64,000 nt of DNA, from assembly GCA_023015935.1 (NCBI GenBank), contig JALKAY010000001.1, forward strand, positions 620,874-684,873. The letters are read 5' to 3'. The position numbers and the translations under genes were made by a program. This DNA comes from Flavobacteriaceae bacterium F08102. GTDB lineage: Bacteria > Bacteroidota > Bacteroidia > Flavobacteriales > Flavobacteriaceae. The notes under the pieces were generated by a model. That model saw only the letters and a program-made list of their open reading frames with translations, was not told where the DNA came from and made no database searches. This document shows, piece after piece, positions 1 to 64,000 of this stretch; position 1 is the stretch's first letter; each line of letters opens with the position of its first letter.

Positions 1-549
1 TATAAGGGAAAAGATGGTAAAAGTTATTATCAAGATTTACATTTGTTGCGATTTAAAAATGGAGAATTAATGAATGGTGATAGTATTAAGGTTAATGATA
101 GTTTAAGATTTACAACGCCAAAAGGAAAAGTAGTGTACGGAGGGGGTGGAATTGTACCCGATGTTTTTGTGAGTATAGATACATCCTCTTATTTTGGGAT
201 TTATCATATAGAAATTTTGAACGATTTTGTTTTTAACTATGTAGATACAAATCGTGAAGAAGTTCATTCGTGGAAATGGGAAGAGTTTGTGCGCGATTTT
301 GATAAAAATGACGAAATTTTTAATCACTATAACCAGGTATTTAAAAACAAAATAGAGAATGCATCCCATGGAAAAATAAAGGGAGAAATTTCAGAAAGGA
401 GTAAGCCATATTTAAAATTATACCTTAAAGCTTTATTTGCACAAATGGTTTTTGATGATAGTTCCTTTTATAAAATTATCAATGAAAAAGATAAGATGAT
501 AGAACGGGTTCTGGAGCTTGAAGCAGAGGTGAATTATATAAAACATTGA
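1..549 (+). CDS. S41 family C-terminal processing peptidase, C-terminal part (partial)
   Basis: The reading frame is open from the first base, so the start lies outside the window. The visible 182 residues begin with a segment ending in a TTPKGKVVYGGGGIVPDV stretch. This is the conserved end of the S41 (CtpA/Prc tail-specific protease) domain, where the peptidase core closes with a GGGI-x-PD motif. An alpha-helical tail of about 120 residues follows, as in Bacteroidota periplasmic carboxy-terminal proteases. The catalytic Ser/Lys lie upstream and cannot be checked. The TTG at base 43 is only an internal leucine. The likely role is degradation or processing of periplasmic proteins. Confidence 0.85.
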   Translation, partial: YKGKDGKSYYQDLHLLRFKNGELMNGDSIKVNDSLRFTTPKGKVVYGGGGIVPDVFVSIDTSSYFGIYHIEILNDFVFNYVDTNREEVHSWKWEEFVRDFDKNDEIFNHYNQVFKNKIENASHGKIKGEISERSKPYLKLYLKALFAQMVFDDSSFYKIINEKDKMIERVLELEAEVNYIKH

Positions 550-630
550 TCTCGTTGTACTTAACACAGGGCGCTACTGTTTTATGTAGCATTCGCCAGC
601 AGTTGGTAAAAGCCATTTAGCTATTTTCTT

Positions 631-1242
631 TTATATTTTATCGTGAATTTTTGTATGTTCACCATCATTCCACAAGGTTAAGATATCTGTAGCTACAGCA
701 GCTCCACTTCCACAGGCAATTGCGAACTGACTACGCCATCCTGCCAAGGCCCCAGCAACGTAGAGTCCGTCGGTGACTAAATGGTCTACATTTTTGAGCC
801 AAATTCTATTTTTTTCTTTTTTTGCCTTCGGATGCGGTTGTACATAGTCTTCTAATCCTTCAATTAAAAACGGTTTGGTATACCCTGTTGCTATCACAAC
901 TAGCGTGGCTTGATAGGTGTTCTTATTGGTTACAACGGTAAATTGTCCGTCTTTTTTATACAAACTGCATACTTTTTCCCCTTTAATTTGTTGTACATGG
1001 GGGTATAATTGTGCTAATTGTTGCTTTCCGTCAGTTAAAATATCTACTCCCAATGTACGAGGATTTAGTCCTAAGACATTGTTGAACATGGCGGTGTGTA
1101 AATGTGAAGCTTTTTGGTGCATCACAATGCCAATTTTTTTCGTTGTAGCAAACTCTTTTTTATGAGCAGAACCTAAGATCAGCGCACAAGACATTCCTGA
1201 AGCTCCCCCTCCAATAATTAGAACATCAAATGATTTATTCAT
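631..1242 (-). CDS. FAD-dependent NAD(P)/thioredoxin-reductase-like oxidoreductase, short form
   Basis: This 203-residue protein starts with an FAD-binding Rossmann motif, IIGGGASGM (about residues 9-17), and has a central VVIATGYTKPF segment typical of pyridine nucleotide-disulfide oxidoreductases. Near the end, DGLYVAGALAGW matches the second FAD-contacting motif. It is much shorter than thioredoxin reductase (about 310 residues). The NAD(P)-binding domain and the CxxC redox pair are missing, so it resembles the small single-domain flavoproteins of Bacteroidota. The substrate is unknown. It lies 9 bp after the MarC-family gene on the same strand, so the two are probably co-transcribed. Confidence 0.8.
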   Translation of the reverse strand: MNKSFDVLIIGGGASGMSCALILGSAHKKEFATTKKIGIVMHQKASHLHTAMFNNVLGLNPRTLGVDILTDGKQQLAQLYPHVQQIKGEKVCSLYKKDGQFTVVTNKNTYQATLVVIATGYTKPFLIEGLEDYVQPHPKAKKEKNRIWLKNVDHLVTDGLYVAGALAGWRSQFAIACGSGAAVATDILTLWNDGEHTKIHDKI

Positions 1243-1251
1243 GTATTTTAT

Positions 1252-1830
1252 TTATTGATTTAACAATCCTTGAATATTTGCTGCAAATAGTTTTACAGCG
1301 ATTGCTAATAAAATGACACCAAAAATTTTGCGAATAACGCTAATGCCATCTGGCCCTAAAACACGCTCAATTTTTCCCGATAACTTGAGTACTGCATAGA
1401 CAAACACCATGTTTATGGCGATGGCAATGATAATATTTATGGTTTGGTACTCGGCGCGTAATGAGAGAATTGTGGTCATTGTTCCGGCACCAGCAATCAA
1501 TGGAAATGCGATAGGTACTACACTGGCTGTTTTCGCTTCTTCTTGTTTGTATAATTCAATTCCTAAGACCATTTCTAATGCCAAAAAGAAGATGACAAAA
1601 GCTCCAGCAACTGCAAAGGAGTTTACATCAACCCCCATTATTCGTAAGATATTCTCACCTACAAAGAGAAAACCAATCATAATTACTAATGAAACGATAG
1701 CAGCTTTTTCAGATTGTATATGCCCTACTTTCGAGCGAAGGCCTATGATAATCGGAATACTTCCAATAATGTCTATCACAGCAAATAAAACCATGGTTGC
1801 AGTGATGATTTCTTTTATGTCTAAACTCAT
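1252..1830 (-). CDS. MarC family integral membrane protein
   Basis: A 192-residue, very hydrophobic protein with about six transmembrane helices and the MarC/UPF0056 pattern. An N-terminal helix contains AVIDIIGSIPI, and a central FPLIAGAGTMTTIL motif is the family signature. MarC proteins are inner-membrane proteins of unsettled function; the old link to multiple antibiotic resistance in E. coli has not held up. Length and topology are normal. A one-mismatch -7 element, TATTTTTA, lies about 26 bp upstream (minus strand, 1856-1863). The oxidoreductase gene follows after 9 bp. Confidence 0.9.
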   Translation of the reverse strand: MSLDIKEIITATMVLFAVIDIIGSIPIIIGLRSKVGHIQSEKAAIVSLVIMIGFLFVGENILRIMGVDVNSFAVAGAFVIFFLALEMVLGIELYKQEEAKTASVVPIAFPLIAGAGTMTTILSLRAEYQTINIIIAIAINMVFVYAVLKLSGKIERVLGPDGISVIRKIFGVILLAIAVKLFAANIQGLLNQ

Positions 1831-1989
1831 TGTCGTACTCCGTTTAATTAGGGGGTAAAAATAACTAAATCTAATTCGATAAATCGAGATTTGAAGAAGG
1901 AATTTATACGAGAATTAATCTTTATTTTCAGCGGTGAATAAAACAAAACAATTTATTCCTTAAAACCGCTGTTACTATTCGTATAATTG

Positions 1990-1997
1990 TATTTTTG
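1990..1997 (+). promoter_or_regulatory. Bacteroidota -7 promoter element for the DUF3109 gene
   Basis: TATTTTTG matches the Bacteroidota consensus TAnnTTTG exactly and lies 26 bp before the ATG at 2024. No clear TTG -33 element is visible at the usual distance. Confidence 0.6.
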
Positions 1998-2023
1998 CCC
2001 AATAACTTAGTAACCGTACGACC

Positions 2024-2599
2024 ATGTTTCAATTAGGAAAAACCATTGTTTCTGAAGAGATTATTGACACCGATTTTGTTTGCAACTTATCAGCTTGTAA
2101 AGGGGCTTGTTGTATTGATGGAGATGCAGGAGCGCCTGTTGATAGTGAAGAGCGAGAAATTTTGGAAAAAATTTATCCAAAAGTGAAGCCTTATATGAGA
2201 AAACAAGGGATTGAGGCGATAGAAGCTCAAGGGGTTTATACAACAAATGATGAAGGTGAACACGAAACGCCTTTGATTGATGGTAGGGATTGTGCTTATG
2301 TGTCATTTGATAAGAAAGGAGTTGCGCTTTGTGCCATTGAAGAGGCCTATAACCAGGGTGCGATAGATTGGAAAAAACCCGTTTCTTGTCATTTATACCC
2401 TGTTCGAGTGCAAGATTACTCAGAGTTTGCTGCAGTAAATTATCACAAATGGGAAATTTGTGATGATGCCTGTACACTTGGGAAAGAATTGCAAGTTCCA
2501 GTTTATAAATTTGTCAAACAAGCGTTGATTAGAAAATTTGGGGAAGACTGGTATATGGAGTTAGAAAAGGTGGCAGAAAAGCATCGTCCTATGAAGTGA
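2024..2599 (+). CDS. DUF3109 family cysteine-rich protein
   Basis: The 191-residue product has a cysteine cluster near its N-terminus (C20, C25, C29, C30 in CNLSACKGACC). More cysteines follow in CAIEEA, a SCHLYPVR motif and CDDAC. This is the DUF3109 pattern, related to the YkgJ-type CxxxCxxCC proteins thought to bind a metal or Fe-S cluster. Function is not established. The ATG start is supported by a good -7 element 26 bp upstream. The gene stands alone between the divergent MarC gene and the downstream outer-membrane protein, which has its own promoter. Confidence 0.85.
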   Translation: MFQLGKTIVSEEIIDTDFVCNLSACKGACCIDGDAGAPVDSEEREILEKIYPKVKPYMRKQGIEAIEAQGVYTTNDEGEHETPLIDGRDCAYVSFDKKGVALCAIEEAYNQGAIDWKKPVSCHLYPVRVQDYSEFAAVNYHKWEICDDACTLGKELQVPVYKFVKQALIRKFGEDWYMELEKVAEKHRPMK

Positions 2600-2637
2600 T
2601 TTTAACAATATTTTTTACATAAGATTGCTTAATTGCA

Positions 2638-2645
2638 TATCTTTG
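2638..2645 (+). promoter_or_regulatory. -7 promoter element for the small beta-barrel gene
   Basis: TATCTTTG is a perfect TAnnTTTG match, 12 bp before ATG 2658 and 24 bp before ATG 2670. It decides the start, because an apparent upstream TTG start at 2625 would lie ahead of this promoter. Confidence 0.6.
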
Positions 2646-2669
2646 CAGCCTATAAAAATGATATTAAAA

Positions 2670-3170
2670 ATGAAAAAATTAAAACATGTGGCACTTGTAT
2701 TTGCCATGCTTATTGGAGGGTTGAGTTATGCCCAGATTTCTGTTGGTGGTGGTCTTGGATTTAATGACGGTGTCTCTGCACCAGGGTTGCTGTTTAAGGC
2801 TGAATTTAATCTGATGGATAATATTGATGTCTCTCCGAGTTTTTCTTATTTTTCTGGATCGAGGGTGGCAGGTGATAAAAATAAATCATTTGAACTTGAT
2901 GTGAATGGGCATTATAAAATAGAAGTTATGGAAGAATTAGTTTTATACCCATTAGGAGGACTGAATTATTCAAGTTATGAAAAATATTTTAACGGAGGTG
3001 TAGCCACCCTAGGTAACTACAAAGATGATGGAAATGCCCTTGGCTTAAATATTGGTGGAGGTGGCCAATGGGTTTTTAGCGATAGCTTACGAGCCTTTGC
3101 AGAAATTAAATATGTAATTAGCAGTTTTGGTCATGCCGTTTTTGGAGGTGGTGTGTTATTACAGCTCTAA
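2670..3170 (+). CDS. Small outer-membrane beta-barrel protein
   Basis: From the ATG at 2670 the product is 166 residues. It has a clean signal peptide (KKLK, hydrophobic core, cleavage after SYAQ). Alternating glycine- and aromatic-rich strands follow, ending in GGGVLLQL, as expected of an eight-stranded outer-membrane beta-barrel. An in-frame ATG at 2658 is also possible; the TTG at 2625 is excluded by the promoter at 2638-2645. The ligand or role is unknown. A strong terminator follows within 35 bp, so it is monocistronic. Confidence 0.8.
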   Translation: MKKLKHVALVFAMLIGGLSYAQISVGGGLGFNDGVSAPGLLFKAEFNLMDNIDVSPSFSYFSGSRVAGDKNKSFELDVNGHYKIEVMEELVLYPLGGLNYSSYEKYFNGGVATLGNYKDDGNALGLNIGGGGQWVFSDSLRAFAEIKYVISSFGHAVFGGGVLLQL

Positions 3171-3202
3171 TTTATTTATAAAGTAAAAACTACGTTGATA
3201 AA

Positions 3203-3232
3203 AAAGGGTTCACTTTAGTGGACTCTTTTTTT
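3203..3232 (+). terminator. Rho-independent terminator after the beta-barrel gene
   Basis: The hairpin GGGTTCAC / loop TTTA / GTGGACTC forms eight pairs including two G-U and is followed by seven T residues. Confidence 0.8.
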
Positions 3233-3233
3233 G

Positions 3234-3486
3234 TTTTAGGCAGAACGCGAAGAATCCAATAACCATCCAAGTTGCCGATGACACTGCTCACCTAAAGACC
3301 TGTAAATCAAATAGATAAAAGTTAAGCAAATGTTAATCTATTTTTTTATACAGTGCCATTTGTTAAAAACTTCACGCGATTTGTGGATAATTATGAGTTT
3401 CATTTTTCATTAAAAAAATCAATCTTTGTTTCGACCGATTAAGTTCTGCAATCAATCAATAATTTTAATTTTTAAACACCTAAGCC
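3234..3486. other. Non-coding region upstream of nrdB
   Basis: No gene is visible in this stretch. It holds a DnaA box (3382-3390), two GTTAA words exactly 11 bp apart (3321 and 3332), and a weak -7-like AATCTTTG at 3421-3428. It is presumably the regulatory region of nrdB-nrdA. Confidence 0.5.
3382..3390 (-). promoter_or_regulatory. DnaA box upstream of nrdB
   Basis: The minus strand reads TTATCCACA, a perfect consensus DnaA box, 96 bp before the nrdB start. DnaA boxes upstream of nrdAB regulate ribonucleotide reductase in E. coli; the same role here is inferred from position. Confidence 0.55.
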
Positions 3487-4458
3487 ATGTCGCAAGAAGA
3501 GCCCATTTTAAAGCCAAATGATAACAGATTTGTAATTTTCCCAATTGAACACCATGATATTTGGGAGTGGTATAAAAAGCAACAGGCTTGTTTTTGGACA
3601 GCAGAGGAAATTGATTTACAGCAAGACACTACTGATTGGAATTCAAAATTAACTGATGATGAACGCTATTTTATAAAGCATGTTTTGGCTTTTTTCGCAG
3701 CTTCTGACGGAATTGTAAATGAAAATCTAGCAGAGAATTTTGTAACAGAAGTACAATATTCTGAAGCTAAATTTTTCTATGGTTTTCAAATAATGATGGA
3801 AAATATTCATTCTGAAGTGTATTCATTGTTGATTGACACCTATGTTAAGGATGAAAATGAAAAAGATCAATTGTTCAGAGCAATTGAAGTATTCCCAGCA
3901 ATTAAATTAAAAGCGGAGTGGGCATTGAAATGGATTGAAAGCCCAAGTTTTGCTGAACGACTTATTGCTTTTGCCGCTGTGGAAGGGATTTTCTTCTCGG
4001 GGAGTTTTTGTTCAATTTTTTGGTTAAAGAAAAGAGGGTTGATGCCTGGCTTAACTTTTTCTAATGAATTGATTTCAAGAGATGAAGGTTTACATTGTGA
4101 TTTTGCGGTTCACTTACACAATCATCATATCGTTAATAAAGTGCCGAAGGAACGAATTAAAGAAATAATCTGTGATGCATTGGATATTGAAAGAACGTTT
4201 ATCACAGAATCTTTACCGGTTAGTTTAATCGGAATGAATGCAAAATTAATGACCCAGTACCTCGAATACGTTGCTGATAGGCTGTTAGTTGAATTTGAAT
4301 GTGAAAAGGTATATAATTCAACGAACCCATTTGATTTTATGGAAATGATTTCTTTAGAAGGAAAAACAAATTTCTTTGAGAAACGTGTTTCTGAATACCA
4401 AAAAGCAGGTGTTAAATCTGGAGGTACAGGAAGCATCAAGTTTGATGCAGATTTTTAA
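3487..4458 (+). CDS. nrdB: Class I ribonucleotide reductase small subunit (R2)
   Basis: NrdB holds the diiron centre that generates the radical used by NrdA to reduce ribonucleotides. All expected ligands are visible in the 323-residue protein: D74, E105, H108, E166, E200 and H203. Y112 in ENIHSEVYS is the radical tyrosine position, as in class Ia and eukaryotic R2. The C-terminal FDADF matches the R2 tail that docks on R1. Length is normal. The gene order nrdB-nrdA is the reverse of E. coli. The 144-bp gap to nrdA has no terminator, so joint transcription is likely. Confidence 0.97.
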
Positions 4459-4602
4459 GGGGTAAAAAAGGGGATTTTCACGAGAAAATAACGAAATAAA
4501 TTCGGCCATTGATGGTATCAGCATAAATTGCTGACCAATTATAACCAAACCAACTAATTCGATTGGGGCACAGCTTGCGCTCTAATCATAAATCAAAAAA
4601 AT

Positions 4603-7047
4603 ATGTATGTAATAAAAAGAGACGGCAAAAAGGAGCCCGTAATGTTTGACAAAATCACGGCACGTATAAGAAAAATGTGCTATGGTTTAAACAAGCTTGT
4701 TGACCCTGTTAAGGTTGCTATGAGAGTAATAGAAGGATTGTACGACGGTGTTAGCACCTCAGAATTGGATAATTTAGCGGCTGAAATAGCAGCTACCATG
4801 ACAGTCCAACACCCTGATTACGCTAAATTAGCGGCAAGAATAGCTGTTTCAAATTTACATAAAAACACAAAGAAATCGTTTTCAGAAACGATCTCGGATC
4901 TTTATTTTTATGTAAACCCGCGCACGGGTAAAAAGGCGCCGATGATCGCTGATGATGTGTATCAAATTATCCAAGAGAATGCGGAAAAATTAGATTCGAC
5001 AATTATTTATAATCGCGATTTTGGATATGATTATTTTGGATTTAAAACATTAGAACGTTCGTATTTACTAAAAATTAATGGAAACATTGTCGAAAGACCT
5101 CAACACATGTTGATGAGGGTTTCTATTGGAATACATTTGAACGATATTGATGCAGCTATAGAAACGTATGAGTTGATGAGTAAAAAGTATTTTACACATG
5201 CAACGCCAACGTTATTCAATGCAGGTACTCCTAAGCCACAAATGTCTTCTTGTTTTTTATTACAAATGCAAGACGATAGTATAGAAGGGATTTACGACAC
5301 TTTAAAACAAACGGCTAAAATTTCTCAATCTGCAGGAGGTATTGGGCTATCAATACACAATGTGAGAGCTACAGGGTCGTATATTAGAGGAACAAATGGT
5401 ACCTCTAACGGTATTGTGCCAATGCTTAAAGTATTTAATGACACGGCACGCTATGTAGATCAAGGAGGCGGAAAAAGAAAAGGTTCTTTTGCCTGTTATA
5501 TTGAGCCATGGCATGCAGATATTTTTGACTTTTTAGATTTAAAAAAGAATCACGGAAAAGAAGAAATGCGTGCCCGCGATTTATTTTATGCTATGTGGAT
5601 ACCAGATTTGTTCATGAAACGTGTAGAAGAAGATGGCGAATGGACATTGATGTGTCCTAATGAGTGTCCTCATTTATTTGATACCTATGGAGATGAATTT
5701 GAAAAATTATATCAAGGGTATGAACAAGTAGGGAAAGGGAGAAAAACAATCAGAGCTCGTGAATTATGGGAAAAGATTTTAGAATCTCAGATTGAAACAG
5801 GAACCCCTTACATGTTGTACAAGGATGCGGTGAACAGAAAAACAAATCACAAAAACCTTGGAACCATACGATCTTCAAATCTGTGTACAGAAATAATGGA
5901 GTACACCGCGAAAGATGAAGTCGCTGTGTGTAACTTGGCTTCTATAGCATTGCCTATGTTCGTTTCAGAAGATGCGAATGGTAAAAAATACTTTAATCAC
6001 AAAAAATTATTTGATGTTACTAAAAAAGTAACACGTAATTTAGATACGGTTATTGATCGCAATTATTATCCAGTAGTTGAGGCAGAAAATTCGAACCTTA
6101 GACATCGACCAATAGGATTGGGAATTCAAGGATTAGCTGATACATTTATCGCCTTGAGGCTACCATTTACTTCAGATGAGGCTAAAAAATTAAATGAAGA
6201 AATTTTTGAAACACTCTACTTTGGTGCAGTGACCTCTTCAATGGAAATTGCAAAAGCAAGTGAGCCTTATTCAACGTTTAAAGGATCTCCAATGTCAGAA
6301 GGACAATTTCAATTTAATATGTGGAATATATCAGAGGATGATTTAAGTGGACGTTGGGATTGGAAAAAATTACGAAAAAATGTGATGAAATACGGAGTGA
6401 GAAATTCATTATTAGTAGCTCCTATGCCAACGGCTTCGACTTCACAAATTTTAGGAAATAATGAGGCGTTTGAGCCATATACTTCAAATATTTACACGCG
6501 AAGAGTTTTATCTGGAGAGTTTATCATTGTAAATAAGCACTTGTTAGAAGATTTAGTAGAATTGGGCTTGTGGGATAATACGATGAAAGAAAATATTATG
6601 AGAGCCAATGGGTCTATTCAACACATTGACGTCATTCCTGATGAACTTAAAGAATTGTATAAAACAGTTTGGGAATTAAGTATGAAAGATATTATCGATA
6701 TGGCACGTCAGCGAGGCTATTTTATCGATCAGTCACAATCGTTGAACTTGTTTATGAAGGATCCAGATTATGCTAAATTGACATCGATGCACTTTTACGG
6801 ATGGAAATCTGGTTTAAAAACAGGGATGTATTATCTCAGAACAAAATCTGCTGTAAATGCAATTCAATTTACCTTGTCAAATGAAAAGAAACAAGTGAAT
6901 AAAACAGCTGAGGTTGCAGTTGCTGCAAACACGCAAGTAAACACAGTAGTACCCGAAGGGAGTGAAATGTCTCCTGAAGAGTATAGAGCAATGCTTGCCC
7001 GAGCCAAAGAAGGCGAAGGGGATGATTGTTTGATGTGTGGTTCTTAA
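4603..7047 (+). CDS. nrdA: Class I ribonucleotide reductase large subunit (R1)
   Basis: The 814-residue catalytic subunit reduces NDPs to dNDPs. It begins with an ATP-cone (about residues 1-90), so it should be shut off by dATP. The active site is complete: C217 in SSCFLLQ and C443 in AVCNLAS form the redox pair. N426, C428 (thiyl radical) and E430 sit in SNLCTEI. Y743-Y744 in GMYYLRT are the radical-transfer pair. The C-terminal CLMC (C809, C812) is the swinging thiol arm re-reduced by thioredoxin. It follows nrdB and ends before a bidirectional terminator. Confidence 0.97.
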
Positions 7048-7100
7048 TTGTGATTATCGTGCTGAATGCCATCAGCACTGTGATCTAAAAGGGTTAATTT

Positions 7101-7139
7101 AGAAAAGAAAAATCTCGGAGTTTTGCTCCGAGATTTTTT
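7101..7139. terminator. Bidirectional terminator between nrdA and pit
   Basis: Perfect 10-bp stem AATCTCGGAG / CTCCGAGATT with a five-base loop. It is flanked by an A-rich tract on the left and a T tract on the right, and so serves both converging genes. Confidence 0.9.
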
Positions 7140-7168
7140 ATTTTACCCTATTTGTAACAGATATTAGG

Positions 7169-9421
7169 TTAGTTACTTTTAACGTTATCTCCTTCTTGTG
7201 CATAGAGTTCTAAAAGACTAAGGGTAGATTTTATCAAATCTTTGGTCTCTAATAAAATACTGAAGTAGAGGGTTGTGTTTTTTGGGCTTGATTCAACCGT
7301 TCTCGTGCGTTCTACTTGCTTTTGAATGTATTCGGTTACATCTTCTAATAAAAGTTGTTTTTCTTCGAGTATGGGGTTTAATTCGTCGAAAGTTCGAGCG
7401 TCAAAGATTTCACTGACTTTGTCAAACATATGTTGTAGCTTCAGGTCAATTTCTTTGAGTTCTTTCGCCTGATTTACTTTAAGTGCCTTGTGATTGTTAT
7501 TGATATGCTTATGACTGGCTTTGGCGATAAAGCTAGTAGACTGAGCAATGTCTTGTAAATCACCGATGACATCGATATAAAATTTACTTGCTCCCAGATA
7601 AGAATCGTCAAGTGCTTTGATAAAATAAAAGATATTATTTTGTAACCCTTCAATTTCGTCTTCAAGTTTTGTAACTTTATTTTTGGCTTTTTTAAGTGTT
7701 ACCAAATTTTTGGTAATTAATCCTTCAATAGCCATTTCATTGGTTTTGCTAACGCGTTTAAGCACTTTAGAAATATTATCTGCACTTTCGTTAATCACGC
7801 CGTGAATTGAATTTGATTCTGATTTTTCTAAGCGATCTTCCGCCTTGAGTTCTTTGGTTTTTTCACGGTGTTTAATGTAATTTCTAGCAATGATAAGTGC
7901 CGCTAAGAACAATAAAACAGCAATTACCGCAGGACCACCAAGATCAATTAATAAAGCCATTAAACCAGCAGTTACAAAGGCAATGATAGCCGTACCAAAC
8001 CATCCGCCAATAACATTGAGCACACCAGCCACCCGATAAACAGCACTTTCAGATCCCCAGGCTCTATCGGCTAAAGAAGTACCCATGGCTACCATAAAGG
8101 TTACATAGGTGGTCGATAACGGAAGTTTCATAGAGGTTGCGATTGAAATTAATACCCCTGCTACCAGTAAGTTTACTGAAGCTCTGACTTGGTCAAAAGC
8201 AGGAAGCTCATAGGTTTTGTCTTTAGGTAAATTAATGACGGGCTTTTCAAATTTTTTATTGATTTTAGCAACGGTTTTCGCCGGCAACATAGCATTAAAC
8301 CCATTACTTAATTTAGAAGATCCTCTTACTAACCATCGCGATAATAAATTAGGTTGAAACTTTTCGTGGCCATCACCTTGTCTGGCGAGCCCTATTTCTG
8401 TATCTGCAACGGTACGTGCTTTTTTAGAAAACCACAAGGTTAATACCATTATAGTACCAGCTATAAATAATAGCATTGGTTCTGTAGGTACTTTATTTCC
8501 AAGTACTTCCATAGAAAAATCGCTGGCAAGAGTTCCAGAGGATGCCCATGCTAAATAGGAGTGATAAGCAGCCATAGGAACACCGATAAAGTTTACGAGG
8601 TCATTACCAGCGAAAGCTAATGCCAAACCAAAAGTACCAATAGCTATAATAGGGATAAAAATATTTTTCTTTAAGACGGTCATATAGAATTGCGACAATA
8701 TGGTAAATACCACAAAACTAATGGCTAAAATGATCAATTCATTACCAGCGAACAGCCCAGAAAGTTGTTCAGAATACGGAGTACCTTTGAGGCCTTTTAG
8801 GAAAATAAAGTAAGAAATTGCCGTAAGAGACCCTCCTCCAAAAAGAGCGCCTAAATATTTAATTTTCTTTTCATAGTGAAAGGTGAAAATTAACCTGGAA
8901 AAATATTGGACAATGGCCCCAACACTAAAGGCGATGACTACAGAAAGTAAAATTCCGTAAATTATTTCGGTGGCCTTTTTAGTGTTTATGTATTTGGTTA
9001 AATCACTCATTGACTCTGTTTCAGAGGCACCAATTTTAATCAATGCAATAGCCACTGCAGCTCCTAAAAGTTCAAAAACGATTGAAACGGTTGTTGAGGT
9101 GGGCATTCCAACCGTATTAAAGAAATCTAACAAGAGAATATCGGTAATCATTACCGCCATGAAAATGATCATGATTTCATTAAAATAGAAATTGCCAGGA
9201 ACAAAGATTCCTTTTCTAGCAACTTCCATCATCCCACTAGAAAAAACGGCTCCTATAAAAATTCCTAAACTCGCAACAATCATTATGGTTTTGAAGGAAA
9301 TTGCCTTTGATCCTATTGCGGAATTTAAAAAGTTAACAGCATCATTACTCACACCAATTACCAAGTCAGCAATGGCCAAAACAGTAAGAGCAACAATCAT
9401 GATCAAGTAAATATTATCCAT
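7169..9421 (-). CDS. pit: Inorganic phosphate transporter, PiT family, fused to a PhoU/DUF47-like tail
   Basis: The 750-residue protein imports phosphate across the inner membrane with a coupling cation. The N-terminal half has the PiT signature GVSNDAVNF (about residue 23). The second repeat carries MKLPLSTTYVTF. Between them is a hydrophilic loop around residues 330-400 with many membrane helices on either side. From about residue 520 the sequence is soluble, helical and charged, like DUF47/PhoU-related proteins that are separate genes next to pit elsewhere. It lies 65 bp downstream of the porin gene with no terminator, suggesting a porin-pit operon. The fusion and gene order are seen; coupling ion and affinity are unknown. 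Confidence 0.92.
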   Translation of the reverse strand: MDNIYLIMIVALTVLAIADLVIGVSNDAVNFLNSAIGSKAISFKTIMIVASLGIFIGAVFSSGMMEVARKGIFVPGNFYFNEIMIIFMAVMITDILLLDFFNTVGMPTSTTVSIVFELLGAAVAIALIKIGASETESMSDLTKYINTKKATEIIYGILLSVVIAFSVGAIVQYFSRLIFTFHYEKKIKYLGALFGGGSLTAISYFIFLKGLKGTPYSEQLSGLFAGNELIILAISFVVFTILSQFYMTVLKKNIFIPIIAIGTFGLALAFAGNDLVNFIGVPMAAYHSYLAWASSGTLASDFSMEVLGNKVPTEPMLLFIAGTIMVLTLWFSKKARTVADTEIGLARQGDGHEKFQPNLLSRWLVRGSSKLSNGFNAMLPAKTVAKINKKFEKPVINLPKDKTYELPAFDQVRASVNLLVAGVLISIATSMKLPLSTTYVTFMVAMGTSLADRAWGSESAVYRVAGVLNVIGGWFGTAIIAFVTAGLMALLIDLGGPAVIAVLLFLAALIIARNYIKHREKTKELKAEDRLEKSESNSIHGVINESADNISKVLKRVSKTNEMAIEGLITKNLVTLKKAKNKVTKLEDEIEGLQNNIFYFIKALDDSYLGASKFYIDVIGDLQDIAQSTSFIAKASHKHINNNHKALKVNQAKELKEIDLKLQHMFDKVSEIFDARTFDELNPILEEKQLLLEDVTEYIQKQVERTRTVESSPKNTTLYFSILLETKDLIKSTLSLLELYAQEGDNVKSN

Positions 9422-9486
9422 AGGTAAAATTTTTTCAAAGGTGTTAAAAATAGTTAGCTCAAATATTAATTTATTGTTATGCTTTT

Positions 9487-10698
9487 TTAGAAATCTAGTT
9501 GAAAACGAAGCTGAAAGATGTTCGCTTTTCCAACGTGTTTTATATCGGCCCAGATATTGTTGAGCATTATTCTTGTGGCGGGATTAAGGTACCAATTAAC
9601 CCCCAAGGTAATGTTTTCCTGTTCACCACCTGTTAGATTTTTATCATTAAAATTGGCATAGGAATAACGCAAGGCAATTTCAATTGCCCCAGGTCCAGTA
9701 TTTTTGCCTGAAAAATTTCGATTTGGATGTATTCTATCAAAGCCTCCATAGGAACTTTTGTATCTTCGATATTCCCCTGTTAAAAAATAACTGAGTTGTC
9801 CATACCCTGTGTGAATTTGATACTTTTCTCGGGATTCGATATTCGCAATCATATATTCACCTTGTAGTGATGTGCTTCCCATAACTAAGGCTCCCTCGAT
9901 ATTAGAGAGTTGAACCCTATCTACAGCCTCAATTAAACCAGTATTGATGTATTTTTTTGTACTTAAATGAGCCTCTGGGCCAGCAGCGATTCGGTAATCT
10001 TCTGTAGAAGGTACTCGGTAGCTATGTGCAAATCCGAGGTGAAGTAAGCGACGACCATCTGCTTGATGTATAGGGAGTCCAGAAAAACGGCCTGTAAAAA
10101 CGTACCCTTTATTCACCGCAGTATTATTTCCATTCTTATCGCTATTTCTAAAGTAGCCTAATTGATAGGACAATCGATTGTTTATAAAATCATTAAACAC
10201 AAGCAGTCCATTATTACGAGTTTGTGAAAAATCATTTAAAAAAGATCGTTCCATAAACGTATTATACTTACTGCTAGTCAAACCACTTAAACGGATGGGT
10301 TCTTTGACATGGCCAATTCGGAGTGTGCCTACTCCTGGCAAATCTCGGATTCCAATGTAGGCATCTTTAAGTGAGATTAAACCCGCAACCATTTCGGCCT
10401 GTAATTTAAATTCTATATTTTGATAGAGGAGCCCTGAAAGGTATACTCTTCCTCTTCTGAATTCAGTCCCGGTTGTCGCGAGTAATGGTCCGTATATAGC
10501 ATCGGTGTCACTGTCCTGTGAAAAAAAGGCATGATCAATCATGATTCGCCCTCCGAACTTAAAGGAAAAATCACTGTTTTTATGCATGATTTTAAATCCG
10601 TTATCCCAAGTTAGGGTAAATGAAGGATCCTTTTCTTGAGAAAAGGCCAGCGTTGAACAGAGCATTAACAGCTTCCAAAGGAGAAAGCGACTAGCCAT
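9487..10698 (-). CDS. Phosphate-selective porin O/P family outer-membrane protein
   Basis: From ATG 10698 the product is 403 residues. It has a signal peptide ending in LAFSQ and then a beta-barrel with the porin O/P features: KFGGRIMIDHAFF at the barrel start, FRRGRVYLSG, FKLQAEM, and LRIGHVKEPIRL. It ends in FQLRFQLDF, a barrel-closing strand with terminal Phe. OprP/OprO porins pass phosphate or polyphosphate; specificity here is inferred from family and from the adjacent pit gene. An in-frame TTG at 10725 is less likely, because ATG 10698 gives the better signal peptide. The mRNA leader is unusually structured. Confidence 0.85.
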   Translation of the reverse strand: MASRFLLWKLLMLCSTLAFSQEKDPSFTLTWDNGFKIMHKNSDFSFKFGGRIMIDHAFFSQDSDTDAIYGPLLATTGTEFRRGRVYLSGLLYQNIEFKLQAEMVAGLISLKDAYIGIRDLPGVGTLRIGHVKEPIRLSGLTSSKYNTFMERSFLNDFSQTRNNGLLVFNDFINNRLSYQLGYFRNSDKNGNNTAVNKGYVFTGRFSGLPIHQADGRRLLHLGFAHSYRVPSTEDYRIAAGPEAHLSTKKYINTGLIEAVDRVQLSNIEGALVMGSTSLQGEYMIANIESREKYQIHTGYGQLSYFLTGEYRRYKSSYGGFDRIHPNRNFSGKNTGPGAIEIALRYSYANFNDKNLTGGEQENITLGVNWYLNPATRIMLNNIWADIKHVGKANIFQLRFQLDF

Positions 10699-10880
10699 AT
10701 GATATCTAAGTTTTTGTCGAGACAAAGAACCGATTCTAATGTTAACTAAAGGTTTCCTGAACGTTAGTATTTAATAAAATAATGAGGGGTATAATTGAAA
10801 GGCTACTTGGCCAAAGTAGCCTTTATTTCAAATAAAAGTCGACAAAAACTTAGCATAATTTGAAATAAGTAAGTCTAAGA
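10699..10880 (-). promoter_or_regulatory. Structured 5' leader of the porin-pit mRNA (candidate cis-regulatory RNA)
   Basis: On the minus-strand transcript three perfect complementary pairs are visible. Hairpin 1 pairs 10858-10868 with 10823-10833 (11 bp, 24-nt loop). Hairpin 2 pairs 10814-10824 with 10798-10808 (11 bp, 5-nt loop). A 15-nt segment of loop 1 (10839-10853) is perfectly complementary to 10706-10720, which ends 7 nt before the ATG. Loop pairing would form a pseudoknot, or alternatively replace hairpin 1, and cover the A-rich initiation region. No U tract follows hairpin 2, so translational control is more likely than termination. Known riboswitch classes were not recognised. The DNA structure is certain; the function is inferred. 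Confidence 0.5.
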
Positions 10881-10886
10881 CTGCGT

Positions 10887-10894
10887 CAAAAATA
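10887..10894 (-). promoter_or_regulatory. -7 promoter element for the porin-pit operon
   Basis: The minus strand reads TATTTTTG, a perfect TAnnTTTG. It predicts transcription from about 10881 and a leader of roughly 180 nt. No -33 TTG is visible, which would fit an activator-dependent promoter. Confidence 0.5.
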
Positions 10895-10897
10895 GCG

Positions 10898-11047
10898 GTT
10901 AACATGAGAAGTGGTGTAAAGAAAAGTTTAAGTTAACATCAATTTAGAAAGCTCCAATGTTAAGCTTTTGGCTATCCTTACAAGGTAATCATCTGATAAA
11001 TAGATGTTTGCGATTATAATGTTAAGTTAACGTTAACAAAAGGTTGT
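10898..11047. promoter_or_regulatory. Cluster of GTTAAC-type words between porin and MORN-like genes
   Basis: The words GTTAAC or GTTAAG occur at 10898, 10932, 10959, 11021, 11026 and 11032, and another copy lies in the leader at 10741. Copies at 11021 and 11032, plus a GTTGT at 11043, are exactly 11 bp apart and run into the -33 region of the downstream promoter. This arrangement resembles tandem PhoB/PhoP-type half-sites. The binding protein is inferred, not shown. Apart from these words and the porin leader the region has no gene. Confidence 0.4.
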
Positions 11048-11074
11048 GTAAATGTAAAATATTTGATATTTTTG
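11044..11074 (+). promoter_or_regulatory. Promoter of the MORN-like gene
   Basis: TTG at 11044-11046, a 20-bp spacer, then TATTTTTG at 11067-11074: a complete Bacteroidota -33/-7 promoter, 36 bp before the ATG. Confidence 0.7.
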
Positions 11075-11110
11075 ATATGTTAGGATGTATAATTATTTAA
11101 AAAAAGCACC

Positions 11111-11461
11111 ATGAAAAAAATTGCCATTATTGCCTTATTATTTATTACCAGCATGAGTTTTGCTCAAACCATAAGTCCTGTATTTGAAGTAAAAGGAGAT
11201 CTAGTTAAAGTCACTTACTACCATGATAATGGAAAGATAGAACAAGAAGGGTATTTTAAGGATAATAAATTACAAGGAACTTGGAACTATTACAATCAAG
11301 AAGGAGAGAAGATAGCCATGGGAAATTACGATTCAGGAAGAAAAGTAGGAAAATGGTTTTTCTGGTCCAACGGTACGTTAAAAGAAGTAACTTTTACTGA
11401 CCAAAAGATAGCAAGCATCGATGAGTGGAAAGAAAAAACGGTCGTTGTTTCGAACGAATAG
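11111..11461 (+). CDS. Small secreted MORN/YwqK-like repeat protein
   Basis: A 116-residue protein with a clear signal peptide (MKKIAIIALL, cleavage after SFAQ). Three short repeats follow of the type YxxNGKIxxEGYFKDNKLQGTW, then YDSGRKVGKWFFW, which are MORN/YwqK-like beta-hairpin repeats. Close Bacteroidota relatives are often mislabelled as nicotinic acid mononucleotide adenylyltransferase; no nucleotide-binding motif is present. The role is unknown, perhaps surface or periplasmic binding. It has its own promoter with 11-bp-spaced GTTAA words just upstream and is followed by a terminator. Position inside the phosphate block suggests shared regulation. Confidence 0.8.
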   Translation: MKKIAIIALLFITSMSFAQTISPVFEVKGDLVKVTYYHDNGKIEQEGYFKDNKLQGTWNYYNQEGEKIAMGNYDSGRKVGKWFFWSNGTLKEVTFTDQKIASIDEWKEKTVVVSNE

Positions 11462-11479
11462 TTTATTGATTTCAATAGA

Positions 11480-11509
11480 AAAAGCCTGCTAATTGCAGGC
11501 TTTTTTATT
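11480..11509. terminator. Bidirectional terminator
   Basis: Stem AAAGCCTGC / GCAGGCTTT with a five-base loop. A residues lie to the left and a T tract to the right. It sits between the converging MORN-like and beta-helix genes. Confidence 0.88.
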
Positions 11510-11526
11510 TAATAATCTATGGTGAT

Positions 11527-13491
11527 TTAGTTTCCTGAACCAAACCATGACCAAGTTGAAATATCTACTTGGGTACCCGTATTGTACGGGTTTGTTGTTG
11601 TTGCAGCTTCACCATCTATAATCACATTGCCTAATGGTCCATCATCTTTCATATCTACATTGGTGGAATATCCTTCTAGGTATAAGTTTGTAAAGGTAGC
11701 GCCAGATTGTTTTTTAAATTGTAAGGCGATACCTCCCGTAGTAGAAATAGCGGTGAAGTTGATTAGTTTTGGATTTGCATTGTCTTTATCAGCTTCTACT
11801 GCCGTTGAGAAACCTTCAATGGTGTGTTTTACATACGTATTGGTTATCGTTCCACTCCAACCTTCTGTCCAATCTACGGCATCATCTTGATTGTTTTCTA
11901 GGTATATATTTTTGGCAGAAACAGTTCCTCCAAAAAATTCGATTCCGTCATCTGCTCCATTAATAACAGCAATGTTTTCAAGGACAGTGCCTGAACCTAC
12001 TGCATAAAGAGAAACACCGTTATATTGTGATTCTGTTGAAATCTGTGCACCCGTTCCTTTGATTACTAAGTATTTAATAGACCCAGAATTGTCGGTATCA
12101 TTTTGGCCTCCATAGATAAAGCCACCTACTTCTGCTTCTGCGTCGTTACCGGCAGTTGTTTTGGCATCACCACAAATGGTAAGCCCACCCCAGTCACCAG
12201 GTTTGGCGTTTCCAGAACTCATTATTACGGGCTCATCGGCAGTTCCTTGGATATCTATTTGACCACCTTTAAGAACTGCTAAATAAACATCTGTTCCTTT
12301 GGCATCAGCAATGATATTTGTTCCTTTTTCAATCGTTAATTTTGCACCAGACTTTACAATATATGATCCAGTAAGGTTGTAAGTGATTCCAGAAGATAAG
12401 GTTTTGTTACCTGTTAACTCTCCAACGAGCTCTTCTACCGGAACAGTTTGACCATTTATAAAATTCCAAGAGGTGATTTCAACTTCGCTTCCTTCATTAT
12501 AGTCTTTAGACTCGTCGGCTGCTTGACCATCGATGATTACATTGGCTAAAGGACCATTGTCTACCATGTCGATATTTTTGTCAAATCCGTCAAGGTATAG
12601 GTTGGTAATCGTTGCACCAGATAATTTTTTGAATTGTAAAGCGGTACCACCAACAATAGATTTAGCTGTTAAGTTGATTAATTTTGGATTTGCATTATCT
12701 TTATCAGCCTCAACAACTGTAGAAAAACCAGGTTCTGTTAGATAGATATATGAATTTTCAACGGTACCGCTCCATCCTTCTGTCCAATCAATAGCATCAT
12801 CTTGTAAATTTTCTAAATAGAGATTTTTTATAGAAACAGATCCTCCAAAAAATTCAACACCATCATCAGCTCCGTCAAACACGGCAATATTTTCAACTGT
12901 GGTTCCAGAACCTACTGCATAAAAAGAAATTCCGTTGTATTGAGATTCCGTAGAGATTTGAGCACCGGTTCCTTTAATTACCAAATTGGTAATAGATCCA
13001 GAACTATCAGTATCGTCATCACCACCATATTTGAATCCACCAACCTCAGCTTCAGCGTCTACTCCAGCAGTGGTTGTTGCCTTGCCACAAAGAGTAAGTC
13101 CCCCCCAGTCTCCAGGAGCTGCATTTGTAGAGGTCATTAATACAGGATTGTTGTTTGTTCCGTTAATATTAACTTTTCCACCTTTTAGTACGGCAAAATA
13201 TACATCAACACCTTTGGCATCTGCAGTGATCGTTGTTCCTGCTGGGATGGTTATTTCAGCACCATCTTCAACGATAAATGAACCTGTTAATTGATAAGAA
13301 TTAGATGTCAAGGTAATTTTCCCATCATCTTTTGTTAAGGTACCATTTAATATGCCTTTGTTAATGTTTTCAATAGTCTGACTTGCAGGATTTGGATCAA
13401 TAGGATCAATTCCGCTTTCACTACTACAACTCGTGAGTAGGCTTCCAGTGAAGATGAGTGCACTGAATAACTTGAACATTTTGTTTTTCAT
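11527..13491 (-). CDS. Beta-helix surface lipoprotein with tandemly duplicated domain
   Basis: The 654-residue protein has a lipoprotein signal (LLTSC, lipidated C22) and a short acidic linker. Two near-identical domains of about 280 residues follow (about 66-344 and 371-649). Each has short repeating strands like a right-handed parallel beta-helix, with shared motifs GDWGGLT, GTGAQISTESQYNG, DGADDG(V/I)EFFGG and QDDA(I/V)DWTEGWSG. The many Asp/Glu could bind calcium. It follows the TonB-dependent receptor gene by 34 bp on the same strand, so it may be that receptor's surface partner, in the place a SusD lipoprotein would hold. No enzyme active site was recognised. Confidence 0.75.
   Translation of the reverse strand: MKNKMFKLFSALIFTGSLLTSCSSESGIDPIDPNPASQTIENINKGILNGTLTKDDGKITLTSNSYQLTGSFIVEDGAEITIPAGTTITADAKGVDVYFAVLKGGKVNINGTNNNPVLMTSTNAAPGDWGGLTLCGKATTTAGVDAEAEVGGFKYGGDDDTDSSGSITNLVIKGTGAQISTESQYNGISFYAVGSGTTVENIAVFDGADDGVEFFGGSVSIKNLYLENLQDDAIDWTEGWSGTVENSYIYLTEPGFSTVVEADKDNANPKLINLTAKSIVGGTALQFKKLSGATITNLYLDGFDKNIDMVDNGPLANVIIDGQAADESKDYNEGSEVEITSWNFINGQTVPVEELVGELTGNKTLSSGITYNLTGSYIVKSGAKLTIEKGTNIIADAKGTDVYLAVLKGGQIDIQGTADEPVIMSSGNAKPGDWGGLTICGDAKTTAGNDAEAEVGGFIYGGQNDTDNSGSIKYLVIKGTGAQISTESQYNGVSLYAVGSGTVLENIAVINGADDGIEFFGGTVSAKNIYLENNQDDAVDWTEGWSGTITNTYVKHTIEGFSTAVEADKDNANPKLINFTAISTTGGIALQFKKQSGATFTNLYLEGYSTNVDMKDDGPLGNVIIDGEAATTTNPYNTGTQVDISTWSWFGSGN
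11548..13296 (-). repeat. Intragenic tandem duplication (two units of about 835 bp)
   Basis: Unit 1 covers about 12460-13296 and unit 2 about 11548-12381. The encoded domains align without large gaps and share long identical stretches, for example EADKDNANPKLIN in both. This is a direct, in-frame gene-internal duplication separated by a linker of about 26 residues. Confidence 0.85.
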
Positions 13492-13525
13492 AATTTTTTG
13501 ATTAGATAATTAGTAATGTTTGTGG

Positions 13526-16267
13526 TTAAAATGTATAATTTATTCCAAGGTTTAGGGTCATTCCCTTTTTGTATAGCAATACGTTCTCGGTAGTTTCTAC
13601 TTCGGTATTAAAGTTTTTGACTTTTTGAGTTTGTCTAATGTTTGGGTTTAATAGGTTTTTCCCAGAAACTTTAAAAGAGAAGTGATCGTTTAGTTCTTTA
13701 GTAATTTGTAAATCTACACCTACGTATCCTTTTTCAATTATTTCATCATTGTAAAAGGTCGCGCTATTGGTTTTATCTTCTGGACCTCCTAAAGAGTAAA
13801 TTTTATCAGAAGCATAGGCAGCAGAAAGCGATGCCATAAATGAATATGGTTTGTTATTTGAATAGGTTAAACTTGTGTTTGTGATAAAATCAGAAGCTCC
13901 TTGTAAACCTGACTCAGTTTTATTTGCATATTGAAAATTTTCTAATAAATCTTGTGTGTGACGCATCAGGGCTGCGTTTAAGACTAAGTTTAATTGGTCT
14001 CCTTCGCCATCTTCATTCTGTTTAATCAAATCAACGCGAGATTCAAACTCTACACCAAATACATTTGCTTGTTCACCCGTATTGAAATAGGAAAAATTTC
14101 CAGAGGAACCTCGAGTAATTGCAGCATTAATAGGGTCTTGAATGTTTTTGTAAAAAACGCCTAATGATAATACTTGTCGGTTACTTGGAAAGTATTCGTA
14201 TTTGAGGTCAAGATTGTAGTTTGTAGAAGCAATTAAATCAACGTTACCAGAAGTTACACGACCAGTAGGGTCATTGTATTCAAAGGGAGCAATTTCTTTA
14301 AATTCAGGTAGGGTTATTGTTTTAGAAAAAGATACGCGAAGATTTGCTTTCTCGGTAGCTGCATAGCGGATGTTTAATGCAGGAGAAAAGTTATCGTATG
14401 CAGAGTATAGACTCCCTGTTCTTCCTACATAATTTGGCACATCCCATTGAGGGAGATCTAAATTAATTTGCTCATATCGCACTCCAAGACTCGCGCTAAA
14501 TTTGTTCACTGTAAATTCAAAAGCTGCAAATGGAGCAATAATGTCCAATGACCCCATATAGGATGCCGTTAATGATTTTAAAGTACTAGACGGGAATTGA
14601 CCAGGGGTGAAAATCTCACTTAAATTATCAATCGAATTTGTGGTAAGGTTTCGTGCTCTTGCACCAATGAATTGGGATGCTAAGGTTCTTTCACGATGCC
14701 TGTAGTTAATTCCGAAATTGATTGATGAACTATTGTCATTGTCTTCATTTTGTGAGATTGTCCAATGATCTTTTAAGAAGGCATTGTATTCTTCATCTTG
14801 AATGTGTTGATTTGATTTGCGCTGTTGAAAATCCCCAACATTTGAATATTCAATTTTTCCAGGTGCTAGCGTGTTTACTTCATTGCGAATACGGTTTGGC
14901 TCTGTTGAAAGTACAAAGTTATATCCCAGTCCCCACGTGAAAACATTCTTTTCTGACGGCTTATAGGATCCCAAGAATTGATTTACGGCTAATTGGGTAG
15001 ATTTTGTGTTTTGATCGCGTATGAATGCTTGAAATTCTGAAGGATCTTGATCAAATACATATCCTTCTAGGTTTCTTCCTGCTTCATATACTTCATCATT
15101 GCTCTTATTGATTAATAATGTATTCCAGGATAGTTTAACTTTATCTGAGGCAGAAAGAGACAGGTTTAAAAGTGCGGTTGTATTGGTTTTTGAGTTAAAG
15201 GTTTCTGCATCTGTGAATTCTTTATTTAGCACATTTGATCTAAACTGTCTAAATGTTCCTTGTGTGTGCTCAAAGGTATTCGCATGAGAAGCTCTTACAA
15301 AAACACCAAGATTTCTACCGAATACAGGAATTTTAGCATTTAGGCTAAAAGAACCATTAAAATTTAGAGGTGTACTTTGGGTTTCTGTGTCCCAACTTTG
15401 CTGGGTAATAGCTGCTTGCGTAGTCATAGGTCTTGCATAGAACCCAAACGATAAATCATTGACGTTTTGTGATCTTTTAAACACGTCTTGATCAATGGCA
15501 TTGGTGTTAGTTCCAAATCCAACGCCTAAGCTAAGGTTTTTACCTTTTGCTTCTTTTGAGACCACATTGATACTCCCTGAAGCCATATCGGCGTAGTTGT
15601 CTACATTAAAAACTTTAGTTACAGCAATATTTTGGATGACTCCTGTGGTGAATAACTTTAAATCGATATTCTTTTTTTCAACGTCATCTGAAGGAATAGG
15701 CAAGCCGTTCATCGTTGTTGTTAAATAACGATCCCCTAAACCACGAATAAATACATCTCCAGAGCCTTCACTTTGCGTTATTCCAGAAATTTTTGTGGTT
15801 GCTACCGCTGCATCAGATACCCCCAGATTGGATAGTTCTTCTGCTCCTATGGCAGTTTGAATGGATACGGCCTTTTTTTGATCGGTTAATAATGCCGCAA
15901 CACTTTCCTTTTGAACGGTGCTTTTTACGATGACTTCCTTTAAGGTCATTCCTTCGGCAGCTTCAAGAATTACATTCTCTAAGGTGGTTACTTCTCCAGG
16001 TTTTACAATAATGTTGGGGACTTCAATTTTTTGATATCCTACATAGCTAAACACCATGGTATAGGTGCCTGGATCGGCATTAAAAGAGTAAATTCCGTCT
16101 AAGTTCGTGGTGGTTCCTGTTTGCGAATCTTTAATAAATACATTGGCAAATGGAAGTGGTTCATTGTTCATTTCTTTGTCTATTACCTTTCCTTGGATGA
16201 TTCCTTTGTCTTGGGCTATGGCCAAATAGGTAATTAATAAGAATACTAGCGTAATCGTTTTTTTCAT
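13526..16267 (-). CDS. TonB-dependent outer-membrane receptor with carboxypeptidase-regulatory-like domain
   Basis: From ATG 16267 the product is 913 residues. A signal peptide ending in LAIAQ is followed by a CarboxypepD_reg-like beta-sandwich (about 22-110; GKVIDKEMNNEPLPFANV). The plug domain contains DVFIRGLGDRYLTTTMNGLPIP, and a 22-stranded barrel ends in NLGINYTF. It is not a typical SusC: the SusC plug signatures are missing, and its neighbour is a beta-helix lipoprotein instead of SusD. The longer frame starting at TTG 16297 overlaps the likely promoter and is not used. The substrate is unknown; the nearby phosphate porin and pit suggest a phosphorus compound. Confidence 0.9.
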   Translation of the reverse strand: MKKTITLVFLLITYLAIAQDKGIIQGKVIDKEMNNEPLPFANVFIKDSQTGTTTNLDGIYSFNADPGTYTMVFSYVGYQKIEVPNIIVKPGEVTTLENVILEAAEGMTLKEVIVKSTVQKESVAALLTDQKKAVSIQTAIGAEELSNLGVSDAAVATTKISGITQSEGSGDVFIRGLGDRYLTTTMNGLPIPSDDVEKKNIDLKLFTTGVIQNIAVTKVFNVDNYADMASGSINVVSKEAKGKNLSLGVGFGTNTNAIDQDVFKRSQNVNDLSFGFYARPMTTQAAITQQSWDTETQSTPLNFNGSFSLNAKIPVFGRNLGVFVRASHANTFEHTQGTFRQFRSNVLNKEFTDAETFNSKTNTTALLNLSLSASDKVKLSWNTLLINKSNDEVYEAGRNLEGYVFDQDPSEFQAFIRDQNTKSTQLAVNQFLGSYKPSEKNVFTWGLGYNFVLSTEPNRIRNEVNTLAPGKIEYSNVGDFQQRKSNQHIQDEEYNAFLKDHWTISQNEDNDNSSSINFGINYRHRERTLASQFIGARARNLTTNSIDNLSEIFTPGQFPSSTLKSLTASYMGSLDIIAPFAAFEFTVNKFSASLGVRYEQINLDLPQWDVPNYVGRTGSLYSAYDNFSPALNIRYAATEKANLRVSFSKTITLPEFKEIAPFEYNDPTGRVTSGNVDLIASTNYNLDLKYEYFPSNRQVLSLGVFYKNIQDPINAAITRGSSGNFSYFNTGEQANVFGVEFESRVDLIKQNEDGEGDQLNLVLNAALMRHTQDLLENFQYANKTESGLQGASDFITNTSLTYSNNKPYSFMASLSAAYASDKIYSLGGPEDKTNSATFYNDEIIEKGYVGVDLQITKELNDHFSFKVSGKNLLNPNIRQTQKVKNFNTEVETTENVLLYKKGMTLNLGINYTF

Positions 16268-16294
16268 GTTGTTTTTATATACTATTTCACGTGG

Positions 16295-16361
16295 CAAAGA
16301 AATGGCTCGAGTGTAAAGATTGGGTTAACTGGGGGTTAAAACATCATCAACCTTAGGTTAG
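16295..16361 (-). promoter_or_regulatory. Promoter region of the TonB receptor with 11-bp-spaced TTAACC repeats
   Basis: The minus strand has a near-consensus -7 element TTTCTTTG (16295-16302). About 20-37 bp upstream come two TTAACC words whose plus-strand GGTTAA copies start at 16323 and 16334, exactly 11 bp apart. A related CTAACC (GGTTAG at 16356) lies two 11-bp steps further. This is the same word and spacing as upstream of the MORN-like gene. Regulation by a PhoB-like activator is inferred. Confidence 0.4.
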
Positions 16362-16452
16362 TTTAATGTAAGGTTAGCACGTCTAGAGATTACGAAATTG
16401 TTAAGTGAAAAAAGTCAAAAATAATGTACCTTGCCACTTTAAAAATAATGCT

Positions 16453-17790
16453 ATGAATTGGGAACAACTACTGTCTTTAAAGCGCTTTGGAGATCTTAAA
16501 AAAAGAGATAGAAAAGATCAGGATGCGAATCGAATAGGGTTTGAAGTAGATTATGATCGGATTATATTTTCGGATTCATTTAGGAGTTTGCAAGACAAAA
16601 CCCAAGTTGTGCCATTGTCTCAAACAGATTTTGTCCATACTCGTTTAACACATAGTCTTGAGGTGTCGGTGGTAGGAAGATCGCTTGGACGGTTAGTAGG
16701 AGCCGCGTTATTAGAAAAATATCCAGTATTGAATGAGCTGGGGTACCAAAGCAATGATTTTGGTGCTATTGTGGCCAGTGCTTGTTTAGCTCATGATATA
16801 GGAAATCCCCCTTTTGGACATAGTGGAGAAAAGGCCATAGGTGAATATTTTAGTGTGGGTAAAGGACGGCGCTTTAAAGCAGATCTAACTCCCAAAGAAT
16901 GGGAAGATCTTGTTTCTTTTGAAGGAAATGCAAACGGTTTTGCCATCCTTACCGAGAGTAGAAAAGGGATAAAAGGAGGATTACGATTATCCTATGCTAC
17001 CTTAGGTGCCTTTATGAAATACCCCAAAGAATCACTTCCTAAAAAACCAACGGTACATATCATTGATAAAAAGTATGGCTTTTTTCAAGCGGATAAACAC
17101 GTATTTCAGGAAATTGCCAGTGAGTTAGGTCTGCAACGTCTTCGAAATAATGAGGTTGCCTATATGCGACATCCGTTAGCGTACTTGGTAGAGGCTGCAG
17201 ATGATATTTGTTATACAATCATTGATTTTGAAGATGGTATTAATATGGGTTTAATCGACGAAGATTTTGCTTTAGAATACTTGATTAAACTAGTAAAAGA
17301 CACCATTAATACTGAAAAGTATTATCAACTCTCTACCAAACAAGATCGTTTAGGTTACTTGAGAGCTTTGGCTATTGGCAATTTAATAAATGAAGCAGTA
17401 GCGGTATTCTTACAAAATGAAGAGGCCATTTTGGCTGGTGATTATCCTATTTCCTTATTGGAAAAATGTGCCTATGAGGCTCAGATTAATGATATTATAG
17501 ATATCAGTGTTTCAAAAATATACAAAAGCAAGGAGGTTATAGAAAAGGAAATTTCTGGATATTCAATTCTTGCTGAATTATTGGAGGTGTTTATAAATGC
17601 AATTAATCATAAGGTTTTAGGACAGGCAACTAATTTTGATAAATTGGTTATTCAATTATTGCCTGAAAAATACCAAATCAATCACGAAGATTTGTATACA
17701 CGATTGTTAATGATTTGTAGATTTATTGCAGGAATGTCTGATAGTGGGGCCATTCTTTTACATAAAAAATTGCGTGGAATTAGCTTGTAG
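16453..17790 (+). CDS. dgt: dGTP triphosphohydrolase
   Basis: This HD-superfamily enzyme (445 residues from ATG 16453) splits dGTP to deoxyguanosine and triphosphate, adjusting dNTP pools. Metal-binding residues are visible: H67 in HTRLTHSLE and the HD pair H114-D115 in CLAHDIGNPPFGHSGE. The region near FRSLQDKTQV also matches the family. The earlier in-frame GTG at 16405 gives a poorly fitting extension, and MNWEQLLSLKRFG is the typical Bacteroidota N-terminus. It is transcribed away from the TonB receptor gene and followed after 58 bp by the secreted propeller protein. Confidence 0.93.
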   Translation: MNWEQLLSLKRFGDLKKRDRKDQDANRIGFEVDYDRIIFSDSFRSLQDKTQVVPLSQTDFVHTRLTHSLEVSVVGRSLGRLVGAALLEKYPVLNELGYQSNDFGAIVASACLAHDIGNPPFGHSGEKAIGEYFSVGKGRRFKADLTPKEWEDLVSFEGNANGFAILTESRKGIKGGLRLSYATLGAFMKYPKESLPKKPTVHIIDKKYGFFQADKHVFQEIASELGLQRLRNNEVAYMRHPLAYLVEAADDICYTIIDFEDGINMGLIDEDFALEYLIKLVKDTINTEKYYQLSTKQDRLGYLRALAIGNLINEAVAVFLQNEEAILAGDYPISLLEKCAYEAQINDIIDISVSKIYKSKEVIEKEISGYSILAELLEVFINAINHKVLGQATNFDKLVIQLLPEKYQINHEDLYTRLLMICRFIAGMSDSGAILLHKKLRGISL

Positions 17791-17848
17791 ATCGACGAAA
17801 ATATAAAATTATAGAATTTTATATACCTTAGCAAGGTAAGTATCGTCT

Positions 17849-20800
17849 ATGAAATCAAAAACAACGCAAGTAAGCTTTTTAATCCTCCTGTTTTTATTTT
17901 TCTCCCAGTGTGAACGGCAACCGACAGAAATTGAGTTAGCACGAAAAAAACACGCAGAGTTTTTAAAGAAAAATCCATTTAAAGAGGTTATGAACCTCAG
18001 TCGAAAGGAACGAAAAGAGCGTGGTTTACCTCCAAATCTATATTTTGAGCAAGAATATCTTTTAGAGATGAATCCACGGACGGGTCGACCGGATTATGAG
18101 AAGAAAATGGAGTTACAAGCGTCCTTATTACAAAAGTTACGAACAAAAAGTGTTCCTGGTGTTTTGGATAATGCATGGGTAGAACGTGGACCAAACAATG
18201 TGCCAGGGCGCACAAGAGCGATGTTGTTTGATCCAAATGGGAATGGTAAACGAGTTTTTGCAGGTGGGGTTAGTGGTGGATTATGGGTAAATGAAGATAT
18301 TACGAATCAGAATTCAAGTTGGTCACAAGTAGCTATCCCCGAAAATTTGGCGGTGTCGAGTATTACGGTTGATCCAAACAATTCAGATATTTGGTATTTG
18401 GGTACTGGCGAGTCGTATGTTCAGGGGCAGGTAAATGGAAATGGAATCTGGAAATCTACCGATGGAGGACAGTCATGGACTCATATCTATGGAGGAGCTA
18501 CAGGCCCTTCAAAATTTGTGGGTGGATCTGAAGTCATTATCAATAGTCCAGCTTCACTTGCTTCTAATTTATCAGCTGTTCGGGCTAGTTTTGGGCCCGT
18601 ATTTAATGCACCCATTTCAGGAAATTTAGTCTTGGTTAATGATGGCACTTTGAGTGCTGCTGAAGGGTGTAATACAGTGATAAATGCAGCTGCTCTAAAT
18701 GGCAATATTGCGGTTGTAGAGCGCGGAACATGTAATTTTACTGTAAAAATAAAAAATGCACAAGATGCAGGTGCTCGTGCAGTGGTGGTTATTAATAATG
18801 TGGCTGGATTTCCCTCCTTGATGGGGGGCTCAGATCCAACGATAAATATTCCATCTGTTATGATTTCTAAAGCGGATGGAGCTGCCATATTAGCTGCGAT
18901 AGAAGGAACGGTAATTAATGTGCGTCTCGATGATGTTGCAACGAATGGACCAACGGGATTTCTTTCCATTCCTGGTATTTTTCATATTAATGATATTGTC
19001 GCTAGGAATAACGATGGAGTTACCGAAATATACGCGTCCGTAGCAGAGTCGATTTATAGAGATGCCCAAGGGCACTTATTAGGGAATGAATACGGATTGT
19101 TTAAATCTGTAAATGGTGGAATAACTTGGTTTAATGTAGGACTTCCCTTATCGCCAAGTGGAAACCCTGTTTTACCAAATGATCTCGAAATTTCTACAAA
19201 TAATACGGTTTGGGTAACGACCATGAATTCGGCTAGTTTTGGTGATGGAGGAGGGGCGATTTATGCGGCTAGTGATGGCAGTAATTTTGTACTTAAAAAA
19301 CGGCAAATAGGTGCTGACCGGACTGAAATTAGTTTATCAAAGACCAATCCCAATAAGGTATATGCACTATATGAAACAGGAAATGTATTGATCCAAAAAA
19401 CGGTCGATGGGTTTGCAAATACCATTTCAGTTAATTTACCCGAAGACGTAGATGAAGGTATTGATGCAGCAGATTTTACACGTGGACAAGCGTTTTATGA
19501 TTTGATGATTGAAGTCGATCCACTGAACGATGAGGTGGTTTATGTAGGGGGGATCGACGTGTTTAGATCAACGAATGGAGGGGCCAATTGGACTCAAATT
19601 TCTAAATGGTCAAACAACAATAAACTAAGAAACCTGAAAGTTCCTTATGTGCATGCAGATATACATGCTTTAGTTTTTGATCCAAGTAACAGTGATCGAG
19701 CACTCATTGGTACTGATGGAGGTGTATTTTATGCCAATTCATTGAGTGCTGCTAGCGGGTCCGAAACAGCTATTTTTAGTGTCTTTAAGAATTACAATAC
19801 AACCCAGTTTTATTCAGTCGCTATTGGCCAAAAAACAACCAATGAACAGTTGTTGGCTGGAGCACAAGACAATGGGACTAATTTTATCAATTACGGTGTG
19901 AATGGCATAAATGCTGCTGAAGAAATTGCAGGAGGGGATGGGGGGTATTGTTTTATTGATAAAGAAGGAGCTTATTTAATCACCTCGTTTACAAGGAATA
20001 AGTATCGTCGGTTTTCACTGCCAACGCCAGGGGCTTCGGTAACTATTGTAAATGATAGTGACAGTGGATTGTTTATTAACCCTGCTGATTTAGATGATAA
20101 TTTAGAAATTTTATACACCAATGGCTCTACCTCTTCTGAATATAGTATTTCCCGATTTGATGAAGTCGATAAAAGTAATTCATCGAGAACAGCGCTCAAA
20201 GACGCTCGTCTAACTTCAACTCCGACCGTTATTCGCGTTTCACCGTTTACGACTACGAGTACGACCCTTTTTGTTGGAACAGCAGGAGGGCAATTGTTTA
20301 AGATTACGAATGCTAATTCACCAGGATTATTGTGGACAGAAATTACGGGGGACGAATTTTTAGGGAGTATTTCAGATATTCGTTTTGGAGCAAGTCAAAA
20401 TGAAATTTTAGTAACCTTTCACAATTATGGGGTCTCAAATATTTGGTATTCAACTAATGGAGGGAGTACCTGGATGAACAAAGAAGGAGATTTTCCTGAC
20501 CTTCCTGTAAAGGCTATTATGATGAATCCTTTACGCAATGATGAGGTAATTATCGGAACAGATCTCGGGGTGTGGAGAACGTCTAATTTTAAGGATGCCA
20601 ATCCAACATGGAAGCAATCGCAAAATGGGATGAAAAATGTTAAAGTTACTAGTTTTGATTTGAGGACCTCTGATCAAACGGTGGCTGCTGCAACCTATGG
20701 TCGTGGACTTTTTACTGGAAAATTTACAGCAACTTCGTTGGGGCTTGCAGAAAATGAGCTTAGTGGTCAGCTCATACTATTTCCCAATCCTTCGCGAGGG

Positions 20801-21001
20801 AAATTTCTGTTAAAGAATGCGGTAAGTTTAGGAGAAACTTATCTTGAGGTGTATGATATTACAGGTAAAAAAGTGTATCATAAAACGCTTAATTTTAGCG
20901 ATAATCAACATATTGATTTGCATCAACTCAAAGCAGGTGTTTATGTTTTAAAAGGGGTAAGTGAGCGAGGAACGTTTGCTAAGAAAGTGATCATTAACTA
21001 A
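17849..21001 (+). CDS. T9SS-secreted sortilin/BNR-repeat protein with inserted PA domain
   Basis: The 1050-residue protein has an N-terminal hydrophobic segment ending in FFSQC, so C21 could be lipidated. A helical charged region (25-100) follows, then a sortilin/VPS10-like beta-propeller with Asp-boxes such as STDGGQSW (203-210), SVNGGITW, STNGGANW and STNGGSTW. Between the first and later blades lies a protease-associated (PA) domain, about 228-362, with GNIAVVERGTCNF. The last 75 residues (FPNPSRGKF, LKAGVYVLKG, KKVIIN) are a type A T9SS sorting domain. No protease domain is present. It is probably cell-surface and may bind proteins or peptides. It ends 1 bp from the convergent DUF3078 gene. 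Confidence 0.85.
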   Translation: MKSKTTQVSFLILLFLFFSQCERQPTEIELARKKHAEFLKKNPFKEVMNLSRKERKERGLPPNLYFEQEYLLEMNPRTGRPDYEKKMELQASLLQKLRTKSVPGVLDNAWVERGPNNVPGRTRAMLFDPNGNGKRVFAGGVSGGLWVNEDITNQNSSWSQVAIPENLAVSSITVDPNNSDIWYLGTGESYVQGQVNGNGIWKSTDGGQSWTHIYGGATGPSKFVGGSEVIINSPASLASNLSAVRASFGPVFNAPISGNLVLVNDGTLSAAEGCNTVINAAALNGNIAVVERGTCNFTVKIKNAQDAGARAVVVINNVAGFPSLMGGSDPTINIPSVMISKADGAAILAAIEGTVINVRLDDVATNGPTGFLSIPGIFHINDIVARNNDGVTEIYASVAESIYRDAQGHLLGNEYGLFKSVNGGITWFNVGLPLSPSGNPVLPNDLEISTNNTVWVTTMNSASFGDGGGAIYAASDGSNFVLKKRQIGADRTEISLSKTNPNKVYALYETGNVLIQKTVDGFANTISVNLPEDVDEGIDAADFTRGQAFYDLMIEVDPLNDEVVYVGGIDVFRSTNGGANWTQISKWSNNNKLRNLKVPYVHADIHALVFDPSNSDRALIGTDGGVFYANSLSAASGSETAIFSVFKNYNTTQFYSVAIGQKTTNEQLLAGAQDNGTNFINYGVNGINAAEEIAGGDGGYCFIDKEGAYLITSFTRNKYRRFSLPTPGASVTIVNDSDSGLFINPADLDDNLEILYTNGSTSSEYSISRFDEVDKSNSSRTALKDARLTSTPTVIRVSPFTTTSTTLFVGTAGGQLFKITNANSPGLLWTEITGDEFLGSISDIRFGASQNEILVTFHNYGVSNIWYSTNGGSTWMNKEGDFPDLPVKAIMMNPLRNDEVIIGTDLGVWRTSNFKDANPTWKQSQNGMKNVKVTSFDLRTSDQTVAAATYGRGLFTGKFTATSLGLAENELSGQLILFPNPSRGKFLLKNAVSLGETYLEVYDITGKKVYHKTLNFSDNQHIDLHQLKAGVYVLKGVSERGTFAKKVIIN

Positions 21002-21002
21002 G

Positions 21003-22313
21003 TTAAAAAGTGTACATAAATCCGATACCAAGCAATTGTTTGAGTTGAATTTTTGAACCCACTTCCTCCTTAATGCCGTCATTGTTTTTATCTTCTTTGA
21101 ACTTTATGTCGTTATCGTATATAAGAAAGCCCCCAATATTGGCTTTTATATACTTATTTACGGCTAAATTAAAATTTAAGTTCCAGTCGATATCTATATT
21201 TCCGAAATCCTTTAAGTAGTCAGAATAAAGGGTCAAGCGATTTACCATTTCAATGTTTTTATCTAATTTTTGACGCCAACTTAGATCAACTAAGGATCCA
21301 AATTCATGTTTTGATTTTTCACCAGGAGAAACCCCGAAAGATCCAGCATTTGAAATGGTTTTATCAAGCACAAAAGTGGATTTTAAGGTGATAGGAGAAA
21401 GGTATAAAGAAAAATTATTTTCTTTTAATTCATAGTGAAAACCAGTACCTAAGAATAAATAGGCTGGGGCAAATAACCTTGAAATTGGGTCATCCGTATT
21501 TGGATACTTATACCCATTTGTAAACTGGGTGTTAAAATTAAATTTTAAAGAGTAAAACCAATTTGAAATGGTGTCTTTACGATACCCCACAGTGCTATTA
21601 ATTTCAAACCGATCATCTGTTTTACGTAATTCTTGAGACTCTTGTTGGTTTACGCCATAACGTGCAATGAGTTCATTATTCCACAGCATGTGAAGTTTTT
21701 TATAATTTCGCACTAAATTGATGATTAGTCTTCCTGAGATGGAATTATTACCTCCAGATTTCCAATTCAAAAAGGTTGCCTCATTGATGTCAAATCCCAA
21801 TTTGTTTTTTTGATCCCACCAAACAGGATTAGGGGCATATTTTCTTTTTGTTATTTTAACGGGTTTTATTGGGTTTAGTATTTTTATCGTGTCGGCTACT
21901 AAACGTTTTAAAGCAGTAATAAAGGCGGCTTCTTTTGGGATTGGTTCATAGATAGTATCTCTAGAAATGGGGTGAATAACCATCCTGTATTTTGGCGTAT
22001 AAACCGTTTTGTTTTGGAGTGAATCAAACTTGATTTCGTAGAACGGTTTTAACAGGGAGTCTGTTACAATGCGTAAAGAATCTAATTTGGTTAAAACGGG
22101 AATGCTGTCAATATCAGTTAGGGTAGGAATGCTGTCAATAGTTGGTAAAAGAGGAATGCTATCAATATTCGCTAAGGTTGGTAGGCTGTCCATAGTTGTT
22201 GCAATTGGTATAGAATCTATGGGGGTAATTTTTTTAATAGTATCCTTTTCCTGACCAAAGATTTTTAAAAGAGGGGTTAGTATTAAAAAAAGTAATAAAG
22301 TCTTAATTCTCAT
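21003..22313 (-). CDS. DUF3078 outer-membrane protein with N-terminal nonapeptide repeats
   Basis: The 436-residue protein has a signal peptide (cleavage near IFGQ). Next comes an unusual run of six 9-residue repeats, (I/M/L)DS(I/L)Pxxxx, at residues 32-85. The DUF3078 barrel region follows, containing WWDQKNKLGFDINEATF and NWKSGGNNSISG. It ends in LGIGFMYTF, a barrel-closing strand. DUF3078 has no assigned function. It starts 9 bp after dxs on the same strand, so the two genes are likely co-transcribed. Confidence 0.85.
   Translation of the reverse strand: MRIKTLLLFLILTPLLKIFGQEKDTIKKITPIDSIPIATTMDSLPTLANIDSIPLLPTIDSIPTLTDIDSIPVLTKLDSLRIVTDSLLKPFYEIKFDSLQNKTVYTPKYRMVIHPISRDTIYEPIPKEAAFITALKRLVADTIKILNPIKPVKITKRKYAPNPVWWDQKNKLGFDINEATFLNWKSGGNNSISGRLIINLVRNYKKLHMLWNNELIARYGVNQQESQELRKTDDRFEINSTVGYRKDTISNWFYSLKFNFNTQFTNGYKYPNTDDPISRLFAPAYLFLGTGFHYELKENNFSLYLSPITLKSTFVLDKTISNAGSFGVSPGEKSKHEFGSLVDLSWRQKLDKNIEMVNRLTLYSDYLKDFGNIDIDWNLNFNLAVNKYIKANIGGFLIYDNDIKFKEDKNNDGIKEEVGSKIQLKQLLGIGFMYTF
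22059..22220 (-). repeat. 27-bp coding tandem repeat (six copies) in the DUF3078 gene
   Basis: Aspartates at residues 33, 42, 51, 60, 69 and 78 are spaced exactly nine apart, each in a DS(I/L)P-like context (the last is DSLR). That makes six 27-bp units, diverged at DNA level but kept in frame. Confidence 0.85.
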
Positions 22314-22322
22314 AGTTAAAAA

Positions 22323-24098
22323 TTAAGTGAACGAAGATATGGATTTAATTAAATTTTCAGGGTCGATTTCGATAGATTTGTAAAGTTCCTCCGTTTTGCC
22401 GTGTTCAATAAAACGATCGGGTACTCCTAATTGTTTAACGGTAATATCCGTATATCCATGATGATGGATGAATTCTCCAACCGCACTGCCAAATCCTCCA
22501 ATAATCGTACCATCTTCAATGGTAAGTATTCGCTTAAATTTTCTGCATATTTTATGCAGGAGCATTTCATCGAGTGGTTTTATAAATTGCATATTATAAT
22601 GAGCAATTTTTTCATCACTAAAATGAGATTTACAGAGCGCTTTTATTGTATTTCCAATAGGTCCAACGGTGAGGATGGCAACAAACTCCCCTTCTTTAAG
22701 GCATTCTCCTTTTCCAATTTCAATTTTTTTAAAGGGTTGTTTCCAGTCTAGTAATTCACCTCGTCCTCTTGGATATCGGATGGCTATTGGGTTTGTAAGG
22801 CCAAGTTGAGCGGTATACATCACATTTCTCAAGGCTATTACATCCATTGGAGCATAAATGATGAGGTTGGGGATACAACGTAAATAAGCAATATCAAATA
22901 CACCGTGGTGTGTGGCACCGTCTTCACCTACTAAGCCAGCACGATCTAAGCAAAATATAACGGGAAGGTTTTGCAGGGCAACATCATGAATAATTTGATC
23001 ATACGCCCGTTGTAGGAATGTTGAATAGATGGTGCAAAAAGGAATTAAACCTTGGGTAACCATTCCTGCAGCTAAGGTTACAGCATGTTGTTCTGCAATG
23101 CCTACATCAAAGGCTCTATTTGGAAAGGTTGTTAAGAGCTTGTTCATTGAGCTACCTGTGGGCATGGCGGGTGTTATTCCCACGATTTTAGGGTTTTTTT
23201 CGGCTAGTTCGACCAGTGTTTCACCAAACACATCTTGGTATTTTGGTGGAATTATTTCGTTAGTTTTTAGAGGGATATTCCCCGTTTTAGCATCAAATTT
23301 CCCCGGTGCATGATATTTAACTTGATCTTCTTCTGCTTGTTGTAGACCTTTGCCTTTAGTCGTGATTATATGTAAAAATTTGGGGCCTTTAACTGATTTT
23401 AATCGTTGTAATTCGGCTATTAATTTGGGGATATCATGCCCATCAATTGGACCTGAATAGTCAAAATTTAAAGCTTCAATTAGGTTGTGTTTTCTAACTC
23501 TTTTATCTTTTTTTATGGCGGTTAGGTAATTTTTTAAGGCGCCCACACTAGGATCAATTCCCATAGCATTGTCATTGAGAATAATTAAGAGGTTTGCATC
23601 GGTTACGCCAGCGTGATTTAATCCTTCAAAAGCCATTCCAGAAGCGATGCTGGCATCGCCAATTACAGCAATATGGTGTTTTTCTACGTGTCCCTGTATC
23701 AATGACGCCAGCGCCATGCCCAAAGCTGCTGATATTGAGGTAGATGAATGTCCTACTCCAAAGGTGTCAAATTCACTTTCACTACGTTTTGGAAAACCCG
23801 ATATGCCTCCGAGTTGGCGATTGGTATCAAAGACATCTTTTCTGCCAGTGATGATTTTATGTACATACGCTTGATGGCCAACATCCCAAACCAAAAGGTC
23901 GTTCGGAGTATCAAAAACATAATGTAACGCTAGTGTCAATTCAACCACCCCTAAACTGGCACCGAGGTGTCCTTCTTTGGTTGCCACAATATCGATGATA
24001 AAGGCTCTAAGCTCACTTGCCAATTGGGGCAATTGCTCGATTCTGAGCTTTCGGACATCGTCTGGGGTTTGGATAGTATGTAATATTGGGTTATTCAC
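22323..24098 (-). CDS. dxs: 1-deoxy-D-xylulose-5-phosphate synthase
   Basis: Dxs joins pyruvate and glyceraldehyde 3-phosphate, the first step of the MEP isoprenoid pathway. The protein shows WDVGHQAYVHKI, VGHSSTSISAALG and the thiamine diphosphate motif starting at GDASIASGMAFEG. It also has the pyrimidine-domain segment GIAEQHAVTLAAGM and the transketolase C-domain. No ATG exists near the N-terminus. A GTG at 24098 lies 4 nt after a perfect -7 element and gives 591 residues starting MNNPILHTIQ; a GTG at 24113 lies ahead of the promoter and is unlikely. The mRNA therefore looks leaderless. DUF3078 follows after 9 bp. Confidence 0.95.
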   Translation of the reverse strand: MNNPILHTIQTPDDVRKLRIEQLPQLASELRAFIIDIVATKEGHLGASLGVVELTLALHYVFDTPNDLLVWDVGHQAYVHKIITGRKDVFDTNRQLGGISGFPKRSESEFDTFGVGHSSTSISAALGMALASLIQGHVEKHHIAVIGDASIASGMAFEGLNHAGVTDANLLIILNDNAMGIDPSVGALKNYLTAIKKDKRVRKHNLIEALNFDYSGPIDGHDIPKLIAELQRLKSVKGPKFLHIITTKGKGLQQAEEDQVKYHAPGKFDAKTGNIPLKTNEIIPPKYQDVFGETLVELAEKNPKIVGITPAMPTGSSMNKLLTTFPNRAFDVGIAEQHAVTLAAGMVTQGLIPFCTIYSTFLQRAYDQIIHDVALQNLPVIFCLDRAGLVGEDGATHHGVFDIAYLRCIPNLIIYAPMDVIALRNVMYTAQLGLTNPIAIRYPRGRGELLDWKQPFKKIEIGKGECLKEGEFVAILTVGPIGNTIKALCKSHFSDEKIAHYNMQFIKPLDEMLLHKICRKFKRILTIEDGTIIGGFGSAVGEFIHHHGYTDITVKQLGVPDRFIEHGKTEELYKSIEIDPENLIKSISSFT

Positions 24099-24102
24099 GT
24101 TA

Positions 24103-24110
24103 CAAAGGTA
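24103..24110 (-). promoter_or_regulatory. -7 promoter element of dxs, consistent with a leaderless mRNA
   Basis: The minus strand reads TACCTTTG, a perfect TAnnTTTG match, only 4 nt before the GTG at 24098. Transcription should start at or next to the start codon. Confidence 0.6.
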
Positions 24111-24162
24111 CACCTTCAGTAAGAATTCTCACACAAAATTGTATTTTTACAAAAAATTGAAA

Positions 24163-24612
24163 ATGGAGTCCTTCTTTGACGATACCTACTTTATGAAAAA
24201 AGCCTTACAGGAGGCTGAAATGGCATTTGAAAAAAATGAAGTTCCCATAGGGGCCGTCATTGTTTTAAAGGATCAAATCATCGCGAGGGCCCATAATTTA
24301 ACAGAAATGTTGCGCGATGTTACTGCCCATGCTGAGATGCAGGCCTTTACGGCTGCAGCCGATTTTTTAGGAGGTAAATATTTGAGAGATTGTACCTTGT
24401 ATGTAACCTTAGAGCCCTGTCAAATGTGTGCAGGGGCAAGTTATTGGACGCAAATAGGAAAGATTGTTTTTGGGGCGAAGGATGAACGACGAGGGTATCA
24501 ATTTTTTAACACAAAATTACATCCAAAAACAACTGTGGTTGGAGGTGTATTGGCCGATGAATGTAGTGAAATTTTAACCCGTTTTTTTATAGAAAAACGA
24601 AATTTAAATTGA
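24163..24612 (+). CDS. tadA: tRNA-specific adenosine deaminase
   Basis: TadA converts adenosine 34 of tRNA-Arg(ACG) to inosine. The 149-residue product from ATG 24163 has the zinc and catalytic residues H56 and E58 (HAEM) and C86/C89 (PCQMC) of the cytidine/deoxycytidylate deaminase fold, plus VPIGAV near the N-terminus. The reading frame stays open upstream through the dxs 5' end, but that part is antisense to dxs and not coding. A one-mismatch -7 (TATTTTTA, 24142-24149) lies 13 bp before the ATG. The gene is divergent from dxs. Confidence 0.93.
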   Translation: MESFFDDTYFMKKALQEAEMAFEKNEVPIGAVIVLKDQIIARAHNLTEMLRDVTAHAEMQAFTAAADFLGGKYLRDCTLYVTLEPCQMCAGASYWTQIGKIVFGAKDERRGYQFFNTKLHPKTTVVGGVLADECSEILTRFFIEKRNLN

Positions 24613-24637
24613 GAAGATTATACCTTAGCGAAGGCAA

Positions 24638-24877
24638 TCATAAATTTTCTTTATCTATTTTAAATGGATTTTTCTTTGTAGGATCAAGAATATATTTCTT
24701 GTATTTTCCTTTTCGATAGCGATGGTATATGAACAGTGGCATCAAAATAAACGTCAAGAATAAAATGGTTAAACCAATAACGATATCTGCCGTTGCGTTT
24801 TGTTGCGATTTCAAGTAAAAGCCAAAAACCAAGCTTCCTAGAAATAAGATAAACAATATTTTTAATACAGTTTTCAT
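24638..24877 (-). CDS. Small two-helix membrane protein of unknown function
   Basis: The 79-residue protein has two hydrophobic segments (about 5-22 and 32-52). A strongly basic, lysine-rich tail follows (YHRYRKGKYKKYI). The pattern resembles small Bacteroidota inner-membrane proteins without a named family. A perfect TATTTTTG -7 element 4 nt before the ATG supports it as a real, leaderless gene. It converges with tadA, separated by 25 bp without an obvious terminator. Confidence 0.65.
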   Translation of the reverse strand: MKTVLKILFILFLGSLVFGFYLKSQQNATADIVIGLTILFLTFILMPLFIYHRYRKGKYKKYILDPTKKNPFKIDKENL

Positions 24878-24881
24878 ACCG

Positions 24882-24889
24882 CAAAAATA
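24882..24889 (-). promoter_or_regulatory. -7 promoter element of the small membrane protein gene
   Basis: TATTTTTG on the minus strand, a perfect match, 4 nt before the ATG at 24877. Same geometry as at dxs. Confidence 0.6.
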
Positions 24890-24925
24890 GGTAAAATCTT
24901 TTGCTATGGGAGGCTTATTAATTAC

Positions 24926-26710
24926 TTAACTACTTACCTCTATTAATTTGTTTCGATACACGGTGAGCATTTTAGATTTCGAGATAAAGCCGTAGTATTT
25001 GGTGTTTTTTATTACGGGTAAATTCCACGCACCACAACTTTCAAACTTATCCATGATGGTTTGCATATCATCCTTTTCATAAATAATTATATCAGGTGCA
25101 TTTTGCATAATGGTATGTACGGAAAGAGAATCGTAAAAATTAGGATCAAACATGATTTTTCTAATATCATCTAAAAGTAATACGCCTTTAAACACATTTT
25201 TATCATTGACTACAGGAAATATGTTTCTATTTGATTGAGCAACGGCCTTTTGAAGTACTTCTCTTAATTTCATTTCTGGATGGATAGAAATAAAATCTGT
25301 TTCAATGATTTTGTCCAATTCCATAAGGAGCAATGTGTTTTTGTCCTTATCATGAGTCAACAATTCCCCGCGTTCAGCTAACTCAAGCGTATAGATGGAG
25401 TGAGAAATAAAATAGCGTGTAAGTGCAAAAGAAATCGCCGCAACAATCATTAAGGGTACAAATAGTTCATAACCACCAGTTATTTCAGCAATTAAAAATA
25501 TGGCTGTTAGTGGTGCATGTAATACACCAGCCATGAGGCCAGTCATCCCTACAAGGGTAAAATTGGATTCAGAGACGTGAAATCCTAAACCAATGTTATT
25601 TATAATTTTAGCGTAGACATTACCCAGTGCACTTCCCATAACTAATGTTGGAATAAAAATTCCACCAACTCCTCCAGCGGCAAACGTTGTGGTCATCGCA
25701 ATGGCTTTGAAAACGGTAATTCCTATGAGTAATGTAATAACCACCCAAACGTTATCAAGATTGGAGTTAAAGGGAGTTGAACCAATAGCGGCAACATGAT
25801 TTCCTTTTAGAAGATTGTTGATTAATCCATACCCCTCCCCATAAAGTGGTGGGATAAAATAAAGCATAACGCCAATGGCTAAGGCGCCAATAATTAATCG
25901 GACTAAAGTTGATTTAAATTGATTGAAAAAACGGGTGATTGAAAAGTAAATTTTTGAGAAATAGACTGAGGCAATTCCGGTTCCTAAACCAAGGAAGATA
26001 TAAAAAAGGAGGTCGGATATTTCAAATTTATCAACCAATTCAAAACTGAATAATACGGAGGTGCCGGTAAAAAAATAAGAGGTTATAACAGCTGCTACAG
26101 ATGCGAGTAGTAGAGGTATAAGTGATGTAAAGGCAAGGTCTAAGCTAAAGACTTCCATGGCAAAAATTAATGCGGCTATAGGAGCTTTAAACATGGAGGC
26201 CATTGCTCCTGCTGCAGCACATCCAATGAGTAACATTCGCGTTTTCGTATTCATGTGAAAAAGCTGGGCTACATTAGATCCAAAAGCAGCACCAGTGCTA
26301 ACGGCAGGGCCTTGTAACCCTACCGACCCTCCAAAACCCGCGGTAATAGGCGCTAAAATTAGGTTTGCAAATATTTTGTATCGCTCAATGATTCCACTTT
26401 TTTTAGAGATTGCGTAAAGAGTATCTGGAATGCCATGTCCAAGCTGTTTTTTAAAAAAGCGTTTTTTGATAAAGAAAACGAGTACCAAACCAATAATTGG
26501 TAGGATAAAATACAAGGATCCGCGAAATGATTTAAAGAGATTTAGATCAAGCAGTAATTGTATATAGTGGGTGAAGTTTTTAAGCAATACGGTACCAATC
26601 CCTGCTAAAAACCCGACAATAATACTCAATATGTATATAAATTGCCGTTCGGAGATATGTTTATACCTCCAAATTAAAAATTTATTAAACACTGGTTTAA
26701 GACGGGTCAT
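24926..26710 (-). CDS. ClC-family chloride channel/transporter with CBS domains; both proton glutamates replaced
   Basis: The 594-residue protein has the ClC membrane core and a C-terminal pair of CBS domains (about 445-590). The core shows GHGIPD at 91, GGSVGLQGP at 128, and AAGGVGGIFIPTLVMG later. In E. coli ClC-ec1 the external gate is E148 in GREGP; here the aligned residue is Q133 (codon CAA confirmed). The internal proton glutamate E203 aligns with V187 in FAMEVF. Ser107 of ec1 aligns with His92. Loss of both glutamates predicts passive chloride conduction, not H+ exchange. That is inference from alignment by eye. The 97-bp upstream gap to aspS shows no clear promoter. Confidence 0.9.
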   Translation of the reverse strand: MTRLKPVFNKFLIWRYKHISERQFIYILSIIVGFLAGIGTVLLKNFTHYIQLLLDLNLFKSFRGSLYFILPIIGLVLVFFIKKRFFKKQLGHGIPDTLYAISKKSGIIERYKIFANLILAPITAGFGGSVGLQGPAVSTGAAFGSNVAQLFHMNTKTRMLLIGCAAAGAMASMFKAPIAALIFAMEVFSLDLAFTSLIPLLLASVAAVITSYFFTGTSVLFSFELVDKFEISDLLFYIFLGLGTGIASVYFSKIYFSITRFFNQFKSTLVRLIIGALAIGVMLYFIPPLYGEGYGLINNLLKGNHVAAIGSTPFNSNLDNVWVVITLLIGITVFKAIAMTTTFAAGGVGGIFIPTLVMGSALGNVYAKIINNIGLGFHVSESNFTLVGMTGLMAGVLHAPLTAIFLIAEITGGYELFVPLMIVAAISFALTRYFISHSIYTLELAERGELLTHDKDKNTLLLMELDKIIETDFISIHPEMKLREVLQKAVAQSNRNIFPVVNDKNVFKGVLLLDDIRKIMFDPNFYDSLSVHTIMQNAPDIIIYEKDDMQTIMDKFESCGAWNLPVIKNTKYYGFISKSKMLTVYRNKLIEVSS

Positions 26711-26807
26711 TAGATAAAGATAACAAAATGAATTGAATACAAAAGGTGGTTTTTCAACACAAAATATCCATATACGCCGACTAAATCATATTAAAATTGG
26801 GAAATGG

Positions 26808-28562
26808 CTAGCTTTTTAGGGCTAATTTTAAATGTAATTCTTTTAATTGAGCATTGTCTAAAGGGGCGGGTGCGTCTATCATTACGTCTCGTCCGGCATT
26901 ATTTTTTGGAAATGCAATAAAGTCACGAATGGTTTCTTGTCCTCCCAAGATGGCTACTAAACGATCTAACCCAAAAGCAATTCCTCCGTGAGGTGGAGCA
27001 CCATATTCGAAGGCATTCATTAAAAATCCGAATTGTGCTTTGGCTTCTTCCTTGGTAAATCCTAAGTGATCAAACATGAGGGATTGCGTAGCTTTATCAT
27101 ATATTCGGATTGAACCTCCTCCAATTTCATTTCCATTGAGTACAAGGTCATAGGCATTTGCTCTTACTTTGCCGGGATCACTATCCAATAGGTGTATATC
27201 TTCTTGTTTTGGTGCTGTAAATGGATGATGCATTGCGTGGTAACGTTGACTTTCTTCATCCCATTCTAATAGTGGAAAATCGACCACCCACAATGGAGCA
27301 AACTCGTAGGGCTTTCTCAGTCCTAATCGTGTTGCTAATTCCATTCTCAAAGCGCTTAACTGGGTTCTAACTGTATCTTGTGCACCAGAAAGTACACAAA
27401 TTAAGTCACCTGCTTTGGCCCCAGTGACATCAGCCCATTTAGCGAGATCTTCTTGATCGTAAAACTTATCGACTGAAGACTTATAGGTACCGTCTTCATT
27501 ACATCGGCAATACACCATGCCTAATGCACCAATTTGTGGTCTTCTAAGCCAATCAATTAGTTTGTCAATTTCTTTTCGGGTAAATTTGTTTCCGCCAGGT
27601 ACTGCAATTCCTACCACCAATTCGGCTTGGTTAAAAACGTTAAATTCTTTGTGTTGTGTTACCGCGTTTAATTCGCCAAATTCCATTCCAAATCGAATGT
27701 CAGGCTTGTCATTTCCATATTTTCGCATTGCATCAGCATAGGTAATTCGTGGAAATTCAGCAATGTTTACACCGTTAATTTCTTTTAATAAATGGGTGGT
27801 TAAGCCTTCAAAGATGGTTAAAATATCTTCTTGGGTAACAAATGACATTTCACAGTCTATTTGTGTAAATTCAGGTTGTCGGTCTGCACGTAAATCCTCA
27901 TCTCTAAAGCATTTTACAATTTGAAAATAACGCTCTAGACCACCTACCATCAATAATTGTTTGAAGGTTTGTGGAGATTGAGGTAAGGCGTAAAATTGTC
28001 CTTCATTCATGCGTGAAGGCACTACAAAATCACGAGCTCCTTCCGGGGTGCTTTTTATTAAATAAGGTGTTTCTACTTCAATAAAATCTTCGTGAGATAA
28101 ATAATTTCTCACGGCTTGTGTAACTTTATGTCTAAAAATTAAATTTTCTTTTACAGGATTTCTTCGAATATCTAAATAGCGATATTGCATACGTAATTCC
28201 TCTCCGCCATCTGTTTGGTCTTCAATGGTAAATGGAGGGGTTTTTGACTCGTTTAACACCGTAAGCTTCGTAACTAAAACTTCTATTTCACCTGTAGGGA
28301 TATTCGGATTTTTTGAAGTTCGTTCAATGACTTCCCCCTCAATTTGAATTACAAATTCACGGCCCAATGTTCGCGCTTTTTTAAACAAGTCTGCGTCTGT
28401 GCGTTCTTCATCTAGGATTAGCTGGGTTATCCCATAGCGATCTCTCAAATCAATCCAAAGCATAAAACCTTTATCTCGGCTTTTTTGTACCCACCCTGAA
28501 AGGGTAACGGTTGATCCAACATCTGATTGTCTTAAGGCGCCATTGTTATGCGTGCGATACAT
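26808..28562 (-). CDS. aspS: Aspartyl-tRNA synthetase
   Basis: This class II synthetase charges tRNA-Asp. The 584 residues show the N-terminal OB fold ([22 protein letters not shown]). Motif 2 is [18 protein letters not shown], and the bacterial GAD insertion domain lies at about 280-410. Motif 3 is [20 protein letters not shown]. Length is normal for the bacterial type. A perfect -7 (TAAATTTG) lies 24 bp upstream of the ATG. It is divergent from the pseudouridine synthase gene. Confidence 0.97.
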
Positions 28563-28586
28563 AGGAGTAAATTTATATTAGGAGGG

Positions 28587-28594
28587 CAAATTTA
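28587..28594 (-). promoter_or_regulatory. -7 promoter element of aspS
   Basis: The minus strand reads TAAATTTG, a perfect TAnnTTTG match 24 bp before the ATG at 28562. Confidence 0.5.
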
Positions 28595-28631
28595 GTGATT
28601 TAGCAAAGAATAGTCCTCATTAAAAAGATTG

Positions 28632-28639
28632 TATTTTTG
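28632..28639 (+). promoter_or_regulatory. -7 promoter element of the pseudouridine synthase gene
   Basis: TATTTTTG, a perfect match 56 bp before ATG 28696. It sits about 40 bp from the divergent aspS -7 element. Confidence 0.5.
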
Positions 28640-28695
28640 TAAGAGATTTGTTAAGTAGAAGATCTTCTACGTAACGTACCAATAGCCGCATAAAA

Positions 28696-29283
28696 ATGGA
28701 TGAAGATTTATCACACAAGCACTACCACCTTCATAAACCTTATGGCTATTTAAGTCAGTTTGTTAATAATCAAAATAAGCGAAAGAATAAGCGGTTATTA
28801 GGAGCGTTATTTGATTTTGAACCCAATACCATGGCCATTGGAAGGTTGGATGAAACATCAGAGGGCCTTTTGTTTTTAACTACAGACGGTAAGGTAAGTG
28901 AGTATATACGCAGTGCCAAAGTGGCAAAAGAGTACCATGTTCAAGTAGATGGAATTATAAATAATCGGGCTATTGAGCAATTGCAAAAGGGATTACAAAT
29001 TTCGGTGCATGGTAAGCCTTATCAAACCAAGCCTTGTCAAGCGTTTTTATTACCAAGTGGAACCAGCTATCCTATTGCAAATAGAAAAGTGCGTGACGAA
29101 CGGCATGGGCCAACCAGTTGGCTAGGAATAATAATTCACGAAGGAAAGTTTAGACAAGTTAGAAAAATGACTGCAGCTGTTGGGTTTCCAACCCTGCGAT
29201 TGGTGCGTGTGCGTATCGGAAAAACTCATTTGAGTTTAGCGGCTGGTGAAGTGAAGGAAGTGGATAGTTTATATCAGTTATAA
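28696..29283 (+). CDS. RsuA/RluE-type rRNA pseudouridine synthase
   Basis: The 195-residue enzyme has the family motif GRLDETSEGLLFLTTDG, whose Asp is the catalytic nucleophile. Near the C-terminus GKFRQVRKMTAAVGFPTLRLVRVRIG is the second conserved block. It lacks the N-terminal S4 domain, as RluE (23S rRNA U2457) does, so RluE is the closest guess. The exact target cannot be settled by reading. It has its own promoter and converges with the LLM oxidoreductase gene, 12 bp apart. Confidence 0.88.
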   Translation: MDEDLSHKHYHLHKPYGYLSQFVNNQNKRKNKRLLGALFDFEPNTMAIGRLDETSEGLLFLTTDGKVSEYIRSAKVAKEYHVQVDGIINNRAIEQLQKGLQISVHGKPYQTKPCQAFLLPSGTSYPIANRKVRDERHGPTSWLGIIIHEGKFRQVRKMTAAVGFPTLRLVRVRIGKTHLSLAAGEVKEVDSLYQL

Positions 29284-29295
29284 AAAAAATATACG

Positions 29296-30309
29296 CTAAA
29301 TATCAGTGTTAATTTCATCCATGATTTCTGCGAATAAATGGATAGATTTTAAGCGGTCTTGAGGATCGTACATAGTACATGAAACCATGATTTCATCGGC
29401 CATTGTATGGTTTAAAAATGATTTTATTTGGGACTTAACTGAATGTTTACTACCTACAAAAGCATATTTTATCATTTGTTGAATAGAAGGGTGTTGGGCA
29501 ATTGCTCTTAGTTCTGAAGTCATAGGCGTAGGGGCAGGAATATATTCTCGTTTACCAGTCATCATTCCGATAATCATCCGTAATGACGAGGTGTAAAGAC
29601 GCTCAGCTTCAGCATCTGTATCAGCAAGAATGGCATTTATGCCAGGAATAATATACGGAGCATTTAATCTTGAAGAGGGGGTGAATTCGCTTCGATAAAT
29701 TTCGATAGCTTTTTCTAAATGTGTTGGGGCGAAATGGCTTGCAAAGGCATAAGGGAGGCCCTTTTTGGCAGCTAAATGAGCGCTATCAGTACTTGAACCT
29801 AAAATATAGATGGGCACATTGACACCTTCTGCAATAGGGGCTCTCACTTTGGCAGTGGTATTTGTTGTTGAAAAATATTGTTGTATCTGTTCAAGATCAT
29901 TCGGAAAGGAACTAGCACTTTGCAAGAAATCCGTTTTAATGGCTGCTGCAGTTTCTCTATCTGTTCCGGGCGCCCTACCTAATCCAAGATCAATACGGTT
30001 TGGGAATAAGGTTCCTAAAGTTCCAAATTGTTCAGCAACAATCAAGGGTGAATGGTTTGGGAGCATCACGCCACCAGCTCCTACACGGATTTTAGTTGTT
30101 TGTTGTGCAATATGTCCAATTAAAATACTCGGTGCATTGCTCCCAACAGCTTTCATATTGTGATGTTCAGCAAACCAAATACGATGGTAGCCTAGAGCCT
30201 CTGCTTCTTTTGCTAATTGAACACTATTAACAAACGTTTGATGAGGGGTGGTTCCTTCAGAAATGAGGGCAAGCTCTAAAATAGAATAGGCAATTTTTTG
30301 ATTTTTCAT
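29296..30309 (-). CDS. LLM-class (luciferase-like) flavin-dependent oxidoreductase
   Basis: From ATG 30309 the product is 337 residues of a bacterial-luciferase-like TIM barrel. The signatures include EAEALGYHRIWFAEHHN, RVGAGGVMLPNHSPLIVAEQFGTL and LGLGRAPGTD, which define the single-component alkane-monooxygenase-like LLM subgroup common in Bacteroidota. FMNH2 or F420-like flavin use is known for the superfamily; the substrate is unknown. The longer frame from TTG at 30336 adds a poorly fitting N-terminus. Confidence 0.85.
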   Translation of the reverse strand: MKNQKIAYSILELALISEGTTPHQTFVNSVQLAKEAEALGYHRIWFAEHHNMKAVGSNAPSILIGHIAQQTTKIRVGAGGVMLPNHSPLIVAEQFGTLGTLFPNRIDLGLGRAPGTDRETAAAIKTDFLQSASSFPNDLEQIQQYFSTTNTTAKVRAPIAEGVNVPIYILGSSTDSAHLAAKKGLPYAFASHFAPTHLEKAIEIYRSEFTPSSRLNAPYIIPGINAILADTDAEAERLYTSSLRMIIGMMTGKREYIPAPTPMTSELRAIAQHPSIQQMIKYAFVGSKHSVKSQIKSFLNHTMADEIMVSCTMYDPQDRLKSIHLFAEIMDEINTDI

Positions 30310-30371
30310 AAGAGAATCAGTTGAATTTCTATACAAGGATGTTGATGGTAGAAAGAAAAAAATAGATACAA

Positions 30372-30379
30372 CAAAAGTA
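30372..30379 (-). promoter_or_regulatory. -7 promoter element of the LLM oxidoreductase gene
   Basis: The minus strand reads TACTTTTG, a perfect TAnnTTTG match, 62 bp before ATG 30309. No -33 is clear. Confidence 0.4.
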
Positions 30380-30522
30380 CACCTTTTTTGTGCATTATAG
30401 AAAATGACCCTTTAAGTACCTAAGGGGGTAAGTTGGGAAGTTGTGTGTAAAAAACAATAAAAGATTGCGGTATAATTTTTAACCTCTAGGTCTAGAACGA
30501 CAAAATTTAGTAAATAATCAAG

Positions 30523-30530
30523 TAACTTTG
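30523..30530 (+). promoter_or_regulatory. -7 promoter element of rsmI, consistent with a leaderless mRNA
   Basis: TAACTTTG, a perfect match only 6 nt before ATG 30537. The alternative TTG start at 30528 is part of this element. Confidence 0.6.
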
Positions 30531-30536
30531 TACATT

Positions 30537-31208
30537 ATGAGTAAACTATACCTTGTACCTACACCTATTGGAAATCTAGAAGACATGACTTTTAGAGCCG
30601 TTAGGGTGTTAAAAGAAGTTGATTTAATCCTTGCAGAAGATACGCGAACTTCAGGAAAATTATTAAAGCATTTTGATATAGCGACTCAAATGCACAGTCA
30701 TCATATGCATAATGAACACAAAACTACGGCGATGGTAGTGGATAAAATTAAGGGAGGTTTGACGGTTGCTTTAATTTCAGATGCAGGGACGCCTGCTATT
30801 TCGGATCCTGGATTTTTATTAACACGAGCATGTATAGAAGCGGGTATCGAGGTGGATTGTTTGCCAGGAGCAACGGCTTTTGTGCCAGCACTAGTAAATA
30901 GTGGGTTGCCTAATGATCGATTTGTTTTCGAAGGATTTTTACCAATCAAGAAAGGGAGACAAACCCGTTTTGAATTGTTGGCCTTAGAGCGACGGACGAT
31001 GATTTTTTATGAATCACCGCATAAATTACTTAAAACTTTATTTCAGTTTGGTCAGTATTTTGGAGCAGATCGAGTTATGTCTGTTTCGAGGGAAATGACC
31101 AAAATGTATGAAGAAACAATCCGGGGTACGGTAGCTGAAATTCAGGAATATTTTAAAGAAAAGCCTCCTAAAGGGGAGTTTGTGTTGGTCGTTGCTGGAA
31201 AAAAATAG
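30537..31208 (+). CDS. rsmI: 16S rRNA (cytidine1402-2'-O)-methyltransferase
   Basis: RsmI methylates the ribose of C1402 in the decoding centre of 16S rRNA using SAM. The 223-residue protein has the tetrapyrrole-methylase fold signatures LYLVPTPIGNLEDMTFRA, LILAEDTRTSGKLL, VALISDAGTPAISDPGF and CLPGATAFVPALVNSGL. It is shorter than E. coli RsmI, which has an extra C-terminal domain; the short form is common in Bacteroidota. Start choice follows the promoter. The UDG gene starts directly after its stop codon, so the pair is an operon. Confidence 0.95.
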   Translation: MSKLYLVPTPIGNLEDMTFRAVRVLKEVDLILAEDTRTSGKLLKHFDIATQMHSHHMHNEHKTTAMVVDKIKGGLTVALISDAGTPAISDPGFLLTRACIEAGIEVDCLPGATAFVPALVNSGLPNDRFVFEGFLPIKKGRQTRFELLALERRTMIFYESPHKLLKTLFQFGQYFGADRVMSVSREMTKMYEETIRGTVAEIQEYFKEKPPKGEFVLVVAGKK

Positions 31209-31775
31209 ATGAAACAACTTTTAAAGAATATCCGAAATTGTGAAGTGTGTAAAGCGCACCTGGAGCTTGGTCCTAGGCCAGTACTCAGTGCGGATGTTGA
31301 CTCAAAGATTGCGATTATTGGCCAAGCGCCTGGATTAAAAGTACATCAAAGTGGGGTTCCTTGGGATGATCAAAGTGGAATGCAATTGCGTAAGTGGTTA
31401 GCTATTTCTAAGGAGGATTTTTATAACGAAAAAAAAATTGCCATTATTCCCATGGGGTTCTGTTACCCAGGAAAAGGGGCTTCTGGAGATCTTCCTCCGC
31501 GAAAAGAGTGTGCTCCATTGTGGCATGCCCCCCTTTTAGCACAAATGTCTAACTTGAAACTTGTCGTTTTAGTTGGGATGTATGCCACCCGTTATTATCT
31601 CGAGAATGCTAAAAAAAACCTCACAGAAACGGTACGCTCATATGAAGAGTACCTACCCAATTATTTCGTTTTACCTCATCCATCACCACGCAATCGATTT
31701 TGGCTCACGAAGAATCCATGGTTTTTATCCGAGGTTTTACCAACGCTTAAAGAACGGGTTCATAGCCTTCTCTAA
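31209..31775 (+). CDS. Uracil-DNA glycosylase superfamily protein, Fe-S (family 4-like)
   Basis: The 188-residue protein has UDG motif A-like IIGQAPGLKVHQSGVPWDD and motif B-like HPSPRNRFW. Four cysteines, C11, C14, C85 and C101, have the spacing of the [4Fe-4S] ligands in family 4 enzymes. This supports removal of uracil from DNA in base-excision repair. The usual GEAPG is GQAPG here, a change at the glutamate position, so activity on uracil is likely but not certain. It is coupled to rsmI with no spacer. Confidence 0.82.
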   Translation: MKQLLKNIRNCEVCKAHLELGPRPVLSADVDSKIAIIGQAPGLKVHQSGVPWDDQSGMQLRKWLAISKEDFYNEKKIAIIPMGFCYPGKGASGDLPPRKECAPLWHAPLLAQMSNLKLVVLVGMYATRYYLENAKKNLTETVRSYEEYLPNYFVLPHPSPRNRFWLTKNPWFLSEVLPTLKERVHSLL

Positions 31776-31832
31776 AGATGTTTTGAAGAAGGGGGTGACA
31801 TAATCACAAATCCACATTCCTCAATTTACAAT

Positions 31833-32423
31833 TTATTGATGTTTTCCCTTTTCCCATCCGTATTTACCGAGGTATTGTTCACCACTTTCTACGGCACCGT
31901 CTTCAATAGAGGTTCCCATAGAATCATTCCATCGGTTGAGGTAACCAAATAAGGAGATAACGCCTAGCATTTCAACAATTTCACCTTCATCCCAATATTT
32001 ATACAATTCGGTTTTAATAGTTTCATCTACAGCATTAGGAATTTGTGATGCGGCTAATGAGAAATCTAGTGCGGCACGTTCAGCATCTGAAAAGGCTGGA
32101 TGCGTTCGGTATTCCCAGATATTATCGAGTTGTTCTTGTTCGGCGCCATAGCGTTCCGCAGCTCGGATAGCATGTGCTTGGCAATAGCGACACCCTGCAG
32201 CATTACTACTCACCCATGCAATCATTCGTTTTAAGGCAGAAGTTACTCTTCCTTCATTCGCCATGACCGCTTTATTCAAATTGATAAATGCTTTACTTAT
32301 GGCGGGTCTTCGCTGCATAGTGAGCACAGAGTTTGGGCAAAAGCCAAGGGTTTCATTAAAAAAGGCTGCGAGTTCACGAGTTTCAGGATCATGTTCTGCA
32401 GATAAAGGAGTAACTAAAGGCAT
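31833..32423 (-). CDS. AhpD-like/carboxymuconolactone decarboxylase family peroxidase-related protein
   Basis: The 196-residue helical protein has the AhpD-type redox motif CRYCQAH following AWVSSNAAG. A longer C-terminal part (WDEGEIVEMLGVISLFGYLNRWNDSMG) is typical of the uncharacterised peroxidase-related subfamily. A disulphide-based peroxide defence role is inferred from the CxxC. The substrate and partner are not visible. It stands alone, converging with the UDG gene. Confidence 0.85.
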   Translation of the reverse strand: MPLVTPLSAEHDPETRELAAFFNETLGFCPNSVLTMQRRPAISKAFINLNKAVMANEGRVTSALKRMIAWVSSNAAGCRYCQAHAIRAAERYGAEQEQLDNIWEYRTHPAFSDAERAALDFSLAASQIPNAVDETIKTELYKYWDEGEIVEMLGVISLFGYLNRWNDSMGTSIEDGAVESGEQYLGKYGWEKGKHQ

Positions 32424-32598
32424 AAATAAAATATTTTAGAGCAGCAATTTACAACATTTCACGAATATTTTTCATGCGAATTTGAGGAAATCTAAAAAAG
32501 TGAATAGGATTAAATTTGTATCTAATAGGTGATTTTTAGGAGTGAAAATAAATTGGTAAAAAATCACCTAAATGTATGAATATAAGAGGGCTAAATCG

Positions 32599-32606
32599 TA
32601 AATTTG
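32599..32606 (+). promoter_or_regulatory. -7 promoter element of the epimerase operon
   Basis: TAAATTTG, a perfect TAnnTTTG match, 27 bp before ATG 32634. The rest of the 210-bp gap to 32424 shows nothing else recognised. Confidence 0.5.
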
Positions 32607-32633
32607 AAAAAAGATAGACCTTAATCTACGGAT

Positions 32634-33644
32634 ATGAAAATCACCTTGCTACCTTATCAATTAAAATTAAAACACACCTTTACAATCTCGAGAGAATCGA
32701 GGGATGTACAAGACTCATTAATTGTTGCTTTATCTGATAGTGAATATACGGGGTATGGAGAAGCGACTGAAAATCCGTATTATGGAATTACGGTAGAAAA
32801 AATGAGTGAGCATATAAGGGAAGCTCAGACGGTGATTGAAGAGTGTGCGGGTGTTGAACCCGAATTGATGTGGGAAAAGATAGAAGTTCTTTTTTGTAAT
32901 GATCGGTTTGCACTTTGTGCAGTAGATATGGCTTATCATGATTTGTATACAAAGCAAAGGGGGGTGAAGTTATTTGATTATTGGGGATTAAGTACAGCGC
33001 ATAATCCAATGACAGATTATACCATTGGGATAGATACCATTCCTAAAATGGTCGCGAAATTAAAGGAGAAACCTTGGCCAATTTATAAAATTAAGTTAGG
33101 GACTAAAGAGGATATTGCTATTGTTACTGAGTTGCGAAAACATACGGATGCTGTTTTTAGGATTGATGCCAATTGTGGATGGACTGTTGATGAAACCTTG
33201 AAAAATGCCATCGCCTTAAAAACGTTGGGGGTGGAATTTTTAGAGCAACCTTTACCTGCTGATGATTGGGAGGGGCATCGTTCGGTATTTAAAAGTTCTG
33301 TGCTTCCTATTATAGCGGATGAGAGTTGTTTGGTAGAAGAAGATGTAGTGAAATGTTATCAACATTTTCATGGTATTAATGTGAAATTGACGAAATGTGG
33401 CGGCTTGACTTCGGCTAAAAGAATGTTGTTAAATGCAAAGTCTCTTGGGATGAAAACGATGGTAGGTTGCATGACTGAATCTACGGTGGGTATTTCGGCC
33501 ATAGCGCATTTATTGCCATTGTTGGATTATGTTGATATGGATGGAGCCTTATTATTGGCTGAAGATATTGCGGATGGTGTAACAATTAGCGAAGGTGTGA
33601 TTAAGTATAGTAAGTTGAATGGAACAGGCGTTTCTTTACGATGA
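32634..33644 (+). CDS. Dipeptide epimerase (L-Ala-D/L-Glu epimerase type), enolase superfamily
   Basis: The 336-residue protein belongs to the muconate-lactonising subgroup of the enolase superfamily. The second-base lysine lies in YKIKLG, metal ligands in RIDANCGW, FLEQPL and IIADES, and the opposite base in VKLTKCGG. The closing MDGALLLAEDI segment fits dipeptide epimerases, which act on murein-derived L-Ala-D-Glu or related dipeptides. The exact dipeptide cannot be told. Its stop codon overlaps the next start by 4 bp, giving an operon with a PLP enzyme and OsmC. Confidence 0.88.
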   Translation: MKITLLPYQLKLKHTFTISRESRDVQDSLIVALSDSEYTGYGEATENPYYGITVEKMSEHIREAQTVIEECAGVEPELMWEKIEVLFCNDRFALCAVDMAYHDLYTKQRGVKLFDYWGLSTAHNPMTDYTIGIDTIPKMVAKLKEKPWPIYKIKLGTKEDIAIVTELRKHTDAVFRIDANCGWTVDETLKNAIALKTLGVEFLEQPLPADDWEGHRSVFKSSVLPIIADESCLVEEDVVKCYQHFHGINVKLTKCGGLTSAKRMLLNAKSLGMKTMVGCMTESTVGISAIAHLLPLLDYVDMDGALLLAEDIADGVTISEGVIKYSKLNGTGVSLR

Positions 33645-34681
33645 GTAGCAAGCATTTAATTCACCAATTTCCGAGCCGTACTATTGTTGTTGATGGGAGG
33701 GAAATGTGTTATTTTGGGGGGACTTCATATTTGGGAATGGCGAGTTTACCTCAATTTCAAGCCTTGTTATTTGATCAAATTAAGCAATGGGGAACGGCCT
33801 ATGGGAGTTCTCGAAATGCAAATGTTCAATTGGCAATATATAACCAAGCTGAACAAGCTTTCGCGAGTCTTGTAGGTAGTGAGCAGGTTATTTGTCTATC
33901 ATCTGGGATGTTGGCTGGTCAATTGGTTTTAGAGACCCTTTCAGAAGAAAAGTATCTTTTTTTTCATCATCCTCAAGCTCATCCTGCGATAAAACAAGTG
34001 GGGAGTTCAGTATTATTTGTTAATGGAAATGTGCATCAAGATTTACAATCAGCTGTGAAGCAATCGGTAGTGATTTGTGCAGATTCAATGCCTGCCTTAC
34101 ATACAAAACCTGTAGATTTATCGTTTTTGACGAAAATTCATCCCAATAAGGAAATTACCTTATTGCTTGATGAGTCGCATGCGTTAGGAGTAGTTGGAAA
34201 AGACGGTAGTGGGCTTTCGAAACAGGTTCCCAAAGAGTTGGTTAAACGAATTATCGTAGTGTCTTCTTTGGGGAAATCCTTAGGATTAGTAGGTGGGATT
34301 ATTGCATCGGATAACCAATTTATAGAAGCTGTACGGGCTAGCGCTAAATATGTTTCAGCATCAGGAGCCAATCCCGCTTACCTTGGAGTTTTTGTTCAAG
34401 CGCAAGCCTTATATAGACAACAACGAATCGTATTGAAATCACATTTAGATGATGTTGCTAGGCATCTAAAACTTTCAGATTTGATTTCTTTTGATCAATC
34501 ATATCCTGTGATGTATTGTAAGGATACTACCTTAGCAGACGTCTTATATAATCATGGGATTGTAATTGCCAAATTTAAATACCCAACGTATACGGGTGAA
34601 ATGTTGCGTATTGTAATTTCGGCACATCATTATCCTGAAGACATAAAAAAGTTAATTAACACAGTAAATTTATATACATGA
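33641..34681 (+). CDS. PLP-dependent alpha-oxoamine-synthase-like enzyme (class I/II aminotransferase fold)
   Basis: The 346-residue protein resembles 8-amino-7-oxononanoate synthase and related enzymes. It shows YFGGTSYLGMA and a YGSSRNANVQ glycine-rich segment. The PLP-contacting DESHALG (D177, H180) and the Schiff-base lysine K212 in SSLGKSLGLVGG are also present. It is shorter than BioF or KBL (about 385-400), lacking N-terminal residues. No bio genes are nearby. Four-base overlaps with both neighbours suggest a function tied to dipeptide or amino-acid metabolism rather than biotin synthesis. Confidence 0.82.
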   Translation: MSSKHLIHQFPSRTIVVDGREMCYFGGTSYLGMASLPQFQALLFDQIKQWGTAYGSSRNANVQLAIYNQAEQAFASLVGSEQVICLSSGMLAGQLVLETLSEEKYLFFHHPQAHPAIKQVGSSVLFVNGNVHQDLQSAVKQSVVICADSMPALHTKPVDLSFLTKIHPNKEITLLLDESHALGVVGKDGSGLSKQVPKELVKRIIVVSSLGKSLGLVGGIIASDNQFIEAVRASAKYVSASGANPAYLGVFVQAQALYRQQRIVLKSHLDDVARHLKLSDLISFDQSYPVMYCKDTTLADVLYNHGIVIAKFKYPTYTGEMLRIVISAHHYPEDIKKLINTVNLYT

Positions 34682-35091
34682 TACAAACGGTAAAAACTAC
34701 GTGGAAAAAAGACAGTTTATTTGAATCAACAAATCCTGGGGGAACCTTGTTTTTAAATGATGGTTCTGAGAGTGATGTAACGGCATATTCGCCTAAGGCA
34801 TTGATGCTTTCTTCTTTAGCAGGATGTACAGGGCTGGATATAATTTCATTGCTGAAAAAAATGAGGGTTGAAGTTCAAGGATTTTCAATTGATATCGAAG
34901 CCAATTTGACGGAGGAGCACCCGAAATTTTATGACAAGGTAACGCTCATTTATAATTTTTCTGGAACAGATTTTAAGAAGGATAAAATTGAAAAAGCGGT
35001 AGCGCTATCTGCAGAGAAGTATTGTGGAGTAATGGATATGTTTAGAAAATTTGCTACACTTGACTTGAAAATTAATTATATAGAATTATAA
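34678..35091 (+). CDS. OsmC family protein
   Basis: The 137-residue protein has the OsmC/Ohr fold. SPKALMLSSLAGCTGLDIISLLKKM carries the first conserved cysteine (residue 46 region), and EKYCGVMDMF carries the second. Such proteins reduce organic hydroperoxides with paired cysteines. It is the last gene of the epimerase operon (ATGA overlap) and is followed by a strong terminator. Confidence 0.9.
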   Translation: MIQTVKTTWKKDSLFESTNPGGTLFLNDGSESDVTAYSPKALMLSSLAGCTGLDIISLLKKMRVEVQGFSIDIEANLTEEHPKFYDKVTLIYNFSGTDFKKDKIEKAVALSAEKYCGVMDMFRKFATLDLKINYIEL

Positions 35092-35101
35092 GATTATTAT
35101 T

Positions 35102-35137
35102 AAAAAAGCCCCGCTAAAATCTTAGTGGGGCTTTTTT
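35102..35137. terminator. Bidirectional terminator between osmC-like and susD-like genes
   Basis: AAAAAAGCCCC and the following bases pair with GGGGCTTTTTT over about 16 pairs including one G-T, loop of four. A and T tracts flank it. Confidence 0.9.
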
Positions 35138-35154
35138 AATAAATTGCACGTGAA

Positions 35155-36642
35155 CTATTGAGCCCACCAAACATCTACGGTTGGTTCTTGTAGCAGTGCT
35201 TCAACAACATCTGGGTTTGTTCCTCGCTCAGATGAAGGATAAATACCACGTCTAAACCATTGACCTTGATATTCATCATCTGAATCATCGTCTTCAAGTC
35301 TTAGGGCAAGGTCTTTAAAAACATCAGGAGAAAAATTATAACGTCTAAAGTCATTGTAAGTTTCAGGATTTAATGTATTTGCAATATATTTTTCTTTCAT
35401 GATCAGTTGTAAGGTTAAATTTGATGCTCCAACGTCGACTGCTCCATCTGCCATGTAGGCCGACCCATCCACGTCTAGTTGGTCCATATTGGCGGCAATA
35501 CCGGTCATATATGCGGCGTATGCATCTGCGTTAGCACCTGTACTTGTAGTTGTTCCACCGCCCGCTAAAAATGCTGCTTCAGCTTTGATAAATTGTGCTT
35601 CTGCATATGTTATTACTGCGATTGGGGCTGTTGCTGAGGTATAATATCCACCATCTTTGTAGTAGGTGTTGGCGAGTTCTCCATCTGACGATGTTCCATC
35701 TCCACCATTCATTGCGCCTCTCCAAGGTGTTCCAATAGGATCTTCATTTTCATAAACAGCTTCCATACGTGGGTCAATTTCTAATCCACTTTGGAAAGGA
35801 AATGAGGAGCCATTTAAATAGCTTATAATTTGATCATTAGGTGCGCGATAGAAATTCCCAGTTTGCCGAGTGAGTATTGTGTTTTGGTACCATGGATTTA
35901 TGTCTGTTTCGGGGTAATTCATTAAAAAATTATCATCGTTCGAGGTAAACCCATTATTAATGTTAGTCAAGACATCATTTGCCGTGGTAATTCCTTTTTG
36001 CACTAAATGGAGTTGATAGCGCGCTTTAATTGTGTAGGCGGCACGCAACCATTTCCCTATATCACCTTGATAGATAATGTCTTCATTACCAATGGTAATA
36101 AACGAATCGTCGGCTGCTTGTAAAAGTTGAATAGCCTTGTCTAAATTTGTGAATATAGCGGTATAAATCTGTTCTTGGCTATCAAATTCAGGATGTGGAT
36201 ATTCTGAAGGATTGGCGGCTTGACTATATGGAACGGCATCCCAAATATCAGTCGCTAACCCAATATTTAATGCCTCTATAATAAGTGCGACACCTTCATA
36301 ATGCTTAGCATTTTGAGCAATGGCTTTTTCTTTGATAATTTTAAGGTTCGGCATTACTCTGAGATACACAGAACTCCATGTGGAGCTAACTTCTGATTTT
36401 CCTGCAGCACCATTTCCATAGCTTCCGAAATATTGACTATAATTACCAAAGACCGTAGAAGCTCCGTATTGACCTACTACGGTATTGTATAAGACGGGAC
36501 CCATTAAATCCTTCATATCCAAGGCGTCTTTGGATACAGCATCAGCTGGGGTATTTATATCGTAATAACTGTCGCCACATGAATTTAACCCTAATATTAA
36601 TAGGGCTAATATTGCCACTGTTTTTATTGTTTTTTTCATCAT
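35155..36642 (-). CDS. SusD/RagB-like nutrient-binding outer-membrane lipoprotein (SusD_2 type)
   Basis: The 495-residue protein has a lipoprotein signal (GLNSC, C22). The SusD-like_2 pattern follows: helical TPR-type N-terminal half with ALNIGLATDIWDAVPYSQA, later YAEAQFIKAEAAF, and a Tyr/Trp-rich end. Such lipoproteins sit on the cell surface and hand nutrients to their SusC partner, encoded 9 bp upstream. No enzyme genes accompany the pair, so the ligand cannot be guessed from context; SusD_2 members are often linked to peptides or unknown nutrients. Confidence 0.92.
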   Translation of the reverse strand: MMKKTIKTVAILALLILGLNSCGDSYYDINTPADAVSKDALDMKDLMGPVLYNTVVGQYGASTVFGNYSQYFGSYGNGAAGKSEVSSTWSSVYLRVMPNLKIIKEKAIAQNAKHYEGVALIIEALNIGLATDIWDAVPYSQAANPSEYPHPEFDSQEQIYTAIFTNLDKAIQLLQAADDSFITIGNEDIIYQGDIGKWLRAAYTIKARYQLHLVQKGITTANDVLTNINNGFTSNDDNFLMNYPETDINPWYQNTILTRQTGNFYRAPNDQIISYLNGSSFPFQSGLEIDPRMEAVYENEDPIGTPWRGAMNGGDGTSSDGELANTYYKDGGYYTSATAPIAVITYAEAQFIKAEAAFLAGGGTTTSTGANADAYAAYMTGIAANMDQLDVDGSAYMADGAVDVGASNLTLQLIMKEKYIANTLNPETYNDFRRYNFSPDVFKDLALRLEDDDSDDEYQGQWFRRGIYPSSERGTNPDVVEALLQEPTVDVWWAQ

Positions 36643-36651
36643 TTTTTGTTT

Positions 36652-39600
36652 TTAAAATCCAATTTGAAGACCAATACTATAATTCTCTGTTAATGGAATT
36701 CCTTTGCCAGAAAATCCATACACTCCACTTCCTGCAGAATACGTGCTGCCTTCAGGGTCATATCCATCATATGGTGTCCATAATATAATGTTATTGGCAC
36801 TTGCGTTTAGTACAAATGAATTGATATTCCATTTGGTTAAATGAGAGCTAAAGTCGTACGAGAGACCAATAGACCGAAGTTTAATCCACGATGCATCTTG
36901 AAGGATTGCTTCAGCAGCACCTGTATAGCGACTCCAACTACGGTAATAATCTTCATCCAATCCGAATGCTGCGGGTGTTGTATTGGGGATGTAGGTGCCG
37001 GGATTTGCAGGATCTTCCATCACACCACTAAAAACATAATCAGCGGTTCTAATTCGTAATTCGGTTGCTTTGCTGGTTCCGTTTCGTAACATTTGGCGTC
37101 GTGCCCAGCTGTATTTGTCGCCCCCTTTACTCCATTCGAGTAGGAAGTTAAATCCTATATTTTTCCATCTCAAATGGTTCCCAATAGAGCTTACAAAATC
37201 TGGAAATGCATTTCCAACTATTACATAGCCTTCGCTTCTATCAATCGTTGGGTATCCATTGGCATCGATGTAACGCTCTCCATTATTTTCTCTTCTCCAT
37301 TTATATCCATATATCGTACCCATTTTATCTCCTTCTTTTACTCTTGAATAAATTTCAGGTCCTCCGTCGCTTGCATAAGTGATATTGTCTATATCATCAG
37401 GTAAGTCAAGAACTTTTCCTTTATTGGTAGAAAAATTAAAGATCATTTGCCAATTTAGATCTTCGGTTTTAATAATATCTCCACTAATCATTAATTCATG
37501 ACCAGAGGTTTCGTAGCTCCCAGCGTTGGTCACAAATCTTGATAACCCTGTTGATGGAGGGACTGATGTGCTAAAAATTTGATCAGTTACTTTGGTTGTA
37601 TAATATGCGTAATCAAACCGCAATCGATTTTTCAAAAAGCGAAGATCTGCACCAATTTCAATCGATTTAGATCGTTCAGGAACCAAGTTGATATTGCCCC
37701 CAGAAATAGAGGTGGCATATCCACCAACTCCGCCAAACGGAAATCCATTGGCAGGCAGAATATAGGAATCCGTTTGCGCAAAACCAGGTCCGTTTCCAAC
37801 CTCTGCATAAGAGGCGCGAATTTTACCAAAAGATAAGATTGAGTTATCGCCGATAAAGTCTTCACTAAAGATATAAGATGCGCTTATAGAAGGGTAGAAA
37901 AACGAGCGATTGTTAGTGGGTAGGGTAGATAACCAGTCGTTTCTTCCGGTCATTGATAAGAATAGTTTATTGTCGTAACCAAGTTTAATTTCTCCATAGA
38001 GTCCCGTATTTCTCAAATGGCTGATGCTACTTGAATTATCTCTAATGCCGGTATTGCTGATGTGATTAAAATAAGGGATGTTTAATTGTTCTCCATAAAT
38101 TCGATCATAGTTGCGTTTTCTGTCAGAGACTTGATTTCCTACCATTAAGGAAGAGGTAAATTTATCGTTCCAATCTTTTGTCATGGTGACTAATAGATTT
38201 GATTCTAAACCGACAAAACGAACATTTTCATTAACAACAAAGCCTCCTACTTGTGATCCTGAATCGAGGTCTCCAGGGACAAATCGATCTCTGTGATCAG
38301 CGTAGTTATCAACTTGAGCCGTATAAACGATATTCATCCAATCCAAAGGATTGTAATTAAGGGTAATATTACCTATCCAACGATTTACGTCATCTTCATA
38401 GCTACTTCGTTCTGCATAGTAACGAGGGTTATCTATAATTCCGTGAGAATAATCTCTTTCTGAGCCATCTGCATTTTGGTAATCATTTACCGGAAATGTG
38501 TTTGAAAAATAGGCAAGGGCACTGATGATTGATTTATCGCCACCGTTTGCTCTTTTTCCTCCTGATTTGGCATAGGAAATAGACGTGTTAATTTTGAAAT
38601 TCTCTGCTACTTGATACCCTCCTGTAAATCGAAAGGTAGTTTTATCAAAATTGGAATTTGGCACCGTACTTTCATCTGTTGAATTTCCAGCAGAGAAAAA
38701 ATAGTCAATTTTATCTGAGGCTCCAGCAATATTGAAATTTATTTGGGTATTGATACCTGTTTTAAAAAGGTCCATTGGATCGTAAATTCGATCTCCTGAT
38801 AAATCTACTATTGTATTGTCATCGTTAGTATAGCTATCAGCAGCGTATTTTGGTCCCCAATTGTAGAAAACGGTACCATTGTTTACCCGGGTAAAACCAG
38901 TTTCTGTTTCTGGCGTGTACAATTGCCTTGGTTCACCCCCAAATCCTTCGCGATATTTTAATTGTTGTTCAGGAGTTTTGGTTACATTTCTAAAAGTAGT
39001 ATTTACAGAGAAATTAACTTTAGGTTTACCTTGTATTCCTTTTTTAGTGGTAATAATGATGGCGCCATTGGCGGCTCTAACACCATAGAGGGCTGTAGCA
39101 GCAGCGCCTTTTAAAATGTTATAAGATTCAACATCATCAGGGTTAATATCTCCTGCACGGCTTGTAAATCCAAATTGTTCATTGCTGCCCGGGGAATTGG
39201 ATCCGGCAGAAGGTAAAACGCTTCCAGCAAACGTATCGTTATTGATGGCGATACCATCAACGATAATCAAAGGTTGGTTGTCTCTACCTGGAGCTAAGGA
39301 TGATATTCCACGAATGGAAATATCTGAGCCAGCACCTGCTCCTCCAGAATTTTGTCGAATTTGTAGGCCGGCAACTTTACCTTGCAGGGCGGTAATTCCA
39401 TTTGACTGTCCAGCTAAATTTAGATCTTCAGTCTTTACTTGAGTGACCGAGTATCCCAATTCTTTGGTTTCCTTTTTAATTCCGAAAGCGGTAATAACGA
39501 CTTCATCTAGTTGGCCGGCATCTTCCACCATTGTCACGTTGTGTGTTGTTCCTGTTACCGTGATTTCTTGGGTGACATAGCCCAAAGAAGAAAATACCAA

Positions 39601-39807
39601 GACATTCCCTATAGAGGCTGTTATTTGGTAATTGCCATCAAAATCGGTTGCCGCTCCTTTGTTTGTGCCTTTAATTCGAATATTCACACCGGGGAGAGCA
39701 CCGGCCTCATCACTTACTTTACCACTTACCGTAATTTCTTGGGCAAGCACTAAACTAAATGCAGTTGTGAAAAATGCGAGTAAAGTAACTGTAAGTTTTT
39801 TTCTCAT
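36652..39807 (-). CDS. SusC/RagA-family TonB-linked outer-membrane transporter
   Basis: The 1051-residue protein has a signal peptide ending in LVLAQ. A CarboxypepD_reg-like domain (about 25-100, GKVSDEAGALPGVNIRIKGTNKG) precedes the plug with LQGKVAGLQI and IIVDGIAI, the SusC signatures. A large beta-barrel ends in NYSIGLQIGF. It imports a ligand captured by SusD, using TonB energy. It is divergent from a DeoR-type regulator 140 bp away. No -7 consensus is visible for it, so activation or a different promoter type is possible. Confidence 0.94.
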   Translation of the reverse strand: MRKKLTVTLLAFFTTAFSLVLAQEITVSGKVSDEAGALPGVNIRIKGTNKGAATDFDGNYQITASIGNVLVFSSLGYVTQEITVTGTTHNVTMVEDAGQLDEVVITAFGIKKETKELGYSVTQVKTEDLNLAGQSNGITALQGKVAGLQIRQNSGGAGAGSDISIRGISSLAPGRDNQPLIIVDGIAINNDTFAGSVLPSAGSNSPGSNEQFGFTSRAGDINPDDVESYNILKGAAATALYGVRAANGAIIITTKKGIQGKPKVNFSVNTTFRNVTKTPEQQLKYREGFGGEPRQLYTPETETGFTRVNNGTVFYNWGPKYAADSYTNDDNTIVDLSGDRIYDPMDLFKTGINTQINFNIAGASDKIDYFFSAGNSTDESTVPNSNFDKTTFRFTGGYQVAENFKINTSISYAKSGGKRANGGDKSIISALAYFSNTFPVNDYQNADGSERDYSHGIIDNPRYYAERSSYEDDVNRWIGNITLNYNPLDWMNIVYTAQVDNYADHRDRFVPGDLDSGSQVGGFVVNENVRFVGLESNLLVTMTKDWNDKFTSSLMVGNQVSDRKRNYDRIYGEQLNIPYFNHISNTGIRDNSSSISHLRNTGLYGEIKLGYDNKLFLSMTGRNDWLSTLPTNNRSFFYPSISASYIFSEDFIGDNSILSFGKIRASYAEVGNGPGFAQTDSYILPANGFPFGGVGGYATSISGGNINLVPERSKSIEIGADLRFLKNRLRFDYAYYTTKVTDQIFSTSVPPSTGLSRFVTNAGSYETSGHELMISGDIIKTEDLNWQMIFNFSTNKGKVLDLPDDIDNITYASDGGPEIYSRVKEGDKMGTIYGYKWRRENNGERYIDANGYPTIDRSEGYVIVGNAFPDFVSSIGNHLRWKNIGFNFLLEWSKGGDKYSWARRQMLRNGTSKATELRIRTADYVFSGVMEDPANPGTYIPNTTPAAFGLDEDYYRSWSRYTGAAEAILQDASWIKLRSIGLSYDFSSHLTKWNINSFVLNASANNIILWTPYDGYDPEGSTYSAGSGVYGFSGKGIPLTENYSIGLQIGF

Positions 39808-39857
39808 AAGAAAATTATTTGAGTTAGTATGTAGTAAATTTATAAAAAAATTGCAAG

Positions 39858-39906
39858 AATTTGCGGATTTATTATGATTTCTGCATTTTTTTTATGAATT
39901 TGCCGT
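39858..39906. promoter_or_regulatory. Candidate operator repeats between susC-like and deoR-like genes
   Basis: GAATTTGCGG (39858-39867) and GAATTTGCCG (39897-39906) are direct repeats with one mismatch, 39 bp apart, in the shared divergent promoter region. A near -7 element TGAATTTG overlaps the second. They could bind the adjacent DeoR-type protein; this is inferred from position only. Confidence 0.35.
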
Positions 39907-39947
39907 ATGATTAACGAAAATTAACAGATTATTTAGAATCATAAATT

Positions 39948-40697
39948 ATGTTAAAACTTGAGCGACATGCGTTTATTATTAAACAGCTAAAGCAGCATAG
40001 GAAGGTGCTTTCAGCGAAGTTAAGTGATCAACTTCAGGTATCAGAAGATACTGTTCGGAGGGATTTAAAAGAGTTGGCCTCCAGGCACTTACTGTTTAAA
40101 GTGCATGGAGGTGCTTTAACCATTGAAAATAAAATATTGAGTTTTGATGAGCGAAGTGTTGCCGACTTAGATAAAAAAAGGTCAATTGCAAAAAAAGCAG
40201 TTCACTTAATCCACGATGGGCAAGTAATTATTATGAGTGGAAGTACTGTCAATGTTGAATTAGCAAAAATAATTCCAAGCCATATTCGGGTTACAATTTT
40301 TACTTATAGCTTACCCATTGCGATTGAATTATCACATCACGAGTCTATAGAAGTTATTTTTATTGGCGGAAAATTAAATAAATTGGCTCAAGTAACGGTT
40401 GGTATTGATGTGGTCAATTCTGTGAGTAATATTAGAGCTGATATCTGTTTTATGGGAGTTAGCGGAATGGATGTAGTTCGAGGTATGACAGAGCCAGACT
40501 GGGAAGTTGCACACATAAAAAAATGTATGATTGCGGCTTCTGATTATGTGGTGGCATTATGTCAAAGTTCTAAACTAAATAAAATTGAACGTTATGTAGT
40601 AGTTCCTACACAAAATATTGATACAGTTATTATAGATGAGCCTTTAGAAGAGGATGTTTTAAAGCCTTTTGAAGAACAGGGTGTGCAATTTGTCTAA
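39948..40697 (+). CDS. DeoR/GlpR family transcriptional regulator
   Basis: The 249-residue protein has an N-terminal winged helix-turn-helix (about 1-57, LSDQLQVSEDTVRRDLKEL). The DeoR C-terminal sensor domain is related to sugar-phosphate isomerases (GGKLNK, DICFMGVSGMD, AASDYVVAL). DeoR proteins usually repress and sense a phosphorylated sugar. Its divergent placement makes the SusC/SusD genes the likely target, which points to a sugar-type nutrient, though that link is inference. Confidence 0.92.
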   Translation: MLKLERHAFIIKQLKQHRKVLSAKLSDQLQVSEDTVRRDLKELASRHLLFKVHGGALTIENKILSFDERSVADLDKKRSIAKKAVHLIHDGQVIIMSGSTVNVELAKIIPSHIRVTIFTYSLPIAIELSHHESIEVIFIGGKLNKLAQVTVGIDVVNSVSNIRADICFMGVSGMDVVRGMTEPDWEVAHIKKCMIAASDYVVALCQSSKLNKIERYVVVPTQNIDTVIIDEPLEEDVLKPFEEQGVQFV

Positions 40698-40699
40698 TC

Positions 40700-40716
40700 C
40701 CGCAAAAAGCCGCAAT
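40700..40716. promoter_or_regulatory. Inverted copies of the TTGCGG word after the deoR-like gene
   Basis: CCGCAAA (40700-40706) and CCGCAAT (40710-40716) are reverse-complement matches to the TTTGCGG/ATTGCGG word seen upstream of the regulator. Function is unknown. Confidence 0.25.
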
Positions 40717-40871
40717 GAAGGGGTTTGTTTCGTAGTATGACAGTGCTTTTTTTGCCTAATTGATACCTTATGTAAGAAATTACTTACTCGATTTAATCAT
40801 TGTATTAATCATTGATTTTTTTAAATTTTGAGGATTTATTGTTCGATTTCGTCGAGTGGTTGAAAAAAGAT

Positions 40872-40879
40872 TACTTTTG
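40872..40879 (+). promoter_or_regulatory. -7 promoter element of recJ
   Basis: TACTTTTG, a perfect TAnnTTTG match, 19 bp before ATG 40899. Confidence 0.5.
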
Positions 40880-40898
40880 ATTTTAAAGTGATTTAACT

Positions 40899-42596
40899 AT
40901 GCAATGGGACTTAATTCCTCCTTTACCTACTTCAAAAATTAACGAAATTGCAACTAGCTTAAACGTGAGTCATACGGTGGCTTCTTTGCTCCTGCAAAGA
41001 GGAATATCTACCTACGATGAGGCTAAGGCATTTTTTAGACCTTCTTTAAAAGAATTGCATGATCCATTTTTAATGAAAGATATGGATAAAGCAGTTGATC
41101 GAATTTTAAAAGCCATTGATGCCGAAGAGCGCATTTTGATTTATGGGGATTATGATGTCGATGGGACATCGTCCGTAGCACTCGTTGCGAGATACCTGCT
41201 GTCGATTTACCCGAAAGTGGCTACCTATATCCCAGATCGGTATAAAGAAGGGTACGGAGTTTCTTATGCGAGTATTGACTTTGCCGAAGACAATGAATTT
41301 AGTCTGATTATTGCCTTAGATTGTGGTATTAAAGCCATTGATAAAGTGGCCTATGCAAACGAAAAAGGGATAGATTTTATAATTTGTGATCATCATCGAC
41401 CAGGTTCAGAACTGCCTAAGGCGGTAGCAGTGTTAGATGCTAAGCGTGAAGATTGTAACTATCCTTATGATGAACTCTGTGGGTGCGGAGTTGGCTTTAA
41501 GTTGATTCAAGCAATAGGATCTCATTATGGTCATAATATTACCTATTTACAGCAATATTTAGATATTGTGGCAACGGCAATTGCGGCGGATATTGTTCCT
41601 TTGACGGGAGAGAATCGGATTTTGGCTTATTTTGGAATGAAGCAAATAAATTCGAATCCGAGTATCGGAATTAAAGCCTTAATTAATCAAGTGTCTAAAG
41701 ATACCTTAAGTATTACGGATGTAGTTTTTATTATCGCTCCGAGAATAAATGCTGCCGGGAGAATGAAGCATGGTAATTATGCCGTTGAATTATTGATGGA
41801 GCAAGATTTTGACGTGGCTTTGAAAATGGCTGCAGAGATAGAAATGTTTAATAATGAACGAAGAGATCTCGACCAAAAGATAACGAAAGAAGCCTTACAG
41901 CAAATCGCCGAGAATAAGGAAGAGAATCGGGCAACTTCAGTTGTCTATCAAGAAGATTGGCACAAGGGAGTTATCGGAATTGTGGCTTCTAGGTTAATTG
42001 AAAAATTTTATCGTCCAACTTTAGTTTTCACTAAGAATGGTGATAAATTGGCAGCTTCGGCACGTTCTGTTAAAGGGTTTGATGTGTACAATGCCTTGGA
42101 AGCGTGTAGTGATACGATTGAGCAATTTGGGGGGCATAAATACGCTGCTGGGCTCACCTTGAAGCCAGAAAATTATCAAAAATTTAAAGAAGCCTTTGAA
42201 CAGGTCGTTAAAAATACTATTTCTGAGCATTGTTTAAGTCCTACAATAACGATTTCTTGCGAACTTGAATTTGAAGAAGTAACGGCTAAATTATTTAGAA
42301 TTATTAAACAGTTTGGTCCTTTTGGCCCTCAAAATATGAAGCCTGTTTTCTTGTTAAGACAAGTTGTTGATGGAGGTGGGAGCAGGACTATCGGTGTGAA
42401 AAATGATCACTTGAGATTGGATATTAAAACGAAGCACGGCAGAAAACACCTTGTTGGGATAGGATTTAATTTAGGGCATTTATATGATCAAATAGCTACC
42501 AAGAAGCCGTTTGATATTGTTTTCACTTTAGAAGAAAATCATTGGAATGGAATATCTACATTACAGCTGAATGTAAAGGATGTGCGGTTTGGTTAA
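40899..42596 (+). CDS. recJ: Single-stranded-DNA-specific 5'-3' exonuclease
   Basis: RecJ trims 5' ends of single-stranded DNA in recombination and repair. The 565-residue protein has DHH-family motifs in order: motif I LIYGDYDVDGTSS (about 79), IIALDCG, the DHH motif ICDHHRPG, and GCGVGFKL. The DHHA1 domain contains RSVKGFDVYNALEAC and GGHKYAAGLTL, and an OB-like C-terminal region begins near residue 455. Length is normal. Confidence 0.97.
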   Translation: MQWDLIPPLPTSKINEIATSLNVSHTVASLLLQRGISTYDEAKAFFRPSLKELHDPFLMKDMDKAVDRILKAIDAEERILIYGDYDVDGTSSVALVARYLLSIYPKVATYIPDRYKEGYGVSYASIDFAEDNEFSLIIALDCGIKAIDKVAYANEKGIDFIICDHHRPGSELPKAVAVLDAKREDCNYPYDELCGCGVGFKLIQAIGSHYGHNITYLQQYLDIVATAIAADIVPLTGENRILAYFGMKQINSNPSIGIKALINQVSKDTLSITDVVFIIAPRINAAGRMKHGNYAVELLMEQDFDVALKMAAEIEMFNNERRDLDQKITKEALQQIAENKEENRATSVVYQEDWHKGVIGIVASRLIEKFYRPTLVFTKNGDKLAASARSVKGFDVYNALEACSDTIEQFGGHKYAAGLTLKPENYQKFKEAFEQVVKNTISEHCLSPTITISCELEFEEVTAKLFRIIKQFGPFGPQNMKPVFLLRQVVDGGGSRTIGVKNDHLRLDIKTKHGRKHLVGIGFNLGHLYDQIATKKPFDIVFTLEENHWNGISTLQLNVKDVRFG

Positions 42597-42785
42597 AACG
42601 CGTCATAGTTGATCGGATTGACATTTGGCGGTATCAGCTCAGTTGAATCTGTTGACTTTATTTGTAATTATAACAATAGATGCATTGCATCGACTTAGTT
42701 TTATGGCTGTGGGTTTTAACCCACAGAAAACAGAAAACGGACCACAAATTATTCAAATCAATCCAATCATTTAACAACAATAAAT
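42597..42785. repeat. Hairpin-bearing left flank of a decayed IS200/IS605-type element
   Basis: Two perfect hairpins lie just upstream of the transposase remnant. The first is GATGCA-T-TGCATC (42679-42691). The second is CTGTGGGTT-TT-AACCCACAG (42707-42726). Subterminal imperfect palindromes are what Y1 transposases recognise, so these may be the old left-end or REP-like sites. The remainder of the stretch shows nothing recognised. Confidence 0.5.
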
Positions 42786-43244
42786 TTGGCAAATTCATAG
42801 CATAAAGTGCATTTACAAATTTTTTTGCAGTAAAATACAGAGAAGCATTAATACATCCTATTTGGAAAAAAATTATTTGGAGTGATTGGACAATTGATTA
42901 ATGAAACGGGTTGTAAAACAATTGTTGTTAATGGAGTTGAAGATCATGTTCATTGCTTTCTAAGTCTAAAGCCTAGTGTATCTATATCTAAGTTGATGAA
43001 GGCTGTTAAAGCAAAATCATCGAAATTTATCAATGACAAAAATTTAACCTTACATAGGTTTGAATAATAAAAGGGTTATGGAGTATTTTCATACAATAAA
43101 TCACAAATTAACCGTGTATTCCATTATATAAAGAGGCAAGAAGAGCATCATAAAGGCAGCTCTTTTAAAGAAGAGTATCACAAATTTATTAACGAGTTTA
43201 ATATCCATTATGACGAGCAGTATCTTTTTCATGAGCCCATATAA
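42786..43244 (+). pseudogene. IS200/IS605-type Y1 transposase (TnpA), multiply inactivated
   Basis: Joining frames gives a near full-length Y1 (HUH) transposase. It starts with an A-N-S-stop-H-K-V-H-L-Q segment, then AVKYREALIHPIWK, then VNGVEDHVHCFLSLKP with the HUH pair (HVH at 42945-42953). The end is GYGVFSYNKSQINRVFHYI (catalytic-Tyr region) and DEQYLFHEPI. Lesions seen: TTG where ATG is expected, an in-frame TAG at 42798, a one-base loss in a T7 run near 42830, another frameshift near 42881, and tandem TAA TAA (43065-43070) where relatives have Trp-Gln. It cannot make an active protein. Confidence 0.8.
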
Positions 43245-43307
43245 AAACTGCAAATAAAAAATGGGGATAGTCCAAATTCTCCTTGAAATTTAGAGCGCTT
43301 TTTCAGT

Positions 43308-43961
43308 TTAAAAGCAGTTTTTTAATCCGCTAATTGTTTTCTTCGGGTCTTCACTTTTAAAAACAAAACTTCCTGCTACTAAAACATCAGCTCCGGCAGT
43401 TACCAATTTGGGGCAGTTTTGGTCATTGACACCGCCATCAATTTCAATGATTGCTTTTGAATTAGATTTTTCGATGAGGTCTTTAAGTTGAATAATCTTT
43501 TTATAGGTATTTTCTATAAATGATTGGCCTCCAAACCCTGGATTTACACTCATGATCAGTACGAGGTCTAGCTCTCTGATTATATCTTCTAAAACAGCAA
43601 TGGGTGTATGTGGGTTTAGGGCAACACCAGCTTTCATTCCTTCAGCCTTAATTGCTTGAACGGTTCTGTGTAGGTGTGTACAGGCTTCATAATGAACCGT
43701 TAAAATGTCTGCACCAACTGCTTTAAAATCTTTGATAAAACGATCAGGATCAACAATCATTAAATGTACGTCCATCGTTTTGTTAGCGTGCTTTTTCATC
43801 GATTTAATTACCGGCATACCATAAGAAATGTTAGGAACAAAAACGCCGTCCATTACATCAATATGAAACCAATCAGCCTCACTTTGATTTACCATTTCAA
43901 CGTCTCGTTGAAGGTTTCCAAAATCAGCGGCTAGCATTGAAGGGGCAATTAAATGACTCAT
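43308..43961 (-). CDS. rpe: Ribulose-phosphate 3-epimerase
   Basis: Rpe interconverts ribulose 5-phosphate and xylulose 5-phosphate in the pentose phosphate pathway. The 217-residue TIM barrel shows IAPSMLAADFGNL and WFHIDVMDGVFVPNISYG. It also has DVHLMIVDPDRF, LIMSVNPGFGGQSF and IEIDGGVN with its metal and phosphate residues. A perfect -7 element sits 16 bp before the ATG, downstream of the rpoD terminator, so rpe is transcribed on its own. Confidence 0.97.
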   Translation of the reverse strand: MSHLIAPSMLAADFGNLQRDVEMVNQSEADWFHIDVMDGVFVPNISYGMPVIKSMKKHANKTMDVHLMIVDPDRFIKDFKAVGADILTVHYEACTHLHRTVQAIKAEGMKAGVALNPHTPIAVLEDIIRELDLVLIMSVNPGFGGQSFIENTYKKIIQLKDLIEKSNSKAIIEIDGGVNDQNCPKLVTAGADVLVAGSFVFKSEDPKKTISGLKNCF

Positions 43962-43977
43962 AAGTATATGTTTTTTG

Positions 43978-43985
43978 CAAAAATA
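43978..43985 (-). promoter_or_regulatory. -7 promoter element of rpe
   Basis: The minus strand reads TATTTTTG, a perfect match 16 bp before ATG 43961. Confidence 0.55.
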
Positions 43986-44031
43986 AGACTATAAACTAGG
44001 ATTTAGAGGAATTCTGTAAAAAATATAGCAT

Positions 44032-44063
44032 AAAAAAACTCCATGTTTTAAACACGGAGTTTT
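44032..44063 (-). terminator. Terminator after rpoD
   Basis: Hairpin ACTCC(A)TGTT / AACA(C)GGAGT with one mismatch. On the minus strand it is followed by a run of T from the AAAAAAA tract. Confidence 0.8.
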
Positions 44064-44083
44064 AAGTCAAAAAGGATTGAATT

Positions 44084-44947
44084 TTATCCTAAATAAGTTC
44101 TTAAAATTTTACTTCTTGAGGTGTGTTTTAGGCGTCTAATCGCTTTTTCTTTAATTTGACGAACTCTTTCTCTTGTAAGATCAAATGTTTCGCCAATTTC
44201 TTCTAAGGTCATTGGGTGTGCATCACCTAAGCCAAAGTATAAGGCCACCACATCTGCTTCACGGGGTGTTAAGGTTTCTAAGGCTCGTTCAATTTCCACT
44301 TTTAAAGACTCGTGTAATAATTTTTTATCAGGATTTGGTGATTCTCCTGAGCGTAAAACGTCATATAGATTTGAATCTTCTCCTTCAATTAATGGTGCAT
44401 CCATAGATACGTGACGTCCAGAATTTTTAAGTGATTCTTTAACGTCATTTATAGTCATATCAAGTTCCTTAGCAATTTCTTCTGCAGAAGGAGGTCTTTC
44501 ATTTTCTTGTTCTAGGCGTGCATAGGTTTTATTAATTTTATTAATAGAGCCAATTTTGTTTAAAGGTAAACGAACAATTCTTGATTGTTCTGCTAGTGCT
44601 TGTAAAATAGATTGACGAATCCACCATACGGCATAAGAGATAAATTTAAAGCCTCTTGTTTCATCAAAACGTTTAGCAGCTTTGATTAAGCCAAGGTTTC
44701 CTTCATTTATCAAGTCAGGTAAGGTCAAGCCTTGGTTTTGATATTGTTTAGCAACAGAAACCACAAAACGTAAATTTGCTTTAGTTAATCGCTCTAATGC
44801 CAGTTGATCTCCGGCCTTAATTCGTTGTGCTAATTCTACCTCCATATCGGCGGTAATCAAATCTACTTTCCCAATTTCTTGTAAATATTTATCTAGTGAC
44901 GCTGTTTCACGGTTGGTTACCTGCTTCGTTATCTTCAGTTGTCTCAT
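44084..44947 (-). CDS. rpoD: Primary sigma factor, RpoD/SigA type (short Bacteroidota form)
   Basis: The 287-residue sigma-70 protein directs RNA polymerase to housekeeping promoters. Region 1.2 ([13 protein letters not shown]), region 2 ([35 protein letters not shown] and [10 protein letters not shown]), region 3 and region 4 ([35 protein letters not shown]) are all present. It lacks the long region 1.1 and the non-conserved insert of E. coli sigma-70, the normal Bacteroidota form that reads TAnnTTTG promoters. It is monocistronic between terminators. Confidence 0.96.
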
Positions 44948-45092
44948 CTATTCTAAAAAAAAATTTAAAGTTATACTCCTATTTGTTGTTGTGTACTTAT
45001 ATATACGTTCAATGTCGAAAAAATGTTACAAAAAATTTCATAATAATTCAAAAAATATTCGTATACATACTGATAATGAATAAACAACAAAT

Positions 45093-45123
45093 AAAAAAAC
45101 CCATCCGTTATAACGGATGGGTT
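45093..45123 (-). terminator. Terminator after pnp
   Basis: Perfect 13-bp palindromic stem AACCCATCCGTTA / TAACGGATGGGTT. The adjoining plus-strand A run gives a T run on the minus strand. Confidence 0.88.
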
Positions 45124-45145
45124 CTGGTATACGTGTGAAATTTAC

Positions 45146-47353
45146 TTAATCTTTTCTTCGATCGTTACGACGATTATCGCGCCCGTTATTTCTTTTGTCA
45201 TTATCTCGATCTCTTGGAGGTCTTTCTACAAAACCTTCTGGTTTTGGAAGAATTGCCTTACGAGAAACCTTTTCTTTTCTAGTTCTCGGATCAATTCCAA
45301 AATACTTAACATCAAAGACATCGCCTAATTTTACAACGTCTGAAACATTTTCAGTTCGTTCCCATGCTAATTCACTTACGTGTAATAACACTTCGTTGCC
45401 TGGAGCTTCAACATACTCAACGACGGCACCAAAATCTAACATTTTGATTACTTTCACTTCATAAATTGATCCTTTTTCTGGTTTAAACATAAGGGAATCA
45501 ATTTTAGCTAATACGGTGTCAATACCTTCTTGATTAGTTCCTAAAATTTCGACAATTCCTTCTTCAGTAACAGGATCTTCATTGATTACAATGGTCGTTT
45601 TAGTCTCTTTTTGTAATTCTTGAATTACTTTTCCGCCTGGTCCAATTAAGGCTCCAATATATTCATTAGGAATGGTTCTAGTAACCATTTTAGGAGAGTG
45701 CGGTTTCACGTCTGCATTTGGTGCGGGGATGGTGTCTGTTAATTTTTTAAGGATGTGCATTCGTCCATCACGCGCTTGTTTTAATGCTTTGACTAAAATT
45801 TCATAAGAGAGACCTTTGATCTTAATATCCATTTGACAAGCGGTAATTCCATCGGCTGTACCTGTTACTTTAAAGTCCATATCACCTAAGTGATCTTCAT
45901 CTCCTAAGATATCAGATAATACGGCGTATTTATCGCCTTCAGAAATTAATCCCATGGCAATTCCAGAAACAGGTTTCTTTAATTGAACTCCTGCGTCCAT
46001 TAAGGCCATGGTACCAGAACATACAGTTGCCATAGAAGAAGAACCATTAGATTCTAATATTTCTGAGACAACACGAACTGTATATGGACAATCTTCAGGA
46101 ATCATTCCTTTCAGTGCGCGTTGGGCTAAATTCCCATGTCCTACTTCGCGTCTTGACGTTCCGCGGATAGGTCGGGCTTCACCTGTTGAAAAAGGAGGGA
46201 AGTTGTAGTGTAAGTAAAAAGTTTCTTCACCTTCGTAAGAAGGCATGTCAATTTTATTCGCTTCTCTTGATGTTCCAAGGGTTACGGTGGCTAAGGCTTG
46301 TGTTTCACCACGTGTAAAGATGGCAGAGCCGTGGGTAGAAGGCAAATAGTCTACCTCACACCATATTGGGCGAATTTCATCGGTTTTTCGTCCGTCCAAA
46401 CGGAGTCCTTCATTTAACGTTAAGTCTCTAATGGCTGATTTTTCAGCCTTGTAGTAGTATTTTGAAATTAAATTTCCAAAGTCTTCCAATTCTTCTTCAG
46501 AAAAGGTAGCTTTTATTTCCTCTTTAATTGCGTCAAAAGCTGCGGTTCTTTCGTGCTTTGATGAACCTGCTTTAGCAATGGCATATACTTTGTCATAAGC
46601 CATTTCATGAATCTTAGCTTCAAGTTCTTCATCTTCTCTTTCTGACTCGTATTCGCGTACTGCTTTACGACCAACAGCTTCAGCTAATCGCAATTGAGCT
46701 GCACACTGAACCTTGATTGCTTCATGAGCAAATTTAATCGCTTCAGCCATTTCTTCCTCAGAAATTTCATCCATTTCACCTTCTACCATCATTACTGAAT
46801 CGGCAGAGGCTCCAATCATCATATCAATATCTGATTCTTCCAATTGAGCTCTTGTTGGATTGATCACAAACTCTCCATTAACGCGACCCACTCTTGCTTC
46901 TGAGATTGCACATTCAAATGGGAAATCTGATAGTTGAATAGCAGCTGAGGCAGCTAAGCCGGCCATTGCATCTGGCATCACATCATCGTCATGAGACATT
47001 AGTTGTATCATAACTTGTGTTTCGGCATGGTAATCTTTTGGGAAAAGAGGACGTAGAACACGGTCTACTAATCTCATTGTAAGTACTTCGCCATCACTAG
47101 GTCTTGCTTCTCTTTTAAAGAACCCGCCTGGATATCTTCCAGAAGCGGCAAATTTTTCACGGTAATCAACCGTTAAAGGTAAAAAATCAACATCACTTTG
47201 TTTGTAGTTTGAAACTACAGTACATAATAACATACATTTTCCTGATTGAACAACAACAGAACCATGAGCTTGTTTCGCTAATTTTCCTGTTTCAAGGGTG
47301 ATGGTTCTTCCATCTCCCAAATCGATAGTTTCGGTAAAAACCTTAGGTATCAT
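45146..47353 (-). CDS. pnp: Polyribonucleotide nucleotidyltransferase (PNPase)
   Basis: PNPase degrades RNA phosphorolytically from the 3' end and can add tails. The 735 residues show two RNase PH domains, including [23 protein letters not shown] and the active-site segment ending in [18 protein letters not shown] domain ([21 protein letters not shown], about 555-615) and an S1 domain (about 620-690) follow. The tail from about 700 is rich in Arg, Asp and Asn, as in Bacteroidota. The rpsO gene lies upstream, the classic rpsO-pnp order, but a terminator separates them. Confidence 0.97.
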
Positions 47354-47448
47354 AAATATATTTTAAATTAAACAATGGTTTGTTGTGTTGTGTTAACCAA
47401 TGAAAAGTTTAATAAGCTTTTTTTCGCTTTCGCGGAATTAGATGCTTG

Positions 47449-47478
47449 AAGAAAAAAAAAGGGGCATAAAGCCCCTAA
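47449..47478 (-). terminator. Terminator between rpsO and pnp
   Basis: AGGGGC-ATAAA-GCCCCT hairpin. On the minus strand it is followed by nine or more T from the plus-strand A run. Confidence 0.85.
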
Positions 47479-47480
47479 TT

Positions 47481-47750
47481 TTATTTTCTTAAATTTAATT
47501 CTTTAACAATTGCACGATATCTAACGATGTCTGTTTTTATTAAATAATCAAGTAAGTTTCTTCTTTTTCCTACGAGTTTTACTAATGAGCGCTCCGTATT
47601 AAAATCTTTACGATTTTTTTTTAGGTGTTCTGTTAAGTGATTAATTCGGTAGGTGAATAAGGCTATCTGTCCTTCAGAACTGCCTGTGTCTGTTGCTGAT
47701 TTTCCATATTTTTTGAAAATCTCAGCTTTTTTTTCTGCTGTTAAATACAT
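47481..47750 (-). CDS. rpsO: 30S ribosomal protein S15
   Basis: S15 is an early-binding protein of the 30S platform, contacting helices 20-22 of 16S rRNA. The 89-residue product has the standard length and the conserved segments DTGSSEGQIALFTYRINHLTEHL, KDFNTERSLVKLVGKRRNLLDYL and YRAIVKELNLRK. It has a good promoter 51-80 bp upstream and its own terminator before pnp. Confidence 0.98.
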   Translation of the reverse strand: MYLTAEKKAEIFKKYGKSATDTGSSEGQIALFTYRINHLTEHLKKNRKDFNTERSLVKLVGKRRNLLDYLIKTDIVRYRAIVKELNLRK

Positions 47751-47801
47751 GCTAACATTAAATTTTTAATCATTGTTATGTATCGAAATATTTCGAGCGG
47801 C

Positions 47802-47830
47802 AAATATAAAACTATTATTTTGAATGACAA
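47802..47830 (-). promoter_or_regulatory. Promoter of rpsO
   Basis: On the minus strand TTG (47828-47830), an 18-bp spacer and TATATTTG (47802-47809), a complete -33/-7 match. The further 200 bp up to 48037 holds no gene that I can recognise. Confidence 0.65.
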
Positions 47831-48037
47831 GCTTTTAAAATACAATAGATTATAAAGGATTCTGCTCGTTGATGTTCATATTTTAGCTTTTGTTAAAAAT
47901 GTGTTTTGCTGTTGCGACGATGTTTAAAATAAACATTTACATCTATTTAGGGTTTTAGTTTGTGAATTTTTTTACACGAAATTATACTATTGTGATCCTA
48001 ATTGGTCAAATAGACACTAACAATAAAATCGTATAGA

Positions 48038-48886
48038 ATGAGAAAACAATGGAAAAATGTAGTTGGTATTTCTGGAATGTTATTTTTTGGGTTGCTAACA
48101 TCTTGTACTGATGATACTATACAAAGTGATCTTTCAAATTTGGAGGATCTATCTTTAAAGTTTGCGGCTGAGGATGCCGAGATTAACGAAGTAATGGATG
48201 CTTCAAGTGACATAATTGAAGAAGTGTATGTAGGTATTGAGAATCCCGTAACTAAAAGTTATGTGGCGAATCGTTTTATGCCAAGTTGTGCAACAGTAAC
48301 CAAGAAAAAAATGGATGGTAAGAGGGTCGTAACTGTCGATTTTGGGGAGCAATGTACACTTCGTAATGGTAATGAAGTTGCTGGTAAAATTCAATTTTCA
48401 TATCAGATAAATATGGATGAAGCTAGTCGTATGATACGTTATGAATATCAAAATTTTCAATTTAATGGAAGGCAAGTAAATGGGGGAGGAACTCTCTTAA
48501 GAGAGCGACAAAATGCACAAGGGAATCCACAATCTACCAAAACAGTTGATATTTCTGTTACATGGCCAGACGGAATGGTTGTAAGTAGAAAAGGAGAACG
48601 AATAAGAGAAATGATTGAAGGTCAATCTACCGTTGCTTGGGGAGACAATGTGTTTTTAATTACGGGGAATTGGAATCTTACGCGTAAAAATGGAATTGAA
48701 ATTTCAGTTTCTATTATTGAGGCACTACGTAGAAAAATGTCCTGTAAATTTGTGGTTAGTGGGGTGGTTGAACTCAAACGCGGAGAACGTTCGAGCCTTC
48801 TTGATTATGGAAATGGGGAATGTGACGACTTAGCGTCTATTCGTATTAATGGAGGAGAGCCTAAGGAATTTCATTTGGGTAAATAA
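48038..48886 (+). CDS. Lipoprotein of unknown function
   Basis: The 282-residue protein has a lipoprotein signal (GLLTSC, C23). An acidic helical stretch comes next, then a beta-rich domain with repeated strands such as KIQFSYQINM, TKTVDISVTWPDG and FLITGNWNLTRKNG. Five cysteines occur in the mature part. I do not recognise a family with confidence; similar uncharacterised lipoproteins occur in marine flavobacteria. It has its own transcript and ends in a strong terminator shared with accD. Confidence 0.75.
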   Translation: MRKQWKNVVGISGMLFFGLLTSCTDDTIQSDLSNLEDLSLKFAAEDAEINEVMDASSDIIEEVYVGIENPVTKSYVANRFMPSCATVTKKKMDGKRVVTVDFGEQCTLRNGNEVAGKIQFSYQINMDEASRMIRYEYQNFQFNGRQVNGGGTLLRERQNAQGNPQSTKTVDISVTWPDGMVVSRKGERIREMIEGQSTVAWGDNVFLITGNWNLTRKNGIEISVSIIEALRRKMSCKFVVSGVVELKRGERSSLLDYGNGECDDLASIRINGGEPKEFHLGK

Positions 48887-48896
48887 GAAAAGAGTA

Positions 48897-48932
48897 AAAA
48901 GGGGCTTTCAATTTTGAAAGCCCCTTTTTTTA
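48897..48932. terminator. Bidirectional terminator
   Basis: GGGGCTTTCAA (48901-48911) pairs perfectly with TTGAAAGCCCC (48914-48924), with A residues before and a T tract after. It lies between the converging lipoprotein gene and accD. Confidence 0.92.
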
Positions 48933-48947
48933 TTTTCAAGAAGGTAC

Positions 48948-49811
48948 CTATTCGGTTCTTACTTTATTATTTTCAATTAAATCTATGTATAGGTTGATTT
49001 GTTTTTTGAGATCTTTCCGTTCGATAATCCTATCCAAAAAACCGTGTTCTAAGACAAATTCTGAGCGTTGAAACCCTTCTGGCAAATCTTTACCGGTGGT
49101 ATCTTTAACTACGCGTGGTCCAGCAAATGCAATTAATGCATTAGGCTCAGCAAAATTTACGTCACCTAACATAGCATACGAAGCCGTTGTTCCGCCAGTA
49201 GTGGGATCAGTACACAATGAAATATAAGGGATTTTAGCCTTTGATAACTGCGCTAACTTAGCTGAAGTTTTTACTAGTTGCATTAACGAAAGTGAGGCCT
49301 CTTGCATTCGTGCTCCACCTGATTTTGAGATCATTAAAAAGGGAATTTTTTTTGTGATGGAATAATCAATTGCCCGTGCAATTTTTTCACCAACGACGCT
49401 ACCCATTGACCCTCCTATAAAGGCAAAATCCATGGCTGCAATGACGAGGTCTTTACCCATAGATTTTCCAACAGCTGTACGCACAGCATCCTTTAATTTG
49501 GTCTTTTCTTGAGCTTCCTTTAGCCGGTCTACATATTTTTTAGTATCCACAAATTTTAAAGGATCCTTTGCAGTGATTTTTGGATTCAGTTCTTTAAATT
49601 TATTATCGTCAAAAAGGATTTCAAAATATTCTTGAGATCCTATTCGAACATGATAACCGTCTTCTGGACTCACATAAAAATTCTCCTTGAGTTCTTCAGT
49701 ATCAACAACCTTTCCGCTAGGCGTTTTATACCACAGTCCTTTAGGAACATCTTTTTTATCTTCCGTTGGGGTTTGAATTCCCTTATCTTTTCGTTTAAAC
49801 CAAGATGACAT
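48948..49811 (-). CDS. accD: Acetyl-CoA carboxylase carboxyltransferase beta subunit, zinc ribbon lost
   Basis: AccD with AccA moves the carboxyl group from biotin to acetyl-CoA, the first step of fatty-acid synthesis. The 287 residues contain the crotonase-like core: [40 protein letters not shown] and FAGPRVV. In E. coli AccD an N-terminal four-cysteine zinc ribbon follows LW; here residues 26-54 align well ([28 protein letters not shown]) but all four cysteines are replaced. The fold may be kept without zinc. The loss appears shared with other flavobacteria. FbaA is encoded 38 bp upstream on the same strand. Confidence 0.95.
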
Positions 49812-49849
49812 ATAGTAATATTTGGGCTTGCAAGTTACAAAAAATGAAC

Positions 49850-50917
49850 TTACAGGGTATTAACATTATTTAAATCTTCGAAAGCTTGTTTAATTCTAGC
49901 TTTAAACGATAGTTCTCCTTCTCGAATCCAAACTCTTGGATCGTAGAATTTTTTATTAGGAAGGTCATCTCCATCGGGATTTCCTATTTGAGATTGTAAA
50001 TATTCCTTTTTGTCTTGGATATAATTACGTACTCCAGCCAAATAAGCATATTGTAAATCGGTATCAATATTCATTTTAACCACCCCATATCCAATGGCTT
50101 CTCGAATTTCTTCGAGTGTTGATCCAGACCCTCCGTGGAATACAAAATCAACAGGATTGGGTTGTGTGTTAAATTTTTTAGCAACATATTCTTGAGAGTT
50201 TTTCAAAATTTTTGGTGTTAACTTAACATTTCCTGGTTTGTAGACACCGTGAACATTTCCAAAAGCTGCGGCAATGGTAAAGCGATCACTCACTTTTTTA
50301 AGTTCCTCGTATGCATAAGCGACTTCTTCAGGTTGAGTGTATAATTTAGAACTGTCTACATCAGAATTATCAACACCATCTTCTTCTCCTCCTGTAATTC
50401 CAAGCTCAATTTCTAGGGTCATCCCCATTTTACTCATTCGCGCTAAATAATTTTTGCAAATCTCTATGTTTTCTTCTATAGGTTCCTCTGACAGGTCAAT
50501 CATGTGCGAACTGTACAATGGTTTCCCGGTAGCAGCAAAATGTGCTTCACTTGCATCCAAAAGTCCATCAATCCACGGTAATAATTTTTTAGCACAATGG
50601 TCTGTGTGTAAAATTACGGGAACACCATAGGCTTCTGCCATTAAATGTACGTGTTTTGCTCCCGCAACAGCTCCGGCAATAGCCGCTTTTTGTCCTTCAT
50701 TAGACAGCCCTTTCCCAGCGTTAAACTGAGCGCCTCCGTTAGAGAATTGAACGATAACAGGCGCGTTTAATTCTGCCGCTGCTTCAATGACTGCATTAAC
50801 AGAACTAGAACCAATTACATTGGCTGCCGGTAATGCGAAATTCTTTGCTTTTGCTAGTTTAAAAATGGCTTGAACTTGGTCGCCTGTTGCGACTCCAGGT
50901 TGTATAGAATGACTCAT
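49850..50917 (-). CDS. fbaA: Class II fructose-bisphosphate aldolase
   Basis: This zinc-dependent aldolase cleaves fructose 1,6-bisphosphate in glycolysis and makes it in gluconeogenesis. The 355-residue protein has the first zinc histidine in [28 protein letters not shown] is the class IIA signature. AFGNVHGVY and [14 protein letters not shown] follow, and [11 protein letters not shown] binds phosphate. It lies just upstream of accD, with no terminator between. Confidence 0.96.
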
Positions 50918-50980
50918 AGAATTTAATTTTTTTATCAGTGTAAAAATAAGAATAAATGTAGAGAGCTGAACAATAAAATG

Positions 50981-53494
50981 CTAAAAAGGATAATTTATCC
51001 CAATATTATAAACCGCATGTGTGAAATTGTAATTTTTAAACCAACGGTTTGAATTTTTTAGATATGGTTCATAGGTTTTAAATCCAACATCAAGTCGAAA
51101 GACTAAAAAGCTTAAATCGTATCGGAGACCGAAACCTGTTCCAATCGCTATTTCCTTCAAGGAGGATAGACCTTTTAATTTACCTTCACTGGTCGAAATA
51201 TTTGTATTGGTGATATCCCAAATATTTCCAGCATCAATAAATAAAGCACTATTTAAATTGTTCAATACATTAAATCGATACTCGAGATTTGTGGTGAATT
51301 TAAAAGTTCCTGTATTAAATTCAAGATTATTTTCGGAGGATCCAGGGCCTAAGTTAAATGTTCCCCATGCTCTAATATCGTTTGACCCTCCTGCTCGATA
51401 ACTTCGACTAAACGGAACGTCAGTTGAATTTCCAAGGGGAATAGCGGCACCCACAAAGGCACGGTATACTAAAGTATTTCCAAGACCAACAGGCCAATAT
51501 TTTTTATACTCAAATTCGGGTTTAATATATTGGGCTACGGGTAAGCCGAAAATTTCTTTTTTATCGCCATTGGCAGGTTTTTTCAAGAATAAGTTCGTGA
51601 TATTTCCTGCAGAGACTAGACGTGCAGTAAGGGCCGAAAAACGTTGATCTGTAAAACTCTCCCGATTTGAGTAGTTAAAGGTATAGGACATTACGGGTAC
51701 TAGGACATCCTCTATTAAGATATCTCTTCGCTCTTTTACACGTTCAATCGTATTAAATTCGTCCGGTTTTGAAGTTTCAAACCCCTGACTAGGAGAAAGG
51801 ACATAGTCAATATACGCCAATGGATCACTCAATGGGTTGTTAGGGTTGACAATGTCGGGAATTACTTCTTGAACATCAATTAATTTTTGTTCTTCAGAGC
51901 TAAAAATATCAAAATATTTATCAAGGCGTAAGTTTTCAATGTATTGAATATTAAAGAGTTCGAATTTGTGGTCGGTAGTTTTTGAACTTTTCCAGTTATA
52001 GGCTAGTGCGCCGGTTAAATTTCTTCGATCTAAGCCAATGTTTCGTTGCACATTTAGGCTTATTGAAAAATTAGTTTTTGGTGTCATCCGTTTTGGGATA
52101 ATGCGGTTTATATTAATTGGAAACCAAATTCGAGGGATGGTTAGGTTTGCGCTTGTTCCTAATTCCCAAGCATTAAAAAAGCGACTGTTATCTGAGAAAT
52201 CTCGGTCGGCATTTAAAAAGGATCCTTGAAAAGAAAGTTCTAAAATTTCTGCACCCTTAAACATGTTTCGATCCATCCATGAAAATTTACCTAAAATTCC
52301 AAATGGCTTTACATTAGAGGTAGTTAAGTCCATATCAAAACCTAAAGATCGCTTTTTTAATGGGGTTAGAATAATTTTAGCGGTTAAACTATGATCTTCA
52401 TTTTCTTGATAATTTATATTGATAGATTTAAAATTTTGTAATTGACGTAAATAATCCCTAGTTAAATCGCGTTCAGTATCCTTGTATACACCTTTGGGTT
52501 GAATTACAATGGCATTTGACAAATACTTAGGGTTGTGTTTCAATTTTCCGTAGGCATAAAAATGATAGTTATTATACACTGCAGAGTCTTGATAGCTTCT
52601 ATCCTTATTGCTGAAGGAAAAGTCGGTAACGATTTCAACTTTTTTAATTTTCTTAATGGTGTATGGAGTCAAGTAGGTGCTATCGCCTTTAGTTTCTTGT
52701 AAGTCGGGAATTTCCAATAATACATTTTTAACAGACGAAGAAGTTAAGGAGTCAATCCAAAACTTAATCGCATCGCGACGATAATTATAAACTCCTGAAT
52801 TTCTGAAAAGTTTTTCCAAGCGGGTAGCCTCATTTTCGAAATCTTGATAATCGATTTTATTACCAGGGATAATTAACGATTTATCTTTGTTGAGTTGATA
52901 TAGTGAATCAAGGACAGGAGAGCTGATTGAGGTAGTTAATGAATCAATAAAATAAGGTTCAAATGTGGTAATATGATACTTAACTTCTATTTTTTTATTC
53001 TTTTTTTTTGAAGTTTCTGAACTTACTTCAACATCAAAATAGCCTTTTTGACGATAATAATCGGTAAGTGAATTTACAGATCGAATAATTTGTAAACTAT
53101 CTGAAATAACAGGGGCATTTCCGTTTTTTAAAAACCATTCATTGAGGCCGCTTAGGGTATTTCCCATGGCAGCAACCTGTTTTTCAGAAAAAAAATTCAC
53201 GAAGCGTTTCTTTTTTTTTGGGTTATTGTTTAACCATTTTTCAAAATTACGGTCATAATTAGGATTTCCTAGATTGTAAAGGTGTAGAGAAAATGGATAT
53301 CCGAGAATTTTAGTATTTGGTTTTTGGCGTAAATAGGCTAGTACTTCAGGGTCTGAAGATTTTTGTTCATTAACAATAAGTTGGTTCTTATCAAGAAGAT
53401 AAGATCCTTTGGGGACACGCTTTGTGGCATCACATGAAATGATTGCCGTAACACATATGAGAAATACTAGTATTTTAGCAAAATAGTTAGGCAA
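50981..53494 (-). CDS. tamL: TamL-type BamA/TamA family outer-membrane assembly lipoprotein
   Basis: The protein (837 residues from TTG 53494) has a lipoprotein signal ending IISC (Cys 21 in this numbering), then DATKRVPKGSYLL. POTRA-like domains follow, with repeated YYRQKGYFDVEV-type segments. The C-terminal Omp85 barrel contains YRAGGSNDIRAWG and ends in NIGINYPF. Lipidation separates TamL from BamA; with inner-membrane TamB it helps assemble outer-membrane proteins. The frame is open to TTG 53521, but a perfect -7 element (53519-53526) covers that codon, so the TTG at 53494 is preferred. The start remains uncertain. Confidence 0.85.
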   Translation of the reverse strand: MPNYFAKILVFLICVTAIISCDATKRVPKGSYLLDKNQLIVNEQKSSDPEVLAYLRQKPNTKILGYPFSLHLYNLGNPNYDRNFEKWLNNNPKKKKRFVNFFSEKQVAAMGNTLSGLNEWFLKNGNAPVISDSLQIIRSVNSLTDYYRQKGYFDVEVSSETSKKKNKKIEVKYHITTFEPYFIDSLTTSISSPVLDSLYQLNKDKSLIIPGNKIDYQDFENEATRLEKLFRNSGVYNYRRDAIKFWIDSLTSSSVKNVLLEIPDLQETKGDSTYLTPYTIKKIKKVEIVTDFSFSNKDRSYQDSAVYNNYHFYAYGKLKHNPKYLSNAIVIQPKGVYKDTERDLTRDYLRQLQNFKSININYQENEDHSLTAKIILTPLKKRSLGFDMDLTTSNVKPFGILGKFSWMDRNMFKGAEILELSFQGSFLNADRDFSDNSRFFNAWELGTSANLTIPRIWFPININRIIPKRMTPKTNFSISLNVQRNIGLDRRNLTGALAYNWKSSKTTDHKFELFNIQYIENLRLDKYFDIFSSEEQKLIDVQEVIPDIVNPNNPLSDPLAYIDYVLSPSQGFETSKPDEFNTIERVKERRDILIEDVLVPVMSYTFNYSNRESFTDQRFSALTARLVSAGNITNLFLKKPANGDKKEIFGLPVAQYIKPEFEYKKYWPVGLGNTLVYRAFVGAAIPLGNSTDVPFSRSYRAGGSNDIRAWGTFNLGPGSSENNLEFNTGTFKFTTNLEYRFNVLNNLNSALFIDAGNIWDITNTNISTSEGKLKGLSSLKEIAIGTGFGLRYDLSFLVFRLDVGFKTYEPYLKNSNRWFKNYNFTHAVYNIGINYPF

Positions 53495-53518
53495 CGCAGA
53501 TAGACTTTTATTATCTTT

Positions 53519-53526
53519 CAAAAATA
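53519..53526 (-). promoter_or_regulatory. -7 promoter element of tamL
   Basis: TATTTTTG on the minus strand, a perfect match. It ends inside the alternative TTG start at 53521 and lies 11 bp from the divergent trmH-like start. Confidence 0.5.
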
Positions 53527-53537
53527 CTACTATTTAC

Positions 53538-54257
53538 ATGTTAAGCAAGAATCAGCACAAATTAATAACGAGTTTAAATCAAAAAAAGTACCGACAGAAA
53601 CATCGACTATTTATTGCCGAAGGCCCCAAAGTGGTCAATGAAATCTTAGGTTCCAATATTGAATTGGAGGCTTTGTTTTGCACTGACGATTTTAATATAC
53701 GTAATAATATCAATTTTCATACCATCACTGATCGAGAACTTAAACAATTGAGTAATTTAAAAACGCCTAATCAAGTGGTGGCGATTTTTAGAATTCCTGA
53801 GGTTAAACCTTCTTCAAACACGGGAATGGTACTCGCATTAGATGGGGTTAATGATCCGGGGAATTTAGGAACCATAATTAGGCTTTGTGATTGGTATGGG
53901 ATAGAGGAATTGCGATGTTCGTTAGATACGGTAGATTGTTATAATCCAAAAGTTGTTCAAGCCTCTATGGGATCATTGGCACGGGTGTCTGTGCATTATG
54001 TCGATTTAGTTTCTTATTTGTCTATGAGCACGTTGCCAAAATACGGTGCGGCTATGCAGGGTGAAAACATAAGGACCTTTGAATTAGAAAATCCAGGAAT
54101 TATCGTAATGGGAAATGAAGCAAATGGGCTGAGTGAAGCAGTGATTAATTTGATGGATCATCTAGTCTCAATTCCGAAATTTAATCCGGACGCTGCGGTT
54201 GAAAGCTTAAATGTGGCTACAGCTACGGCTATTCTTTTGCACGAATGTAGGCGTTGA
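53538..54257 (+). CDS. TrmH/SpoU family RNA 2'-O-methyltransferase
   Basis: The 239-residue protein has an N-terminal SpoU substrate-binding domain (RLFIAEGPKVVNEIL). The SPOUT knot follows with LDGVNDPGNLGTIIRLCDWYG, IIVMGNEANGLSE and SIPKFNPDAAVESLNVATA. These are the three TrmH-family motifs for SAM binding and 2'-O-methylation of tRNA or rRNA. The exact target, for example 23S G2251, cannot be decided. It is divergent from tamL and ends 2 bp from the convergent porT. Confidence 0.9.
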   Translation: MLSKNQHKLITSLNQKKYRQKHRLFIAEGPKVVNEILGSNIELEALFCTDDFNIRNNINFHTITDRELKQLSNLKTPNQVVAIFRIPEVKPSSNTGMVLALDGVNDPGNLGTIIRLCDWYGIEELRCSLDTVDCYNPKVVQASMGSLARVSVHYVDLVSYLSMSTLPKYGAAMQGENIRTFELENPGIIVMGNEANGLSEAVINLMDHLVSIPKFNPDAAVESLNVATATAILLHECRR

Positions 54258-54259
54258 AG

Positions 54260-54955
54260 TTATTCAAAGGTAAATTTCAAGAAAACGCCTCGAGTACCTA
54301 GATAGTCAATAGGTAAGGTATAGGGGCTACTTGGAATATTATCAGGGACTAGCTCGTTATTAATGGCAAATACACCACGCAATGAAGGTGAGAATTTAAA
54401 TTTGGGCAAGTAAAAATCAACTCCTAAGCCAAATTCATACATAAAATTATTTTTTTTCATTCGAAATTGGCCCTGTGTATTGTCATCTGTGTTATCTTGA
54501 TTGCTCGAAAAATTATAGTCATACGACACTCCTCCGATAATAAATGCACGCATATTGTCTAAGCGATCGGTTCGGTATTGTAGGAGCATGGGGATTCGAA
54601 AATAGGTTCCTGGGACTTCTCTTACATTATCGCTTAGGGTATTGACATTTGTAAAACGTAAGGTTTTGGTATTGCTTGAAAGTCCAGGTTCAAAACGAAG
54701 ATTTAGATTGTCGCTAATATTGTATCCTGCAACGAGCCCCACGTTAAAGCCAAAATTATCCTCAACCTCGACATAAGAATCAGCGAGGGTATAGCTAATT
54801 TTGAAATTCTTTTTATTGAGTCCGAGATAAAATCCGAAATGAATTTTATCTACGTCCTTACTGGGAATATTTTCGATTCTATCTTTCTTTTGCGCTGAAA
54901 GGCTGAAACTACACAAGATAAGTCCAACCAGACACAATAAAGCTTTATTCATCAT
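54260..54955 (-). CDS. porT: PorT-type outer-membrane beta-barrel, T9SS-associated
   Basis: The 231-residue protein has a signal peptide ending in SLSAQ. An eight-strand barrel follows with [41 protein letters not shown] and a final VFLKFTFE. Sequence and position directly after ubiE match PorT/SprT, required for type IX secretion in Porphyromonas and Flavobacterium. The window also encodes two T9SS cargo proteins. Its start overlaps the ubiE stop by 4 bp (ATGA), so translation is probably coupled. Confidence 0.88.
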
Positions 54956-55680
54956 TTCGTTGCCGTATATATGGAGGCAGCTCCAAAAGTTAAGGGTATA
55001 TTCTTTGCAGTATTAAACCCATTTTTTTCTAAAATATTGTTGAAGTTTTTACCATAGGGAAAAACTGCGGCTGATTCAGGTAAATACGTATAGGCTTTTT
55101 TATCTTTAGAGCCGAGCCTGCCAATTGTTGGAATAATATATTTACAATAAAATTTATAGCCTTGTTTAAATGGAAATTTTTCAGGTTGTGAGGTTTCTAA
55201 AACGGCAAATATGCCTCCCGGTTTTAATACCCGATAAATCTCTTGGAGTCCGCGGTCTAAGTTTTCAAAATTTCGAACACCAAATCCCACCGTGATAGCA
55301 TCAAAATAATTGTCTTCGAAAGGAAGGTTTTCTGCATCACCTATCATCATTTCAATAAGGTGTTCAAGCTTTTTTGCTTTAACTTTTTCAATTCCCTTTG
55401 CTAGCATACCTTTTGATAAGTCTAATCCAATTATTTTTTCAGGGGAAAGTGATGCCATCATAATGGCAAAATCACCAGTACCAGTGGCAATGTCTAATAT
55501 TGTTTTAGGCTTATTTTTTTCAACAAGAGCAATGACTTTTTTTCGCCAACCTACATCAATGCCCAAGGTCATAAACCGATTTAATACATCGTAATTACTA
55601 GAAACATTGTCAAACATGGTAGCTACCTGTTCTTTTTTGCTTTTATCAGAGTCTTTATATGGTTTAATTCCAGAATTCAT
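54952..55680 (-). CDS. ubiE: Demethylmenaquinone (ubiquinone/menaquinone) C-methyltransferase
   Basis: UbiE/MenG adds the last methyl group to menaquinone, the likely respiratory quinone here. From ATG 55680 the product is 242 residues. SAM motif I is [16 protein letters not shown]. The family segments [59 protein letters not shown] and YTYLPES are also present. The longer frame from TTG 55728 is excluded by a promoter element at 55694-55701. Confidence 0.95.
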
Positions 55681-55693
55681 ATCAAAGTTTAGG

Positions 55694-55701
55694 CAAATAT
55701 A
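55694..55701 (-). promoter_or_regulatory. -7 promoter element of ubiE-porT
   Basis: TATATTTG on the minus strand, a perfect match 13 bp before ATG 55680. The TTG at 55728-55726, a false start, is a possible distant -33 at 24 bp. Confidence 0.6.
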
Positions 55702-55912
55702 CGGATGAAGCTCTTTAAACGTTTTCAAATGGATAAAAAAATGTGCAATAGCTGTTTATTTTTTCCTTTTTTTATGTTTAATTCGTGGTTATTATTAGAA
55801 AAATTTCTTCTCATTTGATTGAATTTCCTAATTATACATGAAATCTATGGGTAATTAGAATCACTAAAACACCATGTAATGTTTGTTTTGGGTAAAATAA
55901 ACGGGGAATTAC

Positions 55913-55944
55913 TTGACAAGGCCTATGGCGATGCACTATATTTG
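55913..55944 (+). promoter_or_regulatory. Promoter of queA
   Basis: TTG (55913-55915, within CTTGACAAG), a 21-bp spacer and TATATTTG (55937-55944). This is a complete Bacteroidota promoter, 29 bp before the ATG. The 55729-55912 stretch holds no recognised gene. Confidence 0.7.
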
Positions 55945-55973
55945 CATTCATTTTAAAATTCAGCAAACCCTTT

Positions 55974-57023
55974 ATGAAATTATCACATTTTAAGTTTGAG
56001 TTGCCCGATAATCTTTTAGCAGAATACCCTTCAGAGCAACGAGACGAAGCCAGACTGATGGTTTTAGATCGTAAAACAGAAACTATTGAACATAAACTAT
56101 TCAAGGATCTCGTCGATTATTTTGAGGAAGACGATGTAATGGTATTTAATAATACGAAAGTTTTTCCTGCTCGATTATATGGTAATAAAGAGAAAACAGG
56201 AGCTCGCATAGAAGTTTTTTTATTGAGAGAATTGAATGCAGAGAGTAGATTGTGGGATGTACTTGTAGATCCAGCTCGAAAAATCCGGATTGGAAATAAG
56301 TTGTTTTTCGGAGATAATGACGATTTAGTTGCTGAGGTAATTGACAATACTACTTCAAGAGGACGAACGTTGCGTTTTCTCTTTGACGGAAGTTATGAAG
56401 AGTTTAGAAAAAAACTAAAAGAATTAGGTCAAACACCTTTGCCAAAATATATCAAACGTGAAGTTGAACCAATAGACACTGAGCGTTATCAAACAATTTA
56501 TGCCAAGCATGAAGGTGCTGTAGCCGCACCCACCGCTGGATTACACTTTTCGAAGCATTTGTTAAAGCGATTAGAGATTAAGGGGATCGATTTAGCCGAG
56601 GTTACGTTGCACGTTGGCTTGGGAACTTTTCAGCCCGTTGAGGTAGAAGATTTGTCAAAGCACAAAATGGACTCAGAAGAGATTAATATTCCTGAGGCGG
56701 CCGTTAAAAAAATCAATGCAGCTATTGATACTAAAAAAAGGATTTGTGCGGTTGGAACAACGGTAATGCGTACTTTAGAAAGTTCAGTTTCTGCTGATCA
56801 GCATTTAAAGCCGTTTAGTGGATGGACTAATAAATTTATTTTCCCTCCATATGATTTTAGTATAGCCAATGCGATGATTACTAATTTTCACACCCCAAAA
56901 TCAACTTTAATGATGATGACTTCAGCATTTGCAGGACATGATTTTCTAAAAGCAGCTTATGCCGAAGCGATTAAAGAAAAATACAATTTTTACTCGTACG
57001 GTGATGCGATGCTCATTATATAA
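55974..57023 (+). CDS. queA: S-adenosylmethionine:tRNA ribosyltransferase-isomerase
   Basis: QueA transfers the ribosyl part of SAM to preQ1 in tRNA, making epoxyqueuosine. The 349-residue protein has the N-terminal [26 protein letters not shown] and [16 protein letters not shown]. It also has [27 protein letters not shown] and the closing FSYGDAML-like segment ([10 protein letters not shown]). Length is normal. The gene is monocistronic with a good promoter and terminator. Confidence 0.97.
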
Positions 57024-57037
57024 AAGCTAAAATCAAG

Positions 57038-57067
57038 GCCTTACAACAAATTTGTAGGGCTTTTTTT
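57038..57067 (+). terminator. Terminator after queA
   Basis: GCCTTACAA / loop CAAAT / TTGTAGGGC, nine pairs with one G-T, then seven T. Confidence 0.9.
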
Positions 57068-57096
57068 ATACCTTTACATGCCATAATGGTCGCTGT

Positions 57097-58809
57097 ATGA
57101 AGAAAATTTTACTTCCATTCTTTTGTATTTTTACGTCAATTATTTTTGGGCAAGTAACGAATGAGGGTACACCAGCGAGTTGGTCGTTACCACAGCAAAA
57201 ATCGGCTTTTCAACCCATTGTGCTACCTCAATTAGAACTTGAGACACTTTACCGGGAAGATCAAATTAAAGATCAAAGTAGGCGAAAACCCTTTCGAGTA
57301 GGTGTTCCAATAGCTGTAGATTACGGATTGAATAATGCGGGATTTTGGACTAATTTATCGAATGGTGATCGAATATGGAGAATTTATTTTAATGCAGTAG
57401 ATGCTGTTCATTTGAGTTTTAATTTTGATGAATTTTATTTGCCAAAAGGGGCTAAAATTTATTTATATACAAATGATCGAAGTGATTTATTAGGTGCTTA
57501 TACAGCTATACAAAATAATGATAGTAATCAATTAGGAACGTGGTTTGTTAATGGAGATAAAGTTTGGATTGAATATTTTGAACCCGCCAATGCTATTGGC
57601 GAGGGGAAACTACATATTGCGTCAGTGATTCATGGGTATCGCCTAGGTCACGCTGTTCAAAAAAATTATGGGCTAACCGCTAAGCGTTCAGTTGGATTTA
57701 ATAAATCGGGGAATTGTGAGCATGATGTGGATTGTTCTGTCGGTGCAGATTTTGATGGAATTAAAAACGTGGTAAAGAAATCGGTGGCTTTTTTAAATAT
57801 GGGTAACGGATATATTTGTTCGGGAAGCTTGTTAAATAATACCGCTCAAGATAAAACACCGTATTTATTAACTGCTGAGCACTGTTATGAAGACGGAGGT
57901 GGAAACCCTTCAAACCCAGCGCTGTATTCTATGCGATTTAATTGGATTAGTCCTAATCCCGTATGTGCACAAATAAATCAGAGTACTGCATCTACGGTTT
58001 TTCAATCAATTAGTGGCGCTGTATTGCGAGCAAAAAATATGATTTCTGATTTTATGCTGTTAGAAATAAACAGTCCACTTGATCCCAGTTGGGATGTAAC
58101 CTATGCGGGTTGGGATCGAACGGATCAAATACCCAACTTTACTGTGGGTATTCATCACCCAAATGGAGATATTATGAAAGTAAGCCGTGATGATGATCCT
58201 CCGTTTAAGTCGAATAATACCGGAAGTTATTATTGGGTGATCCCTGGTACTGATGACACTGGTTATGGAGGAACTGGTCTAGGAAGTGGTTGGGAAATTG
58301 GATCTACCGAAGGAGGTTCTTCAGGTTCACCACTTTTTAATCCCAATGGATTGGTAATTGGGCAGCTGTATGGAGGTGCTTCGGAATGTAGCCTATTAAA
58401 TGATTTAAATGATAATGATAAATATGATTTTTATGGAAGGTTTGCAACCTCATGGGACTTCGGGGGGGTAGCGTCTAATAGTTTAAAGTTTTGGTTGGAT
58501 CCGTTAAATACAGGGCAAACAACCTTAGCTTCACTTACATCTACCCTTGCGGTAGCCAGTGAGGAATTAAATAGAGGAATTAAGATGTATCCTAATCCAT
58601 CATCTGGGATTATTTCTATTGAAATTCAACAGGCGTTTGGCGATTATAACGTTGAATTATTTAATGTGTTAGGACAAAGTTTGCGAAAAAATACGTTGAA
58701 AAATAATCAACTAGATATATCAAATTTACCAAGTGCCTTTTATTACCTTAAAATTACGGAGAAAGAGACCAATAGGTACGCAATTAAAAAGCTTATATTG
58801 AATAAATAG
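57097..58809 (+). CDS. T9SS-secreted trypsin-like serine protease (lysyl endopeptidase-like)
   Basis: The 570-residue protein has a signal peptide (cleavage near IFGQ) and a beta-rich propeptide or sandwich (about 60-190). A chymotrypsin-fold protease domain (about 205-475) carries the triad H262 in LTAEHCY, D318 in ISDFMLLEI and S409 in GGSSGSPLF. The last 75 residues (MYPNPSSGIISIE, ISNLPSAFYYLKI, KKLILNK) are a type A T9SS sorting domain. The domain resembles Achromobacter lysyl endopeptidase; Lys specificity is not proven. A near -7 element TACCTTTA lies 20 bp upstream. Confidence 0.9.
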   Translation: MKKILLPFFCIFTSIIFGQVTNEGTPASWSLPQQKSAFQPIVLPQLELETLYREDQIKDQSRRKPFRVGVPIAVDYGLNNAGFWTNLSNGDRIWRIYFNAVDAVHLSFNFDEFYLPKGAKIYLYTNDRSDLLGAYTAIQNNDSNQLGTWFVNGDKVWIEYFEPANAIGEGKLHIASVIHGYRLGHAVQKNYGLTAKRSVGFNKSGNCEHDVDCSVGADFDGIKNVVKKSVAFLNMGNGYICSGSLLNNTAQDKTPYLLTAEHCYEDGGGNPSNPALYSMRFNWISPNPVCAQINQSTASTVFQSISGAVLRAKNMISDFMLLEINSPLDPSWDVTYAGWDRTDQIPNFTVGIHHPNGDIMKVSRDDDPPFKSNNTGSYYWVIPGTDDTGYGGTGLGSGWEIGSTEGGSSGSPLFNPNGLVIGQLYGGASECSLLNDLNDNDKYDFYGRFATSWDFGGVASNSLKFWLDPLNTGQTTLASLTSTLAVASEELNRGIKMYPNPSSGIISIEIQQAFGDYNVELFNVLGQSLRKNTLKNNQLDISNLPSAFYYLKITEKETNRYAIKKLILNK

Positions 58810-58831
58810 ACCAAAATCATAACCATTACCT

Positions 58832-58854
58832 AGGCCCTTTATGAGGGCTTTTTT
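58832..58854 (+). terminator. Terminator directly before rlmN
   Basis: AGGCCCT / loop TTATG / AGGGCTT forms seven pairs including one G-T and is followed by T residues to 58854. The rlmN ATG follows 2 nt later, so this hairpin could also influence rlmN expression. Confidence 0.75.
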
Positions 58855-58856
58855 AT

Positions 58857-59900
58857 ATGACAAAGAAAAAACAAGACATAAGAGCATTGAGCAAAGAGGC
58901 TTTGAGAGATTTTTTTATCAATCATGGACACCAGGCCTTTCGGGGCAATCAAGTCTATGAATGGTTATGGCAGAAATCTGCACATAGTTTTGAGGATATG
59001 ACGAGTTTATCTAAGGATACCCGTGCTATGCTTGAAACGCATTTTGTGATTAACCATATTAAAGTTGATCAAATGCAGCGCTCTAATGATGGAACCATTA
59101 AAAACGCGATTAAATTACATGATAATTTGGTGGTAGAATCTGTGCTAATACCCACTGAGACTCGTACAACTGCTTGTGTTTCTAGTCAGGTGGGGTGTAG
59201 TTTAGACTGTCACTTTTGTGCTACGGCTCGTTTAAAGCGGATGCGAAATTTGAATCCTGATGAGATTTATGATCAAGTAGTTGCTATTGATCAACAAAGT
59301 CGCTTATATCACAAGCGTAAGCTCTCAAATATTGTTTATATGGGTATGGGAGAACCACTTCTAAACTACAAGAACGTCTTAGCTTCTATTGAAAAGATAA
59401 CTTCAAAGGAAGGTCTTGGGATGTCGCCAAAACGAATTACTGTCTCAACGGTGGGGATTCCTAAAATGATTGTTAAACTGGCAGACGATGGGGTAAAGTT
59501 TAACCTTGCAGTTTCCTTACATTCGGCTATCGATGAAGTGCGTTCAAAACTAATGCCCATAAATGAGAAAAGTAATTTGGCTGAGCTATTAGCTTCGTTA
59601 CAATATTGGTATGAAAAGACCAATAAAATAATCACTTTTGAGTACGTGGTTTGGGAAGGGATTAATGACACTAAAAAAGATGCAGTAGCCTTGGTGAAAT
59701 TTTGTAAGAAAGTCCCATCTAAAGTCAATTTAATTGAGTATAATGCTATCGATGATGGTGAATTTCAACAGGCCAATCCTGAGGCAATTCAAATGTATGT
59801 AAACACCTTAGAGGCACATAATATTGTCGTGAATGTGAGACGAAGTAGAGGTAAAGATATTGATGCAGCATGTGGACAATTGGCGAATAAAACAGCTTAA
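58857..59900 (+). CDS. rlmN: Dual-specificity 23S rRNA/tRNA (adenine-C2)-methyltransferase
   Basis: RlmN is a radical-SAM enzyme that methylates A2503 of 23S rRNA and A37 of some tRNAs. The 347-residue product has the RlmN N-terminal domain (AFRGNQVYEWLWQKSAHSFEDMT). The cluster motif is C114-x3-C118-x2-C121 in CSLDCHFC, followed by YMGMGEPLLNY. C339 in DAACGQLA is the methyl-carrying cysteine region. The ATG fits family alignment but begins 2 nt after a terminator T tract, leaving no room for a normal leader on a separate transcript. Confidence 0.95.
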   Translation: MTKKKQDIRALSKEALRDFFINHGHQAFRGNQVYEWLWQKSAHSFEDMTSLSKDTRAMLETHFVINHIKVDQMQRSNDGTIKNAIKLHDNLVVESVLIPTETRTTACVSSQVGCSLDCHFCATARLKRMRNLNPDEIYDQVVAIDQQSRLYHKRKLSNIVYMGMGEPLLNYKNVLASIEKITSKEGLGMSPKRITVSTVGIPKMIVKLADDGVKFNLAVSLHSAIDEVRSKLMPINEKSNLAELLASLQYWYEKTNKIITFEYVVWEGINDTKKDAVALVKFCKKVPSKVNLIEYNAIDDGEFQQANPEAIQMYVNTLEAHNIVVNVRRSRGKDIDAACGQLANKTA

Positions 59901-59980
59901 ATCACGAGTGATTAGTTAAACTCGAAGCGTGTTTTAAAAAAGGCAGATTAAATTCTGAAAAAGGGTTTGTACTAAACTGG

Positions 59981-60016
59981 CAAGCTCAAAATTCCGAAAA
60001 TGGAGTTTTGAGCTTG
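59981..60016. repeat. Long hairpin between convergent rlmN and OmpA-like genes
   Basis: CAAGCTCAAAATTCC pairs with GGAGTTTTGAGCTTG over 15 positions with one G-T, loop GAAAAT. No T tract follows on either strand, so it is not a classical terminator. It may protect or process both 3' ends. Confidence 0.6.
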
Positions 60017-60060
60017 GTTGTTGAGGTTTTTAGTAGGCAAATAAACGTCTTATCGGTTTA

Positions 60061-61011
60061 TTAATTTTCCAATAATTCATTGATTTTATCAAGGTTTGGG
60101 GCTAGAATTATTTCTATTCTTCTATTTTTAGCTCTTCCAGAAGCAGTACGATTACTTGCGATAGGAACAAATTCGCCACGACCAGCAGCCGTTACTTGTT
60201 TAGGAGATACGTTTTTATTAACAAGAATTCTCACAATAGCCGTAGCTCTTTTGGTGGAGAGATCCCAATTGTCTACAATGGCACCTTTTCCACCATAAGG
60301 AACATTATCTGTGTGACCTTCAATGAGAACATCAATATCAGGATTTTCTACTAAAACGGCGGCTAAATTTGAAACAGCCTTAGAGCCTTCGCTGTTTACT
60401 GCCCAGCTTCCTGAGCTAAAAAGTAATTTGTTTTCCATTGAAACATAAACTTTTCCGTTCTTTCTTACGACAGATAGTCCTTTGCCTTCAAAACCACTTA
60501 AAGCTGAAGAAACAGCGTCTTTTAGTTGCTGCATGGCTGCTTCTTTGGCGGCTATGAGTCCTTCTAATTGATCTACACGTGCTGATCTTTTTGCGAGTTC
60601 TGTTTGTAATTTTTCTAAACGACTACTTTCCTCAGAAAGTTTAGCTTCTTTATCTTGAAGCTCGGCGAGTAGTCGTCTATTTTCGGCAGCTTTCTCTGAG
60701 AGTTGTTGAGAACTCATTTTAGTTAAATTGGCATATTCTTCTTCTAATTTTTGTTTTTTAGCTTCGAGTTGATTTACTGACGTATTGATGCGTTCTTTTT
60801 CAGCGTCAAGTTTGTCGATTTCGCTTTGGAGTTTGAGGCGGCTTTCTTCTAAGGCTTTTTTCTGGTCAATTAATTGTTGATTTTCACTGAAAAGGTTTTG
60901 GTTATTGTCTCTGAGTTTATCGTATTTTTCTTCAAGTTCTGTATATACTTTTTTAGAAACACAGGCTGTACAAAGTGATAGGGTTAGGATGAATAATGCA
61001 ATTTTTTTCAT
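60061..61011 (-). CDS. OmpA-family lipoprotein with long coiled coil
   Basis: The 316-residue protein has a lipoprotein signal (CTAC, C17). A long alpha-helical coiled coil follows (about 20-165, many Glu/Lys/Leu heptads). A C-terminal OmpA peptidoglycan-binding domain (about 190-305) shows VLIEGHTDNVPYGG, NWDLSTKRATAIV and ASNRTASGRAKNRRIEI. It likely bridges the outer membrane and the cell wall. Length and layout match OmpA-like lipoproteins common in Bacteroidota. No -7 consensus is visible upstream. Confidence 0.92.
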   Translation of the reverse strand: MKKIALFILTLSLCTACVSKKVYTELEEKYDKLRDNNQNLFSENQQLIDQKKALEESRLKLQSEIDKLDAEKERINTSVNQLEAKKQKLEEEYANLTKMSSQQLSEKAAENRRLLAELQDKEAKLSEESSRLEKLQTELAKRSARVDQLEGLIAAKEAAMQQLKDAVSSALSGFEGKGLSVVRKNGKVYVSMENKLLFSSGSWAVNSEGSKAVSNLAAVLVENPDIDVLIEGHTDNVPYGGKGAIVDNWDLSTKRATAIVRILVNKNVSPKQVTAAGRGEFVPIASNRTASGRAKNRRIEIILAPNLDKINELLEN

Positions 61012-61079
61012 CGTGATTGTCTTTTATTTAGTTATTAGTTTTTTTGCCGAAAACAATTGTGTTAACGATCATTTTATTT

Positions 61080-61841
61080 TTAGGAACGGATGGTCACTCC
61101 AATCGGACAGTGGTCAGAATGTTTGGCTTCGGGCAATATAAATGCGCGTTCCAAACGCGGTTTAAGAGGTTCGCTAGCCATACAATAATCAATTCGCCAT
61201 CCTTTATTATTGTTTCGGGAATTTGCGCGATAGCTCCACCAACTATAGTGATTAGGTTCTTGGTTAAAATATCTAAACGTATCTATAAATCCACTATCAA
61301 TAAACTTGCCAATCCAAGCTCGTTCTTCAGGTAAAAAGCCGGATACACCTTTCATTTTCGGATTGTGAATGTCTATTTCTTTGTGACAAATATTATAATC
61401 TCCACAAATAAGGAGGTTTGGGATTGAATTTTTTAAGTCGTTTACATAGTCTTGAAATTCGGCCATATAATTAAGCTTAAACCCCAATCTTGCATCATTC
61501 GTACCCGATGGAAGGTATAGGCTCATAACAGAGAGATCATCAAAATCTACGCGTAGATTCCTTCCTTCAAAGTCCATTGATTCAATACCCGTCCCGAATT
61601 CAACGTGATTGGGTTCTGTTTTGCTCAGAATAGCAACGCCACTATACCCTTTTTTTTGTGCTGAATACCAATAGTGATAAGGATACCCTGCTTCTTCAAA
61701 CAGTTCTAAGGTTAATTGATCGGCGTGTGCTTTGGTTTCTTGAATGCAAATTACATCTGGGGAAGCGGCAATTAACCAATTTAAAAATCCCTTTTTTAAG
61801 GCAGCTCTAATGCCATTTACATTATAAGAGATTATGTTCAT
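61080..61841 (-). CDS. xth: Exodeoxyribonuclease III
   Basis: This AP endonuclease/3'-5' exonuclease acts in base-excision repair. The 253-residue EEP-fold protein has ISYNVNGIRAAL, the metal glutamate in VICIQETKA, the GDYNICH catalytic Asp/Asn pair, WRIDYCMAS and a terminal KHSDHCPIGVTI catalytic histidine. It stands alone; the 151 bp upstream up to scoB show no recognised promoter or gene. Confidence 0.94.
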   Translation of the reverse strand: MNIISYNVNGIRAALKKGFLNWLIAASPDVICIQETKAHADQLTLELFEEAGYPYHYWYSAQKKGYSGVAILSKTEPNHVEFGTGIESMDFEGRNLRVDFDDLSVMSLYLPSGTNDARLGFKLNYMAEFQDYVNDLKNSIPNLLICGDYNICHKEIDIHNPKMKGVSGFLPEERAWIGKFIDSGFIDTFRYFNQEPNHYSWWSYRANSRNNNKGWRIDYCMASEPLKPRLERAFILPEAKHSDHCPIGVTIRS

Positions 61842-61992
61842 TTTTTATGTTTTATTTATAAATTACTCAAGGTTTTTGATAATGTACAGTTTGCTTAATT
61901 TATCTATGATAAGTACCTAAAAGGTCGATACGAACGATTTTGTCTTATTTAATTTACATGAGTGAATTAAAAATGGAATTAAGGCGGCTGTA

Positions 61993-62652
61993 CTAATTAA
62001 GGATCATTTCTGGAACTGATTCGGGAATAATTAATCGCCCTTCTGTGGCATTTTTAATTTCGTCTACGGTTACACCAGGAGCGCGTTCCAAAAGGACAAA
62101 ACCGTCATTAGATACTTCCAAAACAGCGAGGTTAGTAACTATTTTTTTTACACAACCAACCCCTGTTAAGGGTAGGCTGCAACGTTTTAATAATTTAGAT
62201 TCTCCTCGTTTATTGGTATGCATCATGGCTACAATTATATTTTCCGCAGAAGCGACGAGATCCATAGCGCCTCCCATTCCTTTGACCATTTTTCCGGGAA
62301 TTTTCCAATTGGCGATATCCCCATTTTCAGCAACTTCCATAGCGCCTAAAACAGTTAACTGAACGTGTTGACCTCTGATCATGGCAAAACTGGTGGCAGA
62401 ATCAAAAAGTGACCCGCCTTTTAATATGGTAACTGTTTGTTTTCCAGCATTGATTAAATCAGCATCTTCTTCCCCTTCATAAGGAAAAGCCCCCATGCCT
62501 AATAATCCATTTTCGCTTTGAAATTCAACTTCAATTCCAGCGGGAATATAGTTTGCAACTAAGGTAGGTATTCCTATCCCTAAGTTGACATACCATCCAT
62601 CTTGTAATTCTTGTGCAATGCGTTTTGCTATACCAATTTTATCTAGTCCCAT
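61993..62652 (-). CDS. scoB: 3-oxoacid CoA-transferase subunit B
   Basis: With subunit A this enzyme moves CoA between succinyl-CoA and acetoacetate or a similar 3-oxoacid. From ATG 62652 the product is 219 residues. The catalytic glutamate is E47 in FQSENGLLGMG, and NLGIGIPTLVANYIP and GGAMDLV are family motifs. The longer frame to 62730 runs into the scoA 3' end and is not used. The stop of scoA lies 4 bp upstream, so translation is coupled. Confidence 0.94.
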   Translation of the reverse strand: MGLDKIGIAKRIAQELQDGWYVNLGIGIPTLVANYIPAGIEVEFQSENGLLGMGAFPYEGEEDADLINAGKQTVTILKGGSLFDSATSFAMIRGQHVQLTVLGAMEVAENGDIANWKIPGKMVKGMGGAMDLVASAENIIVAMMHTNKRGESKLLKRCSLPLTGVGCVKKIVTNLAVLEVSNDGFVLLERAPGVTVDEIKNATEGRLIIPESVPEMILN

Positions 62653-62656
62653 AGTA

Positions 62657-63358
62657 TTATTTTTTTTGTCTAACGGTACGTTGTTCAATTCTTTTTTCGT
62701 AATTAACACCTTGAAAAATGCGTTGTACAAAAATTCCTGGAGTGTGTATTTGATTTGGGTCTAGTTCTCCAACTTCCACCAATTCTTCAACTTCAGCAAC
62801 TGTAATTTTACCGGCCATCGCCATTAAAGGGTTGAAATTTCTTGCGGTACCTTTATAGATTAGGTTTCCAGCCGTATCGCCTTTCCATGCTTTTACAAAA
62901 GCAAAATCGGGATTAAAGGCATGTTCTAATACGTACATTTTTCCATTAAATTCGCGCGTTTCTTTTCCTTCCGCGACTTCAGTTCCATATCCGGCTGGGG
63001 TATAAAACGCTGGAATACCAGCACCCGTTGCGCGACAACGTTCAGCGAGTGTTCCTTGAGGGATAAGCTCCACTTCTAATTCACCATTCAACATTTGTCG
63101 TTCAAATTCATCATTTTCACCAACGTATGAAGAAATCATCTTTTTTATTTGACGTTGATGTAATAATAAGCCTAAGCCAAAATCATCGACTCCGGCATTA
63201 TTAGAGATACAAGTTAGGTCGTTTACCCCTAATTTTACCAATTGGGTAATACAGTTTTCGGGGATTCCGCATAAGCCAAATCCTCCCAGCATTAGGGTCA
63301 TTCCTGAGCGAAGACCTTCTAATCCTTCAGCCGCATCTTTTACTACTTTGTTAATCAT
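62657..63358 (-). CDS. scoA: 3-oxoacid CoA-transferase subunit A
   Basis: The 233-residue subunit A has the CoA-binding signature [15 protein letters not shown]. Further family segments are [36 protein letters not shown] and [14 protein letters not shown]. It lies 6 bp after the PBP1A gene and 4 bp before scoB, making a PBP1A-scoA-scoB run on the minus strand; a functional link to the cell-wall gene is not apparent. Confidence 0.95.
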
Positions 63359-63364
63359 AGGTTC

Positions 63365-64000
63365 TTAGTTAAAATCGTCGGGTTCTGTAATTTCACCCTT
63401 TTCTTTTTTTAATTTTTCACAATCGAGTTCTAAGTCGAAATCTTTTGGTTTTTCGAATTCTTTATCGCTGATATTTAATTCCTTGTCAGCATATAATTTC
63501 TTCATGTACAACGCCCAAATTGGCAAAGCCATGGTGGCTCCTTGTCCACGGGCAATATCAGGAAAGTGAACCGCTCTATCTTCACCACCAACCCATACTC
63601 CAGTTGTTAAATTTGGAACAACTCCCATGAACCATCCGTCTGATTGGTTTTGTGTGGTTCCGGTTTTTCCTGCGATGGGATTTGTAAACCCATAGGGATG
63701 TCCGGTAACTACGTCATCAGGATAATTACGTGCTCCTCCCCGCAATCGAGCTCCAGAGCCAAATTTTGTTACTCCTTCGAGTAAGTTTATAATTGTATAA
63801 GCAGATTCTTCACTTAATACCTCTTTGGTTTCTGGGGTAAAATCACTTAATACCATGCCGTTTTTATCTTCAATACGCAAAATCATCATTGGTTTAACGT
63901 ACATTCCTTTACTGGCAAAAGTATTGTAGGCCCCCACCATTTCGTAAAGGCTCAAATCAACAGTCCCTAAGGCAATTGACGGATAGGGTGGAACGTTACT
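63365..64000 (-). CDS. Penicillin-binding protein 1A, C-terminal part (partial)
   Basis: The frame is open to the window edge, so the N-terminal glycosyltransferase and most of the transpeptidase are outside. The visible 211 residues start within PYPSIALGTVDLSLYEMVGAYNTFA of the transpeptidase domain. They include the KTGT motif in AGKTGTTQNQSDGWFMG and TGVWVGGEDR. The acidic, lysine-rich tail ends in EPDDFN. The TTG at 63955 is an internal leucine. Role: peptidoglycan cross-linking in the periplasm. Confidence 0.92.
   Translation of the reverse strand, partial: SNVPPYPSIALGTVDLSLYEMVGAYNTFASKGMYVKPMMILRIEDKNGMVLSDFTPETKEVLSEESAYTIINLLEGVTKFGSGARLRGGARNYPDDVVTGHPYGFTNPIAGKTGTTQNQSDGWFMGVVPNLTTGVWVGGEDRAVHFPDIARGQGATMALPIWALYMKKLYADKELNISDKEFEKPKDFDLELDCEKLKKEKGEITEPDDFN

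Follow-up and report, generated by a model that had tools for sequence, protein, structure and literature searches.

A conserved candidate small-RNA gene lying in tandem upstream of its probable porin mRNA target in Flavobacteriaceae

Comparative analysis of a 64,000-nt stretch of DNA from Flavobacteriaceae bacterium F08102 (hereafter the window) found a conserved arrangement upstream of a porin gene, which we consider likely to comprise two tandem transcription units on the minus strand, a small-RNA gene followed by the gene of its own target, the porin mRNA. Judged from the sequences, the small RNA would most likely block porin translation, and the unit would probably constitute a switch on phosphate uptake that has not been described before.

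All elements noted in the original prediction for this locus, namely a −7 element, two 11-bp hairpins and a 15-nt complementarity between a hairpin loop and the porin start region, are present as described, and their coordinates are listed in Table 1. On the minus strand, the −7 element TATTTTTG, which was aligned with TATTTTTG/TACTTTTG/TACTTTTA in G014, G015 and G008, is followed by the two hairpins, overlapping by two bases, and then by the complementary site, with 7 nt between its end and the porin ATG at 10698. The loop and the target site form the arms of a perfect inverted repeat lying 118 nt apart. For the 223-nt strand a folding energy of −48.5 kcal/mol was obtained, compared with −35.7 ± 4.05 kcal/mol for shuffled sequences (1 of 200 shuffles as good), and the 15-bp long-range helix is part of the lowest-energy structure of the contiguous strand.

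Table 1. Features of the candidate small-RNA and porin locus in the window.
Feature	Position	Strand	Evidence or remark
Small-RNA −7 element TATTTTTG	10887..10894	−	Predicted promoter; matches TANNTTTG in the accessible text of PMC6847099
Predicted small RNA, ~88 nt	10795..10882	−	Predicted ends; +1 put 5 nt past the −7 element
GTCTTAGAC, 5′ mini-hairpin or palindrome	10873..10881	−	Perfect 10-nt palindrome in 58/103 loci (10% of shuffles)
Hairpin 1 with antisense loop	10823..10868	−	Arms 10868-10858/10833-10823, 11/11 pairs, 24-nt loop; both-sided base-pair changes in homologues
Antisense loop segment CTAAGTTTTTGTCGA	10839..10853	−	Core GTTTTT?[GA]TC in 112/116 loci
Hairpin 2, putative terminator stem GGCTACTT..AAGTAGCC	10798..10824	−	Arms 10824-10814/10808-10798, 11/11 pairs, 5-nt loop; both-sided changes in all 10 model pairs
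Porin-promoter 11-bp-repeat box GAAACCTTTAGTTAACATT (Pho-box-like)	10738..10756	−	24.6 bits, top site of the window; among the training boxes of its own scoring model
Porin-promoter −7 element GTTCTTTG	10723..10730	−	Identical octamer in 52/104 homologous promoters, GTTATTTG in 32
Target site TCGACAAAAACTTAG, predicted mRNA +1 = G10718	10706..10720	−	15/15 complementary to 10853-10839; native pairing beats permuted
Porin gene	9487..10698	−	Pfam Porin_O_P, 4.7e-47
PHO4/PiT-type phosphate transporter, gene after porin	7169..9421	−	2e-27
Second 11-bp-repeat box TTAACGTTAACTTAACATT	11018..11036	−	21.6 bits, second-best site of the window
Divergent MORN_2-like gene	11111..11461	+	26.6 bits, below the Pfam cut-off of 29.6

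The same layout recurs in other genera with compensatory changes of the kind that the original prediction had proposed to look for in relatives, and this is the decisive indication that it did not arise by chance. To quantify the pairing, duplex energies between the loop region and the UTR were calculated for 103 unique pairs and compared with those after permutation of the partners. The native mean was −25.7 kcal/mol, against −21.8 ± 0.26 for permuted partners and −10.6 for shuffled targets, and none of 2000 permutations was as good, a statistic that ignores relatedness among genomes. The difference was larger for the 30 pairs lacking ATTAGTTTTTGTC in the loop (−26.9 vs −20.0 ± 0.65 kcal/mol permuted, 0/2000 as good). 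On average 23% of partners, the native one included, did as well as the native partner, and the single variants at L113, L193 and L183 had many equally good partners. The compensated changes concern length (G008), GG/CC (L090), A/T within the core (TTTTAGTC with the target GACTAAAA, L120 and L143), and AAG/CTT (window, L123 and L138); beyond the loci carrying the core, two further ones have a covarying variant of it. The longest exact pairing run has a median of 13 nt and reaches at least 12 nt at 74 of 100 adjacent sites, or at 91 when G-U pairs are allowed, 17 sites needing G-U for that; at four sites it is just 6–8 nt. In some species extra pairing is found beside the start codon (CGATTTT with AAAATCG, GATTAT with ATAATC). 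Thus, across the compared genomes, the complementarity between the loop and the start region is maintained by compensatory change. The changed core TTTTAGTC and target GACTAAAA mark a small-genome subgroup (L120, L143 and L246) with one member in another family, and the gene following the unit at L120 is a Porin_O_P gene.

Covariation was also found within the predicted RNA itself. In an alignment of 100 sequences (98 distinct), which had been fitted to its structure, 90.3% of the cells pair and the covariation score is 0.495, compared with 0.199 for shuffled sequences. In the terminator stem 95.8% of cells are paired and every pair shows both-sided changes; in hairpin 1 the outermost pairs are poorly conserved (72.9%). 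An independent MAFFT/RNAalifold alignment retained the terminator only, plus a small apical helix with ribosum scoring. Hairpin 2 looks like an intrinsic terminator, and a T run follows it in most of the homologues printed; in the window its U tail is weak (TTTCAATTAT), and a consensus terminator scan did not return the window hairpin. Close to the predicted 5′ end of the small RNA lies a palindrome of variable sequence (GTCTTAAGAC, GTATTTAAATAC, GTCTATAGAC and GTGTTTAAACAC among its forms), which may be a mini-hairpin, a dimerisation site or an operator. A looser test for a 5′ hairpin was passed by 93 of 103 loci, a weak result in that 45% of shuffles passed too; the perfect-palindrome test (Table 1) discriminates better.

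Between the terminator and the target site, a conserved box with the consensus gaAACATTAAgTTAACATT was found in 101 homologous promoters, about one tenth of which fit it poorly, followed by a −7 element that reads GTTCTTTG or GTTATTTG in 84 of 104 promoters. The spacing from TTTG to GACA is 4 nt in 84 and 5 nt in 18 of the 104. Because this spacing equals the 4–5 nt from the −7 element to the start at probable Flavobacterium johnsoniae promoters, as given in the accessible text of PMC6847099, the porin mRNA probably starts at the G of GACAAAAAC. Base −1 is nevertheless C in 83 of 104 promoters, though a start at the G would leave it untranscribed. The first two bases of the porin −7 element are GT in 94 promoters and TA in none counted, whereas the consensus has TA, a deviation that could fit an activator-dependent promoter. 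The start codon lies 18–24 nt from the first base of the target site in 90 of 102 cases, and 4–10 nt separate it from the end of the longest pairing run in 78 of 102.

The same type of box appears to be present in the small-RNA promoter and the porin promoter. Regions upstream of the small RNA scored a median of 5.7 bits for the porin box, compared with −3.9 bits for shuffled sequences, and 67% of them exceeded the shuffled 95th percentile (n = 103). The window holds ten box sites of at least 9 bits, against 2.7 per shuffle. The tandem 11-bp repeats at the promoter, the period known from the Escherichia coli Pho box, together with the linked phosphate genes, suggest that the box may be a Pho box. 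At loci such as L175, L173 and L132, the small-RNA −7 element is preceded by three tandem 11-bp repeats (TTAATATTAAA TTAATATTTGC GTTACATTACA at L175), which lie farther out than the box of the porin promoter by about one helical turn. The second box of the window lies between the small RNA and the divergent MORN_2-like gene, a homologue of which occupies this divergent upstream position in 22 of 34 loci. The adjoining region 11527–16297 encodes a TonB-dependent receptor and a 654-aa protein that contains internal repeats and lacks a Pfam match; repeat proteins that look similar by eye adjoin the small RNA at L072 and L047.

To evaluate the distribution of the unit, a covariance model (R2) was constructed on five sequences from a single genus, including the window copy, which it matches at 10793–10874. 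At E ≤ 0.01 it matched 178 of 397 sampled family genomes in 128 of 237 genera, an inexact count given that model E-values are rough and weak matches partly false (2 of 110); at least one real unit, with a true porin target and small RNA, was missed (G019). Among 110 matches examined (30 returned loci and a further 80 fetched from among the others), 108 were genuine, and L178 and L182 are unrelated terminators. A complement lies adjacent, in tandem on one strand, in 100 of the 110, four of which (L104, L120, L143 and L155) were added by hand after the script pattern had missed them. With four genus loci added, a long reading frame follows 102 of 104 adjacent pairs; 99 of these frames match either of two reference porins (blastp, 1e-3), and Porin_O_P was found in nine of ten proteins scanned, the exception being L118. 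The unit, usually present in one copy per genome in other genera, stands at the head of porin genes.

Eight genomes, however, carry a genuine RNA with no adjacent complement. In five of them the complement precedes a porin elsewhere, at 2.8 kb (G373), at 3.1 kb (G094, G117 and G317) or on another contig, so that the assembly does not give the true distance (G253). A sixth separated case is G322, where a porin UTR carries GACAAAAACTAATC and the loop-bearing hairpin with its terminator lies about 4 kb off. The small-RNA gene is thus separable from its target. For the remaining three genuine RNAs (G123, G030 and G176), no target was found. After position 1569 of L047 (G322), the solitary small RNA is followed by a porin-type promoter and a short broken reading frame; the porin about 4 kb off, whose 5′ end matches, is intact.

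Within the genus, eight leaders of porin orthologues were compared, the window counted. The same layout was found in G008 only, with a hairpin bearing the loop TTAGTTTTGTCA, then GGCTACTTTGGCCAAGTAGCC and then TGACAAAACTAA before the ATG, its loop having one T fewer and its target one A fewer than in the window; six leaders have no RNA there. The full unit precedes another porin in G014 (Pfam, Porin_O_P), G015 and G016 (both by blastp), and a short-pattern search of 17 genus genomes found the RNA on another contig in G006. G004 has a weak match with R2 (8.1e-4) and none with a further model, R3. By protein, relatives of the porin were found in 10 of 17 genus genomes at 1e-20 and in 6 of 378 family genomes at 1e-110; a contig scan gave 12 relatives, and the one leader inspected among them (L029) has no such site. 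The exact sequence of hairpin 2 found only its own genome among 397 family genomes, and sequence alone is therefore the wrong probe.

With R3, matches at E ≤ 0.001 were obtained in 18 of 296 genomes of the order and 5 of 198 of the phylum. All nine matches outside the family were inspected, and only that of G668, from another family (E 1.8e-8), is genuine; the other eight (G430, G486, G584, G479, G561, G482, G422 and G832) resemble unrelated terminators. Of the in-family matches, G218 and G647 are genuine, and G657 appears unrelated on inspection.

The gene context points to phosphate uptake. In G322 the order is porin-pstS-C-A-B-phoU-PiT, and in G063 the small RNA is followed by the target site before a short reading frame and then by a 335-aa porin-like gene and pstS-C-A-B-phoU-PiT; pstC was assigned by its NCBIfam model and the other pst, phoU and PiT names by reading of the translations. 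The pstC cut-off was passed by three of eight genomes (G063, G322 and G093), the own genome falling below it. In G123 and G030 the RNA stands ahead of PiT, and no porin lies between them.

Further sites resembling the target were observed. The start region of rplM (ribosomal protein L13, identified by reading of the sequence) carries GACAAAAACTAA just before the start codon at L041, L046, L049, L050, L051 and L052 (G001, G146, G004, G005, G006 and G000), and this is also complementary to the small-RNA loop. G146 gave no match to the small-RNA model, nor did G013, which carries the same 16-mer variant, so the site may be an independent leader motif or a second target of the small RNA. When extra TTTGN{4,5}GACAAAAAYT sites in RNA-bearing genomes were fetched, eight of nine lay inside frames 100 or more codons long and probably arose by chance. 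The ninth, a second TTTG-GACAAAAACT site at L230 (G093), outside long frames and 36 nt before a 188-aa frame, may be either chance or a second target. Among 20 genomes with no model match, which included G019, sites inside long frames were found in G041 (1/3), G045 (1/2), G048 and G051.

Based on these observations, the following mechanism is proposed. A first transcript would start near 10882, may fold a 5′ mini-hairpin, would display a UUAGUUUUUGUC-type sequence in the loop of its hairpin, and would end at the intrinsic terminator near 10800. The second, the porin mRNA, would be driven by its own box and −7 promoter from about 10718, and its first 12–15 nt (GACAAAAACU...) would be complementary to that loop. 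The small RNA could then pair in trans with the 5′ end of the mRNA, in some species on up to the start codon, and would thereby keep the 30S subunit off a start codon that has no Shine-Dalgarno (SD) sequence, which would yield less porin and possibly less of the operon product. As had been anticipated for one of two alternative folds, the conserved pairing would cover the initiation region. According to the accessible text of PMC6847099, initiation in this phylum relies on unstructured, A-rich upstream sequence instead of an SD, and structure near the start codon accompanies weaker initiation in F. johnsoniae. A PhoB-like regulator might control both promoters, and the related boxes suggest that the RNA and its target may be made together, possibly as in a damping loop. 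Some observations speak against this mechanism: a shared type of box would express RNA and target together, which is unexpected of a simple repressor; three genuine RNAs are those for which no target was found; and six of the eight genus leaders have no RNA beside the porin.

The opposite outcome, that the small RNA activates or stabilises the porin mRNA by shielding its 5′ end from decay with no repression, is possible but unlikely. It would suit pairing that begins at the predicted +1 and mostly ends short of the start codon, and the related boxes would suit co-induction; yet pairing resumes beside the start codon in several species, and initiation should be impeded by a duplex lying within about 25 nt of the start.

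We put forward only as a speculation, and a doubtful one, that the unit acts in two modes. Read-through into the porin is plausible in the window given the weak U tail of its terminator; terminated transcripts would then serve as a small RNA in trans and read-through transcripts as a long porin leader pairing in cis. Termination, together with a phosphate regulator of the two promoters, would set the choice, and across Flavobacteriaceae both the porin and the linked pst-phoU-PiT genes would be under the control of the unit.

The original prediction had proposed a single structured leader, whose loop would engage the start region downstream in a long-range pseudoknot or an alternative fold. The conserved pairing with its compensatory changes stood up to the comparison, whereas a leader of this kind, with either a pseudoknot or two exchanging folds, was not supported and now appears rather improbable. 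The tandem placement of the parts on one strand in most matches agrees with it, as do the long-range helix in the minimum-energy fold and the weak terminator tail of the window. Against it, the hairpin is terminator-like with T-rich tails in most homologues printed, a separate conserved promoter sits between hairpin 2 and the target, and the RNA gene is detached in several genomes, by about 3 kb or by a contig boundary. Moreover, from sequence alone the porin mRNA is predicted to start downstream of 10800, an arrangement that had itself been named as incompatible with a leader.

That both arms are DNA operators for a regulator looping the promoter, the RNA being incidental, is very improbable. 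Perfect inverted-repeat arms, the conserved base −1 and 11-bp repeat boxes in both units would fit such a role, but in aligned loci one arm is a hairpin loop ahead of a terminator stem, the two stems show covariation of the RNA type, the length change in the loop of G008 is matched in its target, and the RNA anatomy is kept in solitary copies. Finally, the suggestion of a small mobile inverted-repeat element (MITE), prompted by the perfect 15-bp ends, can be discarded: in the whole 3.3-Mb own genome the loop 15-mer occurs exactly only at the loop and the target site, with no one-mismatch copy, and is thus not a scattered repeat; the flanks show no target duplication, as already noted in the original prediction, and other genera usually hold one copy per genome, ahead of porin genes.

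The candidate RNA of the tandem unit, our preferred reading, matched no Rfam family. No Rfam 15 family reached its gathering cut-off in the RNA region of the window or of 15 homologous loci, the best sub-threshold match within 10650–11120 being mir-3015 (18.3 bits, cut-off 59); the whole window gave one Rfam match, outside the small-RNA region. An S15-Flavobacteria ribosomal leader (RF03161, 52.2 bits) is located at 47748–47808 on the minus strand. The loop 15-mer, in three spellings, was absent from the open-access literature searched, and no such RNA appeared in the titles and abstract openings among the matches listed. To our knowledge, only a small number of regulatory RNAs described from Flavobacteriaceae have a conserved target; the family is abundant at sea, where growth is often limited by phosphate. 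If the proposed reading is true, the unit would represent a small-RNA family that is widespread and has a single clear target, located at phosphate-uptake genes. Its same-strand tandem arrangement, evolving through compensating changes, would be unusual, and it would offer a test case for antisense RNA control of translation starts in a phylum that makes no use of Shine-Dalgarno sequences.

Porin-repressing antisense small RNAs are known from enterobacteria, where MicF, MicA and MicC depend on Hfq, use short imperfect seeds and are encoded away from or divergent to their targets. The candidate RNA resembles them as a short, putatively terminated RNA that would pair with an outer-membrane porin mRNA in its start region. 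Unlike them, it is encoded directly upstream of its target on the same strand, mostly pairs over 12–15 nt at the predicted mRNA 5′ end, and occurs in a family lacking SD-led initiation. In the CopA/CopT plasmid systems the antisense RNA is encoded on the strand opposite its target; there, as here, perfect complementarity is displayed in a hairpin loop, and loop contact would start the pairing, whereas the present RNA would be the product of a separate same-strand gene whose complementarity is upheld by compensating changes. S15-Flavobacteria and other ribosomal leaders in Rfam likewise place structured RNA beside a flavobacterial start codon, but they are cis leaders, and none reaches its cut-off here. 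Rfp18 of Flavobacterium psychrophilum (PMC9723704) is also a conserved structured flavobacterial small RNA with predicted base-pairing. Rfp18 is reported to affect metalloprotease mRNAs, with pairing predicted through its third stem-loop, and the word porin is absent from the main text (PMC9723704); by this description, rather than by sequence, it is set apart from the candidate RNA that precedes the flavobacterial porin genes.
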